DNA of 64,000 bases from Daejeonella sp. H1SJ63 (GTDB taxonomy: Bacteria > Bacteroidota > Bacteroidia > Sphingobacteriales > Sphingobacteriaceae). The position numbers were made by a program, and so were the translations under genes. Positions 1 to 64,000 of this stretch are shown here, piece by piece. The first letter of the stretch is position 1. Each line of letters starts with the position of its first letter. The DNA is taken from contig NZ_JARKMZ010000007.1 in the NCBI RefSeq assembly GCF_029360775.1, positions 220,779-284,778 on the forward strand, given 5' to 3'. The notes below the pieces were generated by a model. That model was not told where the DNA came from. It ran no database searches and saw nothing but the letters and a program-made list of their open reading frames with translations.

Positions 1-157
1 CGGTGATAGCCATCGGATCGCCAAGCGGAGCCACTCGTTCAACAACGATTGGTTCTCCCGGTAAACATCCCATCTCCATCAACTTAACAGACATCTCAAG
101 ATCAGTAAACTCTTTGATGATTCCTGTTTGCCCCGGTATTAATTGTGAAAGTTTCAT
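1..157 (-). CDS. feoA: FeoA family ferrous iron transport protein, 3' end cut by window edge
   Basis: The reverse strand from an ATG at 157 reads MKLSQLIPGQTGII, followed by the stretch around EMSVKLMEMGCLPG and the APLGDP motif. This is the hallmark order of FeoA, a small SH3-like cytoplasmic protein that supports the FeoB ferrous iron transporter. Only about 52 residues are present; the rest lies left of base 1, where FeoB would be expected downstream. The start is supported by a promoter core 20 nt upstream and by alignment of the MKLSQL opening with family members. Identity comes from motif recognition only, but the pattern is distinctive. Nothing here shows whether FeoB is separate or fused. 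Confidence 0.88.
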   Translation of the reverse strand, partial: MKLSQLIPGQTGIIKEFTDLEMSVKLMEMGCLPGEPIVVERVAPLGDPMAIT

Positions 158-176
158 ATCCCTCTTAAATCTGATT

Positions 177-212
177 CAAAAATAAAGCTTATTTGAATTA
201 ATTCCAAATAAG
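177..212 (-). promoter_or_regulatory. feoA promoter with overlapping 25-bp near-palindrome
   Basis: On the minus strand, TTTG is followed by 20 nt and then TATTTTTG (177-184), matching the Bacteroidota vegetative promoter (TTTG-N19/20-TAnnTTTG). The -7 box lies 19 nt upstream of the feoA ATG. A near-palindrome covers 188-212: 8-bp arms CTTATTTG/CAAATAAG around a core rich in AATT. It spans the -33 element and the spacer, the position expected of a repressor operator. Because feo genes are usually iron-regulated, a Fur- or DtxR-type site is a reasonable inference, but the sequence does not name the regulator. Confidence 0.6.
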
Positions 213-240
213 AAGAAATTTTTTATCAAAATATGTGATA

Positions 241-375
241 TTACTTATTCTGAGGCACTTGAGATGCAGGGTAAGACCTGATAAATTTAGGACAATTGCA
301 TCCTTTTTTAAGAATATTGCAGGAGCTCAGACTCAAAACTATGAGCAAAAAGCCAATCTTAATGTAGTTTTTCAT
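241..375 (-). CDS. Small putative lipoprotein, 44 residues
   Basis: A short reading frame starts at an ATG inside the 3' end of the VanZ-like gene (17 nt overlap) and stops at 241-243. It encodes MKNYIKIGF, a hydrophobic stretch LLIVLSLSS, then Cys19 in an L-S-S-C lipobox. The mature part is about 26 residues and contains KKGCNCPKF. Signal peptide, lipobox and gene overlap together argue for a real gene rather than chance. It probably yields a tiny lipid-anchored envelope protein made with the VanZ-like protein. The two extra cysteines (C-N-C) could bind metal or form a disulfide, but no function is known to me. Confidence 0.6.
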   Translation of the reverse strand: MKNYIKIGFLLIVLSLSSCNILKKGCNCPKFIRSYPASQVPQNK

Positions 376-760
376 TGAAACGGACTCTGTGTAATAAAAC
401 GTAACTAAAGACCCCCATTCCCACTCCGGTCATATCAGCGAAGAGATCCCACCATTCGGCAGACCGATAGGTAAATATCTTCATCTGAAGTATCTCTATA
501 AGAGCTCCCAGAGCAAAGGTAATCGTCAATATTTTCAGTATGGTGAGCGGACGATAGGAGTAACTTGACTGCTCTCTGATTTTACCATAGAACAGCAGGA
601 CAGTAAGTACAAAGAAAAAACCGGTATGAGCCAGTTTATCGAAACCCTCAAAAAAAGAAACACCTGATCTGGCTGTATCCAAACCAGGCATTTCGCAGAG
701 TATTGTAATAAAAATTGCCCATAGAATAGAAGGCAACTGATATCTTAAGGTTTTAAGCAT
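359..760 (-). CDS. VanZ-like family integral membrane protein
   Basis: A 133-residue protein with about four hydrophobic segments: near residues 9-23, 41-58 (DKLAHTGFFFVLTVLL), 75-92, and 108-123. The second segment with its D-K-x-x-H and the later E-I-L-Q then W-W-D-L-x-A-D-M-x-G pattern are typical of the VanZ-like fold. VanZ itself gives low-level teicoplanin resistance in enterococci; most family members have no assigned function. The start codon overlaps the gcvH stop by one base (TAATG), so translation is probably coupled. The position after sprA-gcvH is recurrent in Bacteroidota. No resistance role is implied by this sequence. Confidence 0.85.
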   Translation of the reverse strand: MLKTLRYQLPSILWAIFITILCEMPGLDTARSGVSFFEGFDKLAHTGFFFVLTVLLFYGKIREQSSYSYRPLTILKILTITFALGALIEILQMKIFTYRSAEWWDLFADMTGVGMGVFSYVLLHRVRFNEKLH

Positions 761-1140
761 TAAGCACCAACCTGTGTTTGATATGCTGACGATCCAAGTA
801 AACCATCAATCTGAGAAGCATCAGAGATCTCTATCTTCACCATCCATCCGTCTCCGTAAGGATCAGTGTTTACCAGCTCAGGGTTGGCATCAAGCTTTTT
901 ATTGATCTCCAAAATTTTTCCTGTCAGCGGCATAAAAAGGTCAGAAACTGTTTTCACAGCTTCCACGGTACCGAATACATCTTCAGCATTTACTTCTTTA
1001 CCTAAAGTGTTGATATCTACATAAACGATATCACCCAGTTCGCGCTGAGCGAAGTCAGTAATACCAACATATGCCTGGCTGCCTTCAACACGTACCCATT
1101 CGTGATCTTTGGTATATTTTAATTCTGCAGGAAATTCCAT
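760..1140 (-). CDS. gcvH: Glycine cleavage system H protein
   Basis: A 126-residue lipoyl carrier, the normal family length. The lipoylation site is Lys63 within VEAVKTVSD, preceded by the usual FGTVE. The N-terminal KYTKDHEWV and the later [12 protein letters not shown] are diagnostic. The H protein shuttles the aminomethyl group of glycine between GcvP, GcvT and the dihydrolipoamide dehydrogenase in the cytoplasm. The other glycine cleavage genes are not in the window; serine hydroxymethyltransferase (glyA), which uses the same C1 pool, lies about 28 kb away. The gene has its own promoter with an inverted repeat just upstream, so it need not depend on read-through from sprA. Confidence 0.97.
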
Positions 1141-1162
1141 TTTTTATTGATTTTAATTTTTT

Positions 1163-1200
1163 CAAAAATACTTTAAGAATTGCAGACTTGCAATTCTTAA
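1163..1200 (-). promoter_or_regulatory. gcvH promoter overlapped by an 11-bp perfect inverted repeat
   Basis: The minus strand carries TATTTTTG at 1163-1170 with ATTG exactly 20 nt further upstream, a good Bacteroidota promoter 22 nt from the gcvH start. The arms TTAAGAATTGC (1173-1183) and GCAATTCTTAA (1190-1200) form a perfect inverted repeat with a 6-nt loop. The -33 element lies inside one arm and the other arm abuts the -7 box. This layout suits a repressor operator, or a hairpin ending sprA transcription; there is no clear T-run, so the operator reading is preferred. Confidence 0.55.
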
Positions 1201-1347
1201 TTGAGAATGAAGGTTTAAATGAGAAGGGTATCTATAATTCCTGAACTGATCTGTATTTATCAGAAATGCATATCAATACCATGTTTCAAAAGATCTTATG
1301 CAGTGGCAAACATCTGCATCATTACAGGAAATAAATAGAGCAAATGA

Positions 1348-4300
1348 TTAGAGATTAAACCTCAGATTCACCCCAAAATTGCTGAATGCTGTATTGAATG
1401 TCTGCGAAGTATAGGGCTTGGTTATATTCCCGTCATAAAACATCCTCATTGTAAACCTTTGATTCAGGACATAATCAACCGAAGGCCTGATGGTAATATT
1501 CTTCGCTCCTGACGAAACTTCTGCATCTTCCACATCTGCACGGTAGATCACCAGCTTACGGTCGCTGAGCGCGAAATCAAGCTTAAAGTTCATGTCATTG
1601 TCCAGCTTCAGGCTCTTGAACATACCAAAGGGGAAGCGGAATTTAGTAGTACGGTAACCCATTCCAAACACTGCCCCGTCTTCTTTCTGCTGCGCCAGCT
1701 GGCTGTTGGTTAAGCTGAAACTCAATGCTCTGGATTTCCGGTATTCCATGTTCAGGGTCATATTATTCTTCAGTCTCACATCCACACCAAATAAAGGAAG
1801 GAACTGCTCAAACAGGGTAACCTGCGAAAACTGGTAGAATGGAAGGAAGTTCCCGTTTGCATCCTTCACACTCACCGCCCCGTTCTGTTCCTGATAACGT
1901 ACCAGCGAGTTAAATCCGTTGATGGTATAAGTTGAACGATAGGCATGGTTGATATCTACTGAGGTAAATATCTCATTAAAGAAACTATACTTGGTCAGTC
2001 CATTGTAGGTAAGTCGCCAGTTAGGGACCGGAATCTTAGGGAAACGACTCAGGCTGACCTTACTTGCATCCTTTCCGGTATAGGCTGCCAGGAATGAAGC
2101 GATAAGCACATCCTGTGAATTCTTATTATAACCATCGGCATAGCCACCACTGGTGCCTGTTGAATTAGGATTTAGTGTACCCAGTCTGCGCGAAATGACA
2201 GCCCTGTTTTCCTGAAACTGTCTGAAAAGCCTTGATGAATTATTCAGTTTATCCTCCTTGCTGAATGCGGTGCGCATAGAAAAAAAAGAAATACTGAAAT
2301 CTCCGGTCGTTACCGGACTCAAATTCTCAAATCCATTGCTCGAAGGAAGGAACTTGAAATTGGTGGAATAATTAAAACTCTGACTCTTTATTCCTGTCAG
2401 TTCAATACGAAGATCTTTAATAGGTTCAACCAGACTTCTGAAACTCAGGTCTTCTTTTTTAGTATTAATATACAGCTGATTCAGCAAAGAATCCCTGGTA
2501 ATCCATCCACCGGCCAACGCCCTTCCGCGAATATCGCCCTGCCCTCCGAAAAGGAAATCATAGCCCGGAGCTCGCGAATCAAGATTCTGGCCTATAAAAT
2601 TGGTTTTCGGAAGATATCCGGGTAAGAAGGTGCCTTCAGTTTTGGTATAAGCCCCGCTGAAGTTCTTCAATGAAGTCAGAAGGTTCACAAAAAATGCGGC
2701 AGTTGGATTCTTTCCTTCAGCACTCATATTCCGGATAAAGCCGAATTTATTGTACAAAGCTACCAAACTCAGGGTTGGATTAATTTGTACAGTTCTGCTG
2801 TTCTGAATCGTATTACCGACATTGATATTCGGATCATTCATCGTCAGCAGAGGTTCTGTCTGCCAGTTAAATCCTGAACCATAACGCGTGGCAATCGTTA
2901 CCCATTCAAGACCCGGAATCTTGTTGACGGGCAGATTATAGGTCAGGTTCATGGTATGGCCATAATCCGTGGTTCTTCCCAGCTTCATCAGATTCTGCCA
3001 TAAGGTATCGCGCTTCAGTCCGGTGATCCTTCCTTCAGGCTCATCAATGATCGAATAATTGGTGGCATTGAAGTCGATCTGCATGGAACGCGTCAGATTC
3101 CAGCTAATGCCATAGATGCGCGACATCTGGAAATTCTTATTGAAATTAGTATTGATCGGAAGAAAGTTGTTCGGATCATTATCGCGAAGGGTATTCTCAG
3201 AATAGAGGCGGTTCACATCAATACTAAAATTCAATATTGAAGGCAGAAGACTGAAATTGAAATCACGCAGCAATGTCAGATTCTTAGACTTTATCAGCTT
3301 CTCAAATGGCGTAATGGACTTAGCCTGCTTTGAATAAGTGTACTGTAATCCGGCACGGTAAGTTTTTTGAATCGTGCTCTCATTAATGAAATCACGGTGA
3401 TTAAACTCATTAAATGCATAGGTTGCACTCAGGTTTTCAATATCCCAGAGTCTCGTTTTACTTTCAGGATTCGTTTTTATCTTTCTGACATTAGTAAAAT
3501 TGACACTCTTACGTGAAGTAAAATCCTCGGTTATAAAACGCAGTGAGTCGCGTACTTCTTTTGTTGAATTTTTCAGTACAGTTTTAAACTCCGTATCCTG
3601 ATTTCTCGGATCGTACTGCGGTGAACCAATCTGTTTAGAGAAATTCACATACATCGGAACCTTAATACCTGTACGCTCAGGGAAAAATTTACCCAGTTCT
3701 GCATTACCTGAAACATCAAATAGCACATCATCCTCGCGATTACGCTCACTTACCCTCCGGTCGATGGAACCGAAACCAATTGTACTCTTGCTGCCGGAAA
3801 CGGTAACATCTGCAAAATCAGCCAGTTTGGCATTCATCCTTGCCGTAGCAGCCCAGCCTCCCCTTTCATCAAAATCTGTAAGTCTCAATTCATTGAACCA
3901 GATCTGTGCTGATTTATCCAAACCGTCATCTAAACCGGGATTAGCAGAATTCCGCAATGGGTTTCGAACTCCAAGCATATAAACCCGAACCTTGCTCAGG
4001 TCGGGCTGTCCTTTTACAGTTATGATGTTTACCCCATCCTGATAAACAAAGGGGCGGTTGATAGGCCAGGGCTGACCATTCAGCACGGCCCGGTTTCTGG
4101 CAGCTTTAGCCTCCAGGAACAACCGCAGTTGAACATCCAGCTTATTCTGTTCAGGCCAGATTAATCCGGGATCATTGGTTCCGGGACTGGTTACTTTCAG
4201 CGGAATTTCATAATCATAATAATTGTCCTGATTATCTGTTCCCACCCTCAGAAAAGCACGAAGATCATTATCCCTGATCTGATCTCCTTCAGCATGAATA

Positions 4301-7300
4301 AACATTTCCATGCGTTTGTAGGAACGGAAATCATTAAAAGTTGTACGGAAAGTAGCACGGCCATAGCCATCTCTTAAATCCCTGACAGACAAGGCCAGAG
4401 ATTGCTCATTTTGACGCGATTCTCCACGAAAATTGGTAAAATCAATCTCTCTGGTAATCCCGGGAGGCAATACATAAGGTATCGGTGTTCTTTTGCCGTT
4501 CTCCTCAATATTCACTGTGCTGACATCAATGGACGAGTTATCCAGTGCCGGATTGACCAATGCCGGATCTGCAATTACTTTAGTGGGATTATTTTCTGCA
4601 TTATACCTTCTCCACTCGCCGCGTACCAGTTGTAATTTAGCCAGACGCATCACTGTAGTATCCGCAAAATCAGTCATGAACATCCTGATAAAACGAATAG
4701 ACTTAAAATCTTCAATATTTCCAACTTTCTGCAGATAATCGGAGATCGGAATTTTAAACTGAATCCATCTCACTGTTTCCTGCTTGCCATTAGCCAGTTT
4801 TACATTTGCATTCACAATATCAGTGATATAATTCTGACCTACCTGAAGCAGATCCTGAGGACGGACAGATACTTTGTACTGAAAATACTCATCTGCCTGA
4901 GTTGAATTGTTATCACGATTGATATCCTCACCATCAGGGAATGAGGTTGCAGCAGTATTTTCAATTCCCGTCAGATCAAGCGACTGCTGCGGAGTTTTAG
5001 AGTTGCCCTCGGTATTGTTGTAGCGTTCGTACCTTTTCAGAATACCGGCATTAGCCTGATCCAGATTGGAACCGCGATAATACTGATAATCATCGGATGC
5101 AGGATCGGCTGCAAGAGCCTGAGCGGCCTGCGGACTGATACTTGCCTGCACCTGATTAATGAAAGAACTGAACTGTGCTCTTTCCGCATCACTATTCAAA
5201 CCATCAATACCAACATCCTGAAATTGACGGGCAGTAGGATTATTGTCAAAAGCCTGAATCACGGGCTGCAGCTTTGGCACCTTACCCCAGATCGTCTGAT
5301 CCGTTTTTGCAATATTTCCATCCACCGGCAAACCATTTTCCAGACTCTTTCTTCCGTCCTTCAGAATATCTTCGGTTATATTACCAAGGTTAAAATACAG
5401 ATCACCGCCCCGTGCTGTCTTATTATAAATGAAAGGATCGAGCATCCACATTTCAATAAATTCAATATTCAATGATTCAAAATCATTGGTCTCGAGCTTC
5501 CTGAAAATGCCTCCCCAACGGCTTCTTGGATTACTTAGCGCTCCATTTTGTGCCAGACCGCCCGTTGTAAAGTTATACGGGCCGCGCATGGTTGGATAAT
5601 AGGCCAGGTCAAAGGTAGGAAGCAAAATCGCCTGTCCGGTATTCGACTCTTTGTATGGGAAGACCTCGCGCTCAAACACCTGACGTACATAATGATTGGA
5701 TAGCTCATTCTTATCCCTCCGGATATTATCAGGGGTCAGTGAATTTCCGGTGATATAAAATATCGGATCAACATTATAAAATGCAAGCCTGGCACGGTTG
5801 TATCCATAAGCCAGATCATTGTTCAAACGCGATTCAGGAAACATTTGCGGCGTTCCGGAAATCTGCCAGGATATCGCACTCTTAATATCAATCAGTGAAC
5901 GGCTGGCTTCAAAATCATCCAGATAACTGGCTCCGTTGCGGCTGCCTGCAAAGTTCAAAGCCCTTGGATGCCCGGGGATCAGATTAGCATATTCCCCGCT
6001 GAAAGTAATACTTGAGGCTTCTTTGGTATTAATGAATGGAATCTTATCGACCATGCGGGTAAGCCACCTGGAAGGCGAATTATAATTAATATCCATGCCC
6101 CAGATGGTATTGGAAATAGCCTCTTCGCCAATGTTTACTTTTTGTGTGAGCGGCTTCTCTGTGAGGTTCATGAAAGTCCCCCCCAGATTCAGCTTGTTAT
6201 TTACCCGGTAATCGAACCTCGATCCGGTGAGTGATCGCTGCTGAAGACCAAACAATTCATTGTTTTCCAACTTAATACGTATCTGCTGACCCGAATTAAG
6301 TAATGCCTGGTTCAGAATACGAACCAAACCGATATTATAATCAACCGTAAAATCAACCCCTTCCTGAAGTGGCAATGTACCGGCCACTACCTGTACAGAT
6401 CCCGAAGGAATATTGATGGCATTCAGCTGGAATTCAGAACCACCCTGCGACTGATAGGTCCCCTTAATCCGGTAGCGGTTGAGTTTAGCAAATAATTGCT
6501 GAGCTATCACTTTCGTTGAATCATACAGCGGCTGAAAAGTATATTTATCAATCAGATTTTTCTCGCTTATCGGATCAAACCTTTTGGCAAGATCAGAACC
6601 AAAAGGCTCTACAAGAGGGAATGTAATCCGCCCGTTCAACGGATCGATAGTTATCCCTTCCAGAAAATCAAAATAACCATCAGGCTTACGGTCATTCTGC
6701 TGATTCAGATTATCCAGGTTAGTCATCTGAATCCATAATTTTCCGTTGGTATTAGTCCCCTCTGTAATCTGCGGAGTTTCTATCCCGGTGTTCTCATCCA
6801 AACGAAAAATATTCAGACGAAAATCATTCCTGCTCACCTGATAAGCTCCCAGAGCATAGATGTTTTTCATCATCAGATCCCAGGTTGGCAAACTTGTTTT
6901 CAGGGTTTCATTTTTCAGCAATTTAACATAGAGCAGCTCGGGAGTTGAATTGTTCACCGATACATCAGTTGAAAATTCCCCTACCTGATATTCCACACCA
7001 TTTACTGTATAGCGAAAGGCAACGGCAAGAACTTCATCGGCATTCAATGCTGTATTCAGAGAGATATAACCCAGTCGCGGGTTCAGAATAAACTCCTTAT
7101 CAGTAATGTTTCTGGCAAAAGTGAGCTTGGCAAAATTATCGGTGCCCCCGCCTCCTGCCTGAAAGAAGCTACCCGCTTCATTTGAATTCGTAAGCCTGAC
7201 TCCCGGAGGCAGCACCTGAAGCAGGTTATTGGATTGCTGCGGGAAACCGGGTCCGCTGAATCCTGCAGGATAAACAGAATACCCCGATCCTCCCTGAACC

Positions 7301-8448
7301 TGCATGGTATTGTACACCTTGTTCTCTCCAAGATCGAGCAGGGCAAGAACATCTCTTGCATTAGCAGTGCTGTTAGCCCTGTTGGTTACCCAAACTTCAA
7401 TTTTGGTAATGTTAATATTGGAACTGTTCAGCGGAATATTTGACAGTGCCTTATTATAATTATCCCTGAAAAACTGAGCAAGAAAATAATGCTTGTTGGT
7501 TTCGTAATTATCTGCCGAAATACTGAACTCGTTCTGCTGTGAACCATTGGTAATAGTGATTTCCTTCTGCTGAGACTTTTGCTGAGAAAAAATACTGGTT
7601 ACGTTTAAACGGCCAAACTGCAACTGGGTTTTAAGACCAAAAAGAGCCTGACTTCCCGTAATCAGAGAAGAACTTAGCGGAAGACTGACGTTTCCGGCTT
7701 CGATCTTTTTGATAATCTCATCATCTTTTCCGGTATAATCCAGCTTAATCTGATTCTCAAAATCAAACTGAGCTTCTGTATTGTAATTGGTAGTGATCTT
7801 CATCTTCTCTCCGATCTGTCCAACTACGTTCATTTGTATACGCTGATCAAAATCGAAGTTCCCCTGTCTGCGCTGCCGCTCATTAAACATCGGGTTCTCA
7901 TTGCGGCTAAGTCTGCCGGAGAATGTCAGGTCTGCCGATCCTTGCGGACGGATTTCGATAGTATTCCCTCCAAATAACTTTTCAAACGACTTGCTGTTGA
8001 TCTTTACCGGAGGAATAAAACCCGAATCACGGGCTTCAGCCAGAGGCAAATCAGCCAGTTCCCGCCAATAATTACGCTTAATCAGCTGATTTTCATATTT
8101 CTGATATTCTTCAATACTTAAGTACTGAGGCTCACGATATAATCTGTCTCCTATTTTTTCACGGATAATATAACGCTTTGAGATCGGATCAAACTCTACA
8201 CTTTTTTTAATATTGGAAGGGTTGGGAAGAATAACACCTGCAGGACGGCTGAGCTGAATAGTTTTAGAATCCTGAAACGGATAAACAAGCCTGGATGTGT
8301 CCTTCTTTGCAGCAGGATTTTGAGCAATCGCCTGCCCTGCTAACAAGAATATAAAGGCACACAATAAACTCTTCAGGTTCAAGTAAAAAGTTGCAGCACT
8401 TTTCAATTTCCGGTTAATATTGATGTAATTATAAGCTTTTAAGGGCAA
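1348..8448 (-). CDS. sprA: SprA, type IX secretion outer-membrane translocon
   Basis: A 2366-residue protein. Hydrophobic residues about 23-42 ending in A-I-A-Q form a signal peptide, followed by the SprA-specific opening (YPFQDSK, then RPAGVILPNPSN). The length, the alternating beta-rich sequence throughout and the C-terminal aromatic strand ending RFNL fit the giant beta barrel of SprA (about 2400 residues in Flavobacterium johnsoniae), which exports CTD-bearing proteins in type IX secretion and gliding. The ATG at 8448 lies 20 nt inside ruvA; no other in-frame Met occurs near the signal peptide, so this start is accepted. The order ruvA-sprA-gcvH-vanZ is conserved in the phylum. Other T9SS components are not in the window. 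A weak 6-bp hairpin at 1298-1319 is the only candidate terminator. Confidence 0.96.
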   Translation of the reverse strand: MPLKAYNYININRKLKSAATFYLNLKSLLCAFIFLLAGQAIAQNPAAKKDTSRLVYPFQDSKTIQLSRPAGVILPNPSNIKKSVEFDPISKRYIIREKIGDRLYREPQYLSIEEYQKYENQLIKRNYWRELADLPLAEARDSGFIPPVKINSKSFEKLFGGNTIEIRPQGSADLTFSGRLSRNENPMFNERQRRQGNFDFDQRIQMNVVGQIGEKMKITTNYNTEAQFDFENQIKLDYTGKDDEIIKKIEAGNVSLPLSSSLITGSQALFGLKTQLQFGRLNVTSIFSQQKSQQKEITITNGSQQNEFSISADNYETNKHYFLAQFFRDNYNKALSNIPLNSSNINITKIEVWVTNRANSTANARDVLALLDLGENKVYNTMQVQGGSGYSVYPAGFSGPGFPQQSNNLLQVLPPGVRLTNSNEAGSFFQAGGGGTDNFAKLTFARNITDKEFILNPRLGYISLNTALNADEVLAVAFRYTVNGVEYQVGEFSTDVSVNNSTPELLYVKLLKNETLKTSLPTWDLMMKNIYALGAYQVSRNDFRLNIFRLDENTGIETPQITEGTNTNGKLWIQMTNLDNLNQQNDRKPDGYFDFLEGITIDPLNGRITFPLVEPFGSDLAKRFDPISEKNLIDKYTFQPLYDSTKVIAQQLFAKLNRYRIKGTYQSQGGSEFQLNAINIPSGSVQVVAGTLPLQEGVDFTVDYNIGLVRILNQALLNSGQQIRIKLENNELFGLQQRSLTGSRFDYRVNNKLNLGGTFMNLTEKPLTQKVNIGEEAISNTIWGMDINYNSPSRWLTRMVDKIPFINTKEASSITFSGEYANLIPGHPRALNFAGSRNGASYLDDFEASRSLIDIKSAISWQISGTPQMFPESRLNNDLAYGYNRARLAFYNVDPIFYITGNSLTPDNIRRDKNELSNHYVRQVFEREVFPYKESNTGQAILLPTFDLAYYPTMRGPYNFTTGGLAQNGALSNPRSRWGGIFRKLETNDFESLNIEFIEMWMLDPFIYNKTARGGDLYFNLGNITEDILKDGRKSLENGLPVDGNIAKTDQTIWGKVPKLQPVIQAFDNNPTARQFQDVGIDGLNSDAERAQFSSFINQVQASISPQAAQALAADPASDDYQYYRGSNLDQANAGILKRYERYNNTEGNSKTPQQSLDLTGIENTAATSFPDGEDINRDNNSTQADEYFQYKVSVRPQDLLQVGQNYITDIVNANVKLANGKQETVRWIQFKIPISDYLQKVGNIEDFKSIRFIRMFMTDFADTTVMRLAKLQLVRGEWRRYNAENNPTKVIADPALVNPALDNSSIDVSTVNIEENGKRTPIPYVLPPGITREIDFTNFRGESRQNEQSLALSVRDLRDGYGRATFRTTFNDFRSYKRMEMFIHAEGDQIRDNDLRAFLRVGTDNQDNYYDYEIPLKVTSPGTNDPGLIWPEQNKLDVQLRLFLEAKAARNRAVLNGQPWPINRPFVYQDGVNIITVKGQPDLSKVRVYMLGVRNPLRNSANPGLDDGLDKSAQIWFNELRLTDFDERGGWAATARMNAKLADFADVTVSGSKSTIGFGSIDRRVSERNREDDVLFDVSGNAELGKFFPERTGIKVPMYVNFSKQIGSPQYDPRNQDTEFKTVLKNSTKEVRDSLRFITEDFTSRKSVNFTNVRKIKTNPESKTRLWDIENLSATYAFNEFNHRDFINESTIQKTYRAGLQYTYSKQAKSITPFEKLIKSKNLTLLRDFNFSLLPSILNFSIDVNRLYSENTLRDNDPNNFLPINTNFNKNFQMSRIYGISWNLTRSMQIDFNATNYSIIDEPEGRITGLKRDTLWQNLMKLGRTTDYGHTMNLTYNLPVNKIPGLEWVTIATRYGSGFNWQTEPLLTMNDPNINVGNTIQNSRTVQINPTLSLVALYNKFGFIRNMSAEGKNPTAAFFVNLLTSLKNFSGAYTKTEGTFLPGYLPKTNFIGQNLDSRAPGYDFLFGGQGDIRGRALAGGWITRDSLLNQLYINTKKEDLSFRSLVEPIKDLRIELTGIKSQSFNYSTNFKFLPSSNGFENLSPVTTGDFSISFFSMRTAFSKEDKLNNSSRLFRQFQENRAVISRRLGTLNPNSTGTSGGYADGYNKNSQDVLIASFLAAYTGKDASKVSLSRFPKIPVPNWRLTYNGLTKYSFFNEIFTSVDINHAYRSTYTINGFNSLVRYQEQNGAVSVKDANGNFLPFYQFSQVTLFEQFLPLFGVDVRLKNNMTLNMEYRKSRALSFSLTNSQLAQQKEDGAVFGMGYRTTKFRFPFGMFKSLKLDNDMNFKLDFALSDRKLVIYRADVEDAEVSSGAKNITIRPSVDYVLNQRFTMRMFYDGNITKPYTSQTFNTAFSNFGVNLRFNL

Positions 8449-9013
8449 TTTTTATCAATTGTTCAACAGATAAATTCTCAGCAGCAGACTTAATTGCGGT
8501 ATCCAGAGCCTTCTCAGCAGTGCTTTTGGCAAAGCCCAACATAACCAAAGCTGATAACGCTTCATCCTTCGCAGTATTGTGACTTGGCATGGAAATTAAT
8601 GAATCGGGACCTTCTTTTTTCAACTTATCCTGCAACTCGAGGATCATACGCTGTGCCGACTTAGGTCCGATACCTTTTATTCTTTGGATCAGAGGCACAT
8701 CGCCCTTTACAATTGCAGTCTGTATTTCAGCAGGAGTTATGGATGAAAGAATCATTCTTCCTGTATTAGGACCGATCCCTGAAACAGAGATCAGATGCAA
8801 AAACAGTCGCTTTTCTCCTTCATCTATAAAGCCATAAAGCGTATGGCCATCTTCCTTAACATGGAGCCAGGTATAAAGCTTACACCGTTCATGCTCCGGA
8901 AGGGCTGCATAGGTATTAAGTGAGATATTGATATGATAACCTATTCCTCCCGCCTCTATTACTACATAAGTGGGACACCTGAAAACTAATTTACCATCTA
9001 TATAAGCATACAT
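8429..9013 (-). CDS. ruvA: Holliday junction branch migration protein RuvA
   Basis: A 194-residue protein of normal length. The N-terminal OB-fold domain begins MYAYIDGKL. Two helix-hairpin-helix motifs follow: LISVSGIGPNTG near residue 75 and IKGIGPKSAQRM near residue 110. The C-terminal domain III, which contacts RuvB, starts around residue 145 (DEALSALVMLGF). RuvA tetramers hold the four-way junction during recombinational repair. The gene is 28 nt after maeB and overlaps sprA by 20 nt, so it belongs to a minus-strand operon. RuvB and RuvC are not in the window. Confidence 0.96.
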   Translation of the reverse strand: MYAYIDGKLVFRCPTYVVIEAGGIGYHINISLNTYAALPEHERCKLYTWLHVKEDGHTLYGFIDEGEKRLFLHLISVSGIGPNTGRMILSSITPAEIQTAIVKGDVPLIQRIKGIGPKSAQRMILELQDKLKKEGPDSLISMPSHNTAKDEALSALVMLGFAKSTAEKALDTAIKSAAENLSVEQLIKIALKSL

Positions 9014-9041
9014 GTTTTGGAAGGATTAGGCTATAATACGA

Positions 9042-11369
9042 TCAATCTTTTTTACTTGTTTTTTTAAAAATACCCTTTACACGGCTAAATACGGGAGAGT
9101 TCTGTTCTTCTTTCGTCTGTACATCTACCACAGCTATTGTAACCATATTAACGATCTCACGAACAGAACTACCGAGCTGAAGCACATGAACAGGCTTGTT
9201 CAAACCAAGCAGAATTGGCCCTACAGCCTCCGCACCGCCGATTTCCTGAAGCAGCTTATAGGCAATATTTCCGGATTCGAGGTTAGGGAAGATCAGCACA
9301 TTTGCAGGAGCTCCTACCAGATTACTGAAAGGATAATTGTCCTTCAGCAAATCAGGGTTCATTGCAAAATTGGCCTGCATCTCGCCATCGACAACAATTT
9401 CTTTGTGTTTTTCATGTAAGATATTTACCGCCTGACGAACTTTCTGAGGCACTATACCATCATTTGATCCAAAGTTAGAATAAGACAGCATGGCAATTCT
9501 TGGCTGAATATTAAACTTCTTCACTGAGCGATCGAGCAGGCTTGTGATATCTACCAGTTCATCTACAGTCGGGTTCTCATTAACGGTTGTATCACCGAAG
9601 AAAACAGGACCTTTTTTGGTAAGCATCATGTACATCCCGGCAACACGATTTACATCGTCCTGGATGCCGATTACCTGCAATGCCGGCTTAATAGTTGATC
9701 CGTAATCTTTAGTCAAACCAGAAATCAGGGCATCAGCTTCACCAAACTGTACCATTGCAGCTCCATAATAATTACGGTCGCGCATCAGTTTTTTCGCCTC
9801 GAACAAGGTTACACCTCTGCGCTGACGCTTCTTATACAGGTATTCTGCAAACCTTGTACAGGTACTTGTATCCTCAAGCGGGTTAATAATACTTACGCCT
9901 TCCAGATCAAGTCCATTTTCAGCTATGATCGATTTTATACGTTCCTTATTACCAAGCAATATCGGAATGGCTATACCTTCATCGCGAACAATCTGGGCAG
10001 CCTTTAAGATTTTATAATGATCGGCTTCTGCAAAAACTACTCTTTTCGGAGCTGACTTAGCCTTATTGGTAAGCGTCCTCATCAGTTTATCGTCCAGTCC
10101 GAGTCTGGCTTTAAGCTCTTCATTATAAGCTTCCCAGTCTTTGATCTCCTTACGCGCCACACCCGACTGGATAGCGGCTTTTGCCACTGCAGGTGATACA
10201 GAGGTAATCAGACGGAAATCTATTGGTTTTGGGATGATATAATCCTTGCCAAATTTAAGATTCTTGGAATTATATGCCAGGTTAACAGCTTCAGGAACAG
10301 GCATTTTGGCAAGTTCTGCAATCGCAACTACAGCCGCTTTCTTCATCTCTTCATTGATCCCGGTAGCACGTACATCCAAAGCTCCTCTGAAGATATACGG
10401 GAATCCAAGCACATTATTCACCTGATTGGGATAATCTGAACGGCCGGTTGCCATAATGATGTCCTTACGCGTATTAATCGCCAGCTCATAGGCAATCTCC
10501 GGATTGGGGTTGGCCATCGCAAATACAATTGGATTTCTAGCCATTGTTTTCAGCATCTCGGGAGTCAAAACATCCGGAGAAGAGAGACCGATGAACACAT
10601 CTGAATCTTTTACTGCAGCGGCAAGGGTATCGATCTTACGGCTGGTTGCAAATTCTGCTTTAGTACCCTCCAGATTAGGGCGGTCGCTGCGGATCACTCC
10701 GGAGCGGTCAAGCATCACAATATTTTCTTTCCTGGCACCCAGACTTACATATAGACGGGTACATGAAATAGCTGCAGCACCTGCACCATTTACAACTATC
10801 TTTACTTTATCTAGCTTCTTTTTCTGAAGTTCACAGGCATTGATCAGAGCTGCGGCCGAAATGATAGCTGTTCCGTGCTGATCATCATGCATCACCGGAA
10901 TAGACATACATTCTTTAAGTCTTCGCTCAATTTCAAAGCACTCAGGGGCCTTAATATCCTCGAGGTTGACTCCTCCGAAAGTAGGCTCAAGGGCCTTTAC
11001 AATAGTAACAAACTCCTCAATATTCTGAGTATCCAGCTCAAGGTCGAATACATCAATATCCGCGAAAATTTTGAAGAGTAATCCCTTACCTTCCATTACC
11101 GGCTTACCGGCTTCAGGACCTATATCTCCCAGGCCCAGCACAGCAGAACCATTACTGATTACCGCTACCAGGTTACCCTTGGCTGTATATTTATAAACAT
11201 CTTCTTTATTCTCTGCTATACGAAGACAGGGCTCGGCAACTCCCGGCGAATAGGCCAGTGAAAGATCGCGTTGTGAGTTGGTTGGTTTAGTCGGTATAAC
11301 CTGTATTTTACCGGGACGGCCCTGTGAATGATAATCCAGTGCGTCTTGTTTACGGTTAATCTTGCTCAT
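9042..11369 (-). CDS. maeB: NADP-type malic enzyme with C-terminal phosphotransacetylase domain
   Basis: A 775-residue two-domain protein (E. coli MaeB is 759). Residues about 1-425 are malic enzyme: [11 protein letters not shown] with the catalytic Tyr, [15 protein letters not shown] with the catalytic Lys, the metal-site acidic residues near [11 protein letters not shown], and the nucleotide loop [11 protein letters not shown]. Residues about 430-775 resemble phosphate acetyltransferase and are usually non-catalytic, mediating acetyl-CoA control of the enzyme. It oxidatively decarboxylates malate to pyruvate; NADP preference is inferred from the family. A possible -7 box (TAATTTTA on the minus strand) lies upstream near 11390. 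The gene precedes ruvA by 28 nt. Confidence 0.95.
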
Positions 11370-11458
11370 TATTCAGGAATTGGTTAGGTGGGTAAAATTA
11401 CAATTCTTTTCATTATAGCTCTAATATAAGGAGCCGGCGTGCTTGTTTCATTCAGAAA

Positions 11459-12859
11459 TCAGCCTTTATTTATTTTCAGACGCATACCCGGTCTGATTGC
11501 TGATTTAACAAGCCCATTCAATACCCTGATCTCTTCAACTGTTGCCCCCTTAAATTTATCGGCTATTGCCGACAGGGTATCTCCTGCTTTAACAGTATAA
11601 TAAATAATATTACTTTCCTTTACGGGACTTCCTTTTTTTGAGTCAGGACTGAGCGCCAAACTCTGCCCCGGACTAATATGACTTCCTTTTATATTATTCC
11701 AGGCTTTCAAATCTTCAGGTTCCAACTCATATTTTCTGGCAATTACACTGAGACTCTCGCCGGCTTTGACTTTATGAATAAGAGGCTTTGAAAATTTTGC
11801 AGACTCAGGTGCCGAAGTAGATTTATATTCAGGATTTACAGTTAATAGCGGAACCGGTGCAGCTGCTTCATCTGTATTATTAAAAAGATCATATAGTGAG
11901 GCATAGGCAGAATTGGTAACGGTTGGAATAACCAGCGAGGCCGGTGCACTTTCAGAACCGTTTATAATTTGCTTTTTATATGACGGATTTAGTATCAGCA
12001 GCTCTTTTAAATCCAGTCCGGCAGCTTCAGCAACACTATTGATTGATATCCTTTTATTAACCGGGATGATGTCGGTCAGAATATTAAAACCTGCCGGCTT
12101 CACAAAAATCTGATGATCCTTATGATATGACATTGCATATATGGTAGCAATAAAGGCTGGAACATAGTTTTGGGTTTGTACAGGCAGAAATGGCCTTACC
12201 CTCCAGAAATCTGCAATCCCCCCTGATTTTTGAATCGCTCTGGTCACGGCACCGGTTCCACAGTTATAGGCGGCTATTGTTAAAAGCCAGTCGCCGGTAC
12301 GTTTATAGGCATCCATCAGATATTGCGCAGCAGCATGGCTGGCCTTTACCGGGTCTTTTCGTTCATCGGTATAGGTATCCATTTTCAATCCGTAACCTTT
12401 TGCCGTTTCCGACATAAACTGCCATGGCCCCACAGCGCCTGATCTGGAAACCGCCTGAGGATTTAAAGCGGACTCTACAACGGTAAGGAATTTCAGTTCT
12501 TCCGGAATACCCACCTCTTTCAATGCCTTTTCAAAGATGGGGAAATAGTACTCAGACAATCCCAGCATTCTGCCGATCTGCTCCTTACGGCTGATATAAG
12601 TATCTATATATTTCTGAACATGTTCATTGTAAGAAAGTGAGACATTTTTCTGCAGGGAATCAAGTCTTTTTTTAAAAAGAAGATTCTGATAAGATAGTAT
12701 CGGATCAGCAATTTCAGGTGCAGCAGGAAGGGTATCTTGTATTCCCGGTTTAGTATTGGAAGGTAAAACAGAAGCAGGTGATGCAAAACACCAGATGACC
12801 GGGATTAATATGGCAAGAAAGATACAGATTATTGATTTTCTCATCATGGGCAAACACAA
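11459..12859 (-). CDS. MltD-like membrane-bound lytic transglycosylase with two LysM domains
   Basis: Up to 466 residues. A signal peptide follows the opening Met residues (MRKSIICIF, cleavage near residue 27-30). The Met at 12847 or 12844 gives a more canonical signal peptide than the outermost Met used here. The SLT domain occupies about 90-260, with catalytic Glu129 in VVESALNP, then GAVGPWQFM and LLTIAAYNCG. Two LysM peptidoglycan-binding domains lie near 363-405 (HKVKAGESLSVIA) and 417-463 (YTVKAGDTLSAIA). It cleaves glycan strands to 1,6-anhydro products in the periplasm. The gene lies 17 nt after gatA and is probably co-transcribed with it. Confidence 0.92.
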   Translation of the reverse strand: MCLPMMRKSIICIFLAILIPVIWCFASPASVLPSNTKPGIQDTLPAAPEIADPILSYQNLLFKKRLDSLQKNVSLSYNEHVQKYIDTYISRKEQIGRMLGLSEYYFPIFEKALKEVGIPEELKFLTVVESALNPQAVSRSGAVGPWQFMSETAKGYGLKMDTYTDERKDPVKASHAAAQYLMDAYKRTGDWLLTIAAYNCGTGAVTRAIQKSGGIADFWRVRPFLPVQTQNYVPAFIATIYAMSYHKDHQIFVKPAGFNILTDIIPVNKRISINSVAEAAGLDLKELLILNPSYKKQIINGSESAPASLVIPTVTNSAYASLYDLFNNTDEAAAPVPLLTVNPEYKSTSAPESAKFSKPLIHKVKAGESLSVIARKYELEPEDLKAWNNIKGSHISPGQSLALSPDSKKGSPVKESNIIYYTVKAGDTLSAIADKFKGATVEEIRVLNGLVKSAIRPGMRLKINKG

Positions 12860-12876
12860 TATACTGATTCTTAAAT

Positions 12877-14316
12877 TTAAACAGGATCAAGCAACTTAAT
12901 GAAATTTTGGGAGAACTTTAATAACTCCGCTTCTTCAAAACGTTTTCCAAGCAATTGCATCCCAACCGGCAAGCCGGCTTTAGTTCTGCCGGCAGGCACT
13001 GAAATGGCAGGAATTCCTGCTAATGATGCCTGTACTGTAAAGATATCAGCCAGATAATTTACTACCGGATCGTCGCTACCCTCGCCAATAGTAAAAGCAG
13101 GGGTTGGAGCAGTTGGCAGCAATATAAAATCGTATTGTTTCAGAATTTCGTTGGTTTTATCACGGATCATACGACGTACCCTCTGCGCTTTGGCATAGTA
13201 GGCATCATAATATCCGGCACTAAGCACAAAGGTACCCAGTACAATCCTTCGTTTCACCTCAGGCCCGAAACCTTCAGATCGTGATGTTTTATAGGTTGAT
13301 TCCAGATCAATAGCCCTCTTGCTCCGATAACCGTAATGAACACCGTCATATCGTGCGAGGTTTGAAGATGCCTCGGCCATAGTCAGGATATAATAGGTTG
13401 GAACTACGTACTCCAGAAGGTCAAAAGATACAGGCTCAAGAGTATGTCCTGCTGATCTGAGTGCCTCTATACTCTTTTCAAATTCCTGCTTCACTTCAGG
13501 ATCGAGCCCCTCTGAATGCAGGGCTTCAGACAGATAGGCAATTTTTTTCTTTGAATCAGGCTGTTCTGCAAGATTAATATGAGGCACAGCTTTTGAAGAA
13601 GCTGTGCTGTCATACTGATCAGAACCGGCAATAATCTCCAGCAGAATCGATGCATCCTCAACACAATTTGTTATCGGCCCAACCTGATCGAAAGAAGATG
13701 CGTATGAAATAATTCCATGTCTTGAAACTCTGCCATAAGTAGGTTTCAAGCCTACAACTCCGCAAAATGAAGCAGGCTGACGAACGGATCCACCGGTATC
13801 TGTACCCAAAGCAGCAAGGCAAAGTCCTGCCTGAACTGCTACTGCTGCACCACCGGATGAGCCTCCCGAAACTTTCGTCTTATCTGCATAATTCTTTACC
13901 GGTCCGTAAAAAGACGACTCGTTGGATGCACCCATTGCAAACTCATCACAGTTCAAACGTCCGATTATGATAGCATCCTCAGCAAGAAGACGTTCAACTA
14001 CAGTTGCCGAAAAGGGAGAAATATAATTTTCCAATATTCTGGAACAGGCAGAAACATGATGGTCTTTATAACAAATGTTATCCTTTATGCCAATGACCAT
14101 ACCGGCCAGTCTGCCGGCAGTTCCTGAATTGATTTTCTGCTGAATGTGCAGCGCTTCGGCACGGGCCTCATCAGCAAAAACCTCCACAAAAGCATTAAGA
14201 TCAGAATTCTGGTCTATACGCTCAAGATAGTGATCCACAATCTCACTTAACGTGATCTTTGGGTCATGCTTTGCTAATGCCGACTGAATTTTGGAAAGAG
14301 AAGATAGACCTTCCAT
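12877..14316 (-). CDS. gatA: Asp-tRNA(Asn)/Glu-tRNA(Gln) amidotransferase subunit A
   Basis: A 479-residue amidase-signature protein. The Ser-cisSer-Lys triad is visible as Lys78 (GIKDNICY), Ser153 (GGSSGGAAV) and Ser177 (DTGGSVRQPA), in the same spacing as characterised GatA. It releases ammonia from glutamine and channels it to GatB for amidation of mischarged Asp-tRNA(Asn) or Glu-tRNA(Gln). GatB and GatC are not in the window, which is common because the subunits are often unlinked in this phylum. A possible promoter (TATTTTAG on the minus strand) lies within 35 nt of the ATG. A generic amidase is possible but the FAMGASNESS motif favours GatA. Confidence 0.94.
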   Translation of the reverse strand: MEGLSSLSKIQSALAKHDPKITLSEIVDHYLERIDQNSDLNAFVEVFADEARAEALHIQQKINSGTAGRLAGMVIGIKDNICYKDHHVSACSRILENYISPFSATVVERLLAEDAIIIGRLNCDEFAMGASNESSFYGPVKNYADKTKVSGGSSGGAAVAVQAGLCLAALGTDTGGSVRQPASFCGVVGLKPTYGRVSRHGIISYASSFDQVGPITNCVEDASILLEIIAGSDQYDSTASSKAVPHINLAEQPDSKKKIAYLSEALHSEGLDPEVKQEFEKSIEALRSAGHTLEPVSFDLLEYVVPTYYILTMAEASSNLARYDGVHYGYRSKRAIDLESTYKTSRSEGFGPEVKRRIVLGTFVLSAGYYDAYYAKAQRVRRMIRDKTNEILKQYDFILLPTAPTPAFTIGEGSDDPVVNYLADIFTVQASLAGIPAISVPAGRTKAGLPVGMQLLGKRFEEAELLKFSQNFIKLLDPV

Positions 14317-14372
14317 GCCTAAAATAATGTATTATTAGTATTTAACAGTTTATGAAGACGGCAATTTTGTAA

Positions 14373-14386
14373 ACAAGCATGCTTGT
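14373..14386. repeat. 14-bp perfect palindrome between tatA and gatA
   Basis: ACAAGCATGCTTGT reads identically on both strands. It lies between the tat genes and gatA, next to a short CTGCCGGCC run resembling the hairpin repeats of the polysaccharide locus. It could be a decayed repeat or a binding site; nothing distinguishes these. Confidence 0.4.
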
Positions 14387-14449
14387 CTGCCGGCCAGAGT
14401 AGGCTCTCTATCGTCTCTAAAGATTCCCAAAAAGGCAAAATGATAAAAT

Positions 14450-14490
14450 GACCCTGCCCTCTGCCAATAAAATTGGAAGCAGGCAGGATC
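14450..14490 (-). terminator. Hairpin downstream of the tatA genes
   Basis: An imperfect inverted repeat of about 18 bp pairs GA-CCTGCC...CAAT with ATTG...GGCAGG-TC around an AAA loop, starting 20 nt after the tatA stop. Minus-strand sequence beyond it is T-rich (ATTTTATCATTTT). It probably limits read-through from the tat genes into gatA. The T tract is interrupted, so efficiency is uncertain. Confidence 0.5.
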
Positions 14491-14509
14491 ATTCCCAATA
14501 GCTTTATTC

Positions 14510-14704
14510 TTATTTAGCGTCCTGATCTTTGGAAGGAGTTTCTCCTTCTCCGTTCTGGGCAGTTTTGAATTCCTTAATACCTTTGCCCAATCCGCGCATA
14601 AGTTCAGGAATTTTTTTACCTCCAAACATCAACAGAACAACCACTACGATTAAGATAATTTCAGTGGCTCCAAGTCCTGCAAATAATAAAATTGAATTTA
14701 ACAT
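14510..14704 (-). CDS. tatA: Twin-arginine translocase subunit TatA (short paralogue)
   Basis: A 64-residue protein with the TatA pattern: a short N-terminal periplasmic segment, one membrane helix (about 12-28, TEIILIVVVVLLMFGG), the hinge FGGKKIPEL, and an amphipathic helix (MRGLGKGIKEFK) followed by a polar tail. TatA oligomers form the pore-like assembly that lets folded proteins with RR signal peptides cross the inner membrane. It lies 6 nt after a second, larger TatA-type gene. TatC is not in the window. Confidence 0.93.
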   Translation of the reverse strand: MLNSILLFAGLGATEIILIVVVVLLMFGGKKIPELMRGLGKGIKEFKTAQNGEGETPSKDQDAK

Positions 14705-14710
14705 GATAGT

Positions 14711-15172
14711 TTATTTAATGTGCGTATTTGTTTGCTCAACTCCCGACTCTTCAGAAGTGCTCGTATTTTCTGCAGCCGGATCTTCTGAATTAACTACAGA
14801 TTCAGGCTGAGTATTCGTTTCGTTTTCCAGAGCTGTCTGATCCAGAGAGGCGTATCCATGCTCCAGAACAGTTTCATCAGGATTACTGTAACTATAATTA
14901 TTTGTATCAGACGGAGATTCAGTATCCAGGTAACTTGTGGCAGACTCCATTTCTGCTTTTGCCTGATCAGCTACTTCATTCACAGCATTGATATTATTGT
15001 GAATTTCCCGTTTTATACCATCAGATGCATCTTTAAATTCCCTTAGTCCTTTACCCAATCCACGGGCAAGTTCAGGAAGTTTCTTACCACCAAAAAGAAG
15101 CAAGACTACAAGGAATATCAGGATCATCTCCGGCCCTCCGATATTCAGAAATAACAATTCAGAGTAAAACAT
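14711..15172 (-). CDS. TatA/TatB-type translocase protein with long acidic tail
   Basis: A 153-residue protein whose first 50 residues duplicate the TatA architecture: membrane helix about 13-28 ([17 protein letters not shown]), hinge KKLPEL, amphipathic [14 protein letters not shown]. Residues 60-153 form a Ser/Thr/Glu-rich, probably disordered tail. That length is nearer TatB than TatA, but the FGGKKLPEL hinge and lack of TatB-specific features favour TatA. It may fill a TatB-like role beside the short TatA. It begins 17 nt from a good -7 box and is followed directly by tatA. Confidence 0.85.
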
Positions 15173-15189
15173 AATATAAATTCAATATA

Positions 15190-15197
15190 CAAATATA
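15190..15197 (-). promoter_or_regulatory. -7 promoter box for the tat genes
   Basis: The minus strand reads TATATTTG, an exact TAnnTTTG, 17 nt before the start of the larger tatA-type gene. A GGCA/TGCC inverted repeat abuts it upstream. No TTG sits at the ideal spacing, so the -33 element is weak. Confidence 0.45.
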
Positions 15198-15225
15198 GGC
15201 AATTTAAATGCCTTTAGTTTAAAAA

Positions 15226-16470
15226 TTAATTTGCCAGCCAGCCGGCAGGATTCATAGGAGCAGCACCCTTACGCACTTCGAAGTGCACCTCAGTTGTCCC
15301 ATCGACCGGATCTGTGATCACAACCCCTATATTCTGCTTTAACGAAATTTTCTGCCCTCTTGATACAGAAACTGACTTTAAATTTGAATATACTGTGAAA
15401 TACTCCCCGTGTCTGATCAGTACGGCATAGGATCCTGAGATATTCTGAACAGCTGCAACCTCGCCGCCGAAAACAGCTCTTACCGGAGATCCGGGTGCTG
15501 TTTTAATATCAACCCCATTGTTTTCAACAGTTACATTGCGCCCGATAGTATGGTTTCCAAAATCCTCAATAATCATTCCATTGCTTACCGGCCATGGTAA
15601 ATTACCACGGCTTCCAAGAAAATCTGATGATAATTTTGCCGATTCAGGGGTAGCCGCAAGGATACTCGAACCGCTTGCAATATTACGCGAAGGAGAACCG
15701 TCTTTATTACCTGCTTTTGCTTCGGCCTCGGCTCTTTTTCTGGCCTCCTCTATTTCGCGGTTAATCGCATTCTGAATAGCCCTGTTGAGCCTTGCAGATT
15801 CTCTTTGCTTCTGAGTTAACTCCTGCTTAAGTTTCTTTTCCTGACTGGTAAGGCTGCTCAAAACCTTTGATTTACTATTTTTCTGAACAGCAAGGGTTTT
15901 ACGTTCTTTCTGCTGATCAGTGAGCAGATTATTTTTCTCCTTCTTATTCTTATCAAGCTCGGTGATCTTATGATTCAGATCGGTCTGAGTTCCTTCAATA
16001 TATCTGGCCTGTTTTTGCCTGTACTCGCTGAATTGCTGCAGGTATTTTAATCGTTTGTAGGCCTGATTAAAATTCTGGGAAGCAAAAATAAACATCAGCT
16101 TACTGTATGAACTCTGATTACGAAAAGCAAAGAGAACCATAGCAGCATACTCCTTTTTGAGTTTCACGAGCTGCGACTGAAGTGAGCGTACTGTATTTGT
16201 ATTTTCAGAAATCTGATTATCAAGCAGTTTCACCTCAGAATTGATGATACTGATCTTGCGTTCACGAAGCCGGATCTGAGCATTCAATGCCCGGATCTCT
16301 TTCAGCGATAAACTTTTATTGCTTGCTGTTTGATTAAGACTGCGGTTCAGCGATTCAATTTCCCTGGTCAAAGCCTCCTTTTGCCTCCTGAGTTCAGAAC
16401 TGCTCTGGGCGAAAGCTTCTGCTGCAAAGCAAAAAACAAACAAAAAGAAAATACTCTTTAAGGCATTCAT
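15226..16470 (-). CDS. EnvC-like murein hydrolase activator (degenerate M23/LytM domain)
   Basis: A 414-residue protein. A signal peptide (residues 1-21, ending AEAFAQ) is followed by a long coiled coil (about 24-250; RRQKEALTREIESLNR, many K/E/Q heptads) and a C-terminal LytM domain (about 293-414). Zinc ligands are missing: the usual HxxxD is NNGVD and the HxH is EVHFE. The domain is therefore probably non-enzymatic, as in E. coli EnvC, which activates cell-division amidases in the periplasm. Its target amidase is not in the window. It is 14 nt after the DUF4292-like gene, in the same operon as dut and the TPR protein. Confidence 0.9.
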   Translation of the reverse strand: MNALKSIFFLFVFCFAAEAFAQSSSELRRQKEALTREIESLNRSLNQTASNKSLSLKEIRALNAQIRLRERKISIINSEVKLLDNQISENTNTVRSLQSQLVKLKKEYAAMVLFAFRNQSSYSKLMFIFASQNFNQAYKRLKYLQQFSEYRQKQARYIEGTQTDLNHKITELDKNKKEKNNLLTDQQKERKTLAVQKNSKSKVLSSLTSQEKKLKQELTQKQRESARLNRAIQNAINREIEEARKRAEAEAKAGNKDGSPSRNIASGSSILAATPESAKLSSDFLGSRGNLPWPVSNGMIIEDFGNHTIGRNVTVENNGVDIKTAPGSPVRAVFGGEVAAVQNISGSYAVLIRHGEYFTVYSNLKSVSVSRGQKISLKQNIGVVITDPVDGTTEVHFEVRKGAAPMNPAGWLAN

Positions 16471-16484
16471 TCAACCAAATGTAT

Positions 16485-17291
16485 TTAATTTTTAATCAAA
16501 AACCGATCCGGAACCCTGAATGGAAGATCTATTGTACCATCGGCATCCACTTTTAAAAACTCGAGTTTCAGTGCCAGGGATTTCTTTTTTGTTTTTGTAC
16601 TCATCTCCACAAAATGCGGAAAATCATGCTGATTTAAAGCGATAAAATTACCATAATTTACAATGAGTTCCTGCCCGGAAACAATATCACCCAACTTATT
16701 CAGGGTAACCTTATTCTGAAGATTAGCCTTCAGATCATAGACAAGAGAACCAATAATACTTTTCAGCAAAGTTTCATCACCTTCGGCACTCAGTTCGGTT
16801 GAGTCGCTGAGAAGGTCGGAAACTGTATTACCGATCAACACAGACTGCAATGTCTTAAAATTGATCCTGTCATTGGTGAATTCATAAATATAACTAAATG
16901 GCTTTTTGATATAAATATTATCCAGACGATTCAGAATCTTCACACTATCCGGAGTGATTAATGCCCTCGCAACTTCCACTCCGGCCATTGCCGTTACCGA
17001 AACCCAGATTACCTCATTATTTTTCATCCGGATATTCATATTCACCTCATTGCTTTTATTATCTATGCTCAGGTCAGCTTTAGCTTTAATGACAAGGGTA
17101 CTGAAAACGGCGTCCTTATCCCTGATCTGATTAATTTTATTGAGCTTGCTGTTATCTGCTGCAATTGCCTGCACAACTACAAGTTCGGGTGCAGGCTCTG
17201 GTGTCAGCACCAGCTTTTTGGATTTACATGACAACAACACCGCAATGACGGTAAACAGGCAAAGCAGCTTATTCAAGGTATTTCTTTTCAT
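16485..17291 (-). CDS. DUF4292-type outer-membrane lipoprotein
   Basis: A 268-residue lipoprotein: MKRNTLNKLLCLFTVIAVLLSC places the lipid Cys at residue 22. The mature part is an alternating beta pattern with VSVTAMAGVEVARALITPDSVKILNR, typical of the Bacteroidota DUF4292 family, whose fold resembles LolB/LolA-type lipid carriers. A role in lipoprotein or lipid transfer to the outer membrane is therefore a family-level inference, not shown here. Its start lies 23 nt inside the TPR gene, implying coupled translation. Position between the TPR protein and EnvC is typical of the phylum. Confidence 0.82.
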   Translation of the reverse strand: MKRNTLNKLLCLFTVIAVLLSCKSKKLVLTPEPAPELVVVQAIAADNSKLNKINQIRDKDAVFSTLVIKAKADLSIDNKSNEVNMNIRMKNNEVIWVSVTAMAGVEVARALITPDSVKILNRLDNIYIKKPFSYIYEFTNDRINFKTLQSVLIGNTVSDLLSDSTELSAEGDETLLKSIIGSLVYDLKANLQNKVTLNKLGDIVSGQELIVNYGNFIALNQHDFPHFVEMSTKTKKKSLALKLEFLKVDADGTIDLPFRVPDRFLIKN

Positions 17292-19008
17292 TTATTTTTT
17301 TATCCAGTGTGTTTGATCCTGAACCCAGGCTCTTCGCTTTTTGCCATTGTTCAAGTGCTTTTTCTTTTTCTCCAAGAAAGAATAAAATATCTCCGTAATG
17401 TTCTGTCTGAGTTGCATTGGAGCCCGTACCATTCCCCAGCGCTTTTTCTATCCAGACTCTGGCCTCAGCGTATTTCTTCAATCTGAACAGTATCCAGGCA
17501 TAAGTATCTTCTGAGGATGAATTACCGGGTTCAAGTTCTATTGAACGCTTTGACATGCTGGCCGCTTCCTCAAGGTTTTCTCCTCTTAACGATAAATAAT
17601 ATGCATAATTGTTGAGTACATAACTATTTCTGGGATCAATCTCCAATGCTTTGGCATAAGACTGGTCAGATTCTTTGTACTTTTTAAGCGCATTATATGA
17701 ATCGCCCAACATGGAATATACCTGCATCAATATCTCTTTATCCTCGGTTTCCAGGTCCAGCGTATTCTTCAGATAGGAAACAGCCTTCTCATGCTGTCCG
17801 GTTTGAGCAAAACCAATTCCGGTATAGAGATATAATGCTGCCTGATTTGGGAAAATGCTCAATGCCGTTTGTCCGTCTTTAACAAGCTGCTGAAACTCAT
17901 TAAGACTAAGCTCTATACGAAGCAGCTGCTCCCAGATCTGATAAACCTGATCATTGATTTTCAATGCTTTAATGTAGGCTTCCTTAGCCTCTGCAAATTT
18001 CCGCTCCTGAAACAATACATCTCCGTGAACGGCAAATGCCTTGGCTTCATCCGGATGAACCTTTACCATAATGGAGGTTAATTCATTGGCATTGGCCCTT
18101 GCTTTCATATCAGCAAACATTGGAAAAAAGGAAAGCACAATCCTCACCTTTTCATCAATACTCAGATTAGGATCATTAAAGGCCACCTTCAACTCAATAA
18201 ATGTATTATCAAACTGTCTCAATGCTTTATACTGATCAGCCAGAGCCAGCCTTATCAGTGCATCAGCAGGAGCTATCTGCTTTGCCTTATTCAGTACTTC
18301 AATCGCTTTTTCTCTTTGACCCGCTTTGGTTAAAACTTCATTCAGAAAAATATAATTACGGATTTCCTGTGGATTAGCAGCAATCTGCCTGCGAAGTTCC
18401 TCTTCCAGTTTAACCGATTTGCCCTGCTGCATCATAATCCGTTGCCTGGCAGATGACAATTCTTCGGATGAACCAAATCGCTTCTCAACTTCATCGTAAG
18501 CAGCAATAGCATCATCTACCTTTTTAAGCAGCAGTAAGGCATTTGCCTTATCGTAAAAATAAGCTTCATTATCCGGAGCAATCTTTGTGAGTTCAGCAAG
18601 TACGGGCACCAGTTTATCAATCTTATTGCTTTTTTTGTAAATATCTGCCAGCAGCACCCAATACCACTCATTTTCAGGCTTTACCGTCACTGCGTTCCTG
18701 AGCAGATATTCAGCCTCCTCAAGCTGACTGCCGGCAAACTTTATACTTCCCAGTTCATACATCGCTGCATCATTGGCCGGGTCAGTTTCCAGAATTTTTG
18801 AAAAACTCGATGCAGCCTGAGGATAATTCATCACTAATTTTTCATGCAGACCGTCAAAGAACAGATCCTTCACCAGATTACTGTCCTTCTGACTCAGCAT
18901 TCTACCGGTAACTATAACCACATCCTTCTTCTTCTCCTGCTTCTTGCGCTGGGCAAAAAGAACAGAAGTAAAAAGTACCAAAGAAAACAGGATTGCGGCC
19001 TTCTTCAT
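17269..19008 (-). CDS. Tetratricopeptide repeat protein, exported
   Basis: A 579-residue protein with a signal peptide (residues 1-19, ending VLFAQ). From about residue 50 onward it is almost wholly TPR repeats, seen as recurring A-x-x-x-Y/F-x-K-A-L-x-x-x-P units, such as DNAAMYELGSIKF, AFAVHGDVLFQERKFAEAK and SYAKALEIDPRNSYVLNNYA. TPR superhelices bind partner proteins, so this is probably a periplasmic scaffold. It starts 3 nt after dut and overlaps the DUF4292-like lipoprotein, so the two are likely expressed together. No catalytic domain is visible. Confidence 0.88.
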   Translation of the reverse strand: MKKAAILFSLVLFTSVLFAQRKKQEKKKDVVIVTGRMLSQKDSNLVKDLFFDGLHEKLVMNYPQAASSFSKILETDPANDAAMYELGSIKFAGSQLEEAEYLLRNAVTVKPENEWYWVLLADIYKKSNKIDKLVPVLAELTKIAPDNEAYFYDKANALLLLKKVDDAIAAYDEVEKRFGSSEELSSARQRIMMQQGKSVKLEEELRRQIAANPQEIRNYIFLNEVLTKAGQREKAIEVLNKAKQIAPADALIRLALADQYKALRQFDNTFIELKVAFNDPNLSIDEKVRIVLSFFPMFADMKARANANELTSIMVKVHPDEAKAFAVHGDVLFQERKFAEAKEAYIKALKINDQVYQIWEQLLRIELSLNEFQQLVKDGQTALSIFPNQAALYLYTGIGFAQTGQHEKAVSYLKNTLDLETEDKEILMQVYSMLGDSYNALKKYKESDQSYAKALEIDPRNSYVLNNYAYYLSLRGENLEEAASMSKRSIELEPGNSSSEDTYAWILFRLKKYAEARVWIEKALGNGTGSNATQTEHYGDILFFLGEKEKALEQWQKAKSLGSGSNTLDKKINEKKYLE

Positions 19009-19011
19009 GAT

Positions 19012-19443
19012 TTAAACTCCGGTATGTCCGTACCCACCTGCACCACGAACGGTATCAGTCAAAATTTCAACCTGCTCCCAAACTACCTGCTCATGACAGG
19101 CAATAACCATCTGTGCTATGCGCTCTCCATTGTTCACAATAAACTCAGTATCTGAAAAATTGATCAGAAGAATCTTTATTTCTCCCCGATAATCAGCATC
19201 GATGGTGCCGGGAGTATTTAATATGCTGATGCCATGCTTATAGGCCAAACCGCTTCTGGGCCTGATCTGAGCCTCATACCCAACCGGAAGCTCAATAAAA
19301 AGACCTGTCGGGATCAGCCTCCGCTCCATAGGTTTTAAAAGCACAGCTTCTTCAATATTGGCACGAAGATCCATTCCTGCAGATGCTGCCGTTTCATAGG
19401 CCGGCAGGGCATGGGATGATTTATTTATAATTCTGATATTCAT
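19012..19443 (-). CDS. dut: Deoxyuridine 5'-triphosphate nucleotidohydrolase
   Basis: A 143-residue homotrimeric dUTPase of normal length. The five conserved motifs are present, including [31 protein letters not shown] (catalytic Asp), NGERIAQMV, and the C-terminal [10 protein letters not shown] that closes over the substrate. It hydrolyses dUTP to dUMP and pyrophosphate, keeping uracil out of DNA and feeding thymidylate synthesis. The start overlaps the flippase stop by 4 nt. Confidence 0.97.
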
Positions 19444-20942
19444 TTTGTTTCAAAAATTGCCTTAATCTCCTTCCTCTCAACATAAAGGATCATCAGGGTA
19501 AATATAATAAAGAGGGCATTGCCGATGAGCAGATTACGATCAAATACTACAAATGCTACAAAAACAATACAAACCGATGCAAGAATATAGGCAAGGTTCT
19601 TCTTCAGATTGTATGGGATAGGATAATGCTTCTGACCCCATAAGTAGGATAGTATCATCATGGATGTATAAGCCGAAAGAGAGATCCATGCCGAGGCAAC
19701 ATAACCATACTGAGGGATATAAATCACATTTAAAAGGATAGTCAGCAAAGCCCCGATACCTGAGATATAAAGTCCGAACCGGGTCTGATCCGAAAGCTTG
19801 TACCAGATCGACAAATTGATATAGATACCAAGACTTACATAACCAAATAACAGAACCGGCACAATCTTTAAGCCTGACCAGTAAAGAGCCTGCTCGGCCG
19901 TATTCTTTCCCTTAATAAAATACTTCAAAATCTCAATATTAGCCACCAGCAATACAAAGATCAGGCAAACGGCTATCACAAAAAAGTTCATGATACGGGC
20001 ATAGGTTTCACCAGAATTAGTATTCTTTGAGTGACTGAAAAAGAAAGGTTCGGCACCCAGCCTGAAAGCATTGATAAAAAGACTCAGAAACACTGCGATC
20101 TTGCAGCATGCCGCATAGATACCTACTTCCTGCTCTGATACTCCCGGGGGCAACAACTGCCCAAGAAATACCTTGTCTATATTTTCATTGATGATAAATG
20201 AGATATTGGCGATCAGCACCGGCAAGCTGTAAACCAGCATCTCCCTGAACATCTTCCTGTCGTAAGACAAAGTTAGCTGCAGTAGTTCAGGAATCAGCAA
20301 AATCAAAGTCAGCATACTTGCAATCAGATTGGATAGAAATACATAACCAACCCAGCCCTCCCTGTACCATCCGGAAATAAATTCCACACCCGGCCAGCCA
20401 GATTTGATGGCTACAGGTAATACGAATATGAAAAGCAGATTCAATCCTATAAAAGTCAGAATATTAGCAAACTTTATGAGGCTGTAACGAATTGGTTTCC
20501 CATCTGCACGCACTTTGGCAAATGGAATTACTGCCAATGCATCTATAACCAGAATATAAATGAAATATTTGACATACCTGGAATAATCAGAATCGTCAGC
20601 TGCACCAGCCTGCATCCATGCGGCAATATCATCAACAAAAAGAACGGTAAAAAGCAGGAAAAGCAGAGAAATCAGGCAAACCGTAAAAAAAGTATTATTA
20701 TATACCTTTTGTTTATCATTCTCATATTTACTCAGATATCTGAAATAGGTTGTTTCCATCCCGAAAGCCAGTATTGCATTGAACATAGATGCCCAGCTGT
20801 ACATCACAGAAAATATTCCGTAAACTTTCGGAGGATAGAGCCCTACATAAACAGGGGTAAGAATGAAATTAAGAAATCTGGTGACTACAGTGCTTATCCC
20901 GTAAATCGCAGTCTGACCGGCAAATTTTTTAATTGCTGACAA
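19440..20942 (-). CDS. Wzx-like polysaccharide flippase (MOP superfamily) in the dut operon
   Basis: A 500-residue protein with about 14 membrane segments. The opening [22 protein letters not shown] with [10 protein letters not shown] is the usual first helix of the polysaccharide-transport MOP family. Such proteins flip undecaprenyl-linked sugars across the inner membrane. No glycosyltransferase lies nearby, while the polysaccharide locus has its own flippase at 55986, so its substrate is unclear. It overlaps dut by 4 nt and lies in a housekeeping operon. A lipid-linked cell-wall or glycoprotein precursor is possible, but this is inference. Confidence 0.85.
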
Positions 20943-20968
20943 TGATAGAGTAGATTAACATGAATAAA

Positions 20969-21241
20969 TTACCTCTTAACCACTTCAAAATTAGTATAGT
21001 TTTTCAATTCAGCCCCCATTGCAGTCACATTTTCAACCACAGAGCGGTCTGAGCCTTTCCGGCAAAATTCAAGAAACATATCCAGTGAAAAGTCATCTCC
21101 TTCTGCTTCAATAAAAACACTGCCATCAGGGCAATTCCTTGCTGTTCCCTTAATACCCAGCTGATCTGCTACTGCCTTACTCATCGCCCTGAAGAAAACT
21201 CCCTGCACTTTACCTGTAATTGTTATATCGAGATGTTTCAT
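20969..21241 (-). CDS. Acylphosphatase
   Basis: About 90 residues from the preferred start MKHLDITITG at 21241; an in-frame Met at 21256 would add five residues and overlap the upstream gene. The catalytic Arg is in GKVQGVFFRAM and the catalytic Asn in TARNCPDGSV, as in the acylphosphatase alpha/beta sandwich. It hydrolyses acyl phosphates such as carbamoyl phosphate or 1,3-bisphosphoglycerate in the cytoplasm. It follows the nitronate monooxygenase-like gene and precedes the flippase on the same strand. Confidence 0.93.
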   Translation of the reverse strand: MKHLDITITGKVQGVFFRAMSKAVADQLGIKGTARNCPDGSVFIEAEGDDFSLDMFLEFCRKGSDRSVVENVTAMGAELKNYTNFEVVKR

Positions 21242-21248
21242 TACTTTT

Positions 21249-22196
21249 TCAAACACTTAAATTACTTATTCTTTCTTTTTCTGAGAGAAATTCCTGCCAG
21301 ATATCCTGCAAAATTGCAGCCGCCGGTCTGATCTGATGGACCGCAGAAGCAATCTGCCCGATCTCCAGTTCACCCTCCTTCAAATCTCCCTCAAACATAC
21401 CTTTTTTTGCACGGCCTCTGCCCAGTAGCTTCATAAGTTCTGAACGATTGGCTCCCTCAGCTTCTGCCTTCGCTACCTGCTGATAAAACTCATTTTTAAG
21501 CAATCTTACCGGAACAAGGGATTTTAAACTCAGCTTGGTATCGCCTTCTTCGGCATTGATTATAGCATTTTTAAAATTTATATGTGCCGATGATTCAAGC
21601 GAAGCTGCAAACAATGAGCCGATCTGTACCCCATCTGCACCCAGTGCAAATGCTGCCAGCATTGCTCTGCCACTGCCAATCCCTCCTGCTGCAATCACCG
21701 GAATTGAAACCGCATCACATATTTCCGGCAGCAGACAGAAAGTAGTGGTTTCTTCCCTCCCATTATGACCTCCGGCCTCAAACCCTTCGGCAACTATTGC
21801 ATCCACACCACTTTGCTGAGCCTTTTCAGCAAATTTCTTATTGGCAATAACATGCGCTACTTTAATACCCCGTTCCTTGAGAAAGGGTGTCCACACAGCG
21901 GGATTACCTGCAGAAGTAAACACGATCTTTACTCCCTCTTCTGCAATGATATCCATGATGTTTTCTATCCCGGGATAGAGCAATGGTACATTAACCCCAA
22001 AAGGGTTTGCAGTGGCAAGTCTGCACTTCTGAATATGCTCCCGCAAAACTCCGGGATGCATGGATCCTGCACCGATCAAACCCAGTCCGCCGGCATTTGA
22101 TACCGCCGAAGCCAGTTTCCAGCCACTGCACCAGACCATCCCTCCCTGTATAATCGGATATTCAATATTAAAAAGTTCTTTAATTGGATTCATCAT
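21249..22196 (-). CDS. Nitronate monooxygenase / FabK-like FMN oxidoreductase
   Basis: A 315-residue TIM-barrel flavoprotein. IIQGGMVWCSGWKLASAVSNAGG, AEGFEAGGHNG and AAGGIGSGRAMLAAFALGADG are the substrate, catalytic-His and FMN-phosphate segments of the 2-nitropropane dioxygenase / enoyl-ACP reductase II family. It either oxidises alkyl nitronates or reduces enoyl-ACP; sequence alone does not settle which. No fatty-acid synthesis genes adjoin it. It starts 8 nt after the amidohydrolase stop and runs into the acylphosphatase gene. Two adjacent Met codons make the exact start uncertain by one residue. Confidence 0.87.
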   Translation of the reverse strand: MMNPIKELFNIEYPIIQGGMVWCSGWKLASAVSNAGGLGLIGAGSMHPGVLREHIQKCRLATANPFGVNVPLLYPGIENIMDIIAEEGVKIVFTSAGNPAVWTPFLKERGIKVAHVIANKKFAEKAQQSGVDAIVAEGFEAGGHNGREETTTFCLLPEICDAVSIPVIAAGGIGSGRAMLAAFALGADGVQIGSLFAASLESSAHINFKNAIINAEEGDTKLSLKSLVPVRLLKNEFYQQVAKAEAEGANRSELMKLLGRGRAKKGMFEGDLKEGELEIGQIASAVHQIRPAAAILQDIWQEFLSEKERISNLSV

Positions 22197-22204
22197 CTAA
22201 AATT

Positions 22205-23380
22205 CTATACTAATCTGAACAACTCAGAATCGGGACTAATTTCTGTCCCTTTAACATTTCTGATCAGATTCAGGCCCGGTGTTTTACCTTTTTCGATACT
22301 TCCGAAACGATCCTCAACCCCCAAAAAACAGGCTCCGTTCAGCGTAGCCCATTGAAGCAGGGTACCAAATGCCAGTTCAGGGAAATGTGCCTTTATCGTT
22401 TGAATTTCTGAAAATATACAGAGTTTTTCATTTGAAGCCAGACTATCTGTTCCGATGGTCATTTTAAGTCCGGAATGCTGAAATAAATTGATATCCGGCA
22501 ATCGGCCCTCTATATAAAGATTTGCATTAGGGCAGAAGCACCAGTAAATCTCCCTTCCGGATGAAATGGCAAAATGAATATCATCTGCATCAGTAAAAGT
22601 ATTATGAACCAGCATGATCTTTTGTTTATCTGGCAATAGGGACAGAACTGACTGCAAAGAAGTTTTGATCTGAGGTTCAAAAAAACTGATATCCTGATTC
22701 AGAAATCTGTAAAAATCAATAAATTCACCCTCCTTACTCATGAAAAATTCATTTTCCTGAGCGCATTCCTGATTATGCATGGTAATCAGGTTATCCTGAT
22801 TATCAGAGTATTGTTTAAGAATGAGAAATAACTCTTTTGAAACCGAATAAGGAGCATGCGGAACAATTGAGGATGGCAGCGGAGCAAGCTCATTTTTCAG
22901 ATCCAAGGCCCTCTGAAAAGCTGCTTCTGCCCTTTGGGGATCAAATCCAAGCAATTCAGCAAAAGTATGGTAATAGATTTTGCTTCTGCTCTTAACCGGC
23001 TTTGACAGGTTTGTGTTCGAGATATCTCCTACAGCTACTATTCCATTGTCAAACATCACCTGGTCAAACTCTTCCATAGCCTTCAAAACCTGATCCTGAT
23101 CTGCAGCACGCTGCGTAATCACTGAACGAATAAAGGAAGGTAATCCAAGGCCTTTGGGCAGCTGAGCCTTCATGTGAGAAAGTTCCAGATGACAATGTGC
23201 ATTCACAAAACCCGGAACAATAAGCCCTGCAAATTTTTCCGTTTTATCAGAAAGTCCGGAAGACTCTTCAGCATCAAGCAGATCAATGATGGTACCACTT
23301 TCATCTATTACCACCACCCCATCCTTAATCGGATCGGCACTCACTGGCAAAATATAATCGGCACTGAGGTATCTGAGCAT
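22205..23380 (-). CDS. Amidohydrolase superfamily protein (deaminase/chlorohydrolase-like)
   Basis: A 391-residue metal-dependent hydrolase. Metal ligands are visible as VNAHCHLELSH, the His of TMHNQECAQE, LVHNTF, and the Asp of TIGTDSLASNE. The late LASNE motif and single-metal pattern match the cytosine deaminase / S-adenosylhomocysteine deaminase / TrzA group. The substrate is unknown; aminofutalosine or another purine-like amine is possible. It is the first gene of the minus-strand run, with a promoter box almost touching the start codon. Confidence 0.85.
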   Translation of the reverse strand: MLRYLSADYILPVSADPIKDGVVVIDESGTIIDLLDAEESSGLSDKTEKFAGLIVPGFVNAHCHLELSHMKAQLPKGLGLPSFIRSVITQRAADQDQVLKAMEEFDQVMFDNGIVAVGDISNTNLSKPVKSRSKIYYHTFAELLGFDPQRAEAAFQRALDLKNELAPLPSSIVPHAPYSVSKELFLILKQYSDNQDNLITMHNQECAQENEFFMSKEGEFIDFYRFLNQDISFFEPQIKTSLQSVLSLLPDKQKIMLVHNTFTDADDIHFAISSGREIYWCFCPNANLYIEGRLPDINLFQHSGLKMTIGTDSLASNEKLCIFSEIQTIKAHFPELAFGTLLQWATLNGACFLGVEDRFGSIEKGKTPGLNLIRNVKGTEISPDSELFRLV

Positions 23381-23384
23381 AAAA

Positions 23385-23392
23385 CAAAAGTA
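23385..23392 (-). promoter_or_regulatory. -7 promoter box for the amidohydrolase operon
   Basis: Minus-strand TACTTTTG is an exact TAnnTTTG only 4 nt upstream of the ATG at 23380. If used, transcription would begin at or next to the start codon, giving an essentially leaderless mRNA. No -33 TTG is found at the usual spacing. Confidence 0.4.
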
Positions 23393-23594
23393 TGAGATAT
23401 AAGTCAGTATTGCGTAATGAGGCTGACAAAGCTGAATTCATAACAGCAGCCTTAATTCAGCGAACTGACAACTGGTAGCAGATGCATACCTTTCAAATCA
23501 GCAAAATTTGCCTGAATACTAACCAACTAATCACTAACCAACTATATCAACAGATAACACTCAGCTGACCCCGGATTCGAAAACTAAATTTTCG

Positions 23595-23602
23595 TATTTT
23601 TG
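23595..23602 (+). promoter_or_regulatory. -7 promoter box for rlmN
   Basis: TATTTTTG lies 7 nt before the rlmN ATG, again predicting a very short leader. Immediately upstream a 6-bp inverted repeat (CGAAAA/TTTTCG, 23578-23594) could be a regulator site. The rest of the 229-bp divergent gap holds degenerate short repeats (GTATTGCGTAATGAG near 23407; ACTAACCAACTA near 23517). Confidence 0.45.
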
Positions 23603-23609
23603 CAGAATA

Positions 23610-24653
23610 ATGCAGCAGGTACAGAAAAAAGACATCCGGAGTTTATCGCCGGAGCAGTTGAAGCAGGAATTCATCGCAATGGGAGAGCCGGCATTCAGGG
23701 CCAAACAGGTTTATGAATGGCTTTGGGTTAAGTCCTGTACTGATTTTGATGAAATGAGCAATCTCTCTAAGCCATTGAGAGAGAAACTTAAGGAACAATT
23801 TACAATTAATTATGTAGTAGTCAATCAATCGCAGTTCAGTTCAGACAAGACCATTAAGAGTACTTTCAGACTGTACGACGGCAATATTATTGAAGGAGTT
23901 CTGATCCCGGCAACCGACCGCATGACCGCATGTGTGAGTTCGCAGGTTGGATGCAGTCTAACCTGTAAATTCTGTGCTACAGGCTATATGGAAAGAAAAC
24001 GCAATCTGAATGCTGATGAAATTTATGACCAGGTAGTTCTGATTGATAAACAGGCCAAAGACAATTACAATGCTCCTCTGACGAATATTGTATACATGGG
24101 TATGGGTGAGCCTTTATTGAACTATGCCAATGTATTAAAATCCATTGAGCGCATTACAGCTCCAGACGGGCTCAATATGGCTGCCAAACGGATCACTGTT
24201 TCGACGGCCGGAATCGCTAAAATGATCAAAAAACTTGGCGATGATGCAGTACGGTTCAATCTGGCACTTTCGCTGCATGCAGCAAATGATGAGAAGCGCA
24301 ATACAATTATGCCGATTAATGAGCAAAATTCGCTGAAGGCATTAGCTGAAGCTCTGAAATACTTCTACTCCAAAACCAAGAATCCGGTAACCTATGAGTA
24401 TATCGTCTTCAATGATTTCAATGATAATATTGACGATGCTGAAGAACTCGTCAGATTTTGCCGTCATATTCCATGCAAAGTAAACATCATAGAATATAAC
24501 CCTATTTCCTTTGCAGATTTTGAAAATGCCGGAGTGGATAAGATCGAAGCCTTTGCTGCACACCTCAGAAAGAACGGTATCAATACCAATATCAGAAGAA
24601 GCAGAGGCAAAGATATTGATGCCGCATGCGGACAACTGGCGGTAAAAAGCTGA
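23610..24653 (+). CDS. rlmN: Dual-specificity 23S rRNA/tRNA adenine-C2 methyltransferase
   Basis: A 347-residue radical-SAM enzyme of normal length. The iron-sulfur cluster Cys residues are C115, C119 and C122 (GCSLTCKFCATG); the methyl-carrying Cys is C340 in DIDAACGQL. YMGMGEPLLNY is the SAM-binding GGE-type motif. It methylates A2503 of 23S rRNA and A37 of certain tRNAs. The absence of an obvious Shine-Dalgarno sequence is normal for the phylum. The gene stands alone, divergent from the amidohydrolase operon. Confidence 0.97.
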   Translation: MQQVQKKDIRSLSPEQLKQEFIAMGEPAFRAKQVYEWLWVKSCTDFDEMSNLSKPLREKLKEQFTINYVVVNQSQFSSDKTIKSTFRLYDGNIIEGVLIPATDRMTACVSSQVGCSLTCKFCATGYMERKRNLNADEIYDQVVLIDKQAKDNYNAPLTNIVYMGMGEPLLNYANVLKSIERITAPDGLNMAAKRITVSTAGIAKMIKKLGDDAVRFNLALSLHAANDEKRNTIMPINEQNSLKALAEALKYFYSKTKNPVTYEYIVFNDFNDNIDDAEELVRFCRHIPCKVNIIEYNPISFADFENAGVDKIEAFAAHLRKNGINTNIRRSRGKDIDAACGQLAVKS

Positions 24654-24760
24654 TTCAATGAGCAAGCCGATAGCCTTTGGCATCAAATAAAAGAAAACTT
24701 GTAAGTATTGGCGGTTTGATTATACGCTTGGATCAGGAGTTCAGTTGCTGATCAGTTGAA

Positions 24761-24890
24761 TTTGTCAATGTGATGATTTGTCTATTTGTCCATGAAAGAG
24801 AATGAGCAAATTGGCAATCAGACTCAGACATCAAAATAAACTACTCATATCAATTCAGCAGTCATAAATCTTACTAACTACTAACTTACC
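24761..24890. repeat. Gap between rlmN and comF with dispersed short repeats
   Basis: The 299-bp gap holds no gene I can support. At 24761-24815 it carries the reverse complement of a roughly 50-bp phrase also found at 43453-43500 and 51885-51930 (core GACAAATAGACAAATC plus TTTGCTCATTCT). At about 24848-24890 it carries an ATTCAGCAG...TACTAACTACTAA phrase shared with 31221-31270. Confidence 0.6.
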
Positions 24891-24952
24891 GTTTACTAAG
24901 CTATTTCATACACAGCCCGCCTTCTGATATCTAAATCTCTTAGATTGATCTC

Positions 24953-25651
24953 ATGAAAGAGATCCTCAGGTATTTCAATGATCTTTTTGCTTTGTTCTTT
25001 CCTGAATTATGTGCGGCATGCGGGCGCAATCTTTTCAATAGTGAAAGAATGATCTGCACTCACTGCATCTATCACCTACCGCATACAGATTTTCACAACG
25101 ACCCCCAAAACCGAATGGCGAAGCAGCTTTGGGGCAGAATCCCTTTTATTCAGGCCTGTGCATTCCTATATTTCAGGAAGGGCAACAAAGTCCAGAACCT
25201 GATGCATCAGCTCAAATACAATAAAAAAACCGAAGCCGGTAAGCGCGCAGGTGAGCTTTATGGCTATGAACTGAAACAATCAGACAAGTTTATTTATCCG
25301 GAACTGATCATTCCGGTACCTCTGCACCCTTCAAGATTAAAAAAAAGAGGTTATAACCAAAGTGAATGTATTGCTGCCGGAATCTCTTCGGTTTTGGGGA
25401 TCCCCGTTTGCAGCGATAATTTAAGCCGGATAGAAAATACGCGAACACAAACCCGCAAATCACGATTCGCCAGATATGAAAATCTGAAAAATGCCTTCCT
25501 GCTTAAAAATCCAAACCTGCTGATTAACAAACATATCTTACTAATTGATGATGTTATGACCACCGGATCAACATTGGAAGCATGCAGCCTGAAATTACTG
25601 GAAATTGAAGGTTTAAAAATAAGCGTCTGCACTATTGCCTATGCAGAATAA
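24953..25651 (+). CDS. ComF family protein (phosphoribosyltransferase fold)
   Basis: A 232-residue protein. An N-terminal zinc-ribbon-like region has paired Cys residues (ELCAACGRN and MICTHC, about residues 19-39). The C-terminal phosphoribosyltransferase domain has the PRPP loop LLIDDVMTTGST near residue 198. IIPVPLHPSRLKKRGYNQSE is the ComF/GntX signature. ComF acts in DNA uptake in competent bacteria, but in many genomes its role is unproven. No other competence gene is nearby. Confidence 0.9.
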   Translation: MKEILRYFNDLFALFFPELCAACGRNLFNSERMICTHCIYHLPHTDFHNDPQNRMAKQLWGRIPFIQACAFLYFRKGNKVQNLMHQLKYNKKTEAGKRAGELYGYELKQSDKFIYPELIIPVPLHPSRLKKRGYNQSECIAAGISSVLGIPVCSDNLSRIENTRTQTRKSRFARYENLKNAFLLKNPNLLINKHILLIDDVMTTGSTLEACSLKLLEIEGLKISVCTIAYAE

Positions 25652-25746
25652 TATCATAACATTCTCAGGCCGGTTTTAAGAAAACCTAATCTCAAAATTC
25701 TGCTCTGCAGGATAAATGAAACCCCAATTAATTTAAAAAAATAAAA

Positions 25747-25803
25747 ATGAAACCTTTAATCCCTGCTCACGTAAAAATGTCTGAGAGCGTTAATTTAAGA
25801 TGA
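25747..25803 (+). other. Possible 18-codon reading frame before a terminator
   Basis: After an A-rich tract an ATG opens a frame encoding MKPLIPAHVKMSESVNLR and stopping at the foot of the terminator hairpin. It may be a small peptide, the remnant of a longer gene, or chance within a small RNA. No homologue is recognised by eye. The gap 25652-25841 otherwise contains nothing coding. Confidence 0.2.
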
Positions 25804-25834
25804 AAAAGCTGACTGCCTGTGGCGTCAGCTTTTT
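25803..25834. terminator. Strong bidirectional intrinsic terminator between comF and the hybrid kinase
   Basis: Perfect 11-bp arms AAAAAGCTGAC (25803-25813) and GTCAGCTTTTT (25824-25834) flank a loop with an inner GCC/GGC pairing. The T-run on the plus strand continues as CTATTTTTT, and the A-run gives a T-run on the minus strand. It sits between convergent genes and can end transcription from both sides. Confidence 0.85.
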
Positions 25835-25841
25835 CTATTTT

Positions 25842-28800
25842 TTAAGATTTACCGGCTGAAAGAAATAACCTGATCTTACTGTATAGCTCATTTGGAACAA
25901 AAGGTTTAATCACATAATCATTCATCCCGCATTCGGTAATCGTTTCAAGTTCGTGAGAAAACAAAGATGCTGTTAAAGCAATAATCGGAACCCTTGCATG
26001 ATGTCCGCCAAGCTGCCGGATAGCCCTGGATGATTCCATTCCATCCATAACAGGCATATGCAAATCCATCAAAATCAGATCATAATGCTCCTGCTGCACC
26101 TTATCCAATGCAATTTGTCCGTTTTCAGCAAAAGAAACTTTTACTCCCCACTTGGAAAGCACCTTATTGGCCAGCAGGCGGTTAATTTCATTATCATCAA
26201 CTACTAAAATAGACCCGGACAATTCGTGTACCGGAGTTTGGCTTTCCATTGGCATGACAGAATGATTTGAACGGTTAAATTCAATAGTAAAACTAAACAC
26301 TGATCCTTTTCCCAACTCGCTCTCCAAATGTATGTCAGAATTATGTAATTCTAAAAGGCTTTTTGTTATGGCAAGTCCAAGGCCGGTTCCTCCATATTTT
26401 CTGGTCGTATCTGAACTTGCCTGCGTATAGGATTTAAATATATAATCCATTTTATCACGGGCAATTCCAATACCCGTATCTGAAATCTCAAATCGTACCC
26501 TGACCGAGTTTTTATTCTCTTCAATCAAATCGAGTTTTAACTTAACCTCGCCTTTCTCTGTAAATTTCACAGAGTTCCCTAAAAGATTAATCAGTATCTG
26601 GTACAACCGGGTATTATCACCAATTACAAATTCAGGAATACGGTGATCTATTTCCGACTTCAATGCCACTGCTTTCTCTTCTGTTTTAAACTGAAGGGAA
26701 TTCAGGGTATGAGTAACCAATTCCTTCAGGTTAACATTGACACTTTCCAGGATCATATTACCTGTTTCTATTTTGGTATAATCAAGAATATCATTAATCA
26801 GTGCCAGCAGGTTTTGAGCAGAAAAACTCAGAATCTTAAGGTTCTCAATCTGCGACTCAGTAGGATTATCATCCATCAAAATATGAGACATCCCGATCAC
26901 AGCATTAAGAGGTGTTCTGATCTCATGGCTCATCACAGATAGAAAGGTTTCCTTGGCCTTGCTTAAATTCAATGCCTCTTCCCTGGTTTTAATCAGTTCC
27001 TGCTCAGCCAGTTTCCTTTCAGAAATATCATTTATAATCTCAACCTGCTGATCCAGACTTCCGTCCTTGTTAAATGTGGGTGTATTAGAAATAGATAACC
27101 ATATTGGAGTACCGTCCTTTTTATAACTCAGGAGTTCGATATTTGAAGGTTTACAATCTGCAGCTTGCTGCCTTGCTTTCTTCAGTAATTCCATGTCCGT
27201 ACCTGCACCTGCCAGTAAATCTCCGGGGCGGGTATGCTGAAACTCCTCAAGCGTATAGCCTGTTAAATCCTTCAGCGACTGGTTTATCCATTTGATCTTA
27301 CCATCACCTCCGCTTATAGCTACCCCATTTATGGTCTTGCTGGCTACCAGGGAAAGTAAAGTAAGCTGCTCTTCGGCATATTTACGCTCGGTAATATCAT
27401 TAACGATCTCCACCTGACGTTCAACTTCTCCCTTATCATTAAGAATGGGGGTAGTAGTAGTATTAATCCAAATCGTGGATCCATCTTTCCTGTAGATCAG
27501 CAGATCAACACTATATGGCTTTTTCTCTTTTATTGCCCTTTCTGCAATTTCAAGTGAATACGCTGATGTTTGTTTACCAATAACATTTTCCCCAAGTCGT
27601 TTCCCCTCTATCTCACTGAATTTATAGCCTAGCATATTTTCGAGTGCTGTATTGACCCAGGTAACCCTTCCCTTTCCATCCCTGATTACTATACCACTTG
27701 ACGATTTACTGGCGACCATAGATAAAATTTCCAGTTCCATTTCCGCCTTTTTTCTGGATGTAATATCAATGATTACCTCAACTTCCTTATCGATATTCCC
27801 AGCTTCATCCAGCACAACAGAATTCATTACGGATAACCACATCGGATCGCCATCTTTTTTATATGCAAGCAGATCTACCGTAAAAGGTTTTTTATTCCTG
27901 GTTAGCTCACGTGCTTTATGGATCACATTCAGGTCGGTGTCTTTACCCCTGATTACATCCCCAAGCTTGTGTCCTTTAAAATCTGCAAGACTATAACCGG
28001 TAATAGTTTCTGTTGCCGAATTAATCCAGATAATACTACTCTTATTGTCACTTATAACAACCCCATTGTTTACTTTATTTGCAACAAGCGACAATTGTTC
28101 AAGTTCAGCAAGCATTTCTTTCTGACCGGTGATATCACGGCCATTGGCAAACCATTTATCATTCTTTACCGAAACAGACCAGCTCATCCACCTGGTTCCA
28201 CCATTTTTCAGCTTAAGCCTTCCTTCAATTTCGAAGCTCTTTTTACCACTTTCAAGCCCGTTTTTAATCAGGGAAGCAATAGATTTCATATCCGCTTCAT
28301 AGAAGAGGCTCCAGATAGTTCTGCCGATTACCTCATCAACTGAATACCCCAGCATACGCTCCACAATCTTGTTCATCAACAAAATTTCCCCTTCCTGATC
28401 AAGAATACAATGAAGTTCGGCTGAGCTGTTGAACATCATATTGATATCTTCATACTTATGAACGATATTCTTCAGGCCAATATTTTTTCGTCTTGTTTCG
28501 ATTTGAAACACTATCCCTTCGGCAAGAATCTGAAGGGATTCTATTTGCTTATCGTCCAGCTCACCAGGAATTACATCGGTAACACTCAAAGCCCCCAAAA
28601 CCTGTCCTTCATCACTAATCAATGGGCATCCTGCATAAAACCGGATTTTCGACTTTGATTTTACACAGGCTAATTCAGATACACGGGGATCAAGGAGGGT
28701 ATCTTTTATTACAAGGGCACCATTACCCTGCAAAGTTAAATGACAAAAGGTGTCAGAAAGAGGAGATAATCCCCCACTGACACCTTTATTTGATTTAATG

Positions 28801-28976
28801 AAGTGATGACCTGTATCTACAAAATTAATTTGGGCAACAGGCTTATTACATATATTGGATGCCAGTTTTGTGATTAAATCGTACTCTTTCCGGGATAGAA
28901 AATCAAGGATATCGAACTCATTAAGAGGGATCATCCAATAAGATTCATCATCGCCGGTCACATTACTATCTGGCAT
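25842..28976 (-). CDS. Hybrid sensor histidine kinase: GAF, four PAS, HisKA, HATPase, receiver
   Basis: A 1044-residue protein without membrane segments, so probably cytoplasmic. Domains: GAF about 25-160; PAS about 170-290, 292-412, 414-534 and 536-656; HisKA with phospho-acceptor His684 in MSHEIRTPLN; HATPase with DTGIGIA near 833 and GGTGLGLAI near 863; receiver about 922-1040 with Asp971 in LILMDLHMP. PAS 2-4 are near-copies, each opening LSxVAxKxxxGxxI and ending DIxxRKxAE, so they arose by tandem duplication. They lack the LOV cysteine. No DNA-binding output or partner regulator adjoins it. It starts 22 nt after glyA and may be co-transcribed with it. Confidence 0.93.
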   Translation of the reverse strand: MPDSNVTGDDESYWMIPLNEFDILDFLSRKEYDLITKLASNICNKPVAQINFVDTGHHFIKSNKGVSGGLSPLSDTFCHLTLQGNGALVIKDTLLDPRVSELACVKSKSKIRFYAGCPLISDEGQVLGALSVTDVIPGELDDKQIESLQILAEGIVFQIETRRKNIGLKNIVHKYEDINMMFNSSAELHCILDQEGEILLMNKIVERMLGYSVDEVIGRTIWSLFYEADMKSIASLIKNGLESGKKSFEIEGRLKLKNGGTRWMSWSVSVKNDKWFANGRDITGQKEMLAELEQLSLVANKVNNGVVISDNKSSIIWINSATETITGYSLADFKGHKLGDVIRGKDTDLNVIHKARELTRNKKPFTVDLLAYKKDGDPMWLSVMNSVVLDEAGNIDKEVEVIIDITSRKKAEMELEILSMVASKSSSGIVIRDGKGRVTWVNTALENMLGYKFSEIEGKRLGENVIGKQTSAYSLEIAERAIKEKKPYSVDLLIYRKDGSTIWINTTTTPILNDKGEVERQVEIVNDITERKYAEEQLTLLSLVASKTINGVAISGGDGKIKWINQSLKDLTGYTLEEFQHTRPGDLLAGAGTDMELLKKARQQAADCKPSNIELLSYKKDGTPIWLSISNTPTFNKDGSLDQQVEIINDISERKLAEQELIKTREEALNLSKAKETFLSVMSHEIRTPLNAVIGMSHILMDDNPTESQIENLKILSFSAQNLLALINDILDYTKIETGNMILESVNVNLKELVTHTLNSLQFKTEEKAVALKSEIDHRIPEFVIGDNTRLYQILINLLGNSVKFTEKGEVKLKLDLIEENKNSVRVRFEISDTGIGIARDKMDYIFKSYTQASSDTTRKYGGTGLGLAITKSLLELHNSDIHLESELGKGSVFSFTIEFNRSNHSVMPMESQTPVHELSGSILVVDDNEINRLLANKVLSKWGVKVSFAENGQIALDKVQQEHYDLILMDLHMPVMDGMESSRAIRQLGGHHARVPIIALTASLFSHELETITECGMNDYVIKPFVPNELYSKIRLFLSAGKS

Positions 28977-28998
28977 TAATGCTAAAATCTAGAATTTA

Positions 28999-30270
28999 TC
29001 AAGCATATAATGGATGTTTACCCATCATTTCATTCACTTTCTTACGAACCTTTTTAGCATTGCCTGCATTACCCGGATTAGTGATTACCTCATCGATAAG
29101 CTCCACAATCTTTTCCATGTGTTTCTCTTTCAATCCTCTGGTACTTACAGCAGCCGTACCAACACGGATTCCTGAAGTTACAAATGGTGATTTATCATCA
29201 AATGGAACCATGTTTTTGTTCACGGTGATCGCAGCTTCTCCTAATGCGTTCTCTGCATCTCTGCCGGTAATATTTTTATTGCGCAGGTCGATCAGCATCA
29301 TATGATTATCTGTACCGCCTGAAATAAGCTGATAGCCACGATTTACAAGAGCTGCTGCCATTGCTTCTGCATTTTTCTTTACCTGTATGATGTATTTCAT
29401 ATACCCTTCGCTCAATGCTTCGCCAAATGCAATTGCTTTTGCTGCTATGATATGCTCCAGCGGCCCACCCTGAGTACCCGGGAATACAGCCATATCCAAT
29501 ACAGACGACATCATTCTCAATTCTCCTTTAGGCGTTTTCTGTCCCATTGGGTTCTCAAAATCCTGCCCCATCATGATCATACCTCCTCTTGGACCCCTCA
29601 AAGTTTTATGTGTTGTTGTAGTTACAACATGGCAATGCGGCAGCGGATCATTCAATAATCCACGGGCTATTAAACCAGATGGATGAGAAATATCGGCCAT
29701 TACCAAAGCACCGATCTCATCTGCTACTGATCTGATAAACTTATAGTCCCAATCTCTTGAATAAGCAGAAGCACCGCAGATAATCACTTTTGGTTTTTCC
29801 TTTAATGCTACTTTTTCAAGTGCTTTATAGTCGATTAAACCGGTTTCACGCTCAACCCCGTAAAAATGAGGTTTATATAATTTCCCTGAAAAGTTTACAG
29901 GGGAACCATGAGTCAGGTGCCCTCCATGAGAAAGGTCAAACCCTAAAATTTTATCTCCTGGATTCAGGAGTGCTAAAAGTACAGCGGCATTGGCCTGTGC
30001 ACCTGAATGGGGCTGCACATTTGCCCAGGCTGCATTAAACAATTGTTTTGCACGCTCAATCGCAATGTTTTCAACTTCATCAACCACCTCACATCCACCA
30101 TAATATCTTTTTCCGGGCAAACCCTCAGCATATTTATTGGTCAATACTGAGCCTGCAGCTTCCATAACCTGCTTGCTAACGAAATTCTCTGATGCTATTA
30201 ACTCAAGTCCGGTTTCCTGGCGCTCCAGTTCCTCATCAATCAGGCTGAAAATTAGTTTATCTCTCTTCAT
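28999..30270 (-). CDS. glyA: Serine hydroxymethyltransferase
   Basis: A 423-residue PLP enzyme. The Schiff-base lysine is Lys222 in [36 protein letters not shown] and SGAQANAAV are family hallmarks. It interconverts serine and glycine with tetrahydrofolate as C1 carrier. A 57-nt gap separates it from scpA; the minus strand there has TATTTTTA, a near match to the -7 box, so it may have its own promoter. Confidence 0.97.
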
Positions 30271-30327
30271 GGATACAAAAAGTGTGTTGTTGAATATAAT
30301 ATTAAAAAATTGCTGTAAAAATACAAA

Positions 30328-31089
30328 TTAAGATTTGATTGAACCCATTTTAGATTCAATCCAGAAATTATTAAAGCCCATTCCGGTCTGAATAGAGATC
30401 AGATCCTGCTGAAGCATCTCAAGCATTGCCAGAAAATTATACACAAAATGAACTTTATTGTCTGAATTTTTCAATAAATCTTTGAAATCAAGTCTTTTAT
30501 TGATTGACAGCAGCCTGTCGATTACCTCTTTCTGTGCTTCAATATTGTATGGATACTGCACTACTACATGTTCCTGTCTATTATCACGCTGAAGGCCCCG
30601 CTGAAGGATTCGGTGATAGGTAAGCATGAGTTTGTACAAATTAAATGATTCCAGCTCTTCTCCCGGTCCGGCGACAAGTGCAAGCTGCTGCAGGTCATAC
30701 GAAATATTACCCCGTTTCTCTCTTTTAAACCGTTCTTCCTCCAGTAGTCTGAAATGCTCAGCAAGCTGTTTAAACTTTTTGTACTCAATCAGTTTCCGGA
30801 TCAGATCTCTTTTTAAGTCAATTTCATTCCCTTCTTCGTCAAGATCCGGACGAGGAAGCAGCATTTTGGCCTTAATCCGCATCAGGGTGGCTGCAACAAA
30901 AATAAATTCGCTTGCAAGCTCAATATTAAGGGCATTCATCTTATGGATATAGCCCAGAAAATCATCTGTAATCCTGGCTATCGGAACATCCTGAATATCC
31001 AACTCATCCCGCTCAATAAAGAACAGCAGCAAATCAAACGGTCCCTCAAACTGAGGAAGATGTATTTCGAAATTGATATCGGAATTCAT
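30328..31089 (-). CDS. scpA: Segregation and condensation protein A
   Basis: A 253-residue kleisin. The opening FEIHLPQFEGPFDLLLFFIERDELDI and IARITDDFLGYI are the classical ScpA N-terminus that binds the SMC neck. The central acidic linker and the winged-helix C-terminus (about 180-253) bind ScpB and the SMC head. It works in chromosome condensation and segregation. ScpB and Smc are not in the window. A -7-like box lies 10 nt upstream of the start. Confidence 0.94.
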   Translation of the reverse strand: MNSDINFEIHLPQFEGPFDLLLFFIERDELDIQDVPIARITDDFLGYIHKMNALNIELASEFIFVAATLMRIKAKMLLPRPDLDEEGNEIDLKRDLIRKLIEYKKFKQLAEHFRLLEEERFKREKRGNISYDLQQLALVAGPGEELESFNLYKLMLTYHRILQRGLQRDNRQEHVVVQYPYNIEAQKEVIDRLLSINKRLDFKDLLKNSDNKVHFVYNFLAMLEMLQQDLISIQTGMGFNNFWIESKMGSIKS

Positions 31090-31099
31090 AGCTGAGCTT

Positions 31100-31107
31100 C
31101 GAAAATA
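31100..31107 (-). promoter_or_regulatory. Candidate -7 box for scpA
   Basis: Minus-strand TATTTTCG is one mismatch from TAnnTTTG and ends 10 nt before the scpA ATG. No good -33 element is visible. Confidence 0.3.
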
Positions 31108-31108
31108 C

Positions 31109-31270
31109 GAATAATCAATTACGAATGGCGAATGATCAATTACGAACTGAAATTCTTTGAAGGATTATTTCAGATAACAGATAACAGACAACTGGTAACT
31201 GGATATTACTACGCGTAAATTCCAATTCAGCAGCCTTTAATCTAAATACTAACTACTAAATACTAACTAC
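31109..31270. repeat. Short degenerate repeats in the scpA-dxs gap
   Basis: The 333-bp divergent gap has repeated phrases and no gene: ATCAATTACGAA twice (31114-31140), AGATAACAGATAAC (near 31183), and a perfect 14-bp tandem TAAATACTAACTAC x2 (31243-31270). The last recurs in degenerate form at 24871 and 23517. Confidence 0.6.
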
Positions 31271-31348
31271 TATTGTCAGCTAATCGTAATTCATTTAACA
31301 TTTTACCCTCATAACTCTTTGATAGCGCAAGTAATTAAAAGCAAGCAT

Positions 31349-31397
31349 TATCTTTGCCGCTTATTAAGGCAAATTGTGTATTAAATATTTATTTTTG
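31349..31397 (+). promoter_or_regulatory. Two candidate -7 boxes upstream of dxs
   Basis: TATCTTTG (31349-31356) and TATTTTTG (31390-31397) are both exact TAnnTTTG matches, 66 and 25 nt from the dxs ATG. Each is followed by GC as often seen in this phylum. Neither has a TTG at ideal spacing. Confidence 0.45.
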
Positions 31398-31422
31398 CTT
31401 AAACTAAAATTATAAACCCTCA

Positions 31423-33351
31423 ATGGAAGTTAAGGCGGGCGAATTTCTTGAACAGATCAATTTCCCTTCAGATTTAAAGAAATTTAAAGAAGAAGACCTT
31501 GAACGTATCTGTTCTGAACTCAGACAATTTATTGTCGATACAGTTTCTGTAAATGGCGGACACTTCGGATCAAGCCTTGGGGTTGTTGAATTAACAGTTG
31601 CATTGCACTATGTTCTGAATACACCTTATGATCGTTTGGTCTGGGATGTAGGCCATCAGGCATACGGGCATAAAATCCTTACCGGAAGGAGGGCATCTTT
31701 TCACACTAACCGGATATACAAAGGAATCAGCGGGTTCCCAAAAAGATCTGAAAGTGAATACGATACCTTTGGTGTGGGGCATTCTTCCACCTCAATTTCT
31801 GCTGCCTTAGGTATGGCTGTTGCTTCTACCTATAAAGGCGAGACCGACAGGCAACATGTTGCCGTAATCGGAGATGGTGCCATGACCGGAGGTTTAGCTT
31901 TTGAAGCATTAAATCATGCGGGCATAGAGAATTCCAACATTCTGGTTATCCTTAATGATAACTGTATGTCTATTGACCCAAATGTTGGTGCATTAAAAGA
32001 ATATCTCACTGACATTACCACTTCAAAATCATACAATCGTTTCAGGGATGATATTTCTCATGTGCTGTCTAAAATATCAGAACTTGGCCCTAACGCCCAT
32101 GAAACCGTAAAGAAGATCGAGAAAACCATTAAAGGCGGTCTGTTAAAAAGAAGCAATTTCTTTGAAGCACTTAAATTCAGATATTTCGGCCCGATTGACG
32201 GACATGATGTTAAACATCTGGCAAAGGTTCTGAATGATCTTAAAAATATCCCCGGTCCCAAATTATTACACTGCGTTACCGTAAAGGGTAAAGGCTACGC
32301 TTTGGCCGAAAAAGATCAGACCAAATGGCATTCACCGGGCCTGTTTGATAAAATCACCGGCGAAATTCAAAAAACAGTCAGCGATAAGCCTGCTGCACCA
32401 AAGTATCAGGATGTTTTCGGACATACCCTGGTTGAACTGGCTGAAAAGAATACTAAAATTCTGGGAATAACTCCCGCCATGCCTTCAGGTTCATCCCTAA
32501 ATATCATGATGAAAGCTATGCCCGATCGCGCATTTGATGTGGGTATAGCCGAACAGCATGCAGTTACCTTCTCAGCCGGTCTGGCCAGTCAGGGAATGGT
32601 ACCATTTTGCAATATCTATTCTACCTTCATGCAGAGAGCTTACGATCAGGTGATTCATGACGTGGCTATACAGAAATTAAATGTGGTCTTCTGTCTCGAC
32701 CGGGCAGGATTTGCAGGTTCGGATGGCCCGACACATCATGGAGCATACGATCTGGCATACCTGCGCTGTATTCCGAATATGATTGTTTCTGCTCCGATGA
32801 ATGAAGAGGAATTAAGAAACCTCATGTTCACTGCCCAGCAGGAAAATATGGGGCCTTTCAGTATCCGGTATCCAAGAGGAAACGGGGTAATGCCCGAGTG
32901 GAGACGCCCCCTCAAAGCACTTGAAGTCGGGAAAGGCAGAACGATTTGTGAAGGTGAAGATGTGGCTATTTTGAGTATCGGACATATCGGTAATGAAGCC
33001 GTTAAAGCCTGCCTTGAATTGAATTCAGAGGGTATTCATCCTGCCCATTATGATATGCGCTTTGTGAAGCCCATCGATGAGGAGCTCCTTCACATGGTTT
33101 TCAAAAAGTTCAATCATGTGATTACGATTGAAGACGGATGTCTGCAGGGAGGTATGGGTAGTGCAGTTCTTGAATTTATGGCAGATCATGGATACAGTTC
33201 CAATGTCATTCGTCTGGGTATTCCCGACAGAATTGTGGAACATGGCGAGCAGCCTGAATTATGGGCTGAATGTGGTTATGATGCGCAAGGGATTATTAAA
33301 AAAATCAAAGAATTTACGCTCGGCCGAACCACTAAAGTCCTGGCTTCCTGA
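31423..33351 (+). CDS. dxs: 1-deoxy-D-xylulose-5-phosphate synthase
   Basis: A 642-residue transketolase-family enzyme. The thiamine diphosphate motif runs from VIGDGAMTGG to LNDN (about 140-175). The catalytic Glu lies in VGIAEQHAVTFSAGLA (about 380), and DRAGFAGSDGPTHHG follows. It condenses pyruvate with glyceraldehyde 3-phosphate, the first step of the methylerythritol isoprenoid pathway that also supplies undecaprenyl phosphate for the neighbouring polysaccharide locus. The 3' end converges on a minus-strand gene with 5 nt between stops. Confidence 0.97.
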   Translation: MEVKAGEFLEQINFPSDLKKFKEEDLERICSELRQFIVDTVSVNGGHFGSSLGVVELTVALHYVLNTPYDRLVWDVGHQAYGHKILTGRRASFHTNRIYKGISGFPKRSESEYDTFGVGHSSTSISAALGMAVASTYKGETDRQHVAVIGDGAMTGGLAFEALNHAGIENSNILVILNDNCMSIDPNVGALKEYLTDITTSKSYNRFRDDISHVLSKISELGPNAHETVKKIEKTIKGGLLKRSNFFEALKFRYFGPIDGHDVKHLAKVLNDLKNIPGPKLLHCVTVKGKGYALAEKDQTKWHSPGLFDKITGEIQKTVSDKPAAPKYQDVFGHTLVELAEKNTKILGITPAMPSGSSLNIMMKAMPDRAFDVGIAEQHAVTFSAGLASQGMVPFCNIYSTFMQRAYDQVIHDVAIQKLNVVFCLDRAGFAGSDGPTHHGAYDLAYLRCIPNMIVSAPMNEEELRNLMFTAQQENMGPFSIRYPRGNGVMPEWRRPLKALEVGKGRTICEGEDVAILSIGHIGNEAVKACLELNSEGIHPAHYDMRFVKPIDEELLHMVFKKFNHVITIEDGCLQGGMGSAVLEFMADHGYSSNVIRLGIPDRIVEHGEQPELWAECGYDAQGIIKKIKEFTLGRTTKVLAS

Positions 33352-33356
33352 TAGAA

Positions 33357-34241
33357 TCATTTTTTCATTTTAAGAATAACAGGATATAAAAAATTAAATA
33401 TTTTCGCTGGTAATATCAGCTTTAATATCAGCGTCCAGTTATGTTTTTCATAAACAACCTGAAAATCTCTGGCGATATAGTTATTGAATCCCTTCTTAAT
33501 AATTTCCTGATTGAAAGGAATGTGTTCACAAACAGCTTCCTGCTGACTTAAAGGGTTTAAAACAGTTTTGTAACGCAGATCCTTGATTGCATGATAATTG
33601 TAAACACCAACACCGCCAAAAGCAGAAATAACTCCATACAGCGGTGATTTTTTAATATTCTTATTTATTGATTTAAATGTCTTATTCAAAGACTCAGTTG
33701 AATAGCTGAATTCATTCAATAAGGGATATTCCCACACAGCAAATGTGTCATAATAAATTTCTGATGAACCAAAAGGTGTTTGCATGACACTCATACCATT
33801 TGAAAAAATAGCTCCGGTATGCTCATCAAATGAATTTATTACATGAATTAATCCTGTTAAAGAGATTTTTATTACGTCAATATCTATAATAATAACCAGG
33901 TCAATCGGGTGTTTAACTTCCCTAATATAATCCAGGTAAAGATTTCTGTAAAAAACCATTTTCTCAATCCGCTGATAGCTGGTCATTGGATTTTTTATCA
34001 AATCACTTTTATCAGGAATCGTTTTAGTTCCATAATCCTTAGATATTATGGTAACATTGTTATAATTTATCTTCCAGTCATTTAATAAATTCTTGGTTTC
34101 ATCAATACTGTCATTTTCTACTACTACTACCTGAGACCATGAGAATTGGGTTCTGAGTTTCTCAATCAAAGGAATATTAATCCTTAAAGAATCTTCACAA
34201 TTTCTTGCAAGTGCAGCAATTATTATGTTTTTATTAATCAT
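33357..34241 (-). CDS. Putative GT-A glycosyltransferase resembling the CAP59/GT69 family
   Basis: A 294-residue protein without signal peptide. The opening IIIAALARNCEDSL with VVVVENDSIDETKNLL, then YQRIEKMVFYRN, the DxD-type IIIDIDVIKI (about residue 119) and IYYDTFAVWEYP resemble the fungal alpha-1,3-mannosyltransferase CAP59/CMT1 family and its bacterial relatives. It probably adds a sugar in the adjoining polysaccharide pathway. It stands alone on the minus strand at the boundary between housekeeping genes and the polysaccharide locus. Family placement is by eye and needs a profile search. Confidence 0.65.
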   Translation of the reverse strand: MINKNIIIAALARNCEDSLRINIPLIEKLRTQFSWSQVVVVENDSIDETKNLLNDWKINYNNVTIISKDYGTKTIPDKSDLIKNPMTSYQRIEKMVFYRNLYLDYIREVKHPIDLVIIIDIDVIKISLTGLIHVINSFDEHTGAIFSNGMSVMQTPFGSSEIYYDTFAVWEYPLLNEFSYSTESLNKTFKSINKNIKKSPLYGVISAFGGVGVYNYHAIKDLRYKTVLNPLSQQEAVCEHIPFNQEIIKKGFNNYIARDFQVVYEKHNWTLILKLILPAKIFNFLYPVILKMKK

Positions 34242-34249
34242 TATGTCAA

Positions 34250-34257
34250 CAAAAATA
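34250..34257 (-). promoter_or_regulatory. -7 box for the GT69-like gene
   Basis: Minus-strand TATTTTTG, 8 nt before the ATG at 34241, predicts a very short leader. Confidence 0.4.
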
Positions 34258-34281
34258 GGTGATTATTCTATCAAGTCGCCT

Positions 34282-34376
34282 GGTTAAAATAAATGTTTAT
34301 GTCTTGTATCCTCCTCCTGCCAATGCGCAAATCAAACGCGCCCCCCTCAGGAGGGGGACAAGTAAAACGCATAAAA
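34282..34376. repeat. C-rich palindromic repeat, copy 1 (left of the polymerase gene)
   Basis: Begins GGTTAAAATAAATGTTTAT, continues TTGTATCCTCC, then TGCCAATGCGCAAATCAAACG, the hairpin CCCCCCTCAGGAGGGGG, ACA and ACGCATAAAA. A closely similar direct copy lies at 36057-36150. The remaining gap up to 34532 shows nothing else. Confidence 0.75.
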
Positions 34377-34532
34377 TTCTATTTGAAAAGCATCATATAG
34401 CCGAGATCTGAAAACTCCAACCCGGCGCATTCAAATAAAAGCATCATATAATTTACTGCTGAATGAATAATTCCTATATTTTTACGAAATTTTCATTCAG
34501 ATCTCGTCTGTTCACAATAATTTAAGGTAAGA

Positions 34533-35915
34533 ATGTTCATATTCCCTCTCATTTATTTCTCTGCCTTTTTTATTGCGATTAAGAACCTGATAAGGAAAAA
34601 CACACAGGGCGTTCTGATATTTCTGATCATTGGACTTCCTATTTATACTACAAGTCTTTCCATAGCTCTTCAATCCGGATTTTCGAGTCTGGTGCCTTTT
34701 ATGCAACCACTTAAGGAATTATTAATTTTAATCAGCCTTGGGATTGGTATATGGGAACTGAACAGTCGCATCAGATTTCAATCCATAGATTATGTAGTTC
34801 TTGCCTATTTTTTCTATACCCTGCTTTATGTTTTTTTACCGATTGGTCAATATGGTTTGAGTGCCAAACTTATTGCATTCAAAAGTTATAGTTTCTTCCC
34901 ATTCATTTATTTTGCCGGCCGAATTATTGACCCTGCCCGTTTGTATGTCAGCAAGTATTTTCATTATATACTTGCAGTTTTTATTGCAGCTGCCGGAATA
35001 CTGCTATTTGAAATTTTCATCGACCAGCATTTTCAAACGCTAACAGGATATGCTGATTTTAACTTCTATTATTTCAACCAGGAAGCAACAGGAAATTACG
35101 GTCTGTCATGGACCTTTGAAACCTCAACAGGCCTCAGGCGATTTGCCAGTTTTTTTGCGAACCCTCTTGAATTTGCAGCCTCTACTCTTTTAGCCCTTGC
35201 AATACTTGCTGGTCTGTATACAACCGATAACAACAGAGTTAAAGTAGATACCCTGGGCATCATCGCTATCATTGCGACACAGTTTGCCATTTTTTTCGCA
35301 TTGTCCAGATCATCGCTTGCCAGTTATTTCATCATGATATTTATTTATGCGCTGATCACAAAGAAAAAACAGATACTCAATATTATATATGCCGGCTTTG
35401 CAGCTGTGGCAATTTATTTTATATTTTTTATGCTCGTGATAAATCCTGATTTATACGAGTTTATATATGAAACCATCACATTTACAAACCCCTCGAGTGT
35501 AGGACATGTGCTTGCCTGGATTGAAGGAATTGAGGCGATTGCCGCCAATCCTTTTGGATTAGGTCTAGGTGAATCGGGCAGAGTTGCATCCAGTTTAAGC
35601 GATACGGTGGGTGGAGAGAATCAATATATCGTCATTGGCGTACAAACCGGAATAATTACCTTGCTGCTTTACCTCTGGATGCATATCTATTTCATTAAAA
35701 CATGCTGGAAATGGTTCCCTTATCTGCAGGGGAAAGAAAGACAAGTATGTTTAAGTTTGTTATTAATGAAGATTGGTTTTATTATTCCGCTTTTAACTTC
35801 AGAACTTGAATCGTCAGTTTACATCTCTTATTTAAGCTGGTTTCTGTCCGGTATTTTTGTACGGATGATAGCGGGTCATAGCCCTGAGGATGCTAAATTT
35901 TCTGATATAAACTGA
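34533..35915 (+). CDS. O-antigen ligase/polymerase (Wzy-like) membrane protein
   Basis: A 460-residue protein with about ten to eleven membrane helices and a larger extracytoplasmic loop around residues 160-210, the layout of the Wzy/WaaL superfamily. The loop-proximal RRFASFFANPLEFA and AANPFGLGLGESG fit the family's conserved Arg and Gly-rich segments. It would polymerise undecaprenyl-linked repeat units in the periplasm; a ligase role cannot be excluded. It is the only such gene in the locus. Direct repeats flank it on both sides, so it may be a swapped cassette. Confidence 0.82.
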   Translation: MFIFPLIYFSAFFIAIKNLIRKNTQGVLIFLIIGLPIYTTSLSIALQSGFSSLVPFMQPLKELLILISLGIGIWELNSRIRFQSIDYVVLAYFFYTLLYVFLPIGQYGLSAKLIAFKSYSFFPFIYFAGRIIDPARLYVSKYFHYILAVFIAAAGILLFEIFIDQHFQTLTGYADFNFYYFNQEATGNYGLSWTFETSTGLRRFASFFANPLEFAASTLLALAILAGLYTTDNNRVKVDTLGIIAIIATQFAIFFALSRSSLASYFIMIFIYALITKKKQILNIIYAGFAAVAIYFIFFMLVINPDLYEFIYETITFTNPSSVGHVLAWIEGIEAIAANPFGLGLGESGRVASSLSDTVGGENQYIVIGVQTGIITLLLYLWMHIYFIKTCWKWFPYLQGKERQVCLSLLLMKIGFIIPLLTSELESSVYISYLSWFLSGIFVRMIAGHSPEDAKFSDIN

Positions 35916-36056
35916 TAGCACAGAGTCCGAATTTATCGTTATCAGGTTAAATACAAATGATTTAATCGTATTGTAAATTTTTCGCTCATGCCGCCGGCCC
36001 AGGTCCTTTCCCTGCCAAATCCAGGAAGGCCGATCTCTGGAAGTTGACCCAAAAGG

Positions 36057-36352
36057 GTTAAAATAAATGTTTATTTATTGTATCCTCCCCCTTCCCGTGC
36101 ACAAACCATACGCACCCCCCTCGGGAGGGGGGACAGGCATGATGCATAAGAACGTTTGCGTAAATGATGAAATAAATTTCTCTTGTACGATGTGCATGTC
36201 CCCCACCGGCGGGGGTTAGGGGGTGATTATCCTTTCTTCAATGATGCAAAAACGGGATTAAGGTACGGTAAGATTTACAGGGTGATTACCTCCCCCTGCC
36301 AATGCACAAATCAAATGTACCCCCCTTCCTAAGAGGGCAAACAAAACGCATA
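36057..36352. repeat. C-rich palindromic repeats, copies 2 and 3, in the gap after the polymerase gene
   Basis: The 569-bp gap 35916-36484 holds no gene. Copy 2 (36057-36150) matches copy 1 from GGTTAAAATAAATGTTTAT through the CCCCCCTCGGGAGGGGGG hairpin. A variant CCCCCACCGGCGGGGG lies at about 36189-36204. Copy 3 (about 36288-36352) has CTCCCCCTGCCAATGCACAA with a decayed hairpin and AAACGCATAGAC. All three keep similar order and orientation. Confidence 0.75.
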
Positions 36353-36451
36353 GACATTAATAATATCCCTGACTTAAACGCCTAAATAAAGATTTTTTAC
36401 TCTTTCCAGATTTAACCAGTCACTACTTTATCCGAATTCTGATAATTAATC

Positions 36452-36459
36452 TATTTTTG
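36452..36459 (+). promoter_or_regulatory. -7 box ahead of the GT4 gene at 36485
   Basis: TATTTTTG followed by CAGC, 25 nt before the start codon. A possible -33 (TTTA) lies about 21 nt upstream. It probably drives the run from this gene through the dehydratase. Confidence 0.45.
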
Positions 36460-36484
36460 CAGCATCTATGATTGATACCCTTCT

Positions 36485-37612
36485 ATGTCACAAAAAATAA
36501 GAGTAGGACTTGATATTCGTGATCTCAGAATTGCAAAGACGGGTTCCAGAACTTATCTTGAAGAAATATATAACCAGTTTAAGAGTAATCAATACGATTG
36601 TGAGTTCGTTTATTTTGACACTTCCATCCCGGTATATACAGGACGGTATAAAGCATTCAAACTGATTGAACATATTCGCTTTTTCATTTGGAAACAGCTG
36701 ATACTTCCGGTAAGAGCCAGACTTAATAAATGTGATATTCTTTTTTGTACAGACTATTTTGTCCCTTATTTTACTCCGGGTTTCAAGGCTATTCCGGTAT
36801 TTTACGACACCTTTTTCTATGAATATCCCGGTCATTACAATTCGCAATGGCTCAAATTATTCAAGTGGATTGGAGTAAATGCCGCGAAAAAATCACCGGT
36901 AATTATTACCATTACTGAATATACCCGGAACAGAATCTCTCATTTTACGGGAATTGATCGTTCAAAGATTAAATCAATCCATCTTGCCCCCAAAAAGATG
37001 GCTGTAGCTGAATCTGAACCGGGATACAGCCCTGCTTTTAAGATCCCTACCTCAAAATTTATTTTACATGTAGGAACCCAGGAGAAAAGAAAAAATTTAG
37101 TCCGCCTGATTGAAGCTTTTAAATTGCTCAGGCTTGCAGGGCATACAGATTATTCACTGGTTTTAGTCGGACAGCCAAGCCCGAAAATGGATATGGACGA
37201 TAGTTCGGCAATACAGGAAACAATCAGCAGACTTGATCTCAGAGAGTATGTAATCACACCCGGATATGCAAGCGATAACGATCTGGCATATTTTTATAAA
37301 CATGCCTGGATGTATGCATTTCCTTCCATTAACGAAGGTTTCGGACTTCCTGTTTTAGAAGCTTTTCATCATCAGTTACCGGTAATTATTGCTGATAATA
37401 CCTGCCTTCCGGAAGTTGGAGGAGATGCTGTCCTTTGTTTTGACCCCTTCAAAGTAGAAGACATCAGTCAGAAAATGAAAGAGCTGATTGAAAATGATGA
37501 ATTAAGGTCTGAACTGATCAGAAAAGGCACTGAACGGCTAAAATTATTCTCCTGGGAAAAAAATGCTGAAGAATTAATCAAAACATTTAAAGCCGCTGTC
37601 AATAAAAATTAG
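36485..37612 (+). CDS. Glycosyltransferase family 4 (GT-B)
   Basis: A 375-residue cytoplasmic enzyme. The N-terminal Rossmann half begins VGLDIRDLRIAKTGSRTYL. The C-terminal nucleotide-sugar half has FILHVGTQEKRKN (about residue 198), then SINEGFGLPVLEAFHHQLPVI (about 290-310), the E-x7-E motif of GT4 retaining enzymes. The overall pattern resembles mannosyltransferases of the WbaZ/MtfB type; the GDP-mannose dehydratase next door makes a GDP-sugar donor plausible. Donor and linkage are not determined by the sequence. It has its own candidate promoter. Confidence 0.88.
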   Translation: MSQKIRVGLDIRDLRIAKTGSRTYLEEIYNQFKSNQYDCEFVYFDTSIPVYTGRYKAFKLIEHIRFFIWKQLILPVRARLNKCDILFCTDYFVPYFTPGFKAIPVFYDTFFYEYPGHYNSQWLKLFKWIGVNAAKKSPVIITITEYTRNRISHFTGIDRSKIKSIHLAPKKMAVAESEPGYSPAFKIPTSKFILHVGTQEKRKNLVRLIEAFKLLRLAGHTDYSLVLVGQPSPKMDMDDSSAIQETISRLDLREYVITPGYASDNDLAYFYKHAWMYAFPSINEGFGLPVLEAFHHQLPVIIADNTCLPEVGGDAVLCFDPFKVEDISQKMKELIENDELRSELIRKGTERLKLFSWEKNAEELIKTFKAAVNKN

Positions 37613-37678
37613 CATTTTCGTAAACTATTTATCATTTTCAGCGTATTCAGGTAGAATATCAGCTATTAAACTAAATAA

Positions 37679-38662
37679 GTGAAGAAAGCTTTAATCTGCG
37701 GGGTTTCTGGACAGGATGGTTCATACCTCGCTAAATATCTTTTAGAAAAAGGTTATTATGTATTCGGGGCTTCCCGGGATGCTCAAACATCTTCTTTCAT
37801 CAATTTAAAAAAGCTGGGAATTAAGGATGATATCTCCTTAATGTCTATCAACATCACTGATTTTGGTAATACACTGGAATGTATCAATAAGATTAAGCCT
37901 GATGAAATCTATAATCTTGCCGGACAAAGTTCAGTACGTCTTTCCTTTGAACAGCCACACGAAACTCACGAAAGTATCAGTACCGGCAACCTGAATCTGC
38001 TGGAAGCAATCCGTTTCAGCAATCTGCCTATCAAATTATATAATGCCGGATCCAGTGAATGCTTTGGAGACAGCAATATTCCTGCTACAGAAAACACCAT
38101 ATTTCATCCCAGAAGCCCTTATGCAATAGCAAAAGCAACTGCATTCTGGCAGATCGATAATTATCGCGAAGCTTATAATCTTTTTGCCTGTACCGGAATT
38201 CTGTTTAATCATGAATCTCCGCTGAGACCCGATCACTTTGTGACAAAAAAGATCATATCCACAGCTTGTAAAATTCACCGCAATAAAGCACAGAGATTAA
38301 GCCTGGGAAATATCAATATTGAACGCGACTGGGGCTGGGCACCTGATTACGTAGAAGCCATGTGGCTTATGATGCAGCAGGAACAACCTAAAGATTATAT
38401 CATTGCTACCGGCAAAAGTCATACTCTAAAGGAATTTATCAATATTACTTTCAATGCACTTGACCTCAACTGGGAAGAGCATGTGGTGATTGATGAAGTG
38501 CTCAGAAGACCTACTGATCTTCAGATCGGCAGGGCTGATCCCGAAAAAGCAAACAGAGAACTCAACTGGAAAGCAAAATTAGGACTAAACACAATCATTG
38601 AAAGCATGATTGAGCACGAATTAAGTTATTCGAGTTTGAGTACCCCCAACTCCTATTTATAA
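37679..38662 (+). CDS. gmd: GDP-mannose 4,6-dehydratase
   Basis: A 327-residue short-chain dehydrogenase/reductase starting at GTG (37679). The NADP loop is CGVSGQDGSYLAKYL. The catalytic group is SSECFGD with Tyr-x3-Lys in SPYAIAKA. The NHESPLRPDHFVTKKI and RDWGWAPDYVEAMW motifs are typical of Gmd. It converts GDP-mannose to GDP-4-keto-6-deoxymannose, precursor of GDP-fucose, GDP-rhamnose or GDP-perosamine. It is somewhat shorter than E. coli Gmd (373). The partner reductase, epimerase or aminotransferase is not in the window, so the final sugar is unknown. Confidence 0.92.
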   Translation: MKKALICGVSGQDGSYLAKYLLEKGYYVFGASRDAQTSSFINLKKLGIKDDISLMSINITDFGNTLECINKIKPDEIYNLAGQSSVRLSFEQPHETHESISTGNLNLLEAIRFSNLPIKLYNAGSSECFGDSNIPATENTIFHPRSPYAIAKATAFWQIDNYREAYNLFACTGILFNHESPLRPDHFVTKKIISTACKIHRNKAQRLSLGNINIERDWGWAPDYVEAMWLMMQQEQPKDYIIATGKSHTLKEFINITFNALDLNWEEHVVIDEVLRRPTDLQIGRADPEKANRELNWKAKLGLNTIIESMIEHELSYSSLSTPNSYL

Positions 38663-38711
38663 TTTCTGCTTCTCTATATCTAATTCGGATACATTCTTAA
38701 ATTTGTACCGG

Positions 38712-38719
38712 TAATTTTG
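38712..38719 (+). promoter_or_regulatory. Candidate -7 box before the acetyltransferase gene
   Basis: TAATTTTG is an exact TAnnTTTG match 48 nt upstream of the ATG at 38768; the -33 element is unclear. Confidence 0.3.
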
Positions 38720-38767
38720 AATATCTTGTTCAGAGATTTCAATTTTTTAATTGTTTAGTCCTAATTT

Positions 38768-39463
38768 ATGAAGTCAGAAACTGGATTGCTTCAACGGTTT
38801 AAATTTATTGTTAACCGGTTCCCTCCTGAATGGCAAACAGCTGACATCGTTTCTACTTTTTACAGACTTTTCTTTTTCTATATCCGTGGAATGTTTCAAC
38901 GTTTATTCTTTAAAAAATCAAACGGATGGGTTTTGGTTGGTAAAGGCGCTTCCATCAGGTACGCCCGCCATCTGAGTGTGGGGAGGGATTTTATTGTAGA
39001 AGACTATGCAGAAGTTAACTGCATGACTTACAGAGGAATAATTGCAGGAGATCGGGTAACAATCGGGAAACATGCGATTATCAGACCTACCAATATTTAT
39101 GGCTCAGCCATAGGTGAAGGGCTTAAAATTGGGAACAATTCCAGCATCGGACCGTATTCATACATCGGCTGCTCGGGTTATATCGAAATCGGAGACAATG
39201 TAATGATGTCGCCAAGAGTAAGCATTTACGCCGAAAACCATTTATTTGACCATCCTGATTTAACCATTAAAGAGCAGGGGGTAAAAAGGGAATTTGTTAA
39301 AATAGAGGATGATTGCTGGATTGCAGCCAATACCATTATACTTGCCGGAGTGACCATAGGGCGGGGATCTGTTATTGCTGCCGGTAGTGTGGTTACTAAA
39401 GACATTCCTCCTTTTAGTATTGTAGGCGGAGTGCCGGCGAAAGTGATAAAGAGCAGAAAATAA
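38768..39463 (+). CDS. Hexapeptide-repeat (left-handed beta helix) acyltransferase
   Basis: A 231-residue protein. From about residue 60 it has repeating [LIV]-G-x4 hexads ([49 protein letters not shown]). A loop with the catalytic-type His follows ([11 protein letters not shown]), and the C-terminal cap is [23 protein letters not shown]. This matches the WcaF/WcaB/LacA O-acetyltransferases that use acetyl-CoA. It probably acetylates a sugar of the repeat unit. It lies between gmd and the amidotransferase gene. Confidence 0.88.
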
Positions 39464-39519
39464 ACAATGACCCAGCTCCAATATTTTAGATTGAAAACCA
39501 AACCCGATAATTTCTGATT

Positions 39520-41430
39520 ATGTGCGGGATCATTGGTGTCATATCAAAAAAGAATACCTCAGACTTTGGATCCCGGTTTTCGGCATCTGTCAATGAGGCT
39601 CTGAACCACATGGAATATCGCGGACCGGATAATAAAGGTTTTTGGTCCGACGAAAGAGTGATATTCGGTCACCGCCGCCTTTCAATTATAGATCTTTCAG
39701 AAGATGGGAATCAGCCTTTTCATTCCGACTGCGGCAATTATGTAATTATTTTTAATGGTGAGATCTACAATTATCAGGAATTACGCGCAGACTTAAAAAA
39801 AATGGGACATCAGTTCCGGACCGACTCTGATACTGAAGTTATCATTTCTGCATACAAACAATACGGTACTGCATTCCCCAATTATCTCAGAGGAATGTTC
39901 GCTCTGGTGATCTATGATCGGAAACAGGGGGAACTAATCTTTGCAAGAGACAGGCTGGGCAAAAAGCCCCTGTTCATTTATGAAGATGAAAACGAACTTA
40001 TTTTTTCTTCTGAGATCAAATTCTTTCATGCATTTAAGCATATTCCGCTCGAAATAAATCAGAGTAGTTTACTGAATTATTTGTCACTTCAGTATATTCC
40101 CGGGCCGCAAACCATTTACAAAAGTATAAGGCAGCTAAAGCCCGCAGAGCTCTGGAAGTATAACCTGAACAGCAATAAATCTGAGAATCAAACCTATTGG
40201 AATATCTTCGATAAGATTGGCAAAAGGAAAGACATCCCTGCGATAGAGGAAATTGATGAATTGCTTCAGAAAAGTATCCGCTACCGGCTTGTTGCCAATG
40301 TAGATATCGGCTTATTACTGAGCGGAGGAATAGACTCCTCACTGCTGGCCTGTTATATGCATGAGCTTGCAGGAAAAAAGGTAAAGGCATTTAATGTTGG
40401 ATTCGCTGAAAGCTCGCTGGATGAATCATCTTATGCGAAACAGGTAGCAAATTCCATGGATCTGGATCTGATCAGTCTCAGGCTGGAAGATCTTTCTGCA
40501 GAAAATTTTTCCAGATCGATTTATCATGGAGATCAGCCTTTAGGCGATTCTGCAATCATTCCAACCTATCTGATCTCTAAATCGATCGGTCAGCATGTTA
40601 AGGTAGTACTTTCAGGCGAAGGTGCCGATGAACTCTTTCATGGTTATTCTCACTACAGTCTTGAAAAATACTTTTACGGTCTCGGAAAATTACCATTTGA
40701 AGCTGCAGGGTTCCTTTTTAATAGCCTCTCAGGACTCGGTATTCAGAGGTTTGATAAGGTCAAAAACAAATTAAGAAGTATCAATACCTTCAAAAAAGAT
40801 ACAGGAACTTCACGATGGACCTCCATCCTGAATCCCGATCTGAGCAGAGGATACTTAAATTCAAACAGTAAGTCCGACGACTCCTACGAAAATTTATTTC
40901 ACAACTATTTACAGCAATTCAGGCAAAACGCGGGTAAACTCGAATCCAGCCTGATGCTCGACCTGCTCACCTGGCTGCCTGATGATTTATTGGTTAAAAC
41001 AGACCGTATGATGATGGCCTGCAGCGTGGAAGCACGCACACCCTACCTTGATCATGAACTAGTAGAAACAGTCCTGGGATCATCCGGACACTTCGGCAAA
41101 AAGCCTTTTCAGTCTAAAAATTACCTGAGGGATCTTTTAAGAAAAAAACTCCCCCCGCATCTGGCTGAAACCATTGCAAACAGATCAAAGCAAGGCTTTG
41201 AAACTCCGAAAATGAACTGGATAAATTCAGGACTTTCAGAACTTTCAGGTTTTTTGTTTTCGGAAGAGAACCTGAAGTCAAACCCATACCTGAACTTAGC
41301 AAAAATCCGGACCTTATGGGAGGACAACCAGAAAGAAAAGCCGGGAGCCAACAAACGTTTATTATGGAATGTATTCTGCTTTCTGGAATGGTACAGGCAG
41401 CATGAAACAAAATTTGGTTTCGATAAATGA
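39520..41430 (+). CDS. asnB: Asparagine synthase-type glutamine amidotransferase
   Basis: A 636-residue protein. Cys2 (MCGIIGVI) is the glutaminase nucleophile of the class II GATase domain (2 to about 200). The synthetase domain follows (about 240-600) with the ATP loop LLLSGGIDSS and VLSGEGADELFHGYSHY. Inside a polysaccharide locus such proteins often amidate a uronic acid or another sugar carboxylate rather than aspartate, as proposed for WbpS-type proteins. That role is inferred from context. Its stop overlaps the next glycosyltransferase start by 4 nt (ATGA), supporting a dedicated role. Confidence 0.9.
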   Translation: MCGIIGVISKKNTSDFGSRFSASVNEALNHMEYRGPDNKGFWSDERVIFGHRRLSIIDLSEDGNQPFHSDCGNYVIIFNGEIYNYQELRADLKKMGHQFRTDSDTEVIISAYKQYGTAFPNYLRGMFALVIYDRKQGELIFARDRLGKKPLFIYEDENELIFSSEIKFFHAFKHIPLEINQSSLLNYLSLQYIPGPQTIYKSIRQLKPAELWKYNLNSNKSENQTYWNIFDKIGKRKDIPAIEEIDELLQKSIRYRLVANVDIGLLLSGGIDSSLLACYMHELAGKKVKAFNVGFAESSLDESSYAKQVANSMDLDLISLRLEDLSAENFSRSIYHGDQPLGDSAIIPTYLISKSIGQHVKVVLSGEGADELFHGYSHYSLEKYFYGLGKLPFEAAGFLFNSLSGLGIQRFDKVKNKLRSINTFKKDTGTSRWTSILNPDLSRGYLNSNSKSDDSYENLFHNYLQQFRQNAGKLESSLMLDLLTWLPDDLLVKTDRMMMACSVEARTPYLDHELVETVLGSSGHFGKKPFQSKNYLRDLLRKKLPPHLAETIANRSKQGFETPKMNWINSGLSELSGFLFSEENLKSNPYLNLAKIRTLWEDNQKEKPGANKRLLWNVFCFLEWYRQHETKFGFDK

Positions 41431-42584
41431 ACAAAAATATCCTGATTGTCGGGCATAGTGGTGATATGTATGGGGCAAGTCGCTCACTCAGCAAACTGGT
41501 CAGAATTCTGGACCGGCATTACACCGTATATGTACTTCTGCCTGAAAAAGGAGAATTGTACAATGCTTTGATCAGCAGTATCCCAACCGAACGGATTCTG
41601 ATCTATGAGGATCTTTATATTTTCACCAGGAAATCATTTAAACTGCAATACCTCCCGTCAACCCTGCTTCGCTTTCTGAAAAATCTTTACAGAATTTGTC
41701 ATATCATCAGTAAATACAATATAGAACTCATTCATACCAACTCCGGAGTAGTCCCGGCACCCGCCTTAGCTGCAAAAATTAAAGGGAAAAAGCATCTATG
41801 GCATATCAGGGAGTGGTTCGGAGATTTCAGAAAATTCTGGCCTATCTATTCAGCTTATATCAAAGCTTTTTCAGATCGCATCATCTGTGTGTCGCAGACG
41901 ATGGCCTCTCAGTTTGGTGACAGCAAAAAAGTTAAAGCGATTTATAATGGCTTTGAGATTCCGGATATTAAAACAAAACCAATACTAAGTGCAGATTTAA
42001 CACAAAAACTCAGTGGTGCAGATTTGATTTTAGGCTGTACTTCAAGAATCAGATTGATCAGAAAGGGGCAGGAGTATTTGATTGAGGCTATCGGAATTCT
42101 ATCCAGGAAAACAGAAAAAAAAATACATGCCATAATCATCGGCGATTATGTGCCGGGATATGAAGATCAGAAAACAGTAATCGACTCCCTGATTAACAAG
42201 TATAAGCTGGAAGATCAGATACATTTTCTTGGCCATCTGAATGACCCGCTACCCTATTATCAATTCTTCGACGTTTTTGTACTGCCATCCGGTGAGCCTG
42301 AGCCATTTGGAGGTGTAATCATGGAAGCCATGAGTATAGGATTGCCGGTGATCGGTTCGAATGCAGGAGGAACTACCGAGCAAATTGCTGATGGATGGAA
42401 TGGTTATCTTTTCGAAAACCAGAATGCGGCAGATCTTGCAAATAAGATCAAACTCTTTCTTGACGAGCCCTCAAAACTCAGGTTGTTTGGAACAAGATCC
42501 AAAGAAAGAATTGAAAAACACTTCAGCCTTGAACTTCATCAGGAGAATATTTTAGAGCTTTACAGGGGAGTGTTTAGTAATTAG
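41427..42584 (+). CDS. Glycosyltransferase family 4
   Basis: A 385-residue GT-B enzyme. The N-terminal half starts ILIVGHSGDMYGASRSL, typical of GT4 acceptors with the G-A-S loop. The C-terminal half has LGCTSRIRLIRKGQEYLIEA (about 203-222) and PSGEPEPFGGVIMEAMSIGLPVI (about 288-310) with the E-x7-E motif. It transfers a sugar from a nucleotide donor in the cytoplasm. Translation is coupled to the upstream asnB-type gene by a 4-nt overlap. The donor is unknown. Confidence 0.88.
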   Translation: MNKNILIVGHSGDMYGASRSLSKLVRILDRHYTVYVLLPEKGELYNALISSIPTERILIYEDLYIFTRKSFKLQYLPSTLLRFLKNLYRICHIISKYNIELIHTNSGVVPAPALAAKIKGKKHLWHIREWFGDFRKFWPIYSAYIKAFSDRIICVSQTMASQFGDSKKVKAIYNGFEIPDIKTKPILSADLTQKLSGADLILGCTSRIRLIRKGQEYLIEAIGILSRKTEKKIHAIIIGDYVPGYEDQKTVIDSLINKYKLEDQIHFLGHLNDPLPYYQFFDVFVLPSGEPEPFGGVIMEAMSIGLPVIGSNAGGTTEQIADGWNGYLFENQNAADLANKIKLFLDEPSKLRLFGTRSKERIEKHFSLELHQENILELYRGVFSN

Positions 42585-43749
42585 TATTTAGTAATTAGAT
42601 TTAAGGCTACTAATTGGTTAATTTCTTTCCCATATTGACATCTTGTACTAATACCGTCATTTCGAGTAATAAAATTTAAGAAATTCTGAAGGAGAAAATG
42701 ACATCGCTTTATTTATCGCTGCAGTACGGCTCTCACTTGCCGGTTTTTGAGAATGAGGTCATGGCATCCGCCACGAGGACAATCAGTATCTAAATATTAA
42801 GTAGATTCCGGCCTCCGAGCCGGAATCTACTTATTCCCATAGCAATTCATTGTCATGGCGGACTTGATCCGCCACCTCCCCGCATATTCAAAATTCGTTT
42901 CCCTTTGGTATTGATGTTAGAATTTGGATAGATAGAAAGAATTTGATGGCAAACCTGGGAGATGTCTTAATCAAAAACAAAGGCAATTGAACCGCTTAGC
43001 ATTAGAACTAAACCTGGTGGTAACATCACCGTAATTATAACATGTCATGGGTAAGGAAGAATGAAGAGAAATCTCAGCACTAAAGCCACACCCCGCATCA
43101 ACAGATTTCTCCTCGCTACAGATAATTTTTTAACTGAAGAATTTCATTCGCTCGTTCGACCTGCCTGCGGTAGGCAGGAATGACGATACGGAAAGGACCC
43201 TTCGCCCTGTTTAAAACAAATTGCTTTATTGATAATTTCTACTTTCCTCCTTAGAAGATCCTTCGTCGCCTTCAATATCGTGGTAAATTTAGAAAATCGT
43301 CAGGCTCCTCAGGATGACACAGTGCATCAACGAAATGTGGAAGTTTATTTGTTTGTGTTGAGTATGAGAAAGAGCATTTGAAGCCCCCCCTCTTTGATTC
43401 TCCCGCCGGCGGGAGACATTGGGCGCATAGGCTCTCACACTGGGCCAAATCCTGCTAATTTGCTCATTCTCATACATTGACAAATAGACAAATCATCACA
43501 TCACCTCCTAATCCAACCATATACTCAAAACGCCGATTGAATCACACCCTCATTTGCTAATTTGCTAATTCCCTTCCCCGACAAATTTCACCCCATAGAA
43601 TCATATATAAAATTCAAAATTTAGAATTAATTAAATACCTTTACACAGTCATGTTTCGGCACATTCCATTAAAAATTCATGAATTATCCAAACGGTATTT
43701 GTTTGGAGCATTCTGATAAATTGTTAGTGTATTATACCTGATCAACTGA
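42585..43749. repeat. 1.17-kb repeat-rich gap without genes
   Basis: Contents in order: a GTCATTT...AAATGAC element (42657-42707); a perfect 12-bp-arm hairpin GTAGATTCCGGC/GCCGGAATCTAC (42801-42830); a GTCAT plus TGGCGGA/TCCGCCA hairpin (42852-42874); a GCCTGCGGTAGGC-type hairpin ending AATGACG (about 43155-43187); a roughly 155-bp element (43197-43350) also found at 57728-57877; a 16-bp perfect palindrome CTCCCGCCGGCGGGAG (43400-43415); and the GACAAATAGACAAATC phrase (43453-43500). No coding signal is credible here. Confidence 0.75.
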
Positions 43750-44844
43750 ATGAAATTAGCCATAATTGGTACCAGGGGTTACCCCTATGTTTATGGTGGT
43801 TTTGAAACTTTTGCCAAAGAACTCAGTGAAAGGCTGGTAAAGAATGGGGTTGAAGTACATATTTATTGTCAAAGGAACCTTTTCAGGGAAAGACCTCCAT
43901 TAGTAAACGGAATTCATCTCCATTATATCCCGACGATACAGACTAAATCCCTGAATCAGATTGTCCATTCATTCCTCTCAATTTTACATGCCACCTTCAG
44001 TTCAGTTAATGTAATTCTGGTGGTTAATCTTGCTGCCGGACCAATGGGCTGGATACCAAAGCTGACCGGCAAAAAGACTATGATCAATGTTGACGGATTG
44101 GAATGGTTAAGACCTAAATGGAAGGGCGTCGGTGCAGCATATTTTCGCTTTGCTGCTAAAATTGCCTGCAGGCTCTACGATCTGATTATTACGGATGCCG
44201 ATGCAATGCGTGAGGTCTATCTTAAGGAATTCAAAAAAGATTCAACAGTCATTGCCTATGGTGCACCGGCGTATAAAAAAGCCGAGCCTTCGTTTTTATC
44301 CCGTTTTAATCTTATCCCTGAAGAATATTATCTGATCGTGGGACGCCTGATTCCTGATAACAATGCAGACCTGATTGTTAAAGCTTATCTGCAGGCTGAT
44401 TCAAAAAAGAAACTGGTTATTGTTGGTGATGTCCCCTATAGTGATCAATATGCATCTGATCTGAAAAAAATGGCTGAAGGAAGAGTTCAATTTACGGGTT
44501 ATGTCACAAACAGTGATGAACTAATGTCCTTATATCAATACAGCTTTAGCTATATTCACGGTCATAAATTTGGAGGAACAAATCCTGCAATGCTTAAAGC
44601 CATGTCTAATAATTGTGCTATACTTGCCTTAGATACATGCTTCAATCGTGAAATGTTGAACGATGGTGAATTTGGCCTGTTCTTTGAAGAAGATCCGGCG
44701 TCTGTCATCCATGCAATGCAGCAGCTTGAAAATGATGAAAAAATAGTTCAAAGATTAAAAAAAGAGGTCGGCAAAGGGCTTACCAACAAGTATAACTGGG
44801 ATTGTGTAACGGCTGCTTACCAATCTGCAATGAATAGTATTTAG
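43750..44844 (+). CDS. DUF1972-type glycosyltransferase (rhamnosyl/galactosyltransferase-like)
   Basis: A 364-residue GT-B enzyme. The opening KLAIIGTRGYPYVYGGFETFAKEL is the DUF1972 signature seen in capsule and O-antigen transferases such as WchF-like proteins. The C-terminal half has YYLIVGRLIPDNNADL and HGHKFGGTNPAMLKAMSNN, a GT4-like donor site in which the first Glu is replaced. This is usual for the family, which often transfers the second sugar onto the lipid-linked primer. It directly precedes the initiating glycosylphosphotransferase, consistent with that step. The donor is inferred, not shown. Confidence 0.87.
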   Translation: MKLAIIGTRGYPYVYGGFETFAKELSERLVKNGVEVHIYCQRNLFRERPPLVNGIHLHYIPTIQTKSLNQIVHSFLSILHATFSSVNVILVVNLAAGPMGWIPKLTGKKTMINVDGLEWLRPKWKGVGAAYFRFAAKIACRLYDLIITDADAMREVYLKEFKKDSTVIAYGAPAYKKAEPSFLSRFNLIPEEYYLIVGRLIPDNNADLIVKAYLQADSKKKLVIVGDVPYSDQYASDLKKMAEGRVQFTGYVTNSDELMSLYQYSFSYIHGHKFGGTNPAMLKAMSNNCAILALDTCFNREMLNDGEFGLFFEEDPASVIHAMQQLENDEKIVQRLKKEVGKGLTNKYNWDCVTAAYQSAMNSI

Positions 44845-44869
44845 CAATAAACGGGAAAAATAATTCTCC

Positions 44870-46273
44870 ATGACGAGACCTTATTTTTTATATAAAGGAT
44901 TCAGATTTTTAGTTGATACCCCCCTGCTCTTCCTGTCTTTATGGGTTGCAGATTATTTTAGCGGAGAATATTTTTTTTCAGGTCAGCATTCATTTGTTTA
45001 CATTTTTCTGCTGCTTTCAATTATTTCGTGGTACAGTGCAGCCCAGGTTTCGGGCTTATCCAGAGACCTGAGATCCAATAAATTTGCCGAAGAAATTATC
45101 TACGTTTTCATCACCCTGATCCTTTTTGCGATCATGTTAACATCCTTTCTCTTTTTTTTCAGGGAAAGCATACATCTGAGTAATTACTTTTTGCTCATTT
45201 ATCTGGGAATACTGTTTATCCTTGTACTCTCCTTCAAATATATTATCAGAAAGTACCTGCACAGCATCTTTTACAGCGGCAGATTTCAGGAAGAAATTAT
45301 TCTTGTTGGTTCAACTCCTGCCGCTAAAGATTTTTATGATACCATTAATCTTCATACCTATTACGGATATAAATGTATCGGATTCCTTGACGATGAGAAT
45401 AAAAAACTGAATGGCTGTCCATATCTGGGTACCATCAAAGACCTCAGTAAAATTCTGGCAGAATCTACGGTCGATGAAGTAATCATTGCCCTGCCCAATT
45501 CTCAACATGAACAAATCAGTGCCTGTATTGAAGCCTGCGACTTTCATGCAAAAAGAGTCAGAATGATTCCCGATTTGTATCTGTATGCGGCAAGTAATAT
45601 CACTATCAACACCATCGGACTGCTGCCGGTGATTAATTATCGGTCCCTGCCACAGGACCGATGGGCAAATAAAATACTCAAAAGAGGTTTCGACCTGTGT
45701 TTTTCTATTCTGTTCTTTCTACTTATCGGATGGTGGTTTATGCCCATCATTGCCCTTCTGATTAAATTAACATCTAAAGGACCGGTATTTTTCAAGCAGG
45801 AACGCTGGGGATTAAACAACCGGAAAATTATCTGTTATAAATTCAGAACCATGTATAACGGTAGCCCTGAAACAGATGAAAACGGCGGATTTCTTCAGGC
45901 TACAAAAAATGATAGCAGAGTAACCCCACTTGGTAAATTTTTAAGAACCTGGAATATTGACGAACTTCCGCAATTCTGGAATGTCCTGCTGGGAAATATG
46001 TCGGTAGTCGGGCCAAGGCCACATGTCACACCCCTTAATATCTCTTCCATACAAAATGTGGATCGTTATATGCTCAGACATCTGGTCAAACCCGGAATTA
46101 CCGGGTATGCTCAGGTGAATGGAAGTCGTGGTGAAACCTCAGCACCGGGCTCGATGCAACGCAGGGTAAATTATGATCTTTACTATATACACAGCTGGAC
46201 ATTTTGGATGGATTGTCAGATTGTATTACAGACAATTATTCTTACAATAAAAGGAGACCAGAATGCTTACTGA
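44870..46273 (+). CDS. Initiating polyprenyl glycosylphosphotransferase (WcaJ/WbaP type)
   Basis: A 467-residue protein. Four membrane helices lie in the first 125 residues, then a CoA-binding-like Rossmann domain (about 140-255, EIILVGSTPAAKDFY), a fifth helix (about 280-300) and the catalytic bacterial sugar transferase domain. Motifs: KGPVFFKQERWGLNNRK, YKFRTM, WNIDELPQFWNVL and MSVVGPRPH. It transfers a hexose-1-phosphate from a UDP-sugar to undecaprenyl phosphate, starting repeat-unit synthesis at the inner membrane. Its end overlaps the next gene (Wzi) by 11 nt. Confidence 0.93.
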   Translation: MTRPYFLYKGFRFLVDTPLLFLSLWVADYFSGEYFFSGQHSFVYIFLLLSIISWYSAAQVSGLSRDLRSNKFAEEIIYVFITLILFAIMLTSFLFFFRESIHLSNYFLLIYLGILFILVLSFKYIIRKYLHSIFYSGRFQEEIILVGSTPAAKDFYDTINLHTYYGYKCIGFLDDENKKLNGCPYLGTIKDLSKILAESTVDEVIIALPNSQHEQISACIEACDFHAKRVRMIPDLYLYAASNITINTIGLLPVINYRSLPQDRWANKILKRGFDLCFSILFFLLIGWWFMPIIALLIKLTSKGPVFFKQERWGLNNRKIICYKFRTMYNGSPETDENGGFLQATKNDSRVTPLGKFLRTWNIDELPQFWNVLLGNMSVVGPRPHVTPLNISSIQNVDRYMLRHLVKPGITGYAQVNGSRGETSAPGSMQRRVNYDLYYIHSWTFWMDCQIVLQTIILTIKGDQNAY

Positions 46274-47927
46274 CAAAAAGAATTATATATTTCTTATCCT
46301 GTTCACTTTATTTACCCTCACCGGGATTGGTATTACCGATATACAAGCCCAGATAGTATGGGAAAACCCTAAGCTTCCGGTTAATAGCTTTTTATCCAGG
46401 CAGGCACAAAAGGGCAATATAGAAATTGCAGACTTCATTCTTCCCCTGAGCAGAAAGGAAATCGCTTACCAGCTATCTGCTCTTAAAGACCTTTCACATA
46501 AGCTGACTGAGATTGAAAAACAGGAATTAACCTTCTATTTAAAGGAATATGCTGAATTTAATCAGTCCGTAACTGATACTTCAATTTTCTTAAAAAAAGA
46601 TCAGCATGGCAGATGGAGATTTTTAACAGTTGATAAGGATGGTTTTGTTTTGAGGGGAGACCCTGTAAGCGGGATGGAAACCACTATAGGACAGGGGAAA
46701 AGTATACTCAAAAATAGCAGCGGACTTCAATTCTGGGGTCATATTAATAAAAATTTGTCTTTCCAGGCTTATTTTTCGGAAATAACCGAAATCGGAAATG
46801 GAATTGATACCCTCAAACAGTTTTCAAATGAGACGGGTATTGTTAAGACAAAAAATGCTGACATTAATCGAAAAAGTCTGAACTATACCAACTTTCGCGG
46901 AAGCGCTACTTATGAATTAGGGAAAGGCTCTTTAAGTTTCGGATCTGATCAGCTTCAATGGGGATACGGTGAAAATGGAAGGCTGGTCATGTCAGATAAG
47001 GCTCCTTCTTATCCTTTTATCCGTCTGGATTACCAACCCCTGAAATGGCTTAAATTCCATTATGCTCACAACTGGTTGCATTCGACAATACTTGACTCCG
47101 CCAGAACTTATCCCAAGGGAAATCAGATCTATGGAACTGAAAGGGAATTGTATGTATCGAAGTTTATGGCAACCCATAGTCTCAATTTCTTCCCTCTAAA
47201 AGGACTGGCATTGAGTATTGGTGAATCAATCATTTACAGCGATAAACTAACTGTGGGCTATCTGATTCCTGTGATGTATTTCAAGGCTTACGATCAGAGC
47301 TCAAGCAGATACAAAATAAACTCAGGTTCAAACGGACAGTTCTTTTTTCAGGCCAGCTCCAGGAATCATATCCGGGGCACTCATCTTTATACTACTCTCT
47401 TTATCGATGAGATCAGAATGTCGGAAGCGCTCAACAAACTAAAAAGCAGAAATCAGATTGGTTTTAACTTCGGCGCTTCCATTACCGATCTCCTGATTCC
47501 ATATTTAACGATGGGTATGGAATATACCCGGATCAATCCATTTGTCTATCAAAACCTCATTCCGGCACAGACCTATACAAGTCAGAATTATTTGATGGGA
47601 GACTGGATAGGCCAGAATGCAGACCGACTCACTGCCTGGTTAAAATATAACCCAATCCCCCGTTTGTCTACAAAAATCCGTTTGGATTATATACGAAAAG
47701 GGGAAGAGGGGAAACTGGAAGACCAGTATTATGCTGAACCTCAGCCGGGATTTCTTAGTTCAGGAATCGAAATCCAGAAACAATTACTGATTCAAGCCGA
47801 ATATGAATTAATCAATAATCTTAATATTAAAGCCTCTTATTATAAACAGGGGGGCATCATTCGCCCGGCCTTACAACCTAATGCTGTATCAAATGAATTC
47901 AGATTTGGAATATCATATGGCTTTTAA
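46263..47927 (+). CDS. Wzi family capsule assembly outer-membrane protein (copy A)
   Basis: A 554-residue protein with a signal peptide (residues about 7-30, ending DIQAQI) and a beta-barrel pattern throughout, closing with an aromatic strand (EFRFGISYGF). SFGSDQLQWGYGENGRLVMSDKAPSYPF is the family's conserved W-G-x-G region. Wzi-type lectin barrels attach capsular polysaccharide to the outer surface. The start overlaps the glycosylphosphotransferase gene by 11 nt. It is only distantly similar to the two Wzi-like proteins at 57944 and 60632. Confidence 0.85.
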   Translation: MLTDKKNYIFLILFTLFTLTGIGITDIQAQIVWENPKLPVNSFLSRQAQKGNIEIADFILPLSRKEIAYQLSALKDLSHKLTEIEKQELTFYLKEYAEFNQSVTDTSIFLKKDQHGRWRFLTVDKDGFVLRGDPVSGMETTIGQGKSILKNSSGLQFWGHINKNLSFQAYFSEITEIGNGIDTLKQFSNETGIVKTKNADINRKSLNYTNFRGSATYELGKGSLSFGSDQLQWGYGENGRLVMSDKAPSYPFIRLDYQPLKWLKFHYAHNWLHSTILDSARTYPKGNQIYGTERELYVSKFMATHSLNFFPLKGLALSIGESIIYSDKLTVGYLIPVMYFKAYDQSSSRYKINSGSNGQFFFQASSRNHIRGTHLYTTLFIDEIRMSEALNKLKSRNQIGFNFGASITDLLIPYLTMGMEYTRINPFVYQNLIPAQTYTSQNYLMGDWIGQNADRLTAWLKYNPIPRLSTKIRLDYIRKGEEGKLEDQYYAEPQPGFLSSGIEIQKQLLIQAEYELINNLNIKASYYKQGGIIRPALQPNAVSNEFRFGISYGF

Positions 47928-48034
47928 CAATCAGGATTGAACATTTTTGTGTTTACCGTTATCAGACAGCAAGATTTAAACAGGAATGCTTATTATTTTT
48001 AATATTTATATTTACAGTTCATAAAACGATATTC

Positions 48035-50374
48035 ATGCGTATTAAATTCTTTCTATATATACTTTGTATCGGACTGCTTTTCTCTTTTCAGCAGGCTAAT
48101 GCACAGGGAAGTTTATCTCTTGATAAACTTCAAACTGTAAAAGTAAGTTTACTTACTGATGCCCAGATATCTGAGGCCTGGAAAAAAATTCAGGATCTGG
48201 GTATTCCTGAGCAGGAAGCATACAAGCTTCTGGAGCAAAGAGGAATGGATCCGATTGAAGTAAATCTCTTCAAGCAAAGAATTGGCCTGCTCGGTTTGAA
48301 CAGAGGCGGAACCAAAATCGCAGAGATTGCTAAAAAAGACGATATTGATTTTAGCCGGGATACTGTTAATATCATCAATAAACCTGTGGCTATTTTAGCT
48401 GCAAAACCCGCCGGATCCTCTGAACTTGGAATTTACGGTACTGATTTTTTTAATCAGCCTAATATCAGATTTGATCCTGATTTCAATGTAGCTACCCCGA
48501 AAGGTTATGTTTTAGGCCCCGGCGATGAACTGATCATCCTGTTAACCGGACTTAATGAAAGCAGTGTCCGCTCAAAGATTAGCACAGAAGGTAATCTGCA
48601 AATACCTTATGCCGGAATAGTTTATGTAAGCGGCTTCACCATCGAACAGGCCACCAGCCTGATCAGAGCTAAGATGGCAAAAGTTTATCCTGCAATAAAT
48701 ACAGGCAAAAGTCAGGTTAATATTAACCTTGGAAATACCCGGACAGTAAAGATCACCCTGGTTGGAGAAGTAAAAACTCCGGGCACATATACCCTGTCAT
48801 CGCTTTCCACACTTTTCAATGCCTTATATCATTCCGGGGGACCCTCACTGAATGGTTCACTTCGTAATATCGAACTTATCCGTAATAATAAAGTTTACAA
48901 AACAGTCGATTTTTACACCTTCCTTCAAAAAGGCATGATGGACGGAAATATCAGGTTAGAAGACCAGGATGTGATTAATTTTCCTGTTTATCAAAAACGG
49001 GTTTCTATTAGCGGGGAGGTTAAAAGACCTGCGATATATGAATTAAAGTCAAATGAACAAGTAGATGACCTGATCAGATATGCAGGAGGCTATACAGACA
49101 TTGCTTACCGGAGCATTGCTAAAATAGATCAGATTAATGAACTCGAACGGGAAGTAAAAGATGTTCCCGAAAGCCTGTTCAGCGATTTTGTTCCGCGTAA
49201 TGGTGATAAGGTTGAAATCGGTTCCATACAAAACAGATATGCCAATCGCGTAATTCTTGAGGGAGCAGTAAACAGGTCGGGAGTATATGAACTCAGTGCA
49301 GGATTAAGTCTTGCGCAGCTCTTAAAGAAAGCAGACGGCTTAAAACCGGAAGCTTATCTGGACCGGGCATATATCAAACGGACACTTCCCAACCTGGAGA
49401 AGGAATTTATCTCATTTGATCCTAAAGCCATTATGGCAGGAAAATCAGATATCCCTTTGTTAAAGGAAGATTCTATTATGATTCAGAACCGCTCTGAATT
49501 CATTACAGATCAATACGTTACTATTAATGGAAATGTTAAAAATCCGGGTACCATTCTTTACAGAAAAGGCTTGAAGCTCTCTGATGTGCTCGCGATTTCG
49601 GGTGGTCTGAATGAACAGGCGGCAGGGCATAATATTGAAATTTCAAGGATCATTAAAAATACCTCAGACAGCGTAGCTAATCAGCTGGTAGAAACCTTTA
49701 CGGTTAATATGGAACAAGGCAGTCAGAATGCTAATGATATTGAACTTCAGGCACTCGATTACATCAATGTTCCAAGGCTTGTTAATTTCAGACCTTTAGG
49801 AAATATCAGTATACAGGGAGAAGTATTATTTCCGGGCGAATATGCCGTTCAGAAAAGAGATGAAACTGCCCTCGATTTTATTCAAAGAGCGGGAGGACTG
49901 AGTCCTTATGGTTCATTGGAAAGTGCACAGATTTACAGGAATAAAATCCGGGTCGATCTCGATCTTGCTCAAAGTACCATCGATCCGGCTACACGTAAAA
50001 GCATGATCCTGCTTCCGGGTGACAGTATTTATATCCCAAGAATAATCTCATTCGTACAGGTATCGGGAGCTGTCAATAATCCTCAGTATATCAGCTATCA
50101 GGGTCGCAGATTCAATTACTATATCAATTCAGCCGGTGGAATTAATGAAGAAGCCCGAATTAAAGGTGCTTATATCAAATACCCGAACGGATTGAATAAA
50201 CCGGTTCGTAATTTCCTGGTTTTCAGGAACTATCCTTCGGTAAAACCGGGAAGCACAATCATTGTTCCGAACAAAAATCCTAATAACAAATTCAGATTAG
50301 GATTTGCCGAAATTTCGGGGATAACTTCTGCAGTCACTGCACTCATCGGTTTGATAGCTATATTAAACAAATAA
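48035..50374 (+). CDS. SLBB-domain polysaccharide export outer-membrane protein (Wza-like)
   Basis: A 779-residue protein. The signal peptide ends near ANAQ (residue 24). The poly-export domain lies at about 152-235 (GYVLGPGDELIILLTG). Six SLBB repeats start near 244, 327, 410, 498, 595 and 677, each opening with a form of GEVKTPGTY. A hydrophobic segment closes the protein (about 759-777). No lipobox Cys is present, unlike E. coli Wza. Bacteroidota versions of this length are common. It would form the export channel with the adjacent Wzz. It lies 107 nt after Wzi and 1 nt before the Wzz gene. Confidence 0.92.
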   Translation: MRIKFFLYILCIGLLFSFQQANAQGSLSLDKLQTVKVSLLTDAQISEAWKKIQDLGIPEQEAYKLLEQRGMDPIEVNLFKQRIGLLGLNRGGTKIAEIAKKDDIDFSRDTVNIINKPVAILAAKPAGSSELGIYGTDFFNQPNIRFDPDFNVATPKGYVLGPGDELIILLTGLNESSVRSKISTEGNLQIPYAGIVYVSGFTIEQATSLIRAKMAKVYPAINTGKSQVNINLGNTRTVKITLVGEVKTPGTYTLSSLSTLFNALYHSGGPSLNGSLRNIELIRNNKVYKTVDFYTFLQKGMMDGNIRLEDQDVINFPVYQKRVSISGEVKRPAIYELKSNEQVDDLIRYAGGYTDIAYRSIAKIDQINELEREVKDVPESLFSDFVPRNGDKVEIGSIQNRYANRVILEGAVNRSGVYELSAGLSLAQLLKKADGLKPEAYLDRAYIKRTLPNLEKEFISFDPKAIMAGKSDIPLLKEDSIMIQNRSEFITDQYVTINGNVKNPGTILYRKGLKLSDVLAISGGLNEQAAGHNIEISRIIKNTSDSVANQLVETFTVNMEQGSQNANDIELQALDYINVPRLVNFRPLGNISIQGEVLFPGEYAVQKRDETALDFIQRAGGLSPYGSLESAQIYRNKIRVDLDLAQSTIDPATRKSMILLPGDSIYIPRIISFVQVSGAVNNPQYISYQGRRFNYYINSAGGINEEARIKGAYIKYPNGLNKPVRNFLVFRNYPSVKPGSTIIVPNKNPNNKFRLGFAEISGITSAVTALIGLIAILNK

Positions 50375-50375
50375 T

Positions 50376-51443
50376 ATGAAGCAGGACAACTATCCTTACG
50401 AACCTGAATTCTCATTCAAAAAAGTGATTGGAGAGCAATGGGACAATGTATTGTATTTATGGAGCAGGAAACTAAATCTGTTTGTTTTTGGAATTATCGG
50501 TGCTTTACTGGGAATTACCTATGCATGGTTTAAGCCAATAACCTATACCTCAAGACTAAGTTTCGTGGTCGAAGAATCCAAATCAGGAGGAGGTTCACTG
50601 CTTTCAGGACTTGCAGGACAGCTTGGATTTGATCTGGGAGGTATATCAGGAACCGGGGGAGTTCTTTCAGGCGATAATGTTCAGCAATTATTGCGCAGTC
50701 ATAAAATGATTAAAAATACCCTTCTAAGTCCATTCGGTGATTCAGGTAGTGTAACTATAGCTGATGAGTATGCAAGAACTGCCAAACTAAGTGAAAAATG
50801 GGGTAAAAAATATAATAACGGAAAGCCGGTTCATTTCCCGGTCGGGTCGGAAAATTATACCCGTCTTCAGGATAGTTTGCTGCAGGTGATAATTAAACGG
50901 ATCAGCGATAAAGAGCTGGCCGTAGGCAAGCCTGATAAAAAACTAAGCTTTTTTGAAGCCACTGTGACCATGCATAATGAAGCACTGGCACAAATTTTTA
51001 CTAACAGACTTATTGAACAGGCAAGCAGATTCTATATAGATACCAAGACCAAAAGACAGCGGAATAATGTAAACAGGCTTCAGGCAAGAGCAGATAGTAT
51101 CGGATTACTTCTTAACAAAAAAACATATACCGCATCTGAGGCTAATAACATCATCCTTGACATTAATCCTGCATATCCAACTGCCAATGTGGGCATAGAA
51201 CTAAAGCAAAGGGATAAAGCAGTACTGCAAACCATTTATGCAGAGATTGTAAAGAATCTCGAAATCAGCCGAACCATGCTGCTTCAGGAAACCCCGACAT
51301 TTCAGATTGTTGATGAACCGGAATTACCCCTCAAAAAGAACAGAACAGGATATCTCATTTCTATAATTTATGGCGGATTGATTTCTGGAATTGCAGGAGC
51401 ACTTTATTTGCTTCTTAGCAGGAAAAAAGTGGAGAATAGTTGA
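50376..51443 (+). CDS. Wzz/chain-length determinant protein
   Basis: A 355-residue protein with the Wzz layout: an N-terminal cytoplasmic stretch, membrane helix about 36-53 (LFVFGIIGALLGITYAW), a periplasmic region with a Gly-rich insert (GGGSLLSGLAGQLG) and helices, and a second membrane helix about 328-350 preceded by the Pro-rich PELPLKKNR. There is no C-terminal tyrosine kinase domain. It sets polymer length with Wzy and contacts the export channel. It begins 1 nt after the SLBB gene, so the two are co-translated. Confidence 0.9.
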   Translation: MKQDNYPYEPEFSFKKVIGEQWDNVLYLWSRKLNLFVFGIIGALLGITYAWFKPITYTSRLSFVVEESKSGGGSLLSGLAGQLGFDLGGISGTGGVLSGDNVQQLLRSHKMIKNTLLSPFGDSGSVTIADEYARTAKLSEKWGKKYNNGKPVHFPVGSENYTRLQDSLLQVIIKRISDKELAVGKPDKKLSFFEATVTMHNEALAQIFTNRLIEQASRFYIDTKTKRQRNNVNRLQARADSIGLLLNKKTYTASEANNIILDINPAYPTANVGIELKQRDKAVLQTIYAEIVKNLEISRTMLLQETPTFQIVDEPELPLKKNRTGYLISIIYGGLISGIAGALYLLLSRKKVENS

Positions 51444-51502
51444 GAATGGAGAGTGGAGAATTACCAGCGTCCGTGGAAAGCTGGAATTTCCTAAAGATTT
51501 AG

Positions 51503-51694
51503 GAGGTTCCAGCTTTCGCTGGAATGACAGCCCATGGGGTGGAATAGGGAGATTCCGGCCTTCGCCGGAATCTGATTGGTATCACTTTTCTATTTTTAAT
51601 GCAGGGGCTTTTTCAGGCACTACGATCCTGACGAAAGTCAGGATCTCCCCAATACTAAAAAAATGCATGTCATTCCAGCGAAAGCTGGAACCTC
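51503..51694. repeat. Nested hairpin element with 27-bp perfect terminal inverted repeats
   Basis: Bases 51503-51529 and 51668-51694 are exact reverse complements (27 bp). Each is itself a hairpin built on TCCAGC-GAAA-GCTGGA with GTCAT at one foot. Between them lie GAGATTCCGGCCTTCGCCGG and GATCCTGACGAAAGTCAGG hairpins. The 513-bp gap 51444-51956 contains no gene; at 51885-51930 it has the GACAAATAGACAAATC phrase. Confidence 0.75.
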
Positions 51695-51956
51695 ATTTTG
51701 CTTATCCTATAATATTGATAAAGCAGGAGGGCATGCTTTTAAAAACGTTAATAAAAGTCTCGTTTTAATTTATAGCCAGCACATTTGACTAAAAGTTTAA
51801 TTTTAACCGGACAACAATGGTTGAGAATTGAGAGTGAGAAATAAATACCCAAGATTTTGACTATACCATTTAAGTTGAAATCCCATTTGCTCATTCTTCT
51901 CCCATCGACAAATAGACAAATCGTCTCATTGATAAATCATACTCATTTGCTAATTC

Positions 51957-52883
51957 TTACTTCCACTTCCCTCTAAAAAACATCCTTAGTGCAATTTTCT
52001 TTTCCAGATAAGATTTCCCTTTTAGTTTCAAAAAGCGTTTAAAAAGTTCATCTTGTTCCTTGCTTAGTTTATCCTGAAAGACTTGATAGAACTCAGAAGC
52101 AAAACTAATCTGATCTTCAAAAAGATCATTCTTCTTAAAGGAATGGACAATCTCAGAAAATAGTCGCGTAAACCTTCCTTTCCTCTTGAAATCACCGACG
52201 TCGGTTGCATTATTTCTGTGACTCCGGTAATAGATCTGAGGGTCGGGTACTATTTCTGCCTTGCCAAAAGTATACGCTATCATCGACATCCAGGTATCGT
52301 GATTCAATGTACCATTTTCAGGTATAGTTGAAAAATAAGTCCTCATAGCAGGATTCATCAGCATGGTACAGCCATTGACAAAGCAACCAAAAAACAGCGT
52401 TCCCAGACAATAATGATATCCACCCTGACCCAGTTCGTCGCGGAAAGAGTTGTTAATGATATTTTTATCCTGATCAACCAGAATAAGATCTGAATACACC
52501 ATTACAGGATGTTCCGCATCATCTATCTTTTGCAGATATTCGGCGGCCAACTCTAATTTTGATGGAAGCCATACATCGTCCTGATCTGAAAGTGCGATAT
52601 AATTTGCCGGAGCACAAAGTGAAACTGCCTTCTTAAAATTCCCGATAAAACCCAGCCTGTTTTCATTTACATAATAACTGAGCAGCCCACCACGACAGTA
52701 CCTTTCAAGAATTTCTATGGTTCCGTCAGTAGATTGATCATCACAAACAATAATTTCAACAGGCTTCAGCGTTTGAGAGAGAATTGAATCTAACTGCTCT
52801 TCCAAATACTTTTCACCATTGTATGTGGCCATGGCAACAGATATTGAAGGATATTCAGAGATTCTCTGTTCAGTTTTAATCAT
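51957..52883 (-). CDS. Glycosyltransferase family 2
   Basis: A 308-residue GT-A enzyme. The opening is SVAMATYNGEKYLEEQLDSIL with IIVCDDQSTDGT. The donor/metal region is ALSDQDDVWLPSKL (DxD-like). The acceptor-side NHDTWMSMIAYTFG is typical of rhamnosyltransferase-like GT2 proteins. It is opposite in strand to its neighbours and bordered by repeats on both sides, so it may be an independently acquired cassette. No promoter box is obvious upstream. The sugar is unknown. Confidence 0.9.
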   Translation of the reverse strand: MIKTEQRISEYPSISVAMATYNGEKYLEEQLDSILSQTLKPVEIIVCDDQSTDGTIEILERYCRGGLLSYYVNENRLGFIGNFKKAVSLCAPANYIALSDQDDVWLPSKLELAAEYLQKIDDAEHPVMVYSDLILVDQDKNIINNSFRDELGQGGYHYCLGTLFFGCFVNGCTMLMNPAMRTYFSTIPENGTLNHDTWMSMIAYTFGKAEIVPDPQIYYRSHRNNATDVGDFKRKGRFTRLFSEIVHSFKKNDLFEDQISFASEFYQVFQDKLSKEQDELFKRFLKLKGKSYLEKKIALRMFFRGKWK

Positions 52884-53018
52884 TCTTCTGAAATATTAAG
52901 GTGCTGGAGCCGGCATACAGCCGTTGACATTAACCCAACTAAATTAAGAAATTAAATATAGATTGCTGTTCCCGACTCCTCTTGTCATAGTTGTTACTGA
53001 AATGCTACCAGCCGGAGT

Positions 53019-53709
53019 TGTCATCCCTGCCTGCCGGTAGACCAGGCTGAACAGAGTGAAGGATCTTCGTATTTTGAATCGATATCTGTTCTTAAACAAG
53101 GAAGTTCCCTCTGCTGCTAAAGGGCAGCATTCGGGATGACACTACCTTTGATGTGATTTTTATTTAAGCTGCAAGTTTGATGTCATCCTGAACAAAGAGA
53201 AGGATCTTCGTATTTTGAATCGATATCTGTTCTTAAACAAGGAAGTTCCCTCTGCTGCTAAAGGGCAGCAGAGGGATGACACTACCTTTGATGTGATTTT
53301 TATTTAAGCTGCAAGTTTGATGTCATCCTGAACAAAGAGAAGGATCTTCGTATTCTGAATCGATATCTTTTCTTAAACAAGGAAGTTCCCTCTGCTGCTG
53401 AAGGGCAGCATTCGGGATGACACTACCTTTGATGTGATTTTTATTTAAGCTGCAAGTTTGATGTCATCCTGAACAAAGAGAAGGATCTTCGTATTCTGAA
53501 TCGATATCTGTTCTTAAACAAGGAAGTTCCCTCTGCTGTTGAAGGACAGCATTCGGGATGACAAACTCTTGATTTGATTTTAATTTAAGCTGCAAATTTG
53601 ATGTCATCCTGAACAAAGAGAAGGATCTTCGTATTCTGAATCGATATCTTTTCTCAAACAATGAAGTTCCCTCTGCTGTTGAAGGACAGCATTCGGGATG
53701 ACACTACAT
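53019..53709. repeat. Tandem array of about 140-bp palindromic units, left part
   Basis: Units begin TGTCATCCTGAA at 53181, 53321, 53462 and 53602 (spacing 140, 141, 140), with a degenerate first unit near 53019. Each has a roughly 101-nt body ending GGGATGACA, so its ends are inverted repeats, then a linker of about 39 nt (CTACCTTTGATGTGATTT...). Bodies contain AAGGATCTTCGTATT and GGAAGTTCCCTCTGCTG. Identity between units is very high. The right end runs into the GIY-YIG gene stop. Confidence 0.88.
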
Positions 53710-54003
53710 TCATTTGAATATTATTGTATGCCAGTTTGGGTTCGTTCTGACAATCAAGATTTCCTTCTTAGATCTTCTCCAACCTTTAATTTCTTTTTCC
53801 CTCATGATTGCTTCGTTAATATCAGAGAAACATTCAAACCAGATGAGATTATAACAAAAATATCGCCCGGCAAAAGAGGCCTTTTTCCCTTTGTTTTCAT
53901 AATGCTCAGAAAGTCTTCTTTCAATATCATTTGTTACCCCGATATACAGTACTGTTTTGTCAGGATTAGTAGTTATATAAACATAATACTCATAATTCCA
54001 CAT
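53710..54003 (-). CDS. Small GIY-YIG nuclease domain protein inside the repeat array
   Basis: A 97-residue single-domain protein. The catalytic motifs are YYVYITT and LYIGVT (the GIY-YIG pair, about 6-23), NDIERRL with the Arg, and REKEIKGWRRSKK with the Glu metal ligand near residue 70. This is the stand-alone UPF0213/YhbQ-like type that is frequent in Bacteroidota. Its stop lies 9 nt beyond the GGGATGACA end of one repeat unit, and its upstream side meets a degenerate unit, so it replaces a linker of the array. No promoter box is clear. A role in repeat spread is a hypothesis discussed in the findings. Confidence 0.88.
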   Translation of the reverse strand: MWNYEYYVYITTNPDKTVLYIGVTNDIERRLSEHYENKGKKASFAGRYFCYNLIWFECFSDINEAIMREKEIKGWRRSKKEILIVRTNPNWHTIIFK

Positions 54004-54106
54004 AAAATAAAATTATTCAATATGGTTAGTAAAAATTGGAGATTCGTTTTTGTGGTAGCTATAATTGAGAAAAAGGTATTACCCTGATTAGCCTTATAAT
54101 TACACT

Positions 54107-54653
54107 TTTCGGACTGCCGTCCTGAACAAATTGTAGAATCTGCAATTTTTTGCAAGGATACCTATCTTTTAATAAGGAAGTTCCCTCTGTTGTAGAAGGA
54201 CAGCATTCGGGATGACACTTATCTTAATATGATTTGATTTTTATTTAAGCAGTATATTTTCTGTCATCCTGAACAGAGTGAAGGATCTTCGTGCTCTGAA
54301 GTGATATCTATTCTCAAACAATGAAGTTCCCTCTGCTGTTGAAGGACAGCATTCGGGATGACAAACTCTTGATTTGATTTTTATTTAAGCTGCAAGTTTG
54401 ATGTCATCCTGAACAAAGAGAAAGATCTTCGTATTCTGAATCGATATCTGTTCTTAAACAAGGAAGTTCCCTCTGCTGTTGAAGGACAGCATTCGGGATG
54501 ACACTACCTTTGATGTGATTTTTATTTAAGCTGCAAGTTTGATGTCATCCTGAACAAAGAGAAAGATCTTCGTATTCTGAATCGATATCTGTTCTTAAAC
54601 AAGGAAGTTCCCTCTGCTGCTGAAGGCCAGCCTTCGGGATGACAAACTCTTAA
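54107..54653. repeat. Tandem array of about 140-bp palindromic units, right part
   Basis: Further units begin at 54262, 54402 and 54543 (spacing 140 and 141), preceded by a degenerate unit near 54112 (CCGTCCTGAACAAATTG). The last unit ends GGGATGACAAACTC. From 54654 to 54832 there is no supported gene, only AT-rich sequence before the next start. Confidence 0.85.
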
Positions 54654-54832
54654 TTAGTCAGAAAACAAACCTTCTAATTGAGATATTCTATAACTCTATT
54701 CAAATAATTAAAAGCACTTCTTTTTGAAGCTCCCTTTAAATCACTAATTTTAAAAGAAAATACAGATTTCAGTTTCCCTTTAAATCCAGCTAACGGACAG
54801 GTATCAAATAACAAGCTGCTGTCAACACCTGC

Positions 54833-55993
54833 ATGAAACAAAAACCCACCTTTGTTACCATATTCACAGATACAGAAAATTTCCACCTGGTTAAGGATGT
54901 TGGTCAGCTGCCGTATTTCATGTACAAAACAGAAGGGTATGATGCCGGACTGATCACTTATAAGAATAATAAAGAATATCCCTACCTGAACCATGAAGTA
55001 AAGGGATTAAAGCTTTCATTCATCCCTGACAAGGGTCGCTTTCTTTATTTTGAATCCGGAATCTTATCCTATTTATGGTCCAATTCAAAGTCCATCGATG
55101 TCTTAAATCTGTTCCACTTCAAAAAAGATCATTTACTTTATCTGCTTATTTATAAAACACTTAATCCGAAAGGAAAAGCTTATATCAAGCTGGATATGGA
55201 CATCCTTTTCTTCAAGGATTATAATGCTTTCCTATATTCTAAATATTCTTTGAAAAACTACCTTCTGAAAGGTATCACAAAATGGATCTTCAAACTAACA
55301 GATATTTTCTCCGTTGAAACTGAAGAAGCCAGATCCTATCTCCTGGAAGTATATCCCCGACTGGAACAAAAACTAATTTACATACCCAACGGGGTAGATA
55401 ATCTCTATATGGATAAAGCAATAAAATTAAAATCCTGGGAAGAAAAAGAGAATATCATCATCACAGTTGGCAGAATAGGAACCTTTCAAAAAAATACCGA
55501 ATTATTATTGGAAGCCTTAAAAGATGTTGAATTGAAAGACTGGAAGGTATATATTCTGGGTCCTGTTGAAGAATCCTTTCAGGGCTATGTGGACGGGTAT
55601 TTTAAGACTAATCCGCATTTAGTACAGCGCATCATCTTTACCGGTAATATCACCGACCGTAAAGAGCTTTTTGAATGGTATAACAGGGCGAAAATATTCT
55701 GTTTAACATCACGGTTTGAAGGTTTTCCGATCACCTTCCCTGAAGCGCTCTATTTTGGGAATTACATCATCAGCAGTCTGGTTTCAAGTGTAAATCAAAT
55801 TACAAATAATGGGCAATATGGCAGGATAGTAAAATCTTACCCCAGGGAGTTTGCTGCAGCAATCGGGGAAAGTATAGCAGACGACTTCCTGACTGCTGAA
55901 CGATTTGAAGATACCCGCAGATTCTCAAGAATCAATTTCACCTGGCCAAGTATTATTAAAAAACTGTCTGATAAACTGAAGAAAGATGCGTAA
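54833..55993 (+). CDS. Glycosyltransferase family 4
   Basis: A 386-residue GT-B enzyme. The N-terminal half is unusual (PTFVTIFTDTENFHLVKDVG, with KAYIKLDMDILFF near residue 122). The C-terminal half is standard GT4: ENIIITVGRIGTFQKNTELL (about 207-226) and LTSRFEGFPITFPEALYFGNYI (about 294-315) with the E-x7-E motif. It overlaps the flippase gene by 8 nt, pointing to a shared transcript. It is the first gene after the repeat array. Confidence 0.86.
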   Translation: MKQKPTFVTIFTDTENFHLVKDVGQLPYFMYKTEGYDAGLITYKNNKEYPYLNHEVKGLKLSFIPDKGRFLYFESGILSYLWSNSKSIDVLNLFHFKKDHLLYLLIYKTLNPKGKAYIKLDMDILFFKDYNAFLYSKYSLKNYLLKGITKWIFKLTDIFSVETEEARSYLLEVYPRLEQKLIYIPNGVDNLYMDKAIKLKSWEEKENIIITVGRIGTFQKNTELLLEALKDVELKDWKVYILGPVEESFQGYVDGYFKTNPHLVQRIIFTGNITDRKELFEWYNRAKIFCLTSRFEGFPITFPEALYFGNYIISSLVSSVNQITNNGQYGRIVKSYPREFAAAIGESIADDFLTAERFEDTRRFSRINFTWPSIIKKLSDKLKKDA

Positions 55994-57215
55994 ACAATTG
56001 CTTAAAGACTCAGCAATATATTTAAGCGGAAGTATCATTGTTCAGACCCTTGGCTTTATCGGACTGATCTTTCTGATGCGCTTTTTACCGGTAGAAGAGT
56101 ACGGAAAATATACCTATATCATTGAGGTTATCTCCATTTTTGCCTTTTTCTCTGATGGAGGATTTACCCAGCATATCATCAAAGAGAGCAGCCAAAATCC
56201 CGGGTCTGTTGAAAAAATATATGCAAAAGCACAATCAGCACAGCTACTGATCAGTGGGTTGATGCTCGCTCTGATCCTCTGTATCAGCTATCCCACAAAC
56301 TCAGTACAGGACTTTTATTATCTCTCCATATTTGGCCTGAGTGTAGTAATCAGTGCGTACTTCGCACCGATGCTAGCCGTTCTGATTGCAGCAGGCAGAA
56401 AAGACCTGATTTTTATTAAGGATGTAGTTTTAAGTATCCTAAGAATCCTGTTTATTCTGCTTGGGATTTATCTGAAGGCCCCATTCTCCTACTTTATCTA
56501 CCTTGGTTTTATTAACGGTATCGTGCTGTTCATTCTTTTCCTCTATACCAAAGGACAACAGGAGTTTAAGCACATGTTAAACTTTAAGCCGGCTATTGCT
56601 GACAGTATCGGCTTTATCAGGCATGGGTTCTTATTTACCATCCTGATGGCTGCCAATGTGGTATACAACAAAATAGATATTATCATGCTTGAGAAAATGA
56701 TCGGAAGCGTGGAGGTAGCTTATTATTCCGGGGCAACAAGATTTATCTATCCCTTTATGTTTATTTCAGGTGCATTTATGACTGCTGTTTTTCCAAAGCT
56801 TGCCAGACATTCAGAAGAGAGGGATAAATTCAGAAATATCCAGAATCTGGCGCTTTATTATCTTGGAGGGATCGGAGTAGTACTAAGCACCTCACTCTAT
56901 TTAGGTGCAGACATCCTGTTCGAATTCTTTTTTGGGAATAAATACGACTTCTCAATACCCGTATTTAAGGTATTGGTTTGGTATCTGGCCATTGTTTTCA
57001 TTTATGGACCGATCAGTAATAGCCTGGTGGCCAAAAATAAGATTGTATTTCTGGTATACCTGAATCTGATCATGATGATGATGAATGTAGTCATGAATTT
57101 CTTTCTTATCCCTGAGTATGGTGCAAAAGGAGCTGCTATGGCTACAATTGTTTGTGAGATACTGATACTGGTTTCGGCACTCGCGTATTGGAGAAGAACT
57201 GAAAGCAGGAATTAA
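55986..57215 (+). CDS. Wzx-type polysaccharide flippase of the locus
   Basis: A 409-residue protein with about 12 membrane helices. KDSAIYLSGSIIVQTLGFIGLIFLMRF is the MOP-family first helix with the usual F-L-M-R-F loop, and EYGAKGAAMATIVCEILILV near the end is the conserved penultimate helix. It would flip the undecaprenyl-linked repeat unit to the periplasm for Wzy. It overlaps the preceding glycosyltransferase by 8 nt. It is unrelated in detail to the flippase at 19440. Confidence 0.9.
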   Translation: MRKQLLKDSAIYLSGSIIVQTLGFIGLIFLMRFLPVEEYGKYTYIIEVISIFAFFSDGGFTQHIIKESSQNPGSVEKIYAKAQSAQLLISGLMLALILCISYPTNSVQDFYYLSIFGLSVVISAYFAPMLAVLIAAGRKDLIFIKDVVLSILRILFILLGIYLKAPFSYFIYLGFINGIVLFILFLYTKGQQEFKHMLNFKPAIADSIGFIRHGFLFTILMAANVVYNKIDIIMLEKMIGSVEVAYYSGATRFIYPFMFISGAFMTAVFPKLARHSEERDKFRNIQNLALYYLGGIGVVLSTSLYLGADILFEFFFGNKYDFSIPVFKVLVWYLAIVFIYGPISNSLVAKNKIVFLVYLNLIMMMMNVVMNFFLIPEYGAKGAAMATIVCEILILVSALAYWRRTESRN

Positions 57216-57309
57216 ACAGAAACTGGTTTTATCCCTTACCACCGAAAAATTGTACCATTCTTTTTGTCAGCAATGACCAATAACAACCGCAATACACTAT
57301 TGCCTGTCA

Positions 57310-57880
57310 TTGCTGTAGAGGCACGACGAAGCAATCTCATGAAAAAGGCCAGACCCTGCATCAGCAGATTTCTCTTAGCAGCAATTAAACTTCTCAATAT
57401 ACAATCCTACCCGCTCGTTCGACCTGTCTGCCGGCAGGCAGGAATGACGTGCTTCGCTGGCCTTGCACTGTGAATATTTGATAGAAACAAATTTTGACTA
57501 TGCATTAAGGTGGCGGGTCAAGCCCGCCATGACAGCGAAATGTTTAGGGAATGAGGAGATTCCGGCCTCCGCCGGAATCTCCCCTCTCTCAAAATACCGA
57601 TTGTCATCGTGGCGAAAGCCACGACCCCGTTCTCTTTAATACTAACTTATCATCGTGACATCCCCAAGACCTCATATACCATAATTTAGACCACAATTTT
57701 GTCATCCCTGATGAGGAACGAAGAGGGACCTTCGCACTGTTTAAAACAAATTGCTTTATTGATAATTTCTACCTTCCTCCTGATAAGATCCTTCATCGCC
57801 TTCAATATCGCCGTAAAATCAAAAAATCATTGGCTCCTCAGGATGACACAGTGCATTAACGAAATGTGGAGGTTTGTTTC
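57310..57880. repeat. Repeat-rich gap after the flippase, with direct copies of the 43.1-43.35 kb repeats
   Basis: The 728-bp gap 57216-57943 has no gene. It includes a CTGCATCAGCAGATTTCTC phrase (about 57356) and a CTCGTTCGACCTGTCTGCC hairpin ending AATGACG (about 57414-57450), both shared with 43.1 kb. Further hairpins are TGGCGGG/CCCGCCA (57511-57529), GGAGATTCCGGC/GCCGGAATCTCC (57555-57582), and GTCAT plus CGTGGC-GAAA-GCCACG (57603-57623). A GTCATCC...GGATGAC element of about 155 bp (57701-57856) overlaps the 57728-57877 copy of 43197-43350. Confidence 0.78.
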
Positions 57881-57943
57881 TTAGTCCTGATTAAATTGGC
57901 AAACCCTATCAGGGACATACAAAAATTCTTAATTCTTAATTCC

Positions 57944-59608
57944 TCAAAACCTATACATCAGCCCAAACTTCACCTGATAATTCAGCCTGTCCCAACCGGT
58001 ATGAAAGTATTCAGGAGTACGACCATAGAGTACATACTGATAATTGAGTGACCGTATCATAGCCCCCTTTACACTAAATACCAGATTCTTATAATCCCAG
58101 TCGGCTGAAAGGGCAGCACTCATATCCACATACTTTTTTCGGTAATCCGGTGGATCGTTGTACATCTGATAATAGAAATCATTATTATGCAGATAGCGCT
58201 CAAACTGAAGTCCTATTCTTTTCAGGCCTTTAAACCAACTGATGTCAAGCGACTGCAGATTACTTCCCGGACCAATACCCGCTCCCAATACCTGCCCCAT
58301 ATGAGTATAGCCCTGCCTGATTACTGAACTGGTATACCAGCCTCCCTTTTCCGGAATATAGGCCTGCTGCAATTCCGTAAATTCCAATGAAGTTTGTATA
58401 TATTCTCCCGGACGCTTATTCAGAGGTGTAATTTTCCTGATGCCAAGTAAATAAGCCGCCGACCTGTCGGGTTCTTTTAGAAAAGAACTGAGAAATTGCT
58501 TACCCTGATGTCCGTATTCTCCGTAGACCTCTGCATTCGCTTCCTGCAATACCCAGCGAAAGAACAGGCTGGAATACCGGTCCCTGATGGATGCAGCCTC
58601 TATGCTTTCAAAAGGAAGCAGTACCGGAAGGAAATCCGAGATTCTCTTTCCCGCATCCTGATGATACATCTGCGATACCTGGCTTGCCCCGATAAACAAT
58701 CCCCGAACCCCTTTAGGATTATAAGTGAATACAAATCCTGAAAGAAAGCGCCAGTCATCTCTTTTGGGGATATAAAGCGATTGACCGTTATACACCCTGT
58801 TTTCCTGCGGAGCTAATATCCCGGAATTTTCCAGACGACCTGCAATCAGCTGTGCTTCAAATGAACCGATCGGAGTTTGAACGGGCCGGCTGGTATTCAG
58901 GGTAAGATGCTTAAAACCCGGTGCATTGTTACTCATCAGCAGTGAACTCCTTCTCCCCGGACCCCACCAAAGATTTTCATTGGAAATACCAACAGAAACC
59001 GGATCAAAAGTTAAACGTACGCTGCTCTGTCCCCAGAATAATTTTGAATAAGGATCTTCTCCGTAACGTTCCGTGATATCCGATACATTAAAATAATTCT
59101 GGTAATACTTTGCCCAAACTACATCATACTGCTCAGACGGGAAGCCCTCATATTCTAAATTCTCTGCATAGACATACTCCGGTTTCAATTGAACACTCAA
59201 TGGACCATATTTGAAGAAGGCTCCGAAACTCAATTGAGTCTGATTTCCCTTTGCAGGAATCAGGGCTCCGTCATTCCAGTCATAAGGAAGCAGAGAATTA
59301 TACTGCTGCTGCAGACTTAATGGCAATAACTGAAAATATGCCTTATCCCCCGACCAGCTTAAACGGCTCTTAAACTTTAAAAGGCTATTTTCTGCTGAAA
59401 GAGTATCCATTCCTGATTTCAATTGATCTCCGGCAAAAAGAGGCCTGATCGTAAAGGAAATGAGTGAATCCCTGTTGCCCAGCAATTGCTCCCTGCGATA
59501 GGAATCTTCCAGCACCGGCATACCTACCGGCAGCGTCTGTGCATAACTTATTCCCTGGATCAGCAGGACAGCTAAGAGAATCGTCAATAAGGCCTTTTTC
59601 CGCATCAT
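57944..59608 (-). CDS. Wzi-like capsule assembly outer-membrane protein (copy B)
   Basis: About 554 residues from the ATG at 59608, which follows the upstream stop as TAATATG. An ATG at 59623 would overlap that gene and precede the signal peptide awkwardly. Signal peptide MRKKALLTILLAVLLIQGISYAQ minus its last residues, then LPVGMPVLEDSYRREQL. A barrel-like pattern with NENLWWGPGRRSSLLMSNNAPGFKH and a closing strand ending GLMYRF. The W-W-G-P-G motif and length match Wzi-family proteins. It is a close paralogue of copy C at 60632, and its stop is adjacent to two CTTAATT units. Confidence 0.85.
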   Translation of the reverse strand: MMRKKALLTILLAVLLIQGISYAQTLPVGMPVLEDSYRREQLLGNRDSLISFTIRPLFAGDQLKSGMDTLSAENSLLKFKSRLSWSGDKAYFQLLPLSLQQQYNSLLPYDWNDGALIPAKGNQTQLSFGAFFKYGPLSVQLKPEYVYAENLEYEGFPSEQYDVVWAKYYQNYFNVSDITERYGEDPYSKLFWGQSSVRLTFDPVSVGISNENLWWGPGRRSSLLMSNNAPGFKHLTLNTSRPVQTPIGSFEAQLIAGRLENSGILAPQENRVYNGQSLYIPKRDDWRFLSGFVFTYNPKGVRGLFIGASQVSQMYHQDAGKRISDFLPVLLPFESIEAASIRDRYSSLFFRWVLQEANAEVYGEYGHQGKQFLSSFLKEPDRSAAYLLGIRKITPLNKRPGEYIQTSLEFTELQQAYIPEKGGWYTSSVIRQGYTHMGQVLGAGIGPGSNLQSLDISWFKGLKRIGLQFERYLHNNDFYYQMYNDPPDYRKKYVDMSAALSADWDYKNLVFSVKGAMIRSLNYQYVLYGRTPEYFHTGWDRLNYQVKFGLMYRF

Positions 59609-59609
59609 A

Positions 59610-60275
59610 TTATCTGAATTCAATTGCCTTTATACTGATATTATCCACCGACCAGCTTTCATTGCAATTTTTATTGACCATATCCGGGTCCTCAAGCTGA
59701 GCAAAGCATCCTATATCCAGAGTGCTTCCGGTATGTTCAATAGTACGCAGTATCCGATACAAAGAGGTACCTCCTTTAGAATCCTTTAGTTTACAGGCAC
59801 CCGGCAGATCGGTTTTAATAGCATTACTATTGGGCTTGTTATTAAAGAATACAAATCCACCATTAACATGAGAGGGTTGCAATACCGGAAAAGCCTGTGA
59901 ACAATTCGTACACAAACCATTCGCAAAGGTTGAATAGATTGCACTCCAGCCATCAATATTCATAATCCAGATATCCGGTCCTTCGGGTTTTACCGCATTA
60001 CCATCCCAGGTATCGTGTATATACAGGTCAAAACTAATCTGAACCATATTATGTTTCGGTAAACTATCCAATCGCAAATCAAAGCCATTTTCAGAATACC
60101 TGCCGATTACCTTCGATCCATTGTACTCCCCGATTTTACCATTTATGATCTTCGCCAGACTACCATTCTCAAAATCATTATGATAGATAATCGTATCCTT
60201 CTGCAGGCCCTTGCAGGATGCGAAAGCGAGTATGATCAGAATACTCAGAATGATATAGCGGAACCGGTTATTCAT
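59610..60275 (-). CDS. Lipoprotein with a beta-sandwich-like (carbohydrate-binding?) domain
   Basis: 221 residues from the ATG at 60275, giving MNNRFRYIILSILIILAFASC with the lipid Cys at residue 21. A longer frame from 60371 would translate a repeat tract and is rejected. The mature part starts KDTIIYHNDFENGS and ends SWSVDNISIKAIEF, the N- and C-terminal strands commonly seen in jelly-roll/ConA-like domains that bind glycans. Paired cysteines (GLCTNCSQ; GACKL; IGCFAQ; NKNCNE) suggest disulfides. It sits between two Wzi-like genes, 1 nt before copy B. Glycan binding is inference; no enzyme motif is seen. Confidence 0.75.
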   Translation of the reverse strand: MNNRFRYIILSILIILAFASCKGLQKDTIIYHNDFENGSLAKIINGKIGEYNGSKVIGRYSENGFDLRLDSLPKHNMVQISFDLYIHDTWDGNAVKPEGPDIWIMNIDGWSAIYSTFANGLCTNCSQAFPVLQPSHVNGGFVFFNNKPNSNAIKTDLPGACKLKDSKGGTSLYRILRTIEHTGSTLDIGCFAQLEDPDMVNKNCNESWSVDNISIKAIEFR

Positions 60276-60631
60276 AGTATTGAGTATTGCGTAATGAGTA
60301 TTGCGTATTGCGATTAAATTGTGCTTCATTTCCCGATATCGGTTTACTATCAAAAAAATACAATTCAGCACAACCCCTGGGCGTCACGCTTGTCCCCTCC
60401 GGAGGGGCCAGGGGGAGGATTTACATTCGACCTCCCCCTCCTTTGCACTTTTCCCTTCGCGCCCCCCTCCAAAGGGGGACAGGAATTCTGCTTCAATTAT
60501 TATTATTCATTTTAAACCCTAAATTCCATCATTCATCATTCACCTCTTTACCACTGATCTGAATAGGAACCTCGTAATTCGTAATTCGTAATTCGTAATT
60601 CGTAATTCGTAATTCTTAATTCTTAATTGAA
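60276..60631. repeat. Gap with C-rich palindromes and a 7-bp microsatellite
   Basis: GAGTATTGCGTAATGAG-type phrases lie at 60280-60310 (also near 23406). A CCCCTCCGGAGGGG palindrome lies at 60394-60407, with the matching TGTCCCC and GGGGGACA ends at 60391 and about 60474-60481. Six perfect CGTAATT units plus two CTTAATT units occupy 60573-60628, ending 3 nt before the stop of the Wzi-like gene. No gene is supported. Confidence 0.8.
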
Positions 60632-62233
60632 TCAAAACCTATAAACCACCCCCACCTCCCCATTCACATGAAAAACATTCCTATTCGCTGAACCATAAGG
60701 CCCCGACATCCACTGATAATTCACCGACTCTATCGCCTGCAGCTTCGCATTCAAAATAAACTTCTTATAAGTCCAATTACCCACTGCAGCCGCACTTAAA
60801 TCAATCCATGGGCCATAGCCATAAACATTGGCAAGATCTCCGTTATGCTCATAACGTTCCAGTTGTAAACCTATTCTTTTCAAACCCTTAACCCAGCTGA
60901 CATGCAAAGATTGAAGATTCCCGCCCGGGCCAATCCCGGCACCCAGAACTTCTCCGCGATTGGTATAGCCATGCAATACCTGACTATGCATATACCATTC
61001 ACCGGCATCCCTGAGAATACGATCAATAGCCTGCTCCATATGAGTTAATTCTACCCCTATCTGAACGTATTCATCCTTTCTGCTTTTATAAGAAATCAAT
61101 TTATTCATTCCTATGGTATAAGCCCTCGAATGCTCCGGACTCATCAGAAAATCACGGGTATTATAAGAATGATCATTCAGACCGTACTCAAAATATACCT
61201 CCGCACGGGAATTAGCTAAAAGCCAGCGGGCAAAGACAGAAGTCAGCTGATCTCTTCTTTTAGCATCCTCATTGGTATTTACTTTCTGAAAAGCCTGAAA
61301 GAGCGGCAGATAATCCCCAAAACCACTATCCATATCCTCATGATAAGTCTGGAAACTTCTGGTCAGACCCAAAAACAAACCCGGAACCCAGCGGGGCTGA
61401 TAGCTGAATACCATCCCTGATAAATACCTCCAGTCATCCGGCAGGCCTGGGGTATAACCTGAACCTTCCAGTCTTGCCGCAATAATCTGTGCTTCAACAG
61501 AGCCAATAGGGGTGCGTACAGGACGGGTAGTATTTAAAGTCAAATGCTTAAATCCGGCTGCGGTATTCGACATCAGGATGGAATTCTGCATACCCGGCCC
61601 CCACCAGAGATTTTCATTCGAAATACCGATTGAAAGCGGATCAAAATTCAGACGAATACTGCTTTGCCCCCAGCTTAGTTTTGAATAAGGATCATTACCG
61701 AAGCGAACCGGAAGATCTGCCATACCGTAATGAGAAAAGTTTTCTTTAAACTTAGCATTAGCCGCAAAAACATACTCCGGTTTGATCTGAATACTCAGCG
61801 GACCGGAATTGACAAAAAAACCGGCAGTCAGATAGGTCTGATATCCCTTTGCAGGAATCATCAGACCATCATTACGATTGTATGATGGATTTCCGCTATA
61901 GCGATGCTGCCATGAAAAAGGAAGAAGAAGAATACTGCTTTTGCCTGAAGCCGACTGGAAAATATTTTTACCCGGGTTTAAGAGACTATCGGATTCATTT
62001 CCCCTTCCTTTCTGTATGAAAGCAGGAGAAAGCGGACGAATGGTAAAGGAAAGAGTGGAATCCAGCTCTCCATTCAATTGTTGTCTCCGATAATAATCTT
62101 CGAAAGGCTGGAATCCAACAGGAATACTTTGGGCAAAAACAGGTGCAGAGAAAAAAACAGAGATTAAAATTAATCCAAAAAGGAAAGACCTTTGATCAGG
62201 TCTCAGGAGAATGTATGTATCTCTGCGTACCAA
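60632..62233 (-). CDS. Wzi-like capsule assembly outer-membrane protein (copy C)
   Basis: A 533-residue protein. A hydrophobic signal (about 17-34, LFGLILISVFFSAPVFAQ) precedes SIPVGFQPFEDYYRRQQL, nearly the same mature start as copy B. It shares ISNENLWWGPGMQNSILMSN and RTPIGSVEAQIIAARLEGSG with copy B, and closes with a strand ending GVVYRF. It probably forms an outer-membrane barrel that binds or displays the polysaccharide. It follows the NDP-sugar dehydratase by 24 nt, so dehydratase, copy C, lipoprotein and copy B appear to form a minus-strand unit. Confidence 0.85.
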   Translation of the reverse strand: MVRRDTYILLRPDQRSFLFGLILISVFFSAPVFAQSIPVGFQPFEDYYRRQQLNGELDSTLSFTIRPLSPAFIQKGRGNESDSLLNPGKNIFQSASGKSSILLLPFSWQHRYSGNPSYNRNDGLMIPAKGYQTYLTAGFFVNSGPLSIQIKPEYVFAANAKFKENFSHYGMADLPVRFGNDPYSKLSWGQSSIRLNFDPLSIGISNENLWWGPGMQNSILMSNTAAGFKHLTLNTTRPVRTPIGSVEAQIIAARLEGSGYTPGLPDDWRYLSGMVFSYQPRWVPGLFLGLTRSFQTYHEDMDSGFGDYLPLFQAFQKVNTNEDAKRRDQLTSVFARWLLANSRAEVYFEYGLNDHSYNTRDFLMSPEHSRAYTIGMNKLISYKSRKDEYVQIGVELTHMEQAIDRILRDAGEWYMHSQVLHGYTNRGEVLGAGIGPGGNLQSLHVSWVKGLKRIGLQLERYEHNGDLANVYGYGPWIDLSAAAVGNWTYKKFILNAKLQAIESVNYQWMSGPYGSANRNVFHVNGEVGVVYRF

Positions 62234-62257
62234 TACAATAGCTGAATGAGGGTTTAA

Positions 62258-64000
62258 TTAAATATTAGTAATCGTTTTGACCGGAGTATCTATACGATTA
62301 TCTAACTCCTCATAGATCGAATTATTGCTCTTAAACTCAGGTACAATCTCCTTCATTTTAACAACCACCTGGCGGTCTTTATATTCACAACTCAATTTAA
62401 TCAGTTCTCGGATATGCTCATTGATGGTCTGGAAATGATACTCCCGAACCTGAGCCACCATAATCTTCTCATGATGAGTCGGCATGGTATTTTCCATGTC
62501 ATTTAATAATTCCTCATAGAGCTTTTCCCCGGGTCTTAGTCCTGAAAATTCGATGGCAATATCCTGATGAGGAACCAAACCCGATAAACGGATCATCTTT
62601 TTGGCCAGTTCCACAATTTTAACGGATTTACCCATATCGAAGATAAAGATCTCACCTCCTTCTCCCATCGACCCGGCCTCCAATACCAAACGGCAGGCCT
62701 CGGGTATAGTCATAAAATAGCGGGTAATTTCAGGATGGGTCACCGTAATCGGGCCGCCTTTCTGAATCTGGGCCTTAAAACGGGGAATGACAGAACCATT
62801 GGATCCGAGTACATTCCCAAAACGGGTGGTAATAAATTTGGTATTCACCCCCGAACGGTCCTGGTTCAGATGGCTGAGTCCGTTGGTATAAATTGCAGGT
62901 TCCTGATATTTAAATGAATTAAAGAGCGACTGAACATAGATCTCAGCAATCCTTTTGGAAGCCCCCATTACATTGGTTGGGTTAACGGCTTTATCAGTTG
63001 AGATCATCACAAACTTCTCAACTCCATACTTCACTGATAGATCTGAAACTACCTTAGTTCCCATTACATTCGTACGCACTGCCTCTCCGGGATTATGTTC
63101 CATAAGAGGAACATGTTTATAGGCAGCTGCATGGTATACATAATGTGGCTTAAATGTTTGAAACAAAAGTTCCATCCTGCATTGATCCCGTACATCACCT
63201 ATAAAAGAATGAAAATTATTATTCAGATTATTTTCCTGCAACTCCAGTTGAAGTTCATGTAAAGGGGTTTCACTCTGATCATTCAAAATAATCATCTGAG
63301 GTAAAAACTGGGATATCTGCCTTACAATCTCAGATCCGATTGAGCCTGCAGCACCGGTAACTAATACACGCCTGCCTTTTAACTGATCGCCAATGATATC
63401 ATTATTAATCTCGATGGGTTCACGTTCCAGCAGATCCTCAATTTTAATATTCTGCAATTGTTTGCTGGAAAGCTGTCCATTGATCCAGGAACGAACCGGA
63501 GGCAGGGTTAATACCTTTACGTCATTCTCAAGACAAATATCCACAATTCTATTTTTTCGTTCAGATGGAATACTCTGGGATGCTATGATCAAATCCTCTA
63601 TTTTTTCCTGCTTAACAAGCGATAAAAAGTCGCGGGTATGATAAATCTTAATCCCGTCTATTGCTTTGCCTGACTTTCGCTCATCGTCATCAATAAAGGC
63701 TGTAAGCAACATATTCACTTTGTTATCATGATCCAGAGTTCGCTTTGCAGCAATACCGGCCTCACCTGCACCATAGATAATTACCCTTTGCTTATCCATG
63801 CGAAAATTCTTTATGTACATAAAGAAGTATTTCACCATAATTCTGTAGGTAATCAGCAATAAAAAACCGGTCAAGCCATTAATAATAAGTATTACATTGG
63901 AAATATAGGGTTCCTTACCAAAGCTGAGCAGGATTAGATTCACTATAAAAAACAGGCCATTACTAATCAGAACAGAGAAAAGTATCCTGAATGAATCCTG
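62258..64000 (-). CDS. WbpM/PglF-type NDP-sugar 4,6-dehydratase, N-terminus beyond window
   Basis: At least 581 codons are open to the right edge. A GTG at 63943 is not the real start, because the frame continues upstream as a hydrophobic segment (FSVLISNGLFFIVNL), as expected of the four-helix N-terminus of this family. Two Rossmann domains follow: RVIIYGAGEAGIAAKR, then RRVLVTGAAGSIGSEIVRQI with MISTDKAVNPTNVMGASKR, in which Met replaces the usual Tyr of Y-x3-K, as in FlaA1/PglF/WbpM. It makes UDP-4-keto-6-deoxy-hexosamines for QuiNAc, FucNAc or bacillosamine-like sugars at the inner membrane. The partner reductase or aminotransferase is not visible. Confidence 0.93.
   Translation of the reverse strand, partial: QDSFRILFSVLISNGLFFIVNLILLSFGKEPYISNVILIINGLTGFLLLITYRIMVKYFFMYIKNFRMDKQRVIIYGAGEAGIAAKRTLDHDNKVNMLLTAFIDDDERKSGKAIDGIKIYHTRDFLSLVKQEKIEDLIIASQSIPSERKNRIVDICLENDVKVLTLPPVRSWINGQLSSKQLQNIKIEDLLEREPIEINNDIIGDQLKGRRVLVTGAAGSIGSEIVRQISQFLPQMIILNDQSETPLHELQLELQENNLNNNFHSFIGDVRDQCRMELLFQTFKPHYVYHAAAYKHVPLMEHNPGEAVRTNVMGTKVVSDLSVKYGVEKFVMISTDKAVNPTNVMGASKRIAEIYVQSLFNSFKYQEPAIYTNGLSHLNQDRSGVNTKFITTRFGNVLGSNGSVIPRFKAQIQKGGPITVTHPEITRYFMTIPEACRLVLEAGSMGEGGEIFIFDMGKSVKIVELAKKMIRLSGLVPHQDIAIEFSGLRPGEKLYEELLNDMENTMPTHHEKIMVAQVREYHFQTINEHIRELIKLSCEYKDRQVVVKMKEIVPEFKSNNSIYEELDNRIDTPVKTITNI

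Follow-up and report, generated by a model that had tools for sequence, protein, structure and literature searches.

The window analyzed here, a 64,000-nucleotide stretch of the genome of Daejeonella sp. H1SJ63, contains an intergenic region between two divergent glycosyltransferase genes in which nine repeat units surround a gene for a stand-alone GIY-YIG nuclease of 97 amino acids, with five units on one side of the gene and four on the other (Table 1). An earlier note on this DNA had described seven clear and two degenerate units, and all nine were located, over positions 53019 to 54644, with u1 and u6 as the degenerate ones; the 97-residue GIY-YIG gene that it had placed between two units was likewise found at 53710 to 54003, between u5 and u6. 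TRF returned a period of 140 with 4.7 copies (score 1154) on one side of the gene and a period of 141 with 3.3 copies (score 715) on the other, which rules out a chance tandem repeat. The spacing of 140 to 141 bp given in the earlier note holds from start to start in the clear runs, but not between u1 and u2 (162), between u6 and u7 (147), or from u5 to u6 across the gene (513). The stop codon of the nuclease gene lies 6 nt from u5 and not 9 nt from a unit end as had been stated (u5 ends at 53703, and the gene occupies the positions from 53710 on), and the start codon lies 111 nt from u6.

Table 1. Features of the array and its surroundings (positions in the window; a point in the strand column means that no strand applies)
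Feature	Position	Strand	Remarks
Intergenic region, 1949 nt, between divergent glycosyltransferase genes (51957-52883, -; 54833-55993, +)	52884..54832	.	
u1	53019..53141	.	Degenerate, 21 extra nt in left half
u2	53181..53281	.	Left hairpin half 53181-53207 (+); right half (-), one arm altered
u3	53321..53422	.	Inverted pair, tagged hairpins
u4	53462..53563	.	Inverted pair, tagged hairpins; right half with compensatory change C-G to T-A relative to u3
u5	53602..53703	.	End 6 nt from nuclease stop codon
Stand-alone GIY-YIG nuclease gene, 97 aa (Ssn-like)	53710..54003	-	ORF; PF01541, 65.8 bits
Leader between nuclease start codon and u6, 111 nt	54004..54114	-	Sequence
u6	54115..54217	.	Left half degenerate
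u7	54262..54363	.	Left half with AC-AGA-GT between GA steps
u8	54402..54503	.	Unit
u9	54543..54644	.	Last unit of array

The insert between u5 and u6, which bears the gene, measures 411 nt, compared with 38 to 44 nt for the other linkers. The plain linkers of 38 to 39 nt were duplicated together with the units, and since the linker is copied with each unit, tandem duplication of unit plus linker is a likelier origin than repeated insertion; the array thus probably grew by such duplication. When the host genome was searched with the CCY pattern derived from the window, 13 of the 17 exact matches fell inside the array and 4 elsewhere, which indicates that tandem growth, not dispersal, dominates in this genome and that dispersal is slight.

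The repeat that had been described as a palindromic 140-bp unit is real, but each unit pairs two unlike hairpin elements, inverted relative to each other and both carrying a TGTC tag, and does not form one palindrome; it is better described as an inverted pair of hairpins plus a linker, the pair being 101 to 103 nt long in all units except u1, which totals 123 nt. Both halves share the consensus TGTCAT-CCY-GA-(variable inner stem-loop)-GA-RGG-A(T/A)CT. Its parts are a TGTC tag, an outer stem (AT-CCY with RGG-A(T/A)), the GA/GA step, which is conserved, and an inner stem-loop, which varies. The sequence of the left half is TGTCATCCTGAACAAAGAGAAGGATCT, and an example of the right half, on the opposite strand, reads TGTCATCCCGAATGCTGCCCTTCAGCAGCAGAGGGAACT. 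In the window, the stem of the halves is interrupted, its base is AT...AT in left halves and AT...AA in right halves, and the tail is CT or CTT. The right inner stem shows compensation within the array, with C opposite G in u1 and u3 and T opposite A in u4, u5, u7, and u8. Folded with standard DNA parameters and compared with shuffles, the right hairpin had z values of -2.7 and -3.1 and the whole unit one of -4.2; the left hairpin of the window units showed no extra stability over shuffles (z of -0.2 and 0.1), perhaps because the folding parameters give GA/GA steps no credit. Identity with a known RNA family was rejected, as an Rfam search of positions 52800 to 54900 at E values of up to 0.1 gave a single match, to a miRNA model that scored 23 bits where 80 are required.

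Residues Y9, Y20, G22, R30, H34, and E69 were invariant when 23 sequences, including the window protein, were aligned; we take these to be the catalytic positions of the GIY-YIG superfamily. The predicted structure of the protein was confident (pLDDT, 94.9), and its best PDB match, the UPF0213 protein 1zg2 (E value = 9e-5), was the only one with an E value below 0.001, followed by weaker matches to Slx1 (0.07 to 0.2) and to UvrC nuclease domains (0.3 to 2). The protein thus has the compact stand-alone GIY-YIG domain with predicted catalytic residues that is a feature of the Ssn type. By a simple count, dN was 0.11 and dS 1.6 between the window gene and its orthologue in genome G001, and 0.15 and 1.5 between the window gene and its orthologue in genome G019; over all pairs among the three, dN ranged from 0.10 to 0.15 and dS from 1.3 to 1.6. 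The low dN relative to dS indicates that the protein is maintained by selection, and, as judged from these sequence comparisons, the gene is under purifying selection. Public records label the homologues "GIY-YIG nuclease family protein," "excinuclease ABC subunit C," or hypothetical. PADLOC gave weak matches alone (lowest E value, 0.00088), so that a defense system was rejected as an identity, and so was a phage origin, for which homing-endonuclease profiles gave weak matches and nothing else was found.

We looked into the association between this gene and the repeats in 60 related genomes, 48 of which have a GIY-YIG match at E values of up to 0.001. The test set comprised 48 genes, 47 from relatives and the window gene, and covered 48 of 52 rows scoring at least 49.7 bits (G011:C96, G045:C52, G041:C3, and G039:C4 were left out); the broken frames G017, G009:C45, and G018 were included in the flank tests and excluded from the tree. 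One of the genes left out, G011:C96, shows 71% identity and runs off its contig. The control consisted of 15 genes of another GIY-YIG clade (about 27% identical), hand-picked from the same table at about 23 to 29% identity. For each gene, the 400-bp flanks on its two sides were aligned with each other, and the best alignment was scored against a background of 176 other ORFs from the same loci. Flank similarity exceeded the 95% point of the background in 45 of the 48 homologous genes and the 99% point in 36 (the background regions are mostly coding, and hairpin density outside ORFs, which allows for this, puts the excess at about tenfold rather than 36-fold), compared with 2 and 0, respectively, of the 15 control-clade genes. 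Furthermore, a tagged hairpin, strictly defined as a GTC-AT hairpin with a perfect 5-nt stem within 400 bp, was present near 32 of the 48 genes, the corresponding figures being 28 of 258 for background positions and 1 of 15 for the control clade; 16 of the 48 genes had no hairpin of this strict definition within 400 bp. Among the 60 relatives, the full-length homologues nearest to the window protein (G001, G019, G031, and G047, with identities of 83, 77, 63, and 60%) lie, like the window gene, among TGTCATCC units of the CCY type, and the one in G031 lies in an array comparable to that of the window.

The association extends beyond these relatives. A scan of a named genome collection of 84,980 species with one peptide pattern taken from the protein profile gave at least 561 confirmed relatives, the best 80 of which, together with three plasmid loci, made up a cross-phylum set of 83 loci that has no identical gene in common with the 48-gene set. 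A tagged hairpin lay within 400 bp of the gene at 68 of these 83 loci, compared with 51 of 520 background positions, and 15 of the 83 had no hairpin of the strict definition. Flank similarity was above the 95% point of the background in 69 of 82 loci and above the 99% point in 29 of 82, one locus having a flank too short for a score and the 99% background itself containing strong repeats. Among these best 80 of at least 561 relatives and three plasmid loci, the positive ones belong, by record name, to Bacteroidota, Balneola, Clostridia, Alpha- and Gammaproteobacteria, and Verrucomicrobiia, with further positive records from Kiritimatiellae, Chloroflexi, Fibrobacter, Melainabacteria, Nitrospina, Desulfobulbaceae, and others; several Alphaproteobacteria loci show CCA-type tails. 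Eleven more loci came from a plasmid collection in which 14 of 34 homologue records were analyzed, and 7 of the 11 had a tagged hairpin. At the best 80 of the at least 561 loci, hairpin density outside ORFs was 7.25 and 7.35 per kb in the two innermost 100-bp bins, 3.39 per kb at 500 to 1000 bp, and 0.43 to 0.85 per kb beyond 1 kb. The check for repeats near homologous genes that the earlier note had proposed was therefore strongly positive in two separately drawn sets, and the coupling that it had claimed between this GIY-YIG type and the repeats is borne out by enrichment near homologues, with the other GIY-YIG clade near background. The observation is real and far above chance.

The same cross-phylum set allowed the repeat to be compared among loci. 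A covariation pattern in which nothing but the tag, the GA steps, and the closing A(T/A)C was held constant matched 352 elements in 77 loci (among the best 80 of at least 561 relatives and the three plasmid loci). Of 143 per-locus types, 71% had outer triplets that were exactly complementary (in 2000 shuffles, 9% on average and at most 17%), and the inner dinucleotides were complementary in 47% of 190 (13% in shuffles, maximum of 22%); this test covers elements with GA steps only and is silent on repeats that have none, such as dRS3. The core triplets vary among loci (TTC, CCT, TCC, GCT, TCT, CCC, GTC, and others), and since the triplet varies while complementarity holds, the stem is conserved as a structure. 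When mapped on a nuclease tree (128 proteins, 70 of them labeled), the core triplet required 30 changes, compared with 42.5 in 200 shuffles (minimum, 38), and nearest neighbors outside the same genus or genome shared a core triplet in 33% of cases versus 19%. Two Mucilaginibacter proteins that are 68 and 66% identical to the window protein (L104 and L106) are accompanied by TTY and CTY cores, not CCY. The correlation between nuclease and core agrees, loosely, with recognition by a nuclease whose specificity would shift over time.

We also compared the locus with the corresponding sites in related genomes. The second glycosyltransferase gene was found in nine congeners and had the first beside it in six, contig ends lying nearby in the other three. 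In all six congeners with both genes, the nuclease is absent from the gap between them (107 to 641 nt). The gap in G002 contains three tagged hairpins 146 nt apart and no nuclease gene; the other five gaps contain no tagged hairpin by the pattern used, and the one in G019 has other palindromes. The orthologue in G001 is located between a peptidase gene and a GNAT gene, which are 812 nt apart. No nuclease was found at this site in 13 other genomes in which the two genes adjoin; in eight of these the gap is 18 to 396 nt, and in G016 the site holds a unit very like that of G001 and no nuclease gene. The presence of nuclease and repeats thus differs at orthologous sites, indicating that gene and repeats come and go at fixed positions, and the empty sites that had been suggested as a check exist both in the congeners and at the G001 site.

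Genome-wide, five or more repeat copies were present in 20 of the 32 genomes that have a close nuclease, compared with 9 of the 28 without one (Fisher test, P = 0.023), where a nuclease counted as close at E values of up to about 1e-9, copies were counted by either pattern, the tally was made by hand, and the thresholds were set after the tables had been seen. In this comparison, "without" means that there is no close match: among the nine repeat-bearing genomes of this group, seven were checked (G042 and G051 fall outside), of which G002, G007, G021, and G035 have large GIY-YIG proteins only, and other small GIY-YIG frames occur in G008, G016, and G048. In G035 the CCY-type pattern matched 130 times (at least 5 of 100 listed matches count one element twice), and its only GIY-YIG matches are frames of 609 and 460 aa. 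These genome-wide counts are lower bounds because the general pattern misses TGC-type cores, which have an extra base, as beside the G012 gene; the window-derived pattern finds CCY types only, by design. As to whether the repeats are equally abundant without the nuclease, the picture is mixed: an association is present but modest. The earlier hypothesis that the nuclease drives the amplification or spread of the repeats is not supported in that form, given the repeats of G035 without a close nuclease, the modest correlation, and tandem growth that includes the linker. The repeats may persist after their nuclease has been lost, as REPINs can outlive RAYTs, or they may be spread by something else.

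The closest parallel comes from Neisseria gonorrhoeae, whose homologue (36% identity over 92% of the query; E value = 1e-8) is embedded in 3.3 kb of DNA that contains 16 dRS3 matches (ATTCCCN8GGGAAT), of which ten precede and six follow the gene; a CGTC tag is present on all of the eight hairpins listed next to it. We take this gene to be the published ssn. A 2025 article in Nature Communications reportedly founded Ssn, single-strand-specific GIY-YIG nucleases that recognize the NTS repeat, on an enzyme of Neisseria meningitidis, and the same study is said to have found that Ssn/NTS modulates transformation. We consider it likely that the locus in the window is the Bacteroidota counterpart of the Neisseria arrangement, namely, a small GIY-YIG nuclease gene within an array of its own target repeats. 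From the association and covariation described above, the nuclease probably recognizes the tagged hairpins as targets; that it also mobilizes them is possible, but we are doubtful.

The parallel with Neisseria also suggests an explanation in terms of genome defense or control of DNA uptake, in which the repeats would be genomic marks, the nuclease would trim or admit incoming single-stranded DNA that bears them, and amplification would be a by-product. This explanation shares the step of target recognition with the one that we prefer and differs from it in purpose. It draws on the position of the homologous gene in a dRS3 array, on the role that Ssn/NTS reportedly has in transformation there, and on the purifying selection on the protein, but a gene with a core role in uptake would not be expected to be missing from its site in six congeners (such genes are present at other places in some of them), and the PADLOC matches are weak; on balance, we think it rather unlikely. 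Passive hitch-hiking fares less well. Ordinary REP-type repeats, moved by something else, would here gather in permissive intergenic stretches that tolerate small dispensable genes, as might be expected from the abundance of repeats in G035, their presence in other genomes without a close nuclease, the modest genome-wide correlation (20/32 versus 9/28), and the repeats without a gene in G002 at the window's own site. It is hard to square with the roughly tenfold drop in hairpin density outside ORFs with distance from the gene (best 80 of at least 561 loci), with the other small GIY-YIG clade (0/15 at the 99% point, 2/15 at the 95% point, and 1/15 for hairpins), or with the loose covariation of nuclease sequence and repeat core, and we judge it improbable. 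Finally, the array could be an RNA-level feature of the glycosyltransferase cluster (terminators or mRNA-stabilizing hairpins) unrelated to the nuclease, since the elements form hairpins and are intergenic and REPs have been proposed to act in RNA (PMC3733652), but this is highly improbable given that the same nuclease type has such hairpins beside different neighbors in other genomes, that the array is absent from the orthologous glycosyltransferase pairs in five of six congeners, and that the sole Rfam match is the miRNA model far below its cut-off.

If, as we prefer, the repeats are the nuclease's own targets, the enzyme would recognize a tagged hairpin as single-stranded DNA and cut there. 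Exposure of such hairpins could come about on the template of the lagging strand, in transforming DNA that the cell takes up, or through extrusion. Repair of the free end would then use a different copy of the repeat as its partner. Tandem growth of unit plus linker, as well as homogenization, could result from slippage or unequal repair inside an array, and repair between arrays on different DNA molecules could cause the gene to be carried over or lost. Joining of DNA is not an activity that the nuclease would be expected to have, so that copying of any kind would depend on host repair. A bolder proposal, which we put forward tentatively and would expect to fail sooner than to hold, is that in many phyla the C/TGTC-tagged REP superfamily has its missing dedicated enzymes in GIY-YIG nucleases of this type, that the gene and its inverted hairpin pairs form a mobile REPtron-like unit spread by the cutting of exposed single-stranded hairpins and copying by host repair (repeat homing), and that specificity shifts by compensated stem changes matched in the nuclease.

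What is chiefly new here is how widely the link to C/TGTC-tagged REPs extends, and this may have been published already: the literature searched, beyond whose reach many papers lie, contained no paper linking GIY-YIG genes to CGTC REPs, and a term search of PMC12306157 gave no mention of GIY-YIG or nuclease. The same gene-plus-repeat layout in many bacterial groups offers a candidate enzyme for a repeat class described as having none, and hence one that can be put to the test for intergenic repeats of a kind that is widespread in bacteria. The target of each nuclease should be predictable from its own flanks, and natural specificity variants are available. The locus in the window should serve well as a model, as it combines array growth, compensatory change within the array, and empty sites in congeners.

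The locus resembles the Neisseria system in its small stand-alone GIY-YIG protein, in the tag-plus-hairpin repeats, and in that the homologous Neisseria gene lies within an inverted array of CGTC hairpins. As in the Ssn type, repeats surround the gene, and they would be its cognate targets. Unlike dRS3, the repeat of the window has a CCY core stem with conserved GA/GA steps, and unlike in Neisseria, the inverted pair and its linker have grown in tandem with a 140-bp period and have few dispersed copies.

dRS3 was assigned to the CGTC REP superfamily by Di Nocera, De Gregorio and Rocco (2013; PMC3733652). In that paper, CGTC REPs have a CGTC or TGTC tag at one end, a stem that opens with paired AT, and inverted dimers, with a stem of 8 to 9 bp, a loop of 4 to 5 nt, and a CCA tail in families 1 to 4, and they "apparently lack a dedicated transposase" (PMC3733652). 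Measured against this description, the window repeats share the C/TGTC tag and the inverted dimers; the paired AT at the stem base is seen in left halves, whereas right halves have AT...AA. They differ in their CT or CTT tail in place of CCA, in the GA/GA step and longer, variable inner stem, and in an interrupted stem without the 8- to 9-bp stem, 4- to 5-nt loop, and CCA tail of families 1 to 4; moreover, they are associated with a GIY-YIG gene, whereas the superfamily as described there has no dedicated transposase.

With REPIN/RAYT systems (REPtrons), the locus shares short inverted hairpin pairs, a gene flanked by repeats, and empty sites, and the analogy drawn in the earlier note to REP elements flanking RAYT genes is supported by the inverted hairpin pairs on either side of the gene. 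The window gene, however, encodes a GIY-YIG protein and no HUH Y1 transposase, and the tag is TGTC, not GTAG. GIY-YIG homing endonucleases of the I-TevI type have the nuclease domain in common with the window protein and gave weak profile matches, but the protein, with 97 aa, has no room for a separate DNA-binding domain, and there is no intron. In addition, the presumed targets flank the gene and are not split by it, the gene lying between the whole units u5 and u6 (u6 being degenerate in sequence). Given the homologue in the dRS3 array of N. gonorrhoeae, the window locus is most likely a Bacteroidota member of an Ssn-like kind, REPtron-like in its layout and not a RAYT.

Tagged-hairpin repeats were kept and the nuclease gene was missing at two orthologous sites, the counterpart of the window array site in the glycosyltransferase gap (L209, genome G002) and, in genome G016, the counterpart of the site of the G001 orthologue in the peptidase-GNAT gap (L189). 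These repeats without a nuclease gene indicate that gene and array are separable. We also found no stand-alone GIY-YIG gene in the related genome G035, where GIY-YIG occurs in frames of 609 and 460 aa, despite 130 matches there to hairpins of the TGTCATCCTGAGC..GTCGAAGGATCT type (a few elements being counted twice), several of which form close inverted pairs; this genome is thus a test case on what enzyme spreads such hairpins. Genome G008, in which the window nuclease has no close relative, carries a different small GIY-YIG frame about 2.4 kb away from two TGTCATCC hairpins.

At L042, the nuclease gene itself has been duplicated in tandem together with its repeats, with a period of 599 bp, and in-frame stops in homologues on G017:C211, G009:C45 and G018:C5 indicate that such genes also decay. 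Among the homologues, one lies between the restriction enzyme MmeI and DISARM drmA on a Planktothrix plasmid and another between sufB and sufC in Azospirillum (L213 and L219).

Separately, the window holds two dispersed copies of a composite element distinct from the array units, which are 87% alike and lie 14.5 kb apart. The element includes CTCCTCAGGATGACA, and a TGTCATCCC tag lies near the start of the second copy; no nuclease was noticed beside either copy.

Coordinates of repeats and GIY-YIG genes
Feature	Location	Positions
Composite element, first copy	window	43188-43364
Composite element, second copy	window	57718-57893
Heptanucleotide tandem repeat GTATTGC x5.1	window	60277-60312
Heptanucleotide tandem repeat TCGTAAT x8.1	window	60572-60628
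GIY-YIG locus L003	G000:C5	1-3201
Duplicated nuclease gene (L042)	G037:C5	13127-13396 and 13726-13995
Small GIY-YIG frame with two hairpins	G008:C43	1141-1341 and 3760-3932

The source genome (G000) has two further nucleases of the window type, both near contig ends (L002/L059, end of C54; L004/L052, start of C2). The palindromes around them differ (GATTCCGGC... and GATTCCAGC...), and it looks as if each nuclease came with a repeat of its own. Another GIY-YIG gene of this genome, at L003, adjoins tRNA-Leu genes and is flanked on both sides by a 34-nt repeat of a tRNA end; by eye, the open reading frame next to it looks like a candidate RAYT-type Y1 transposase with inverted palindromes of its own.
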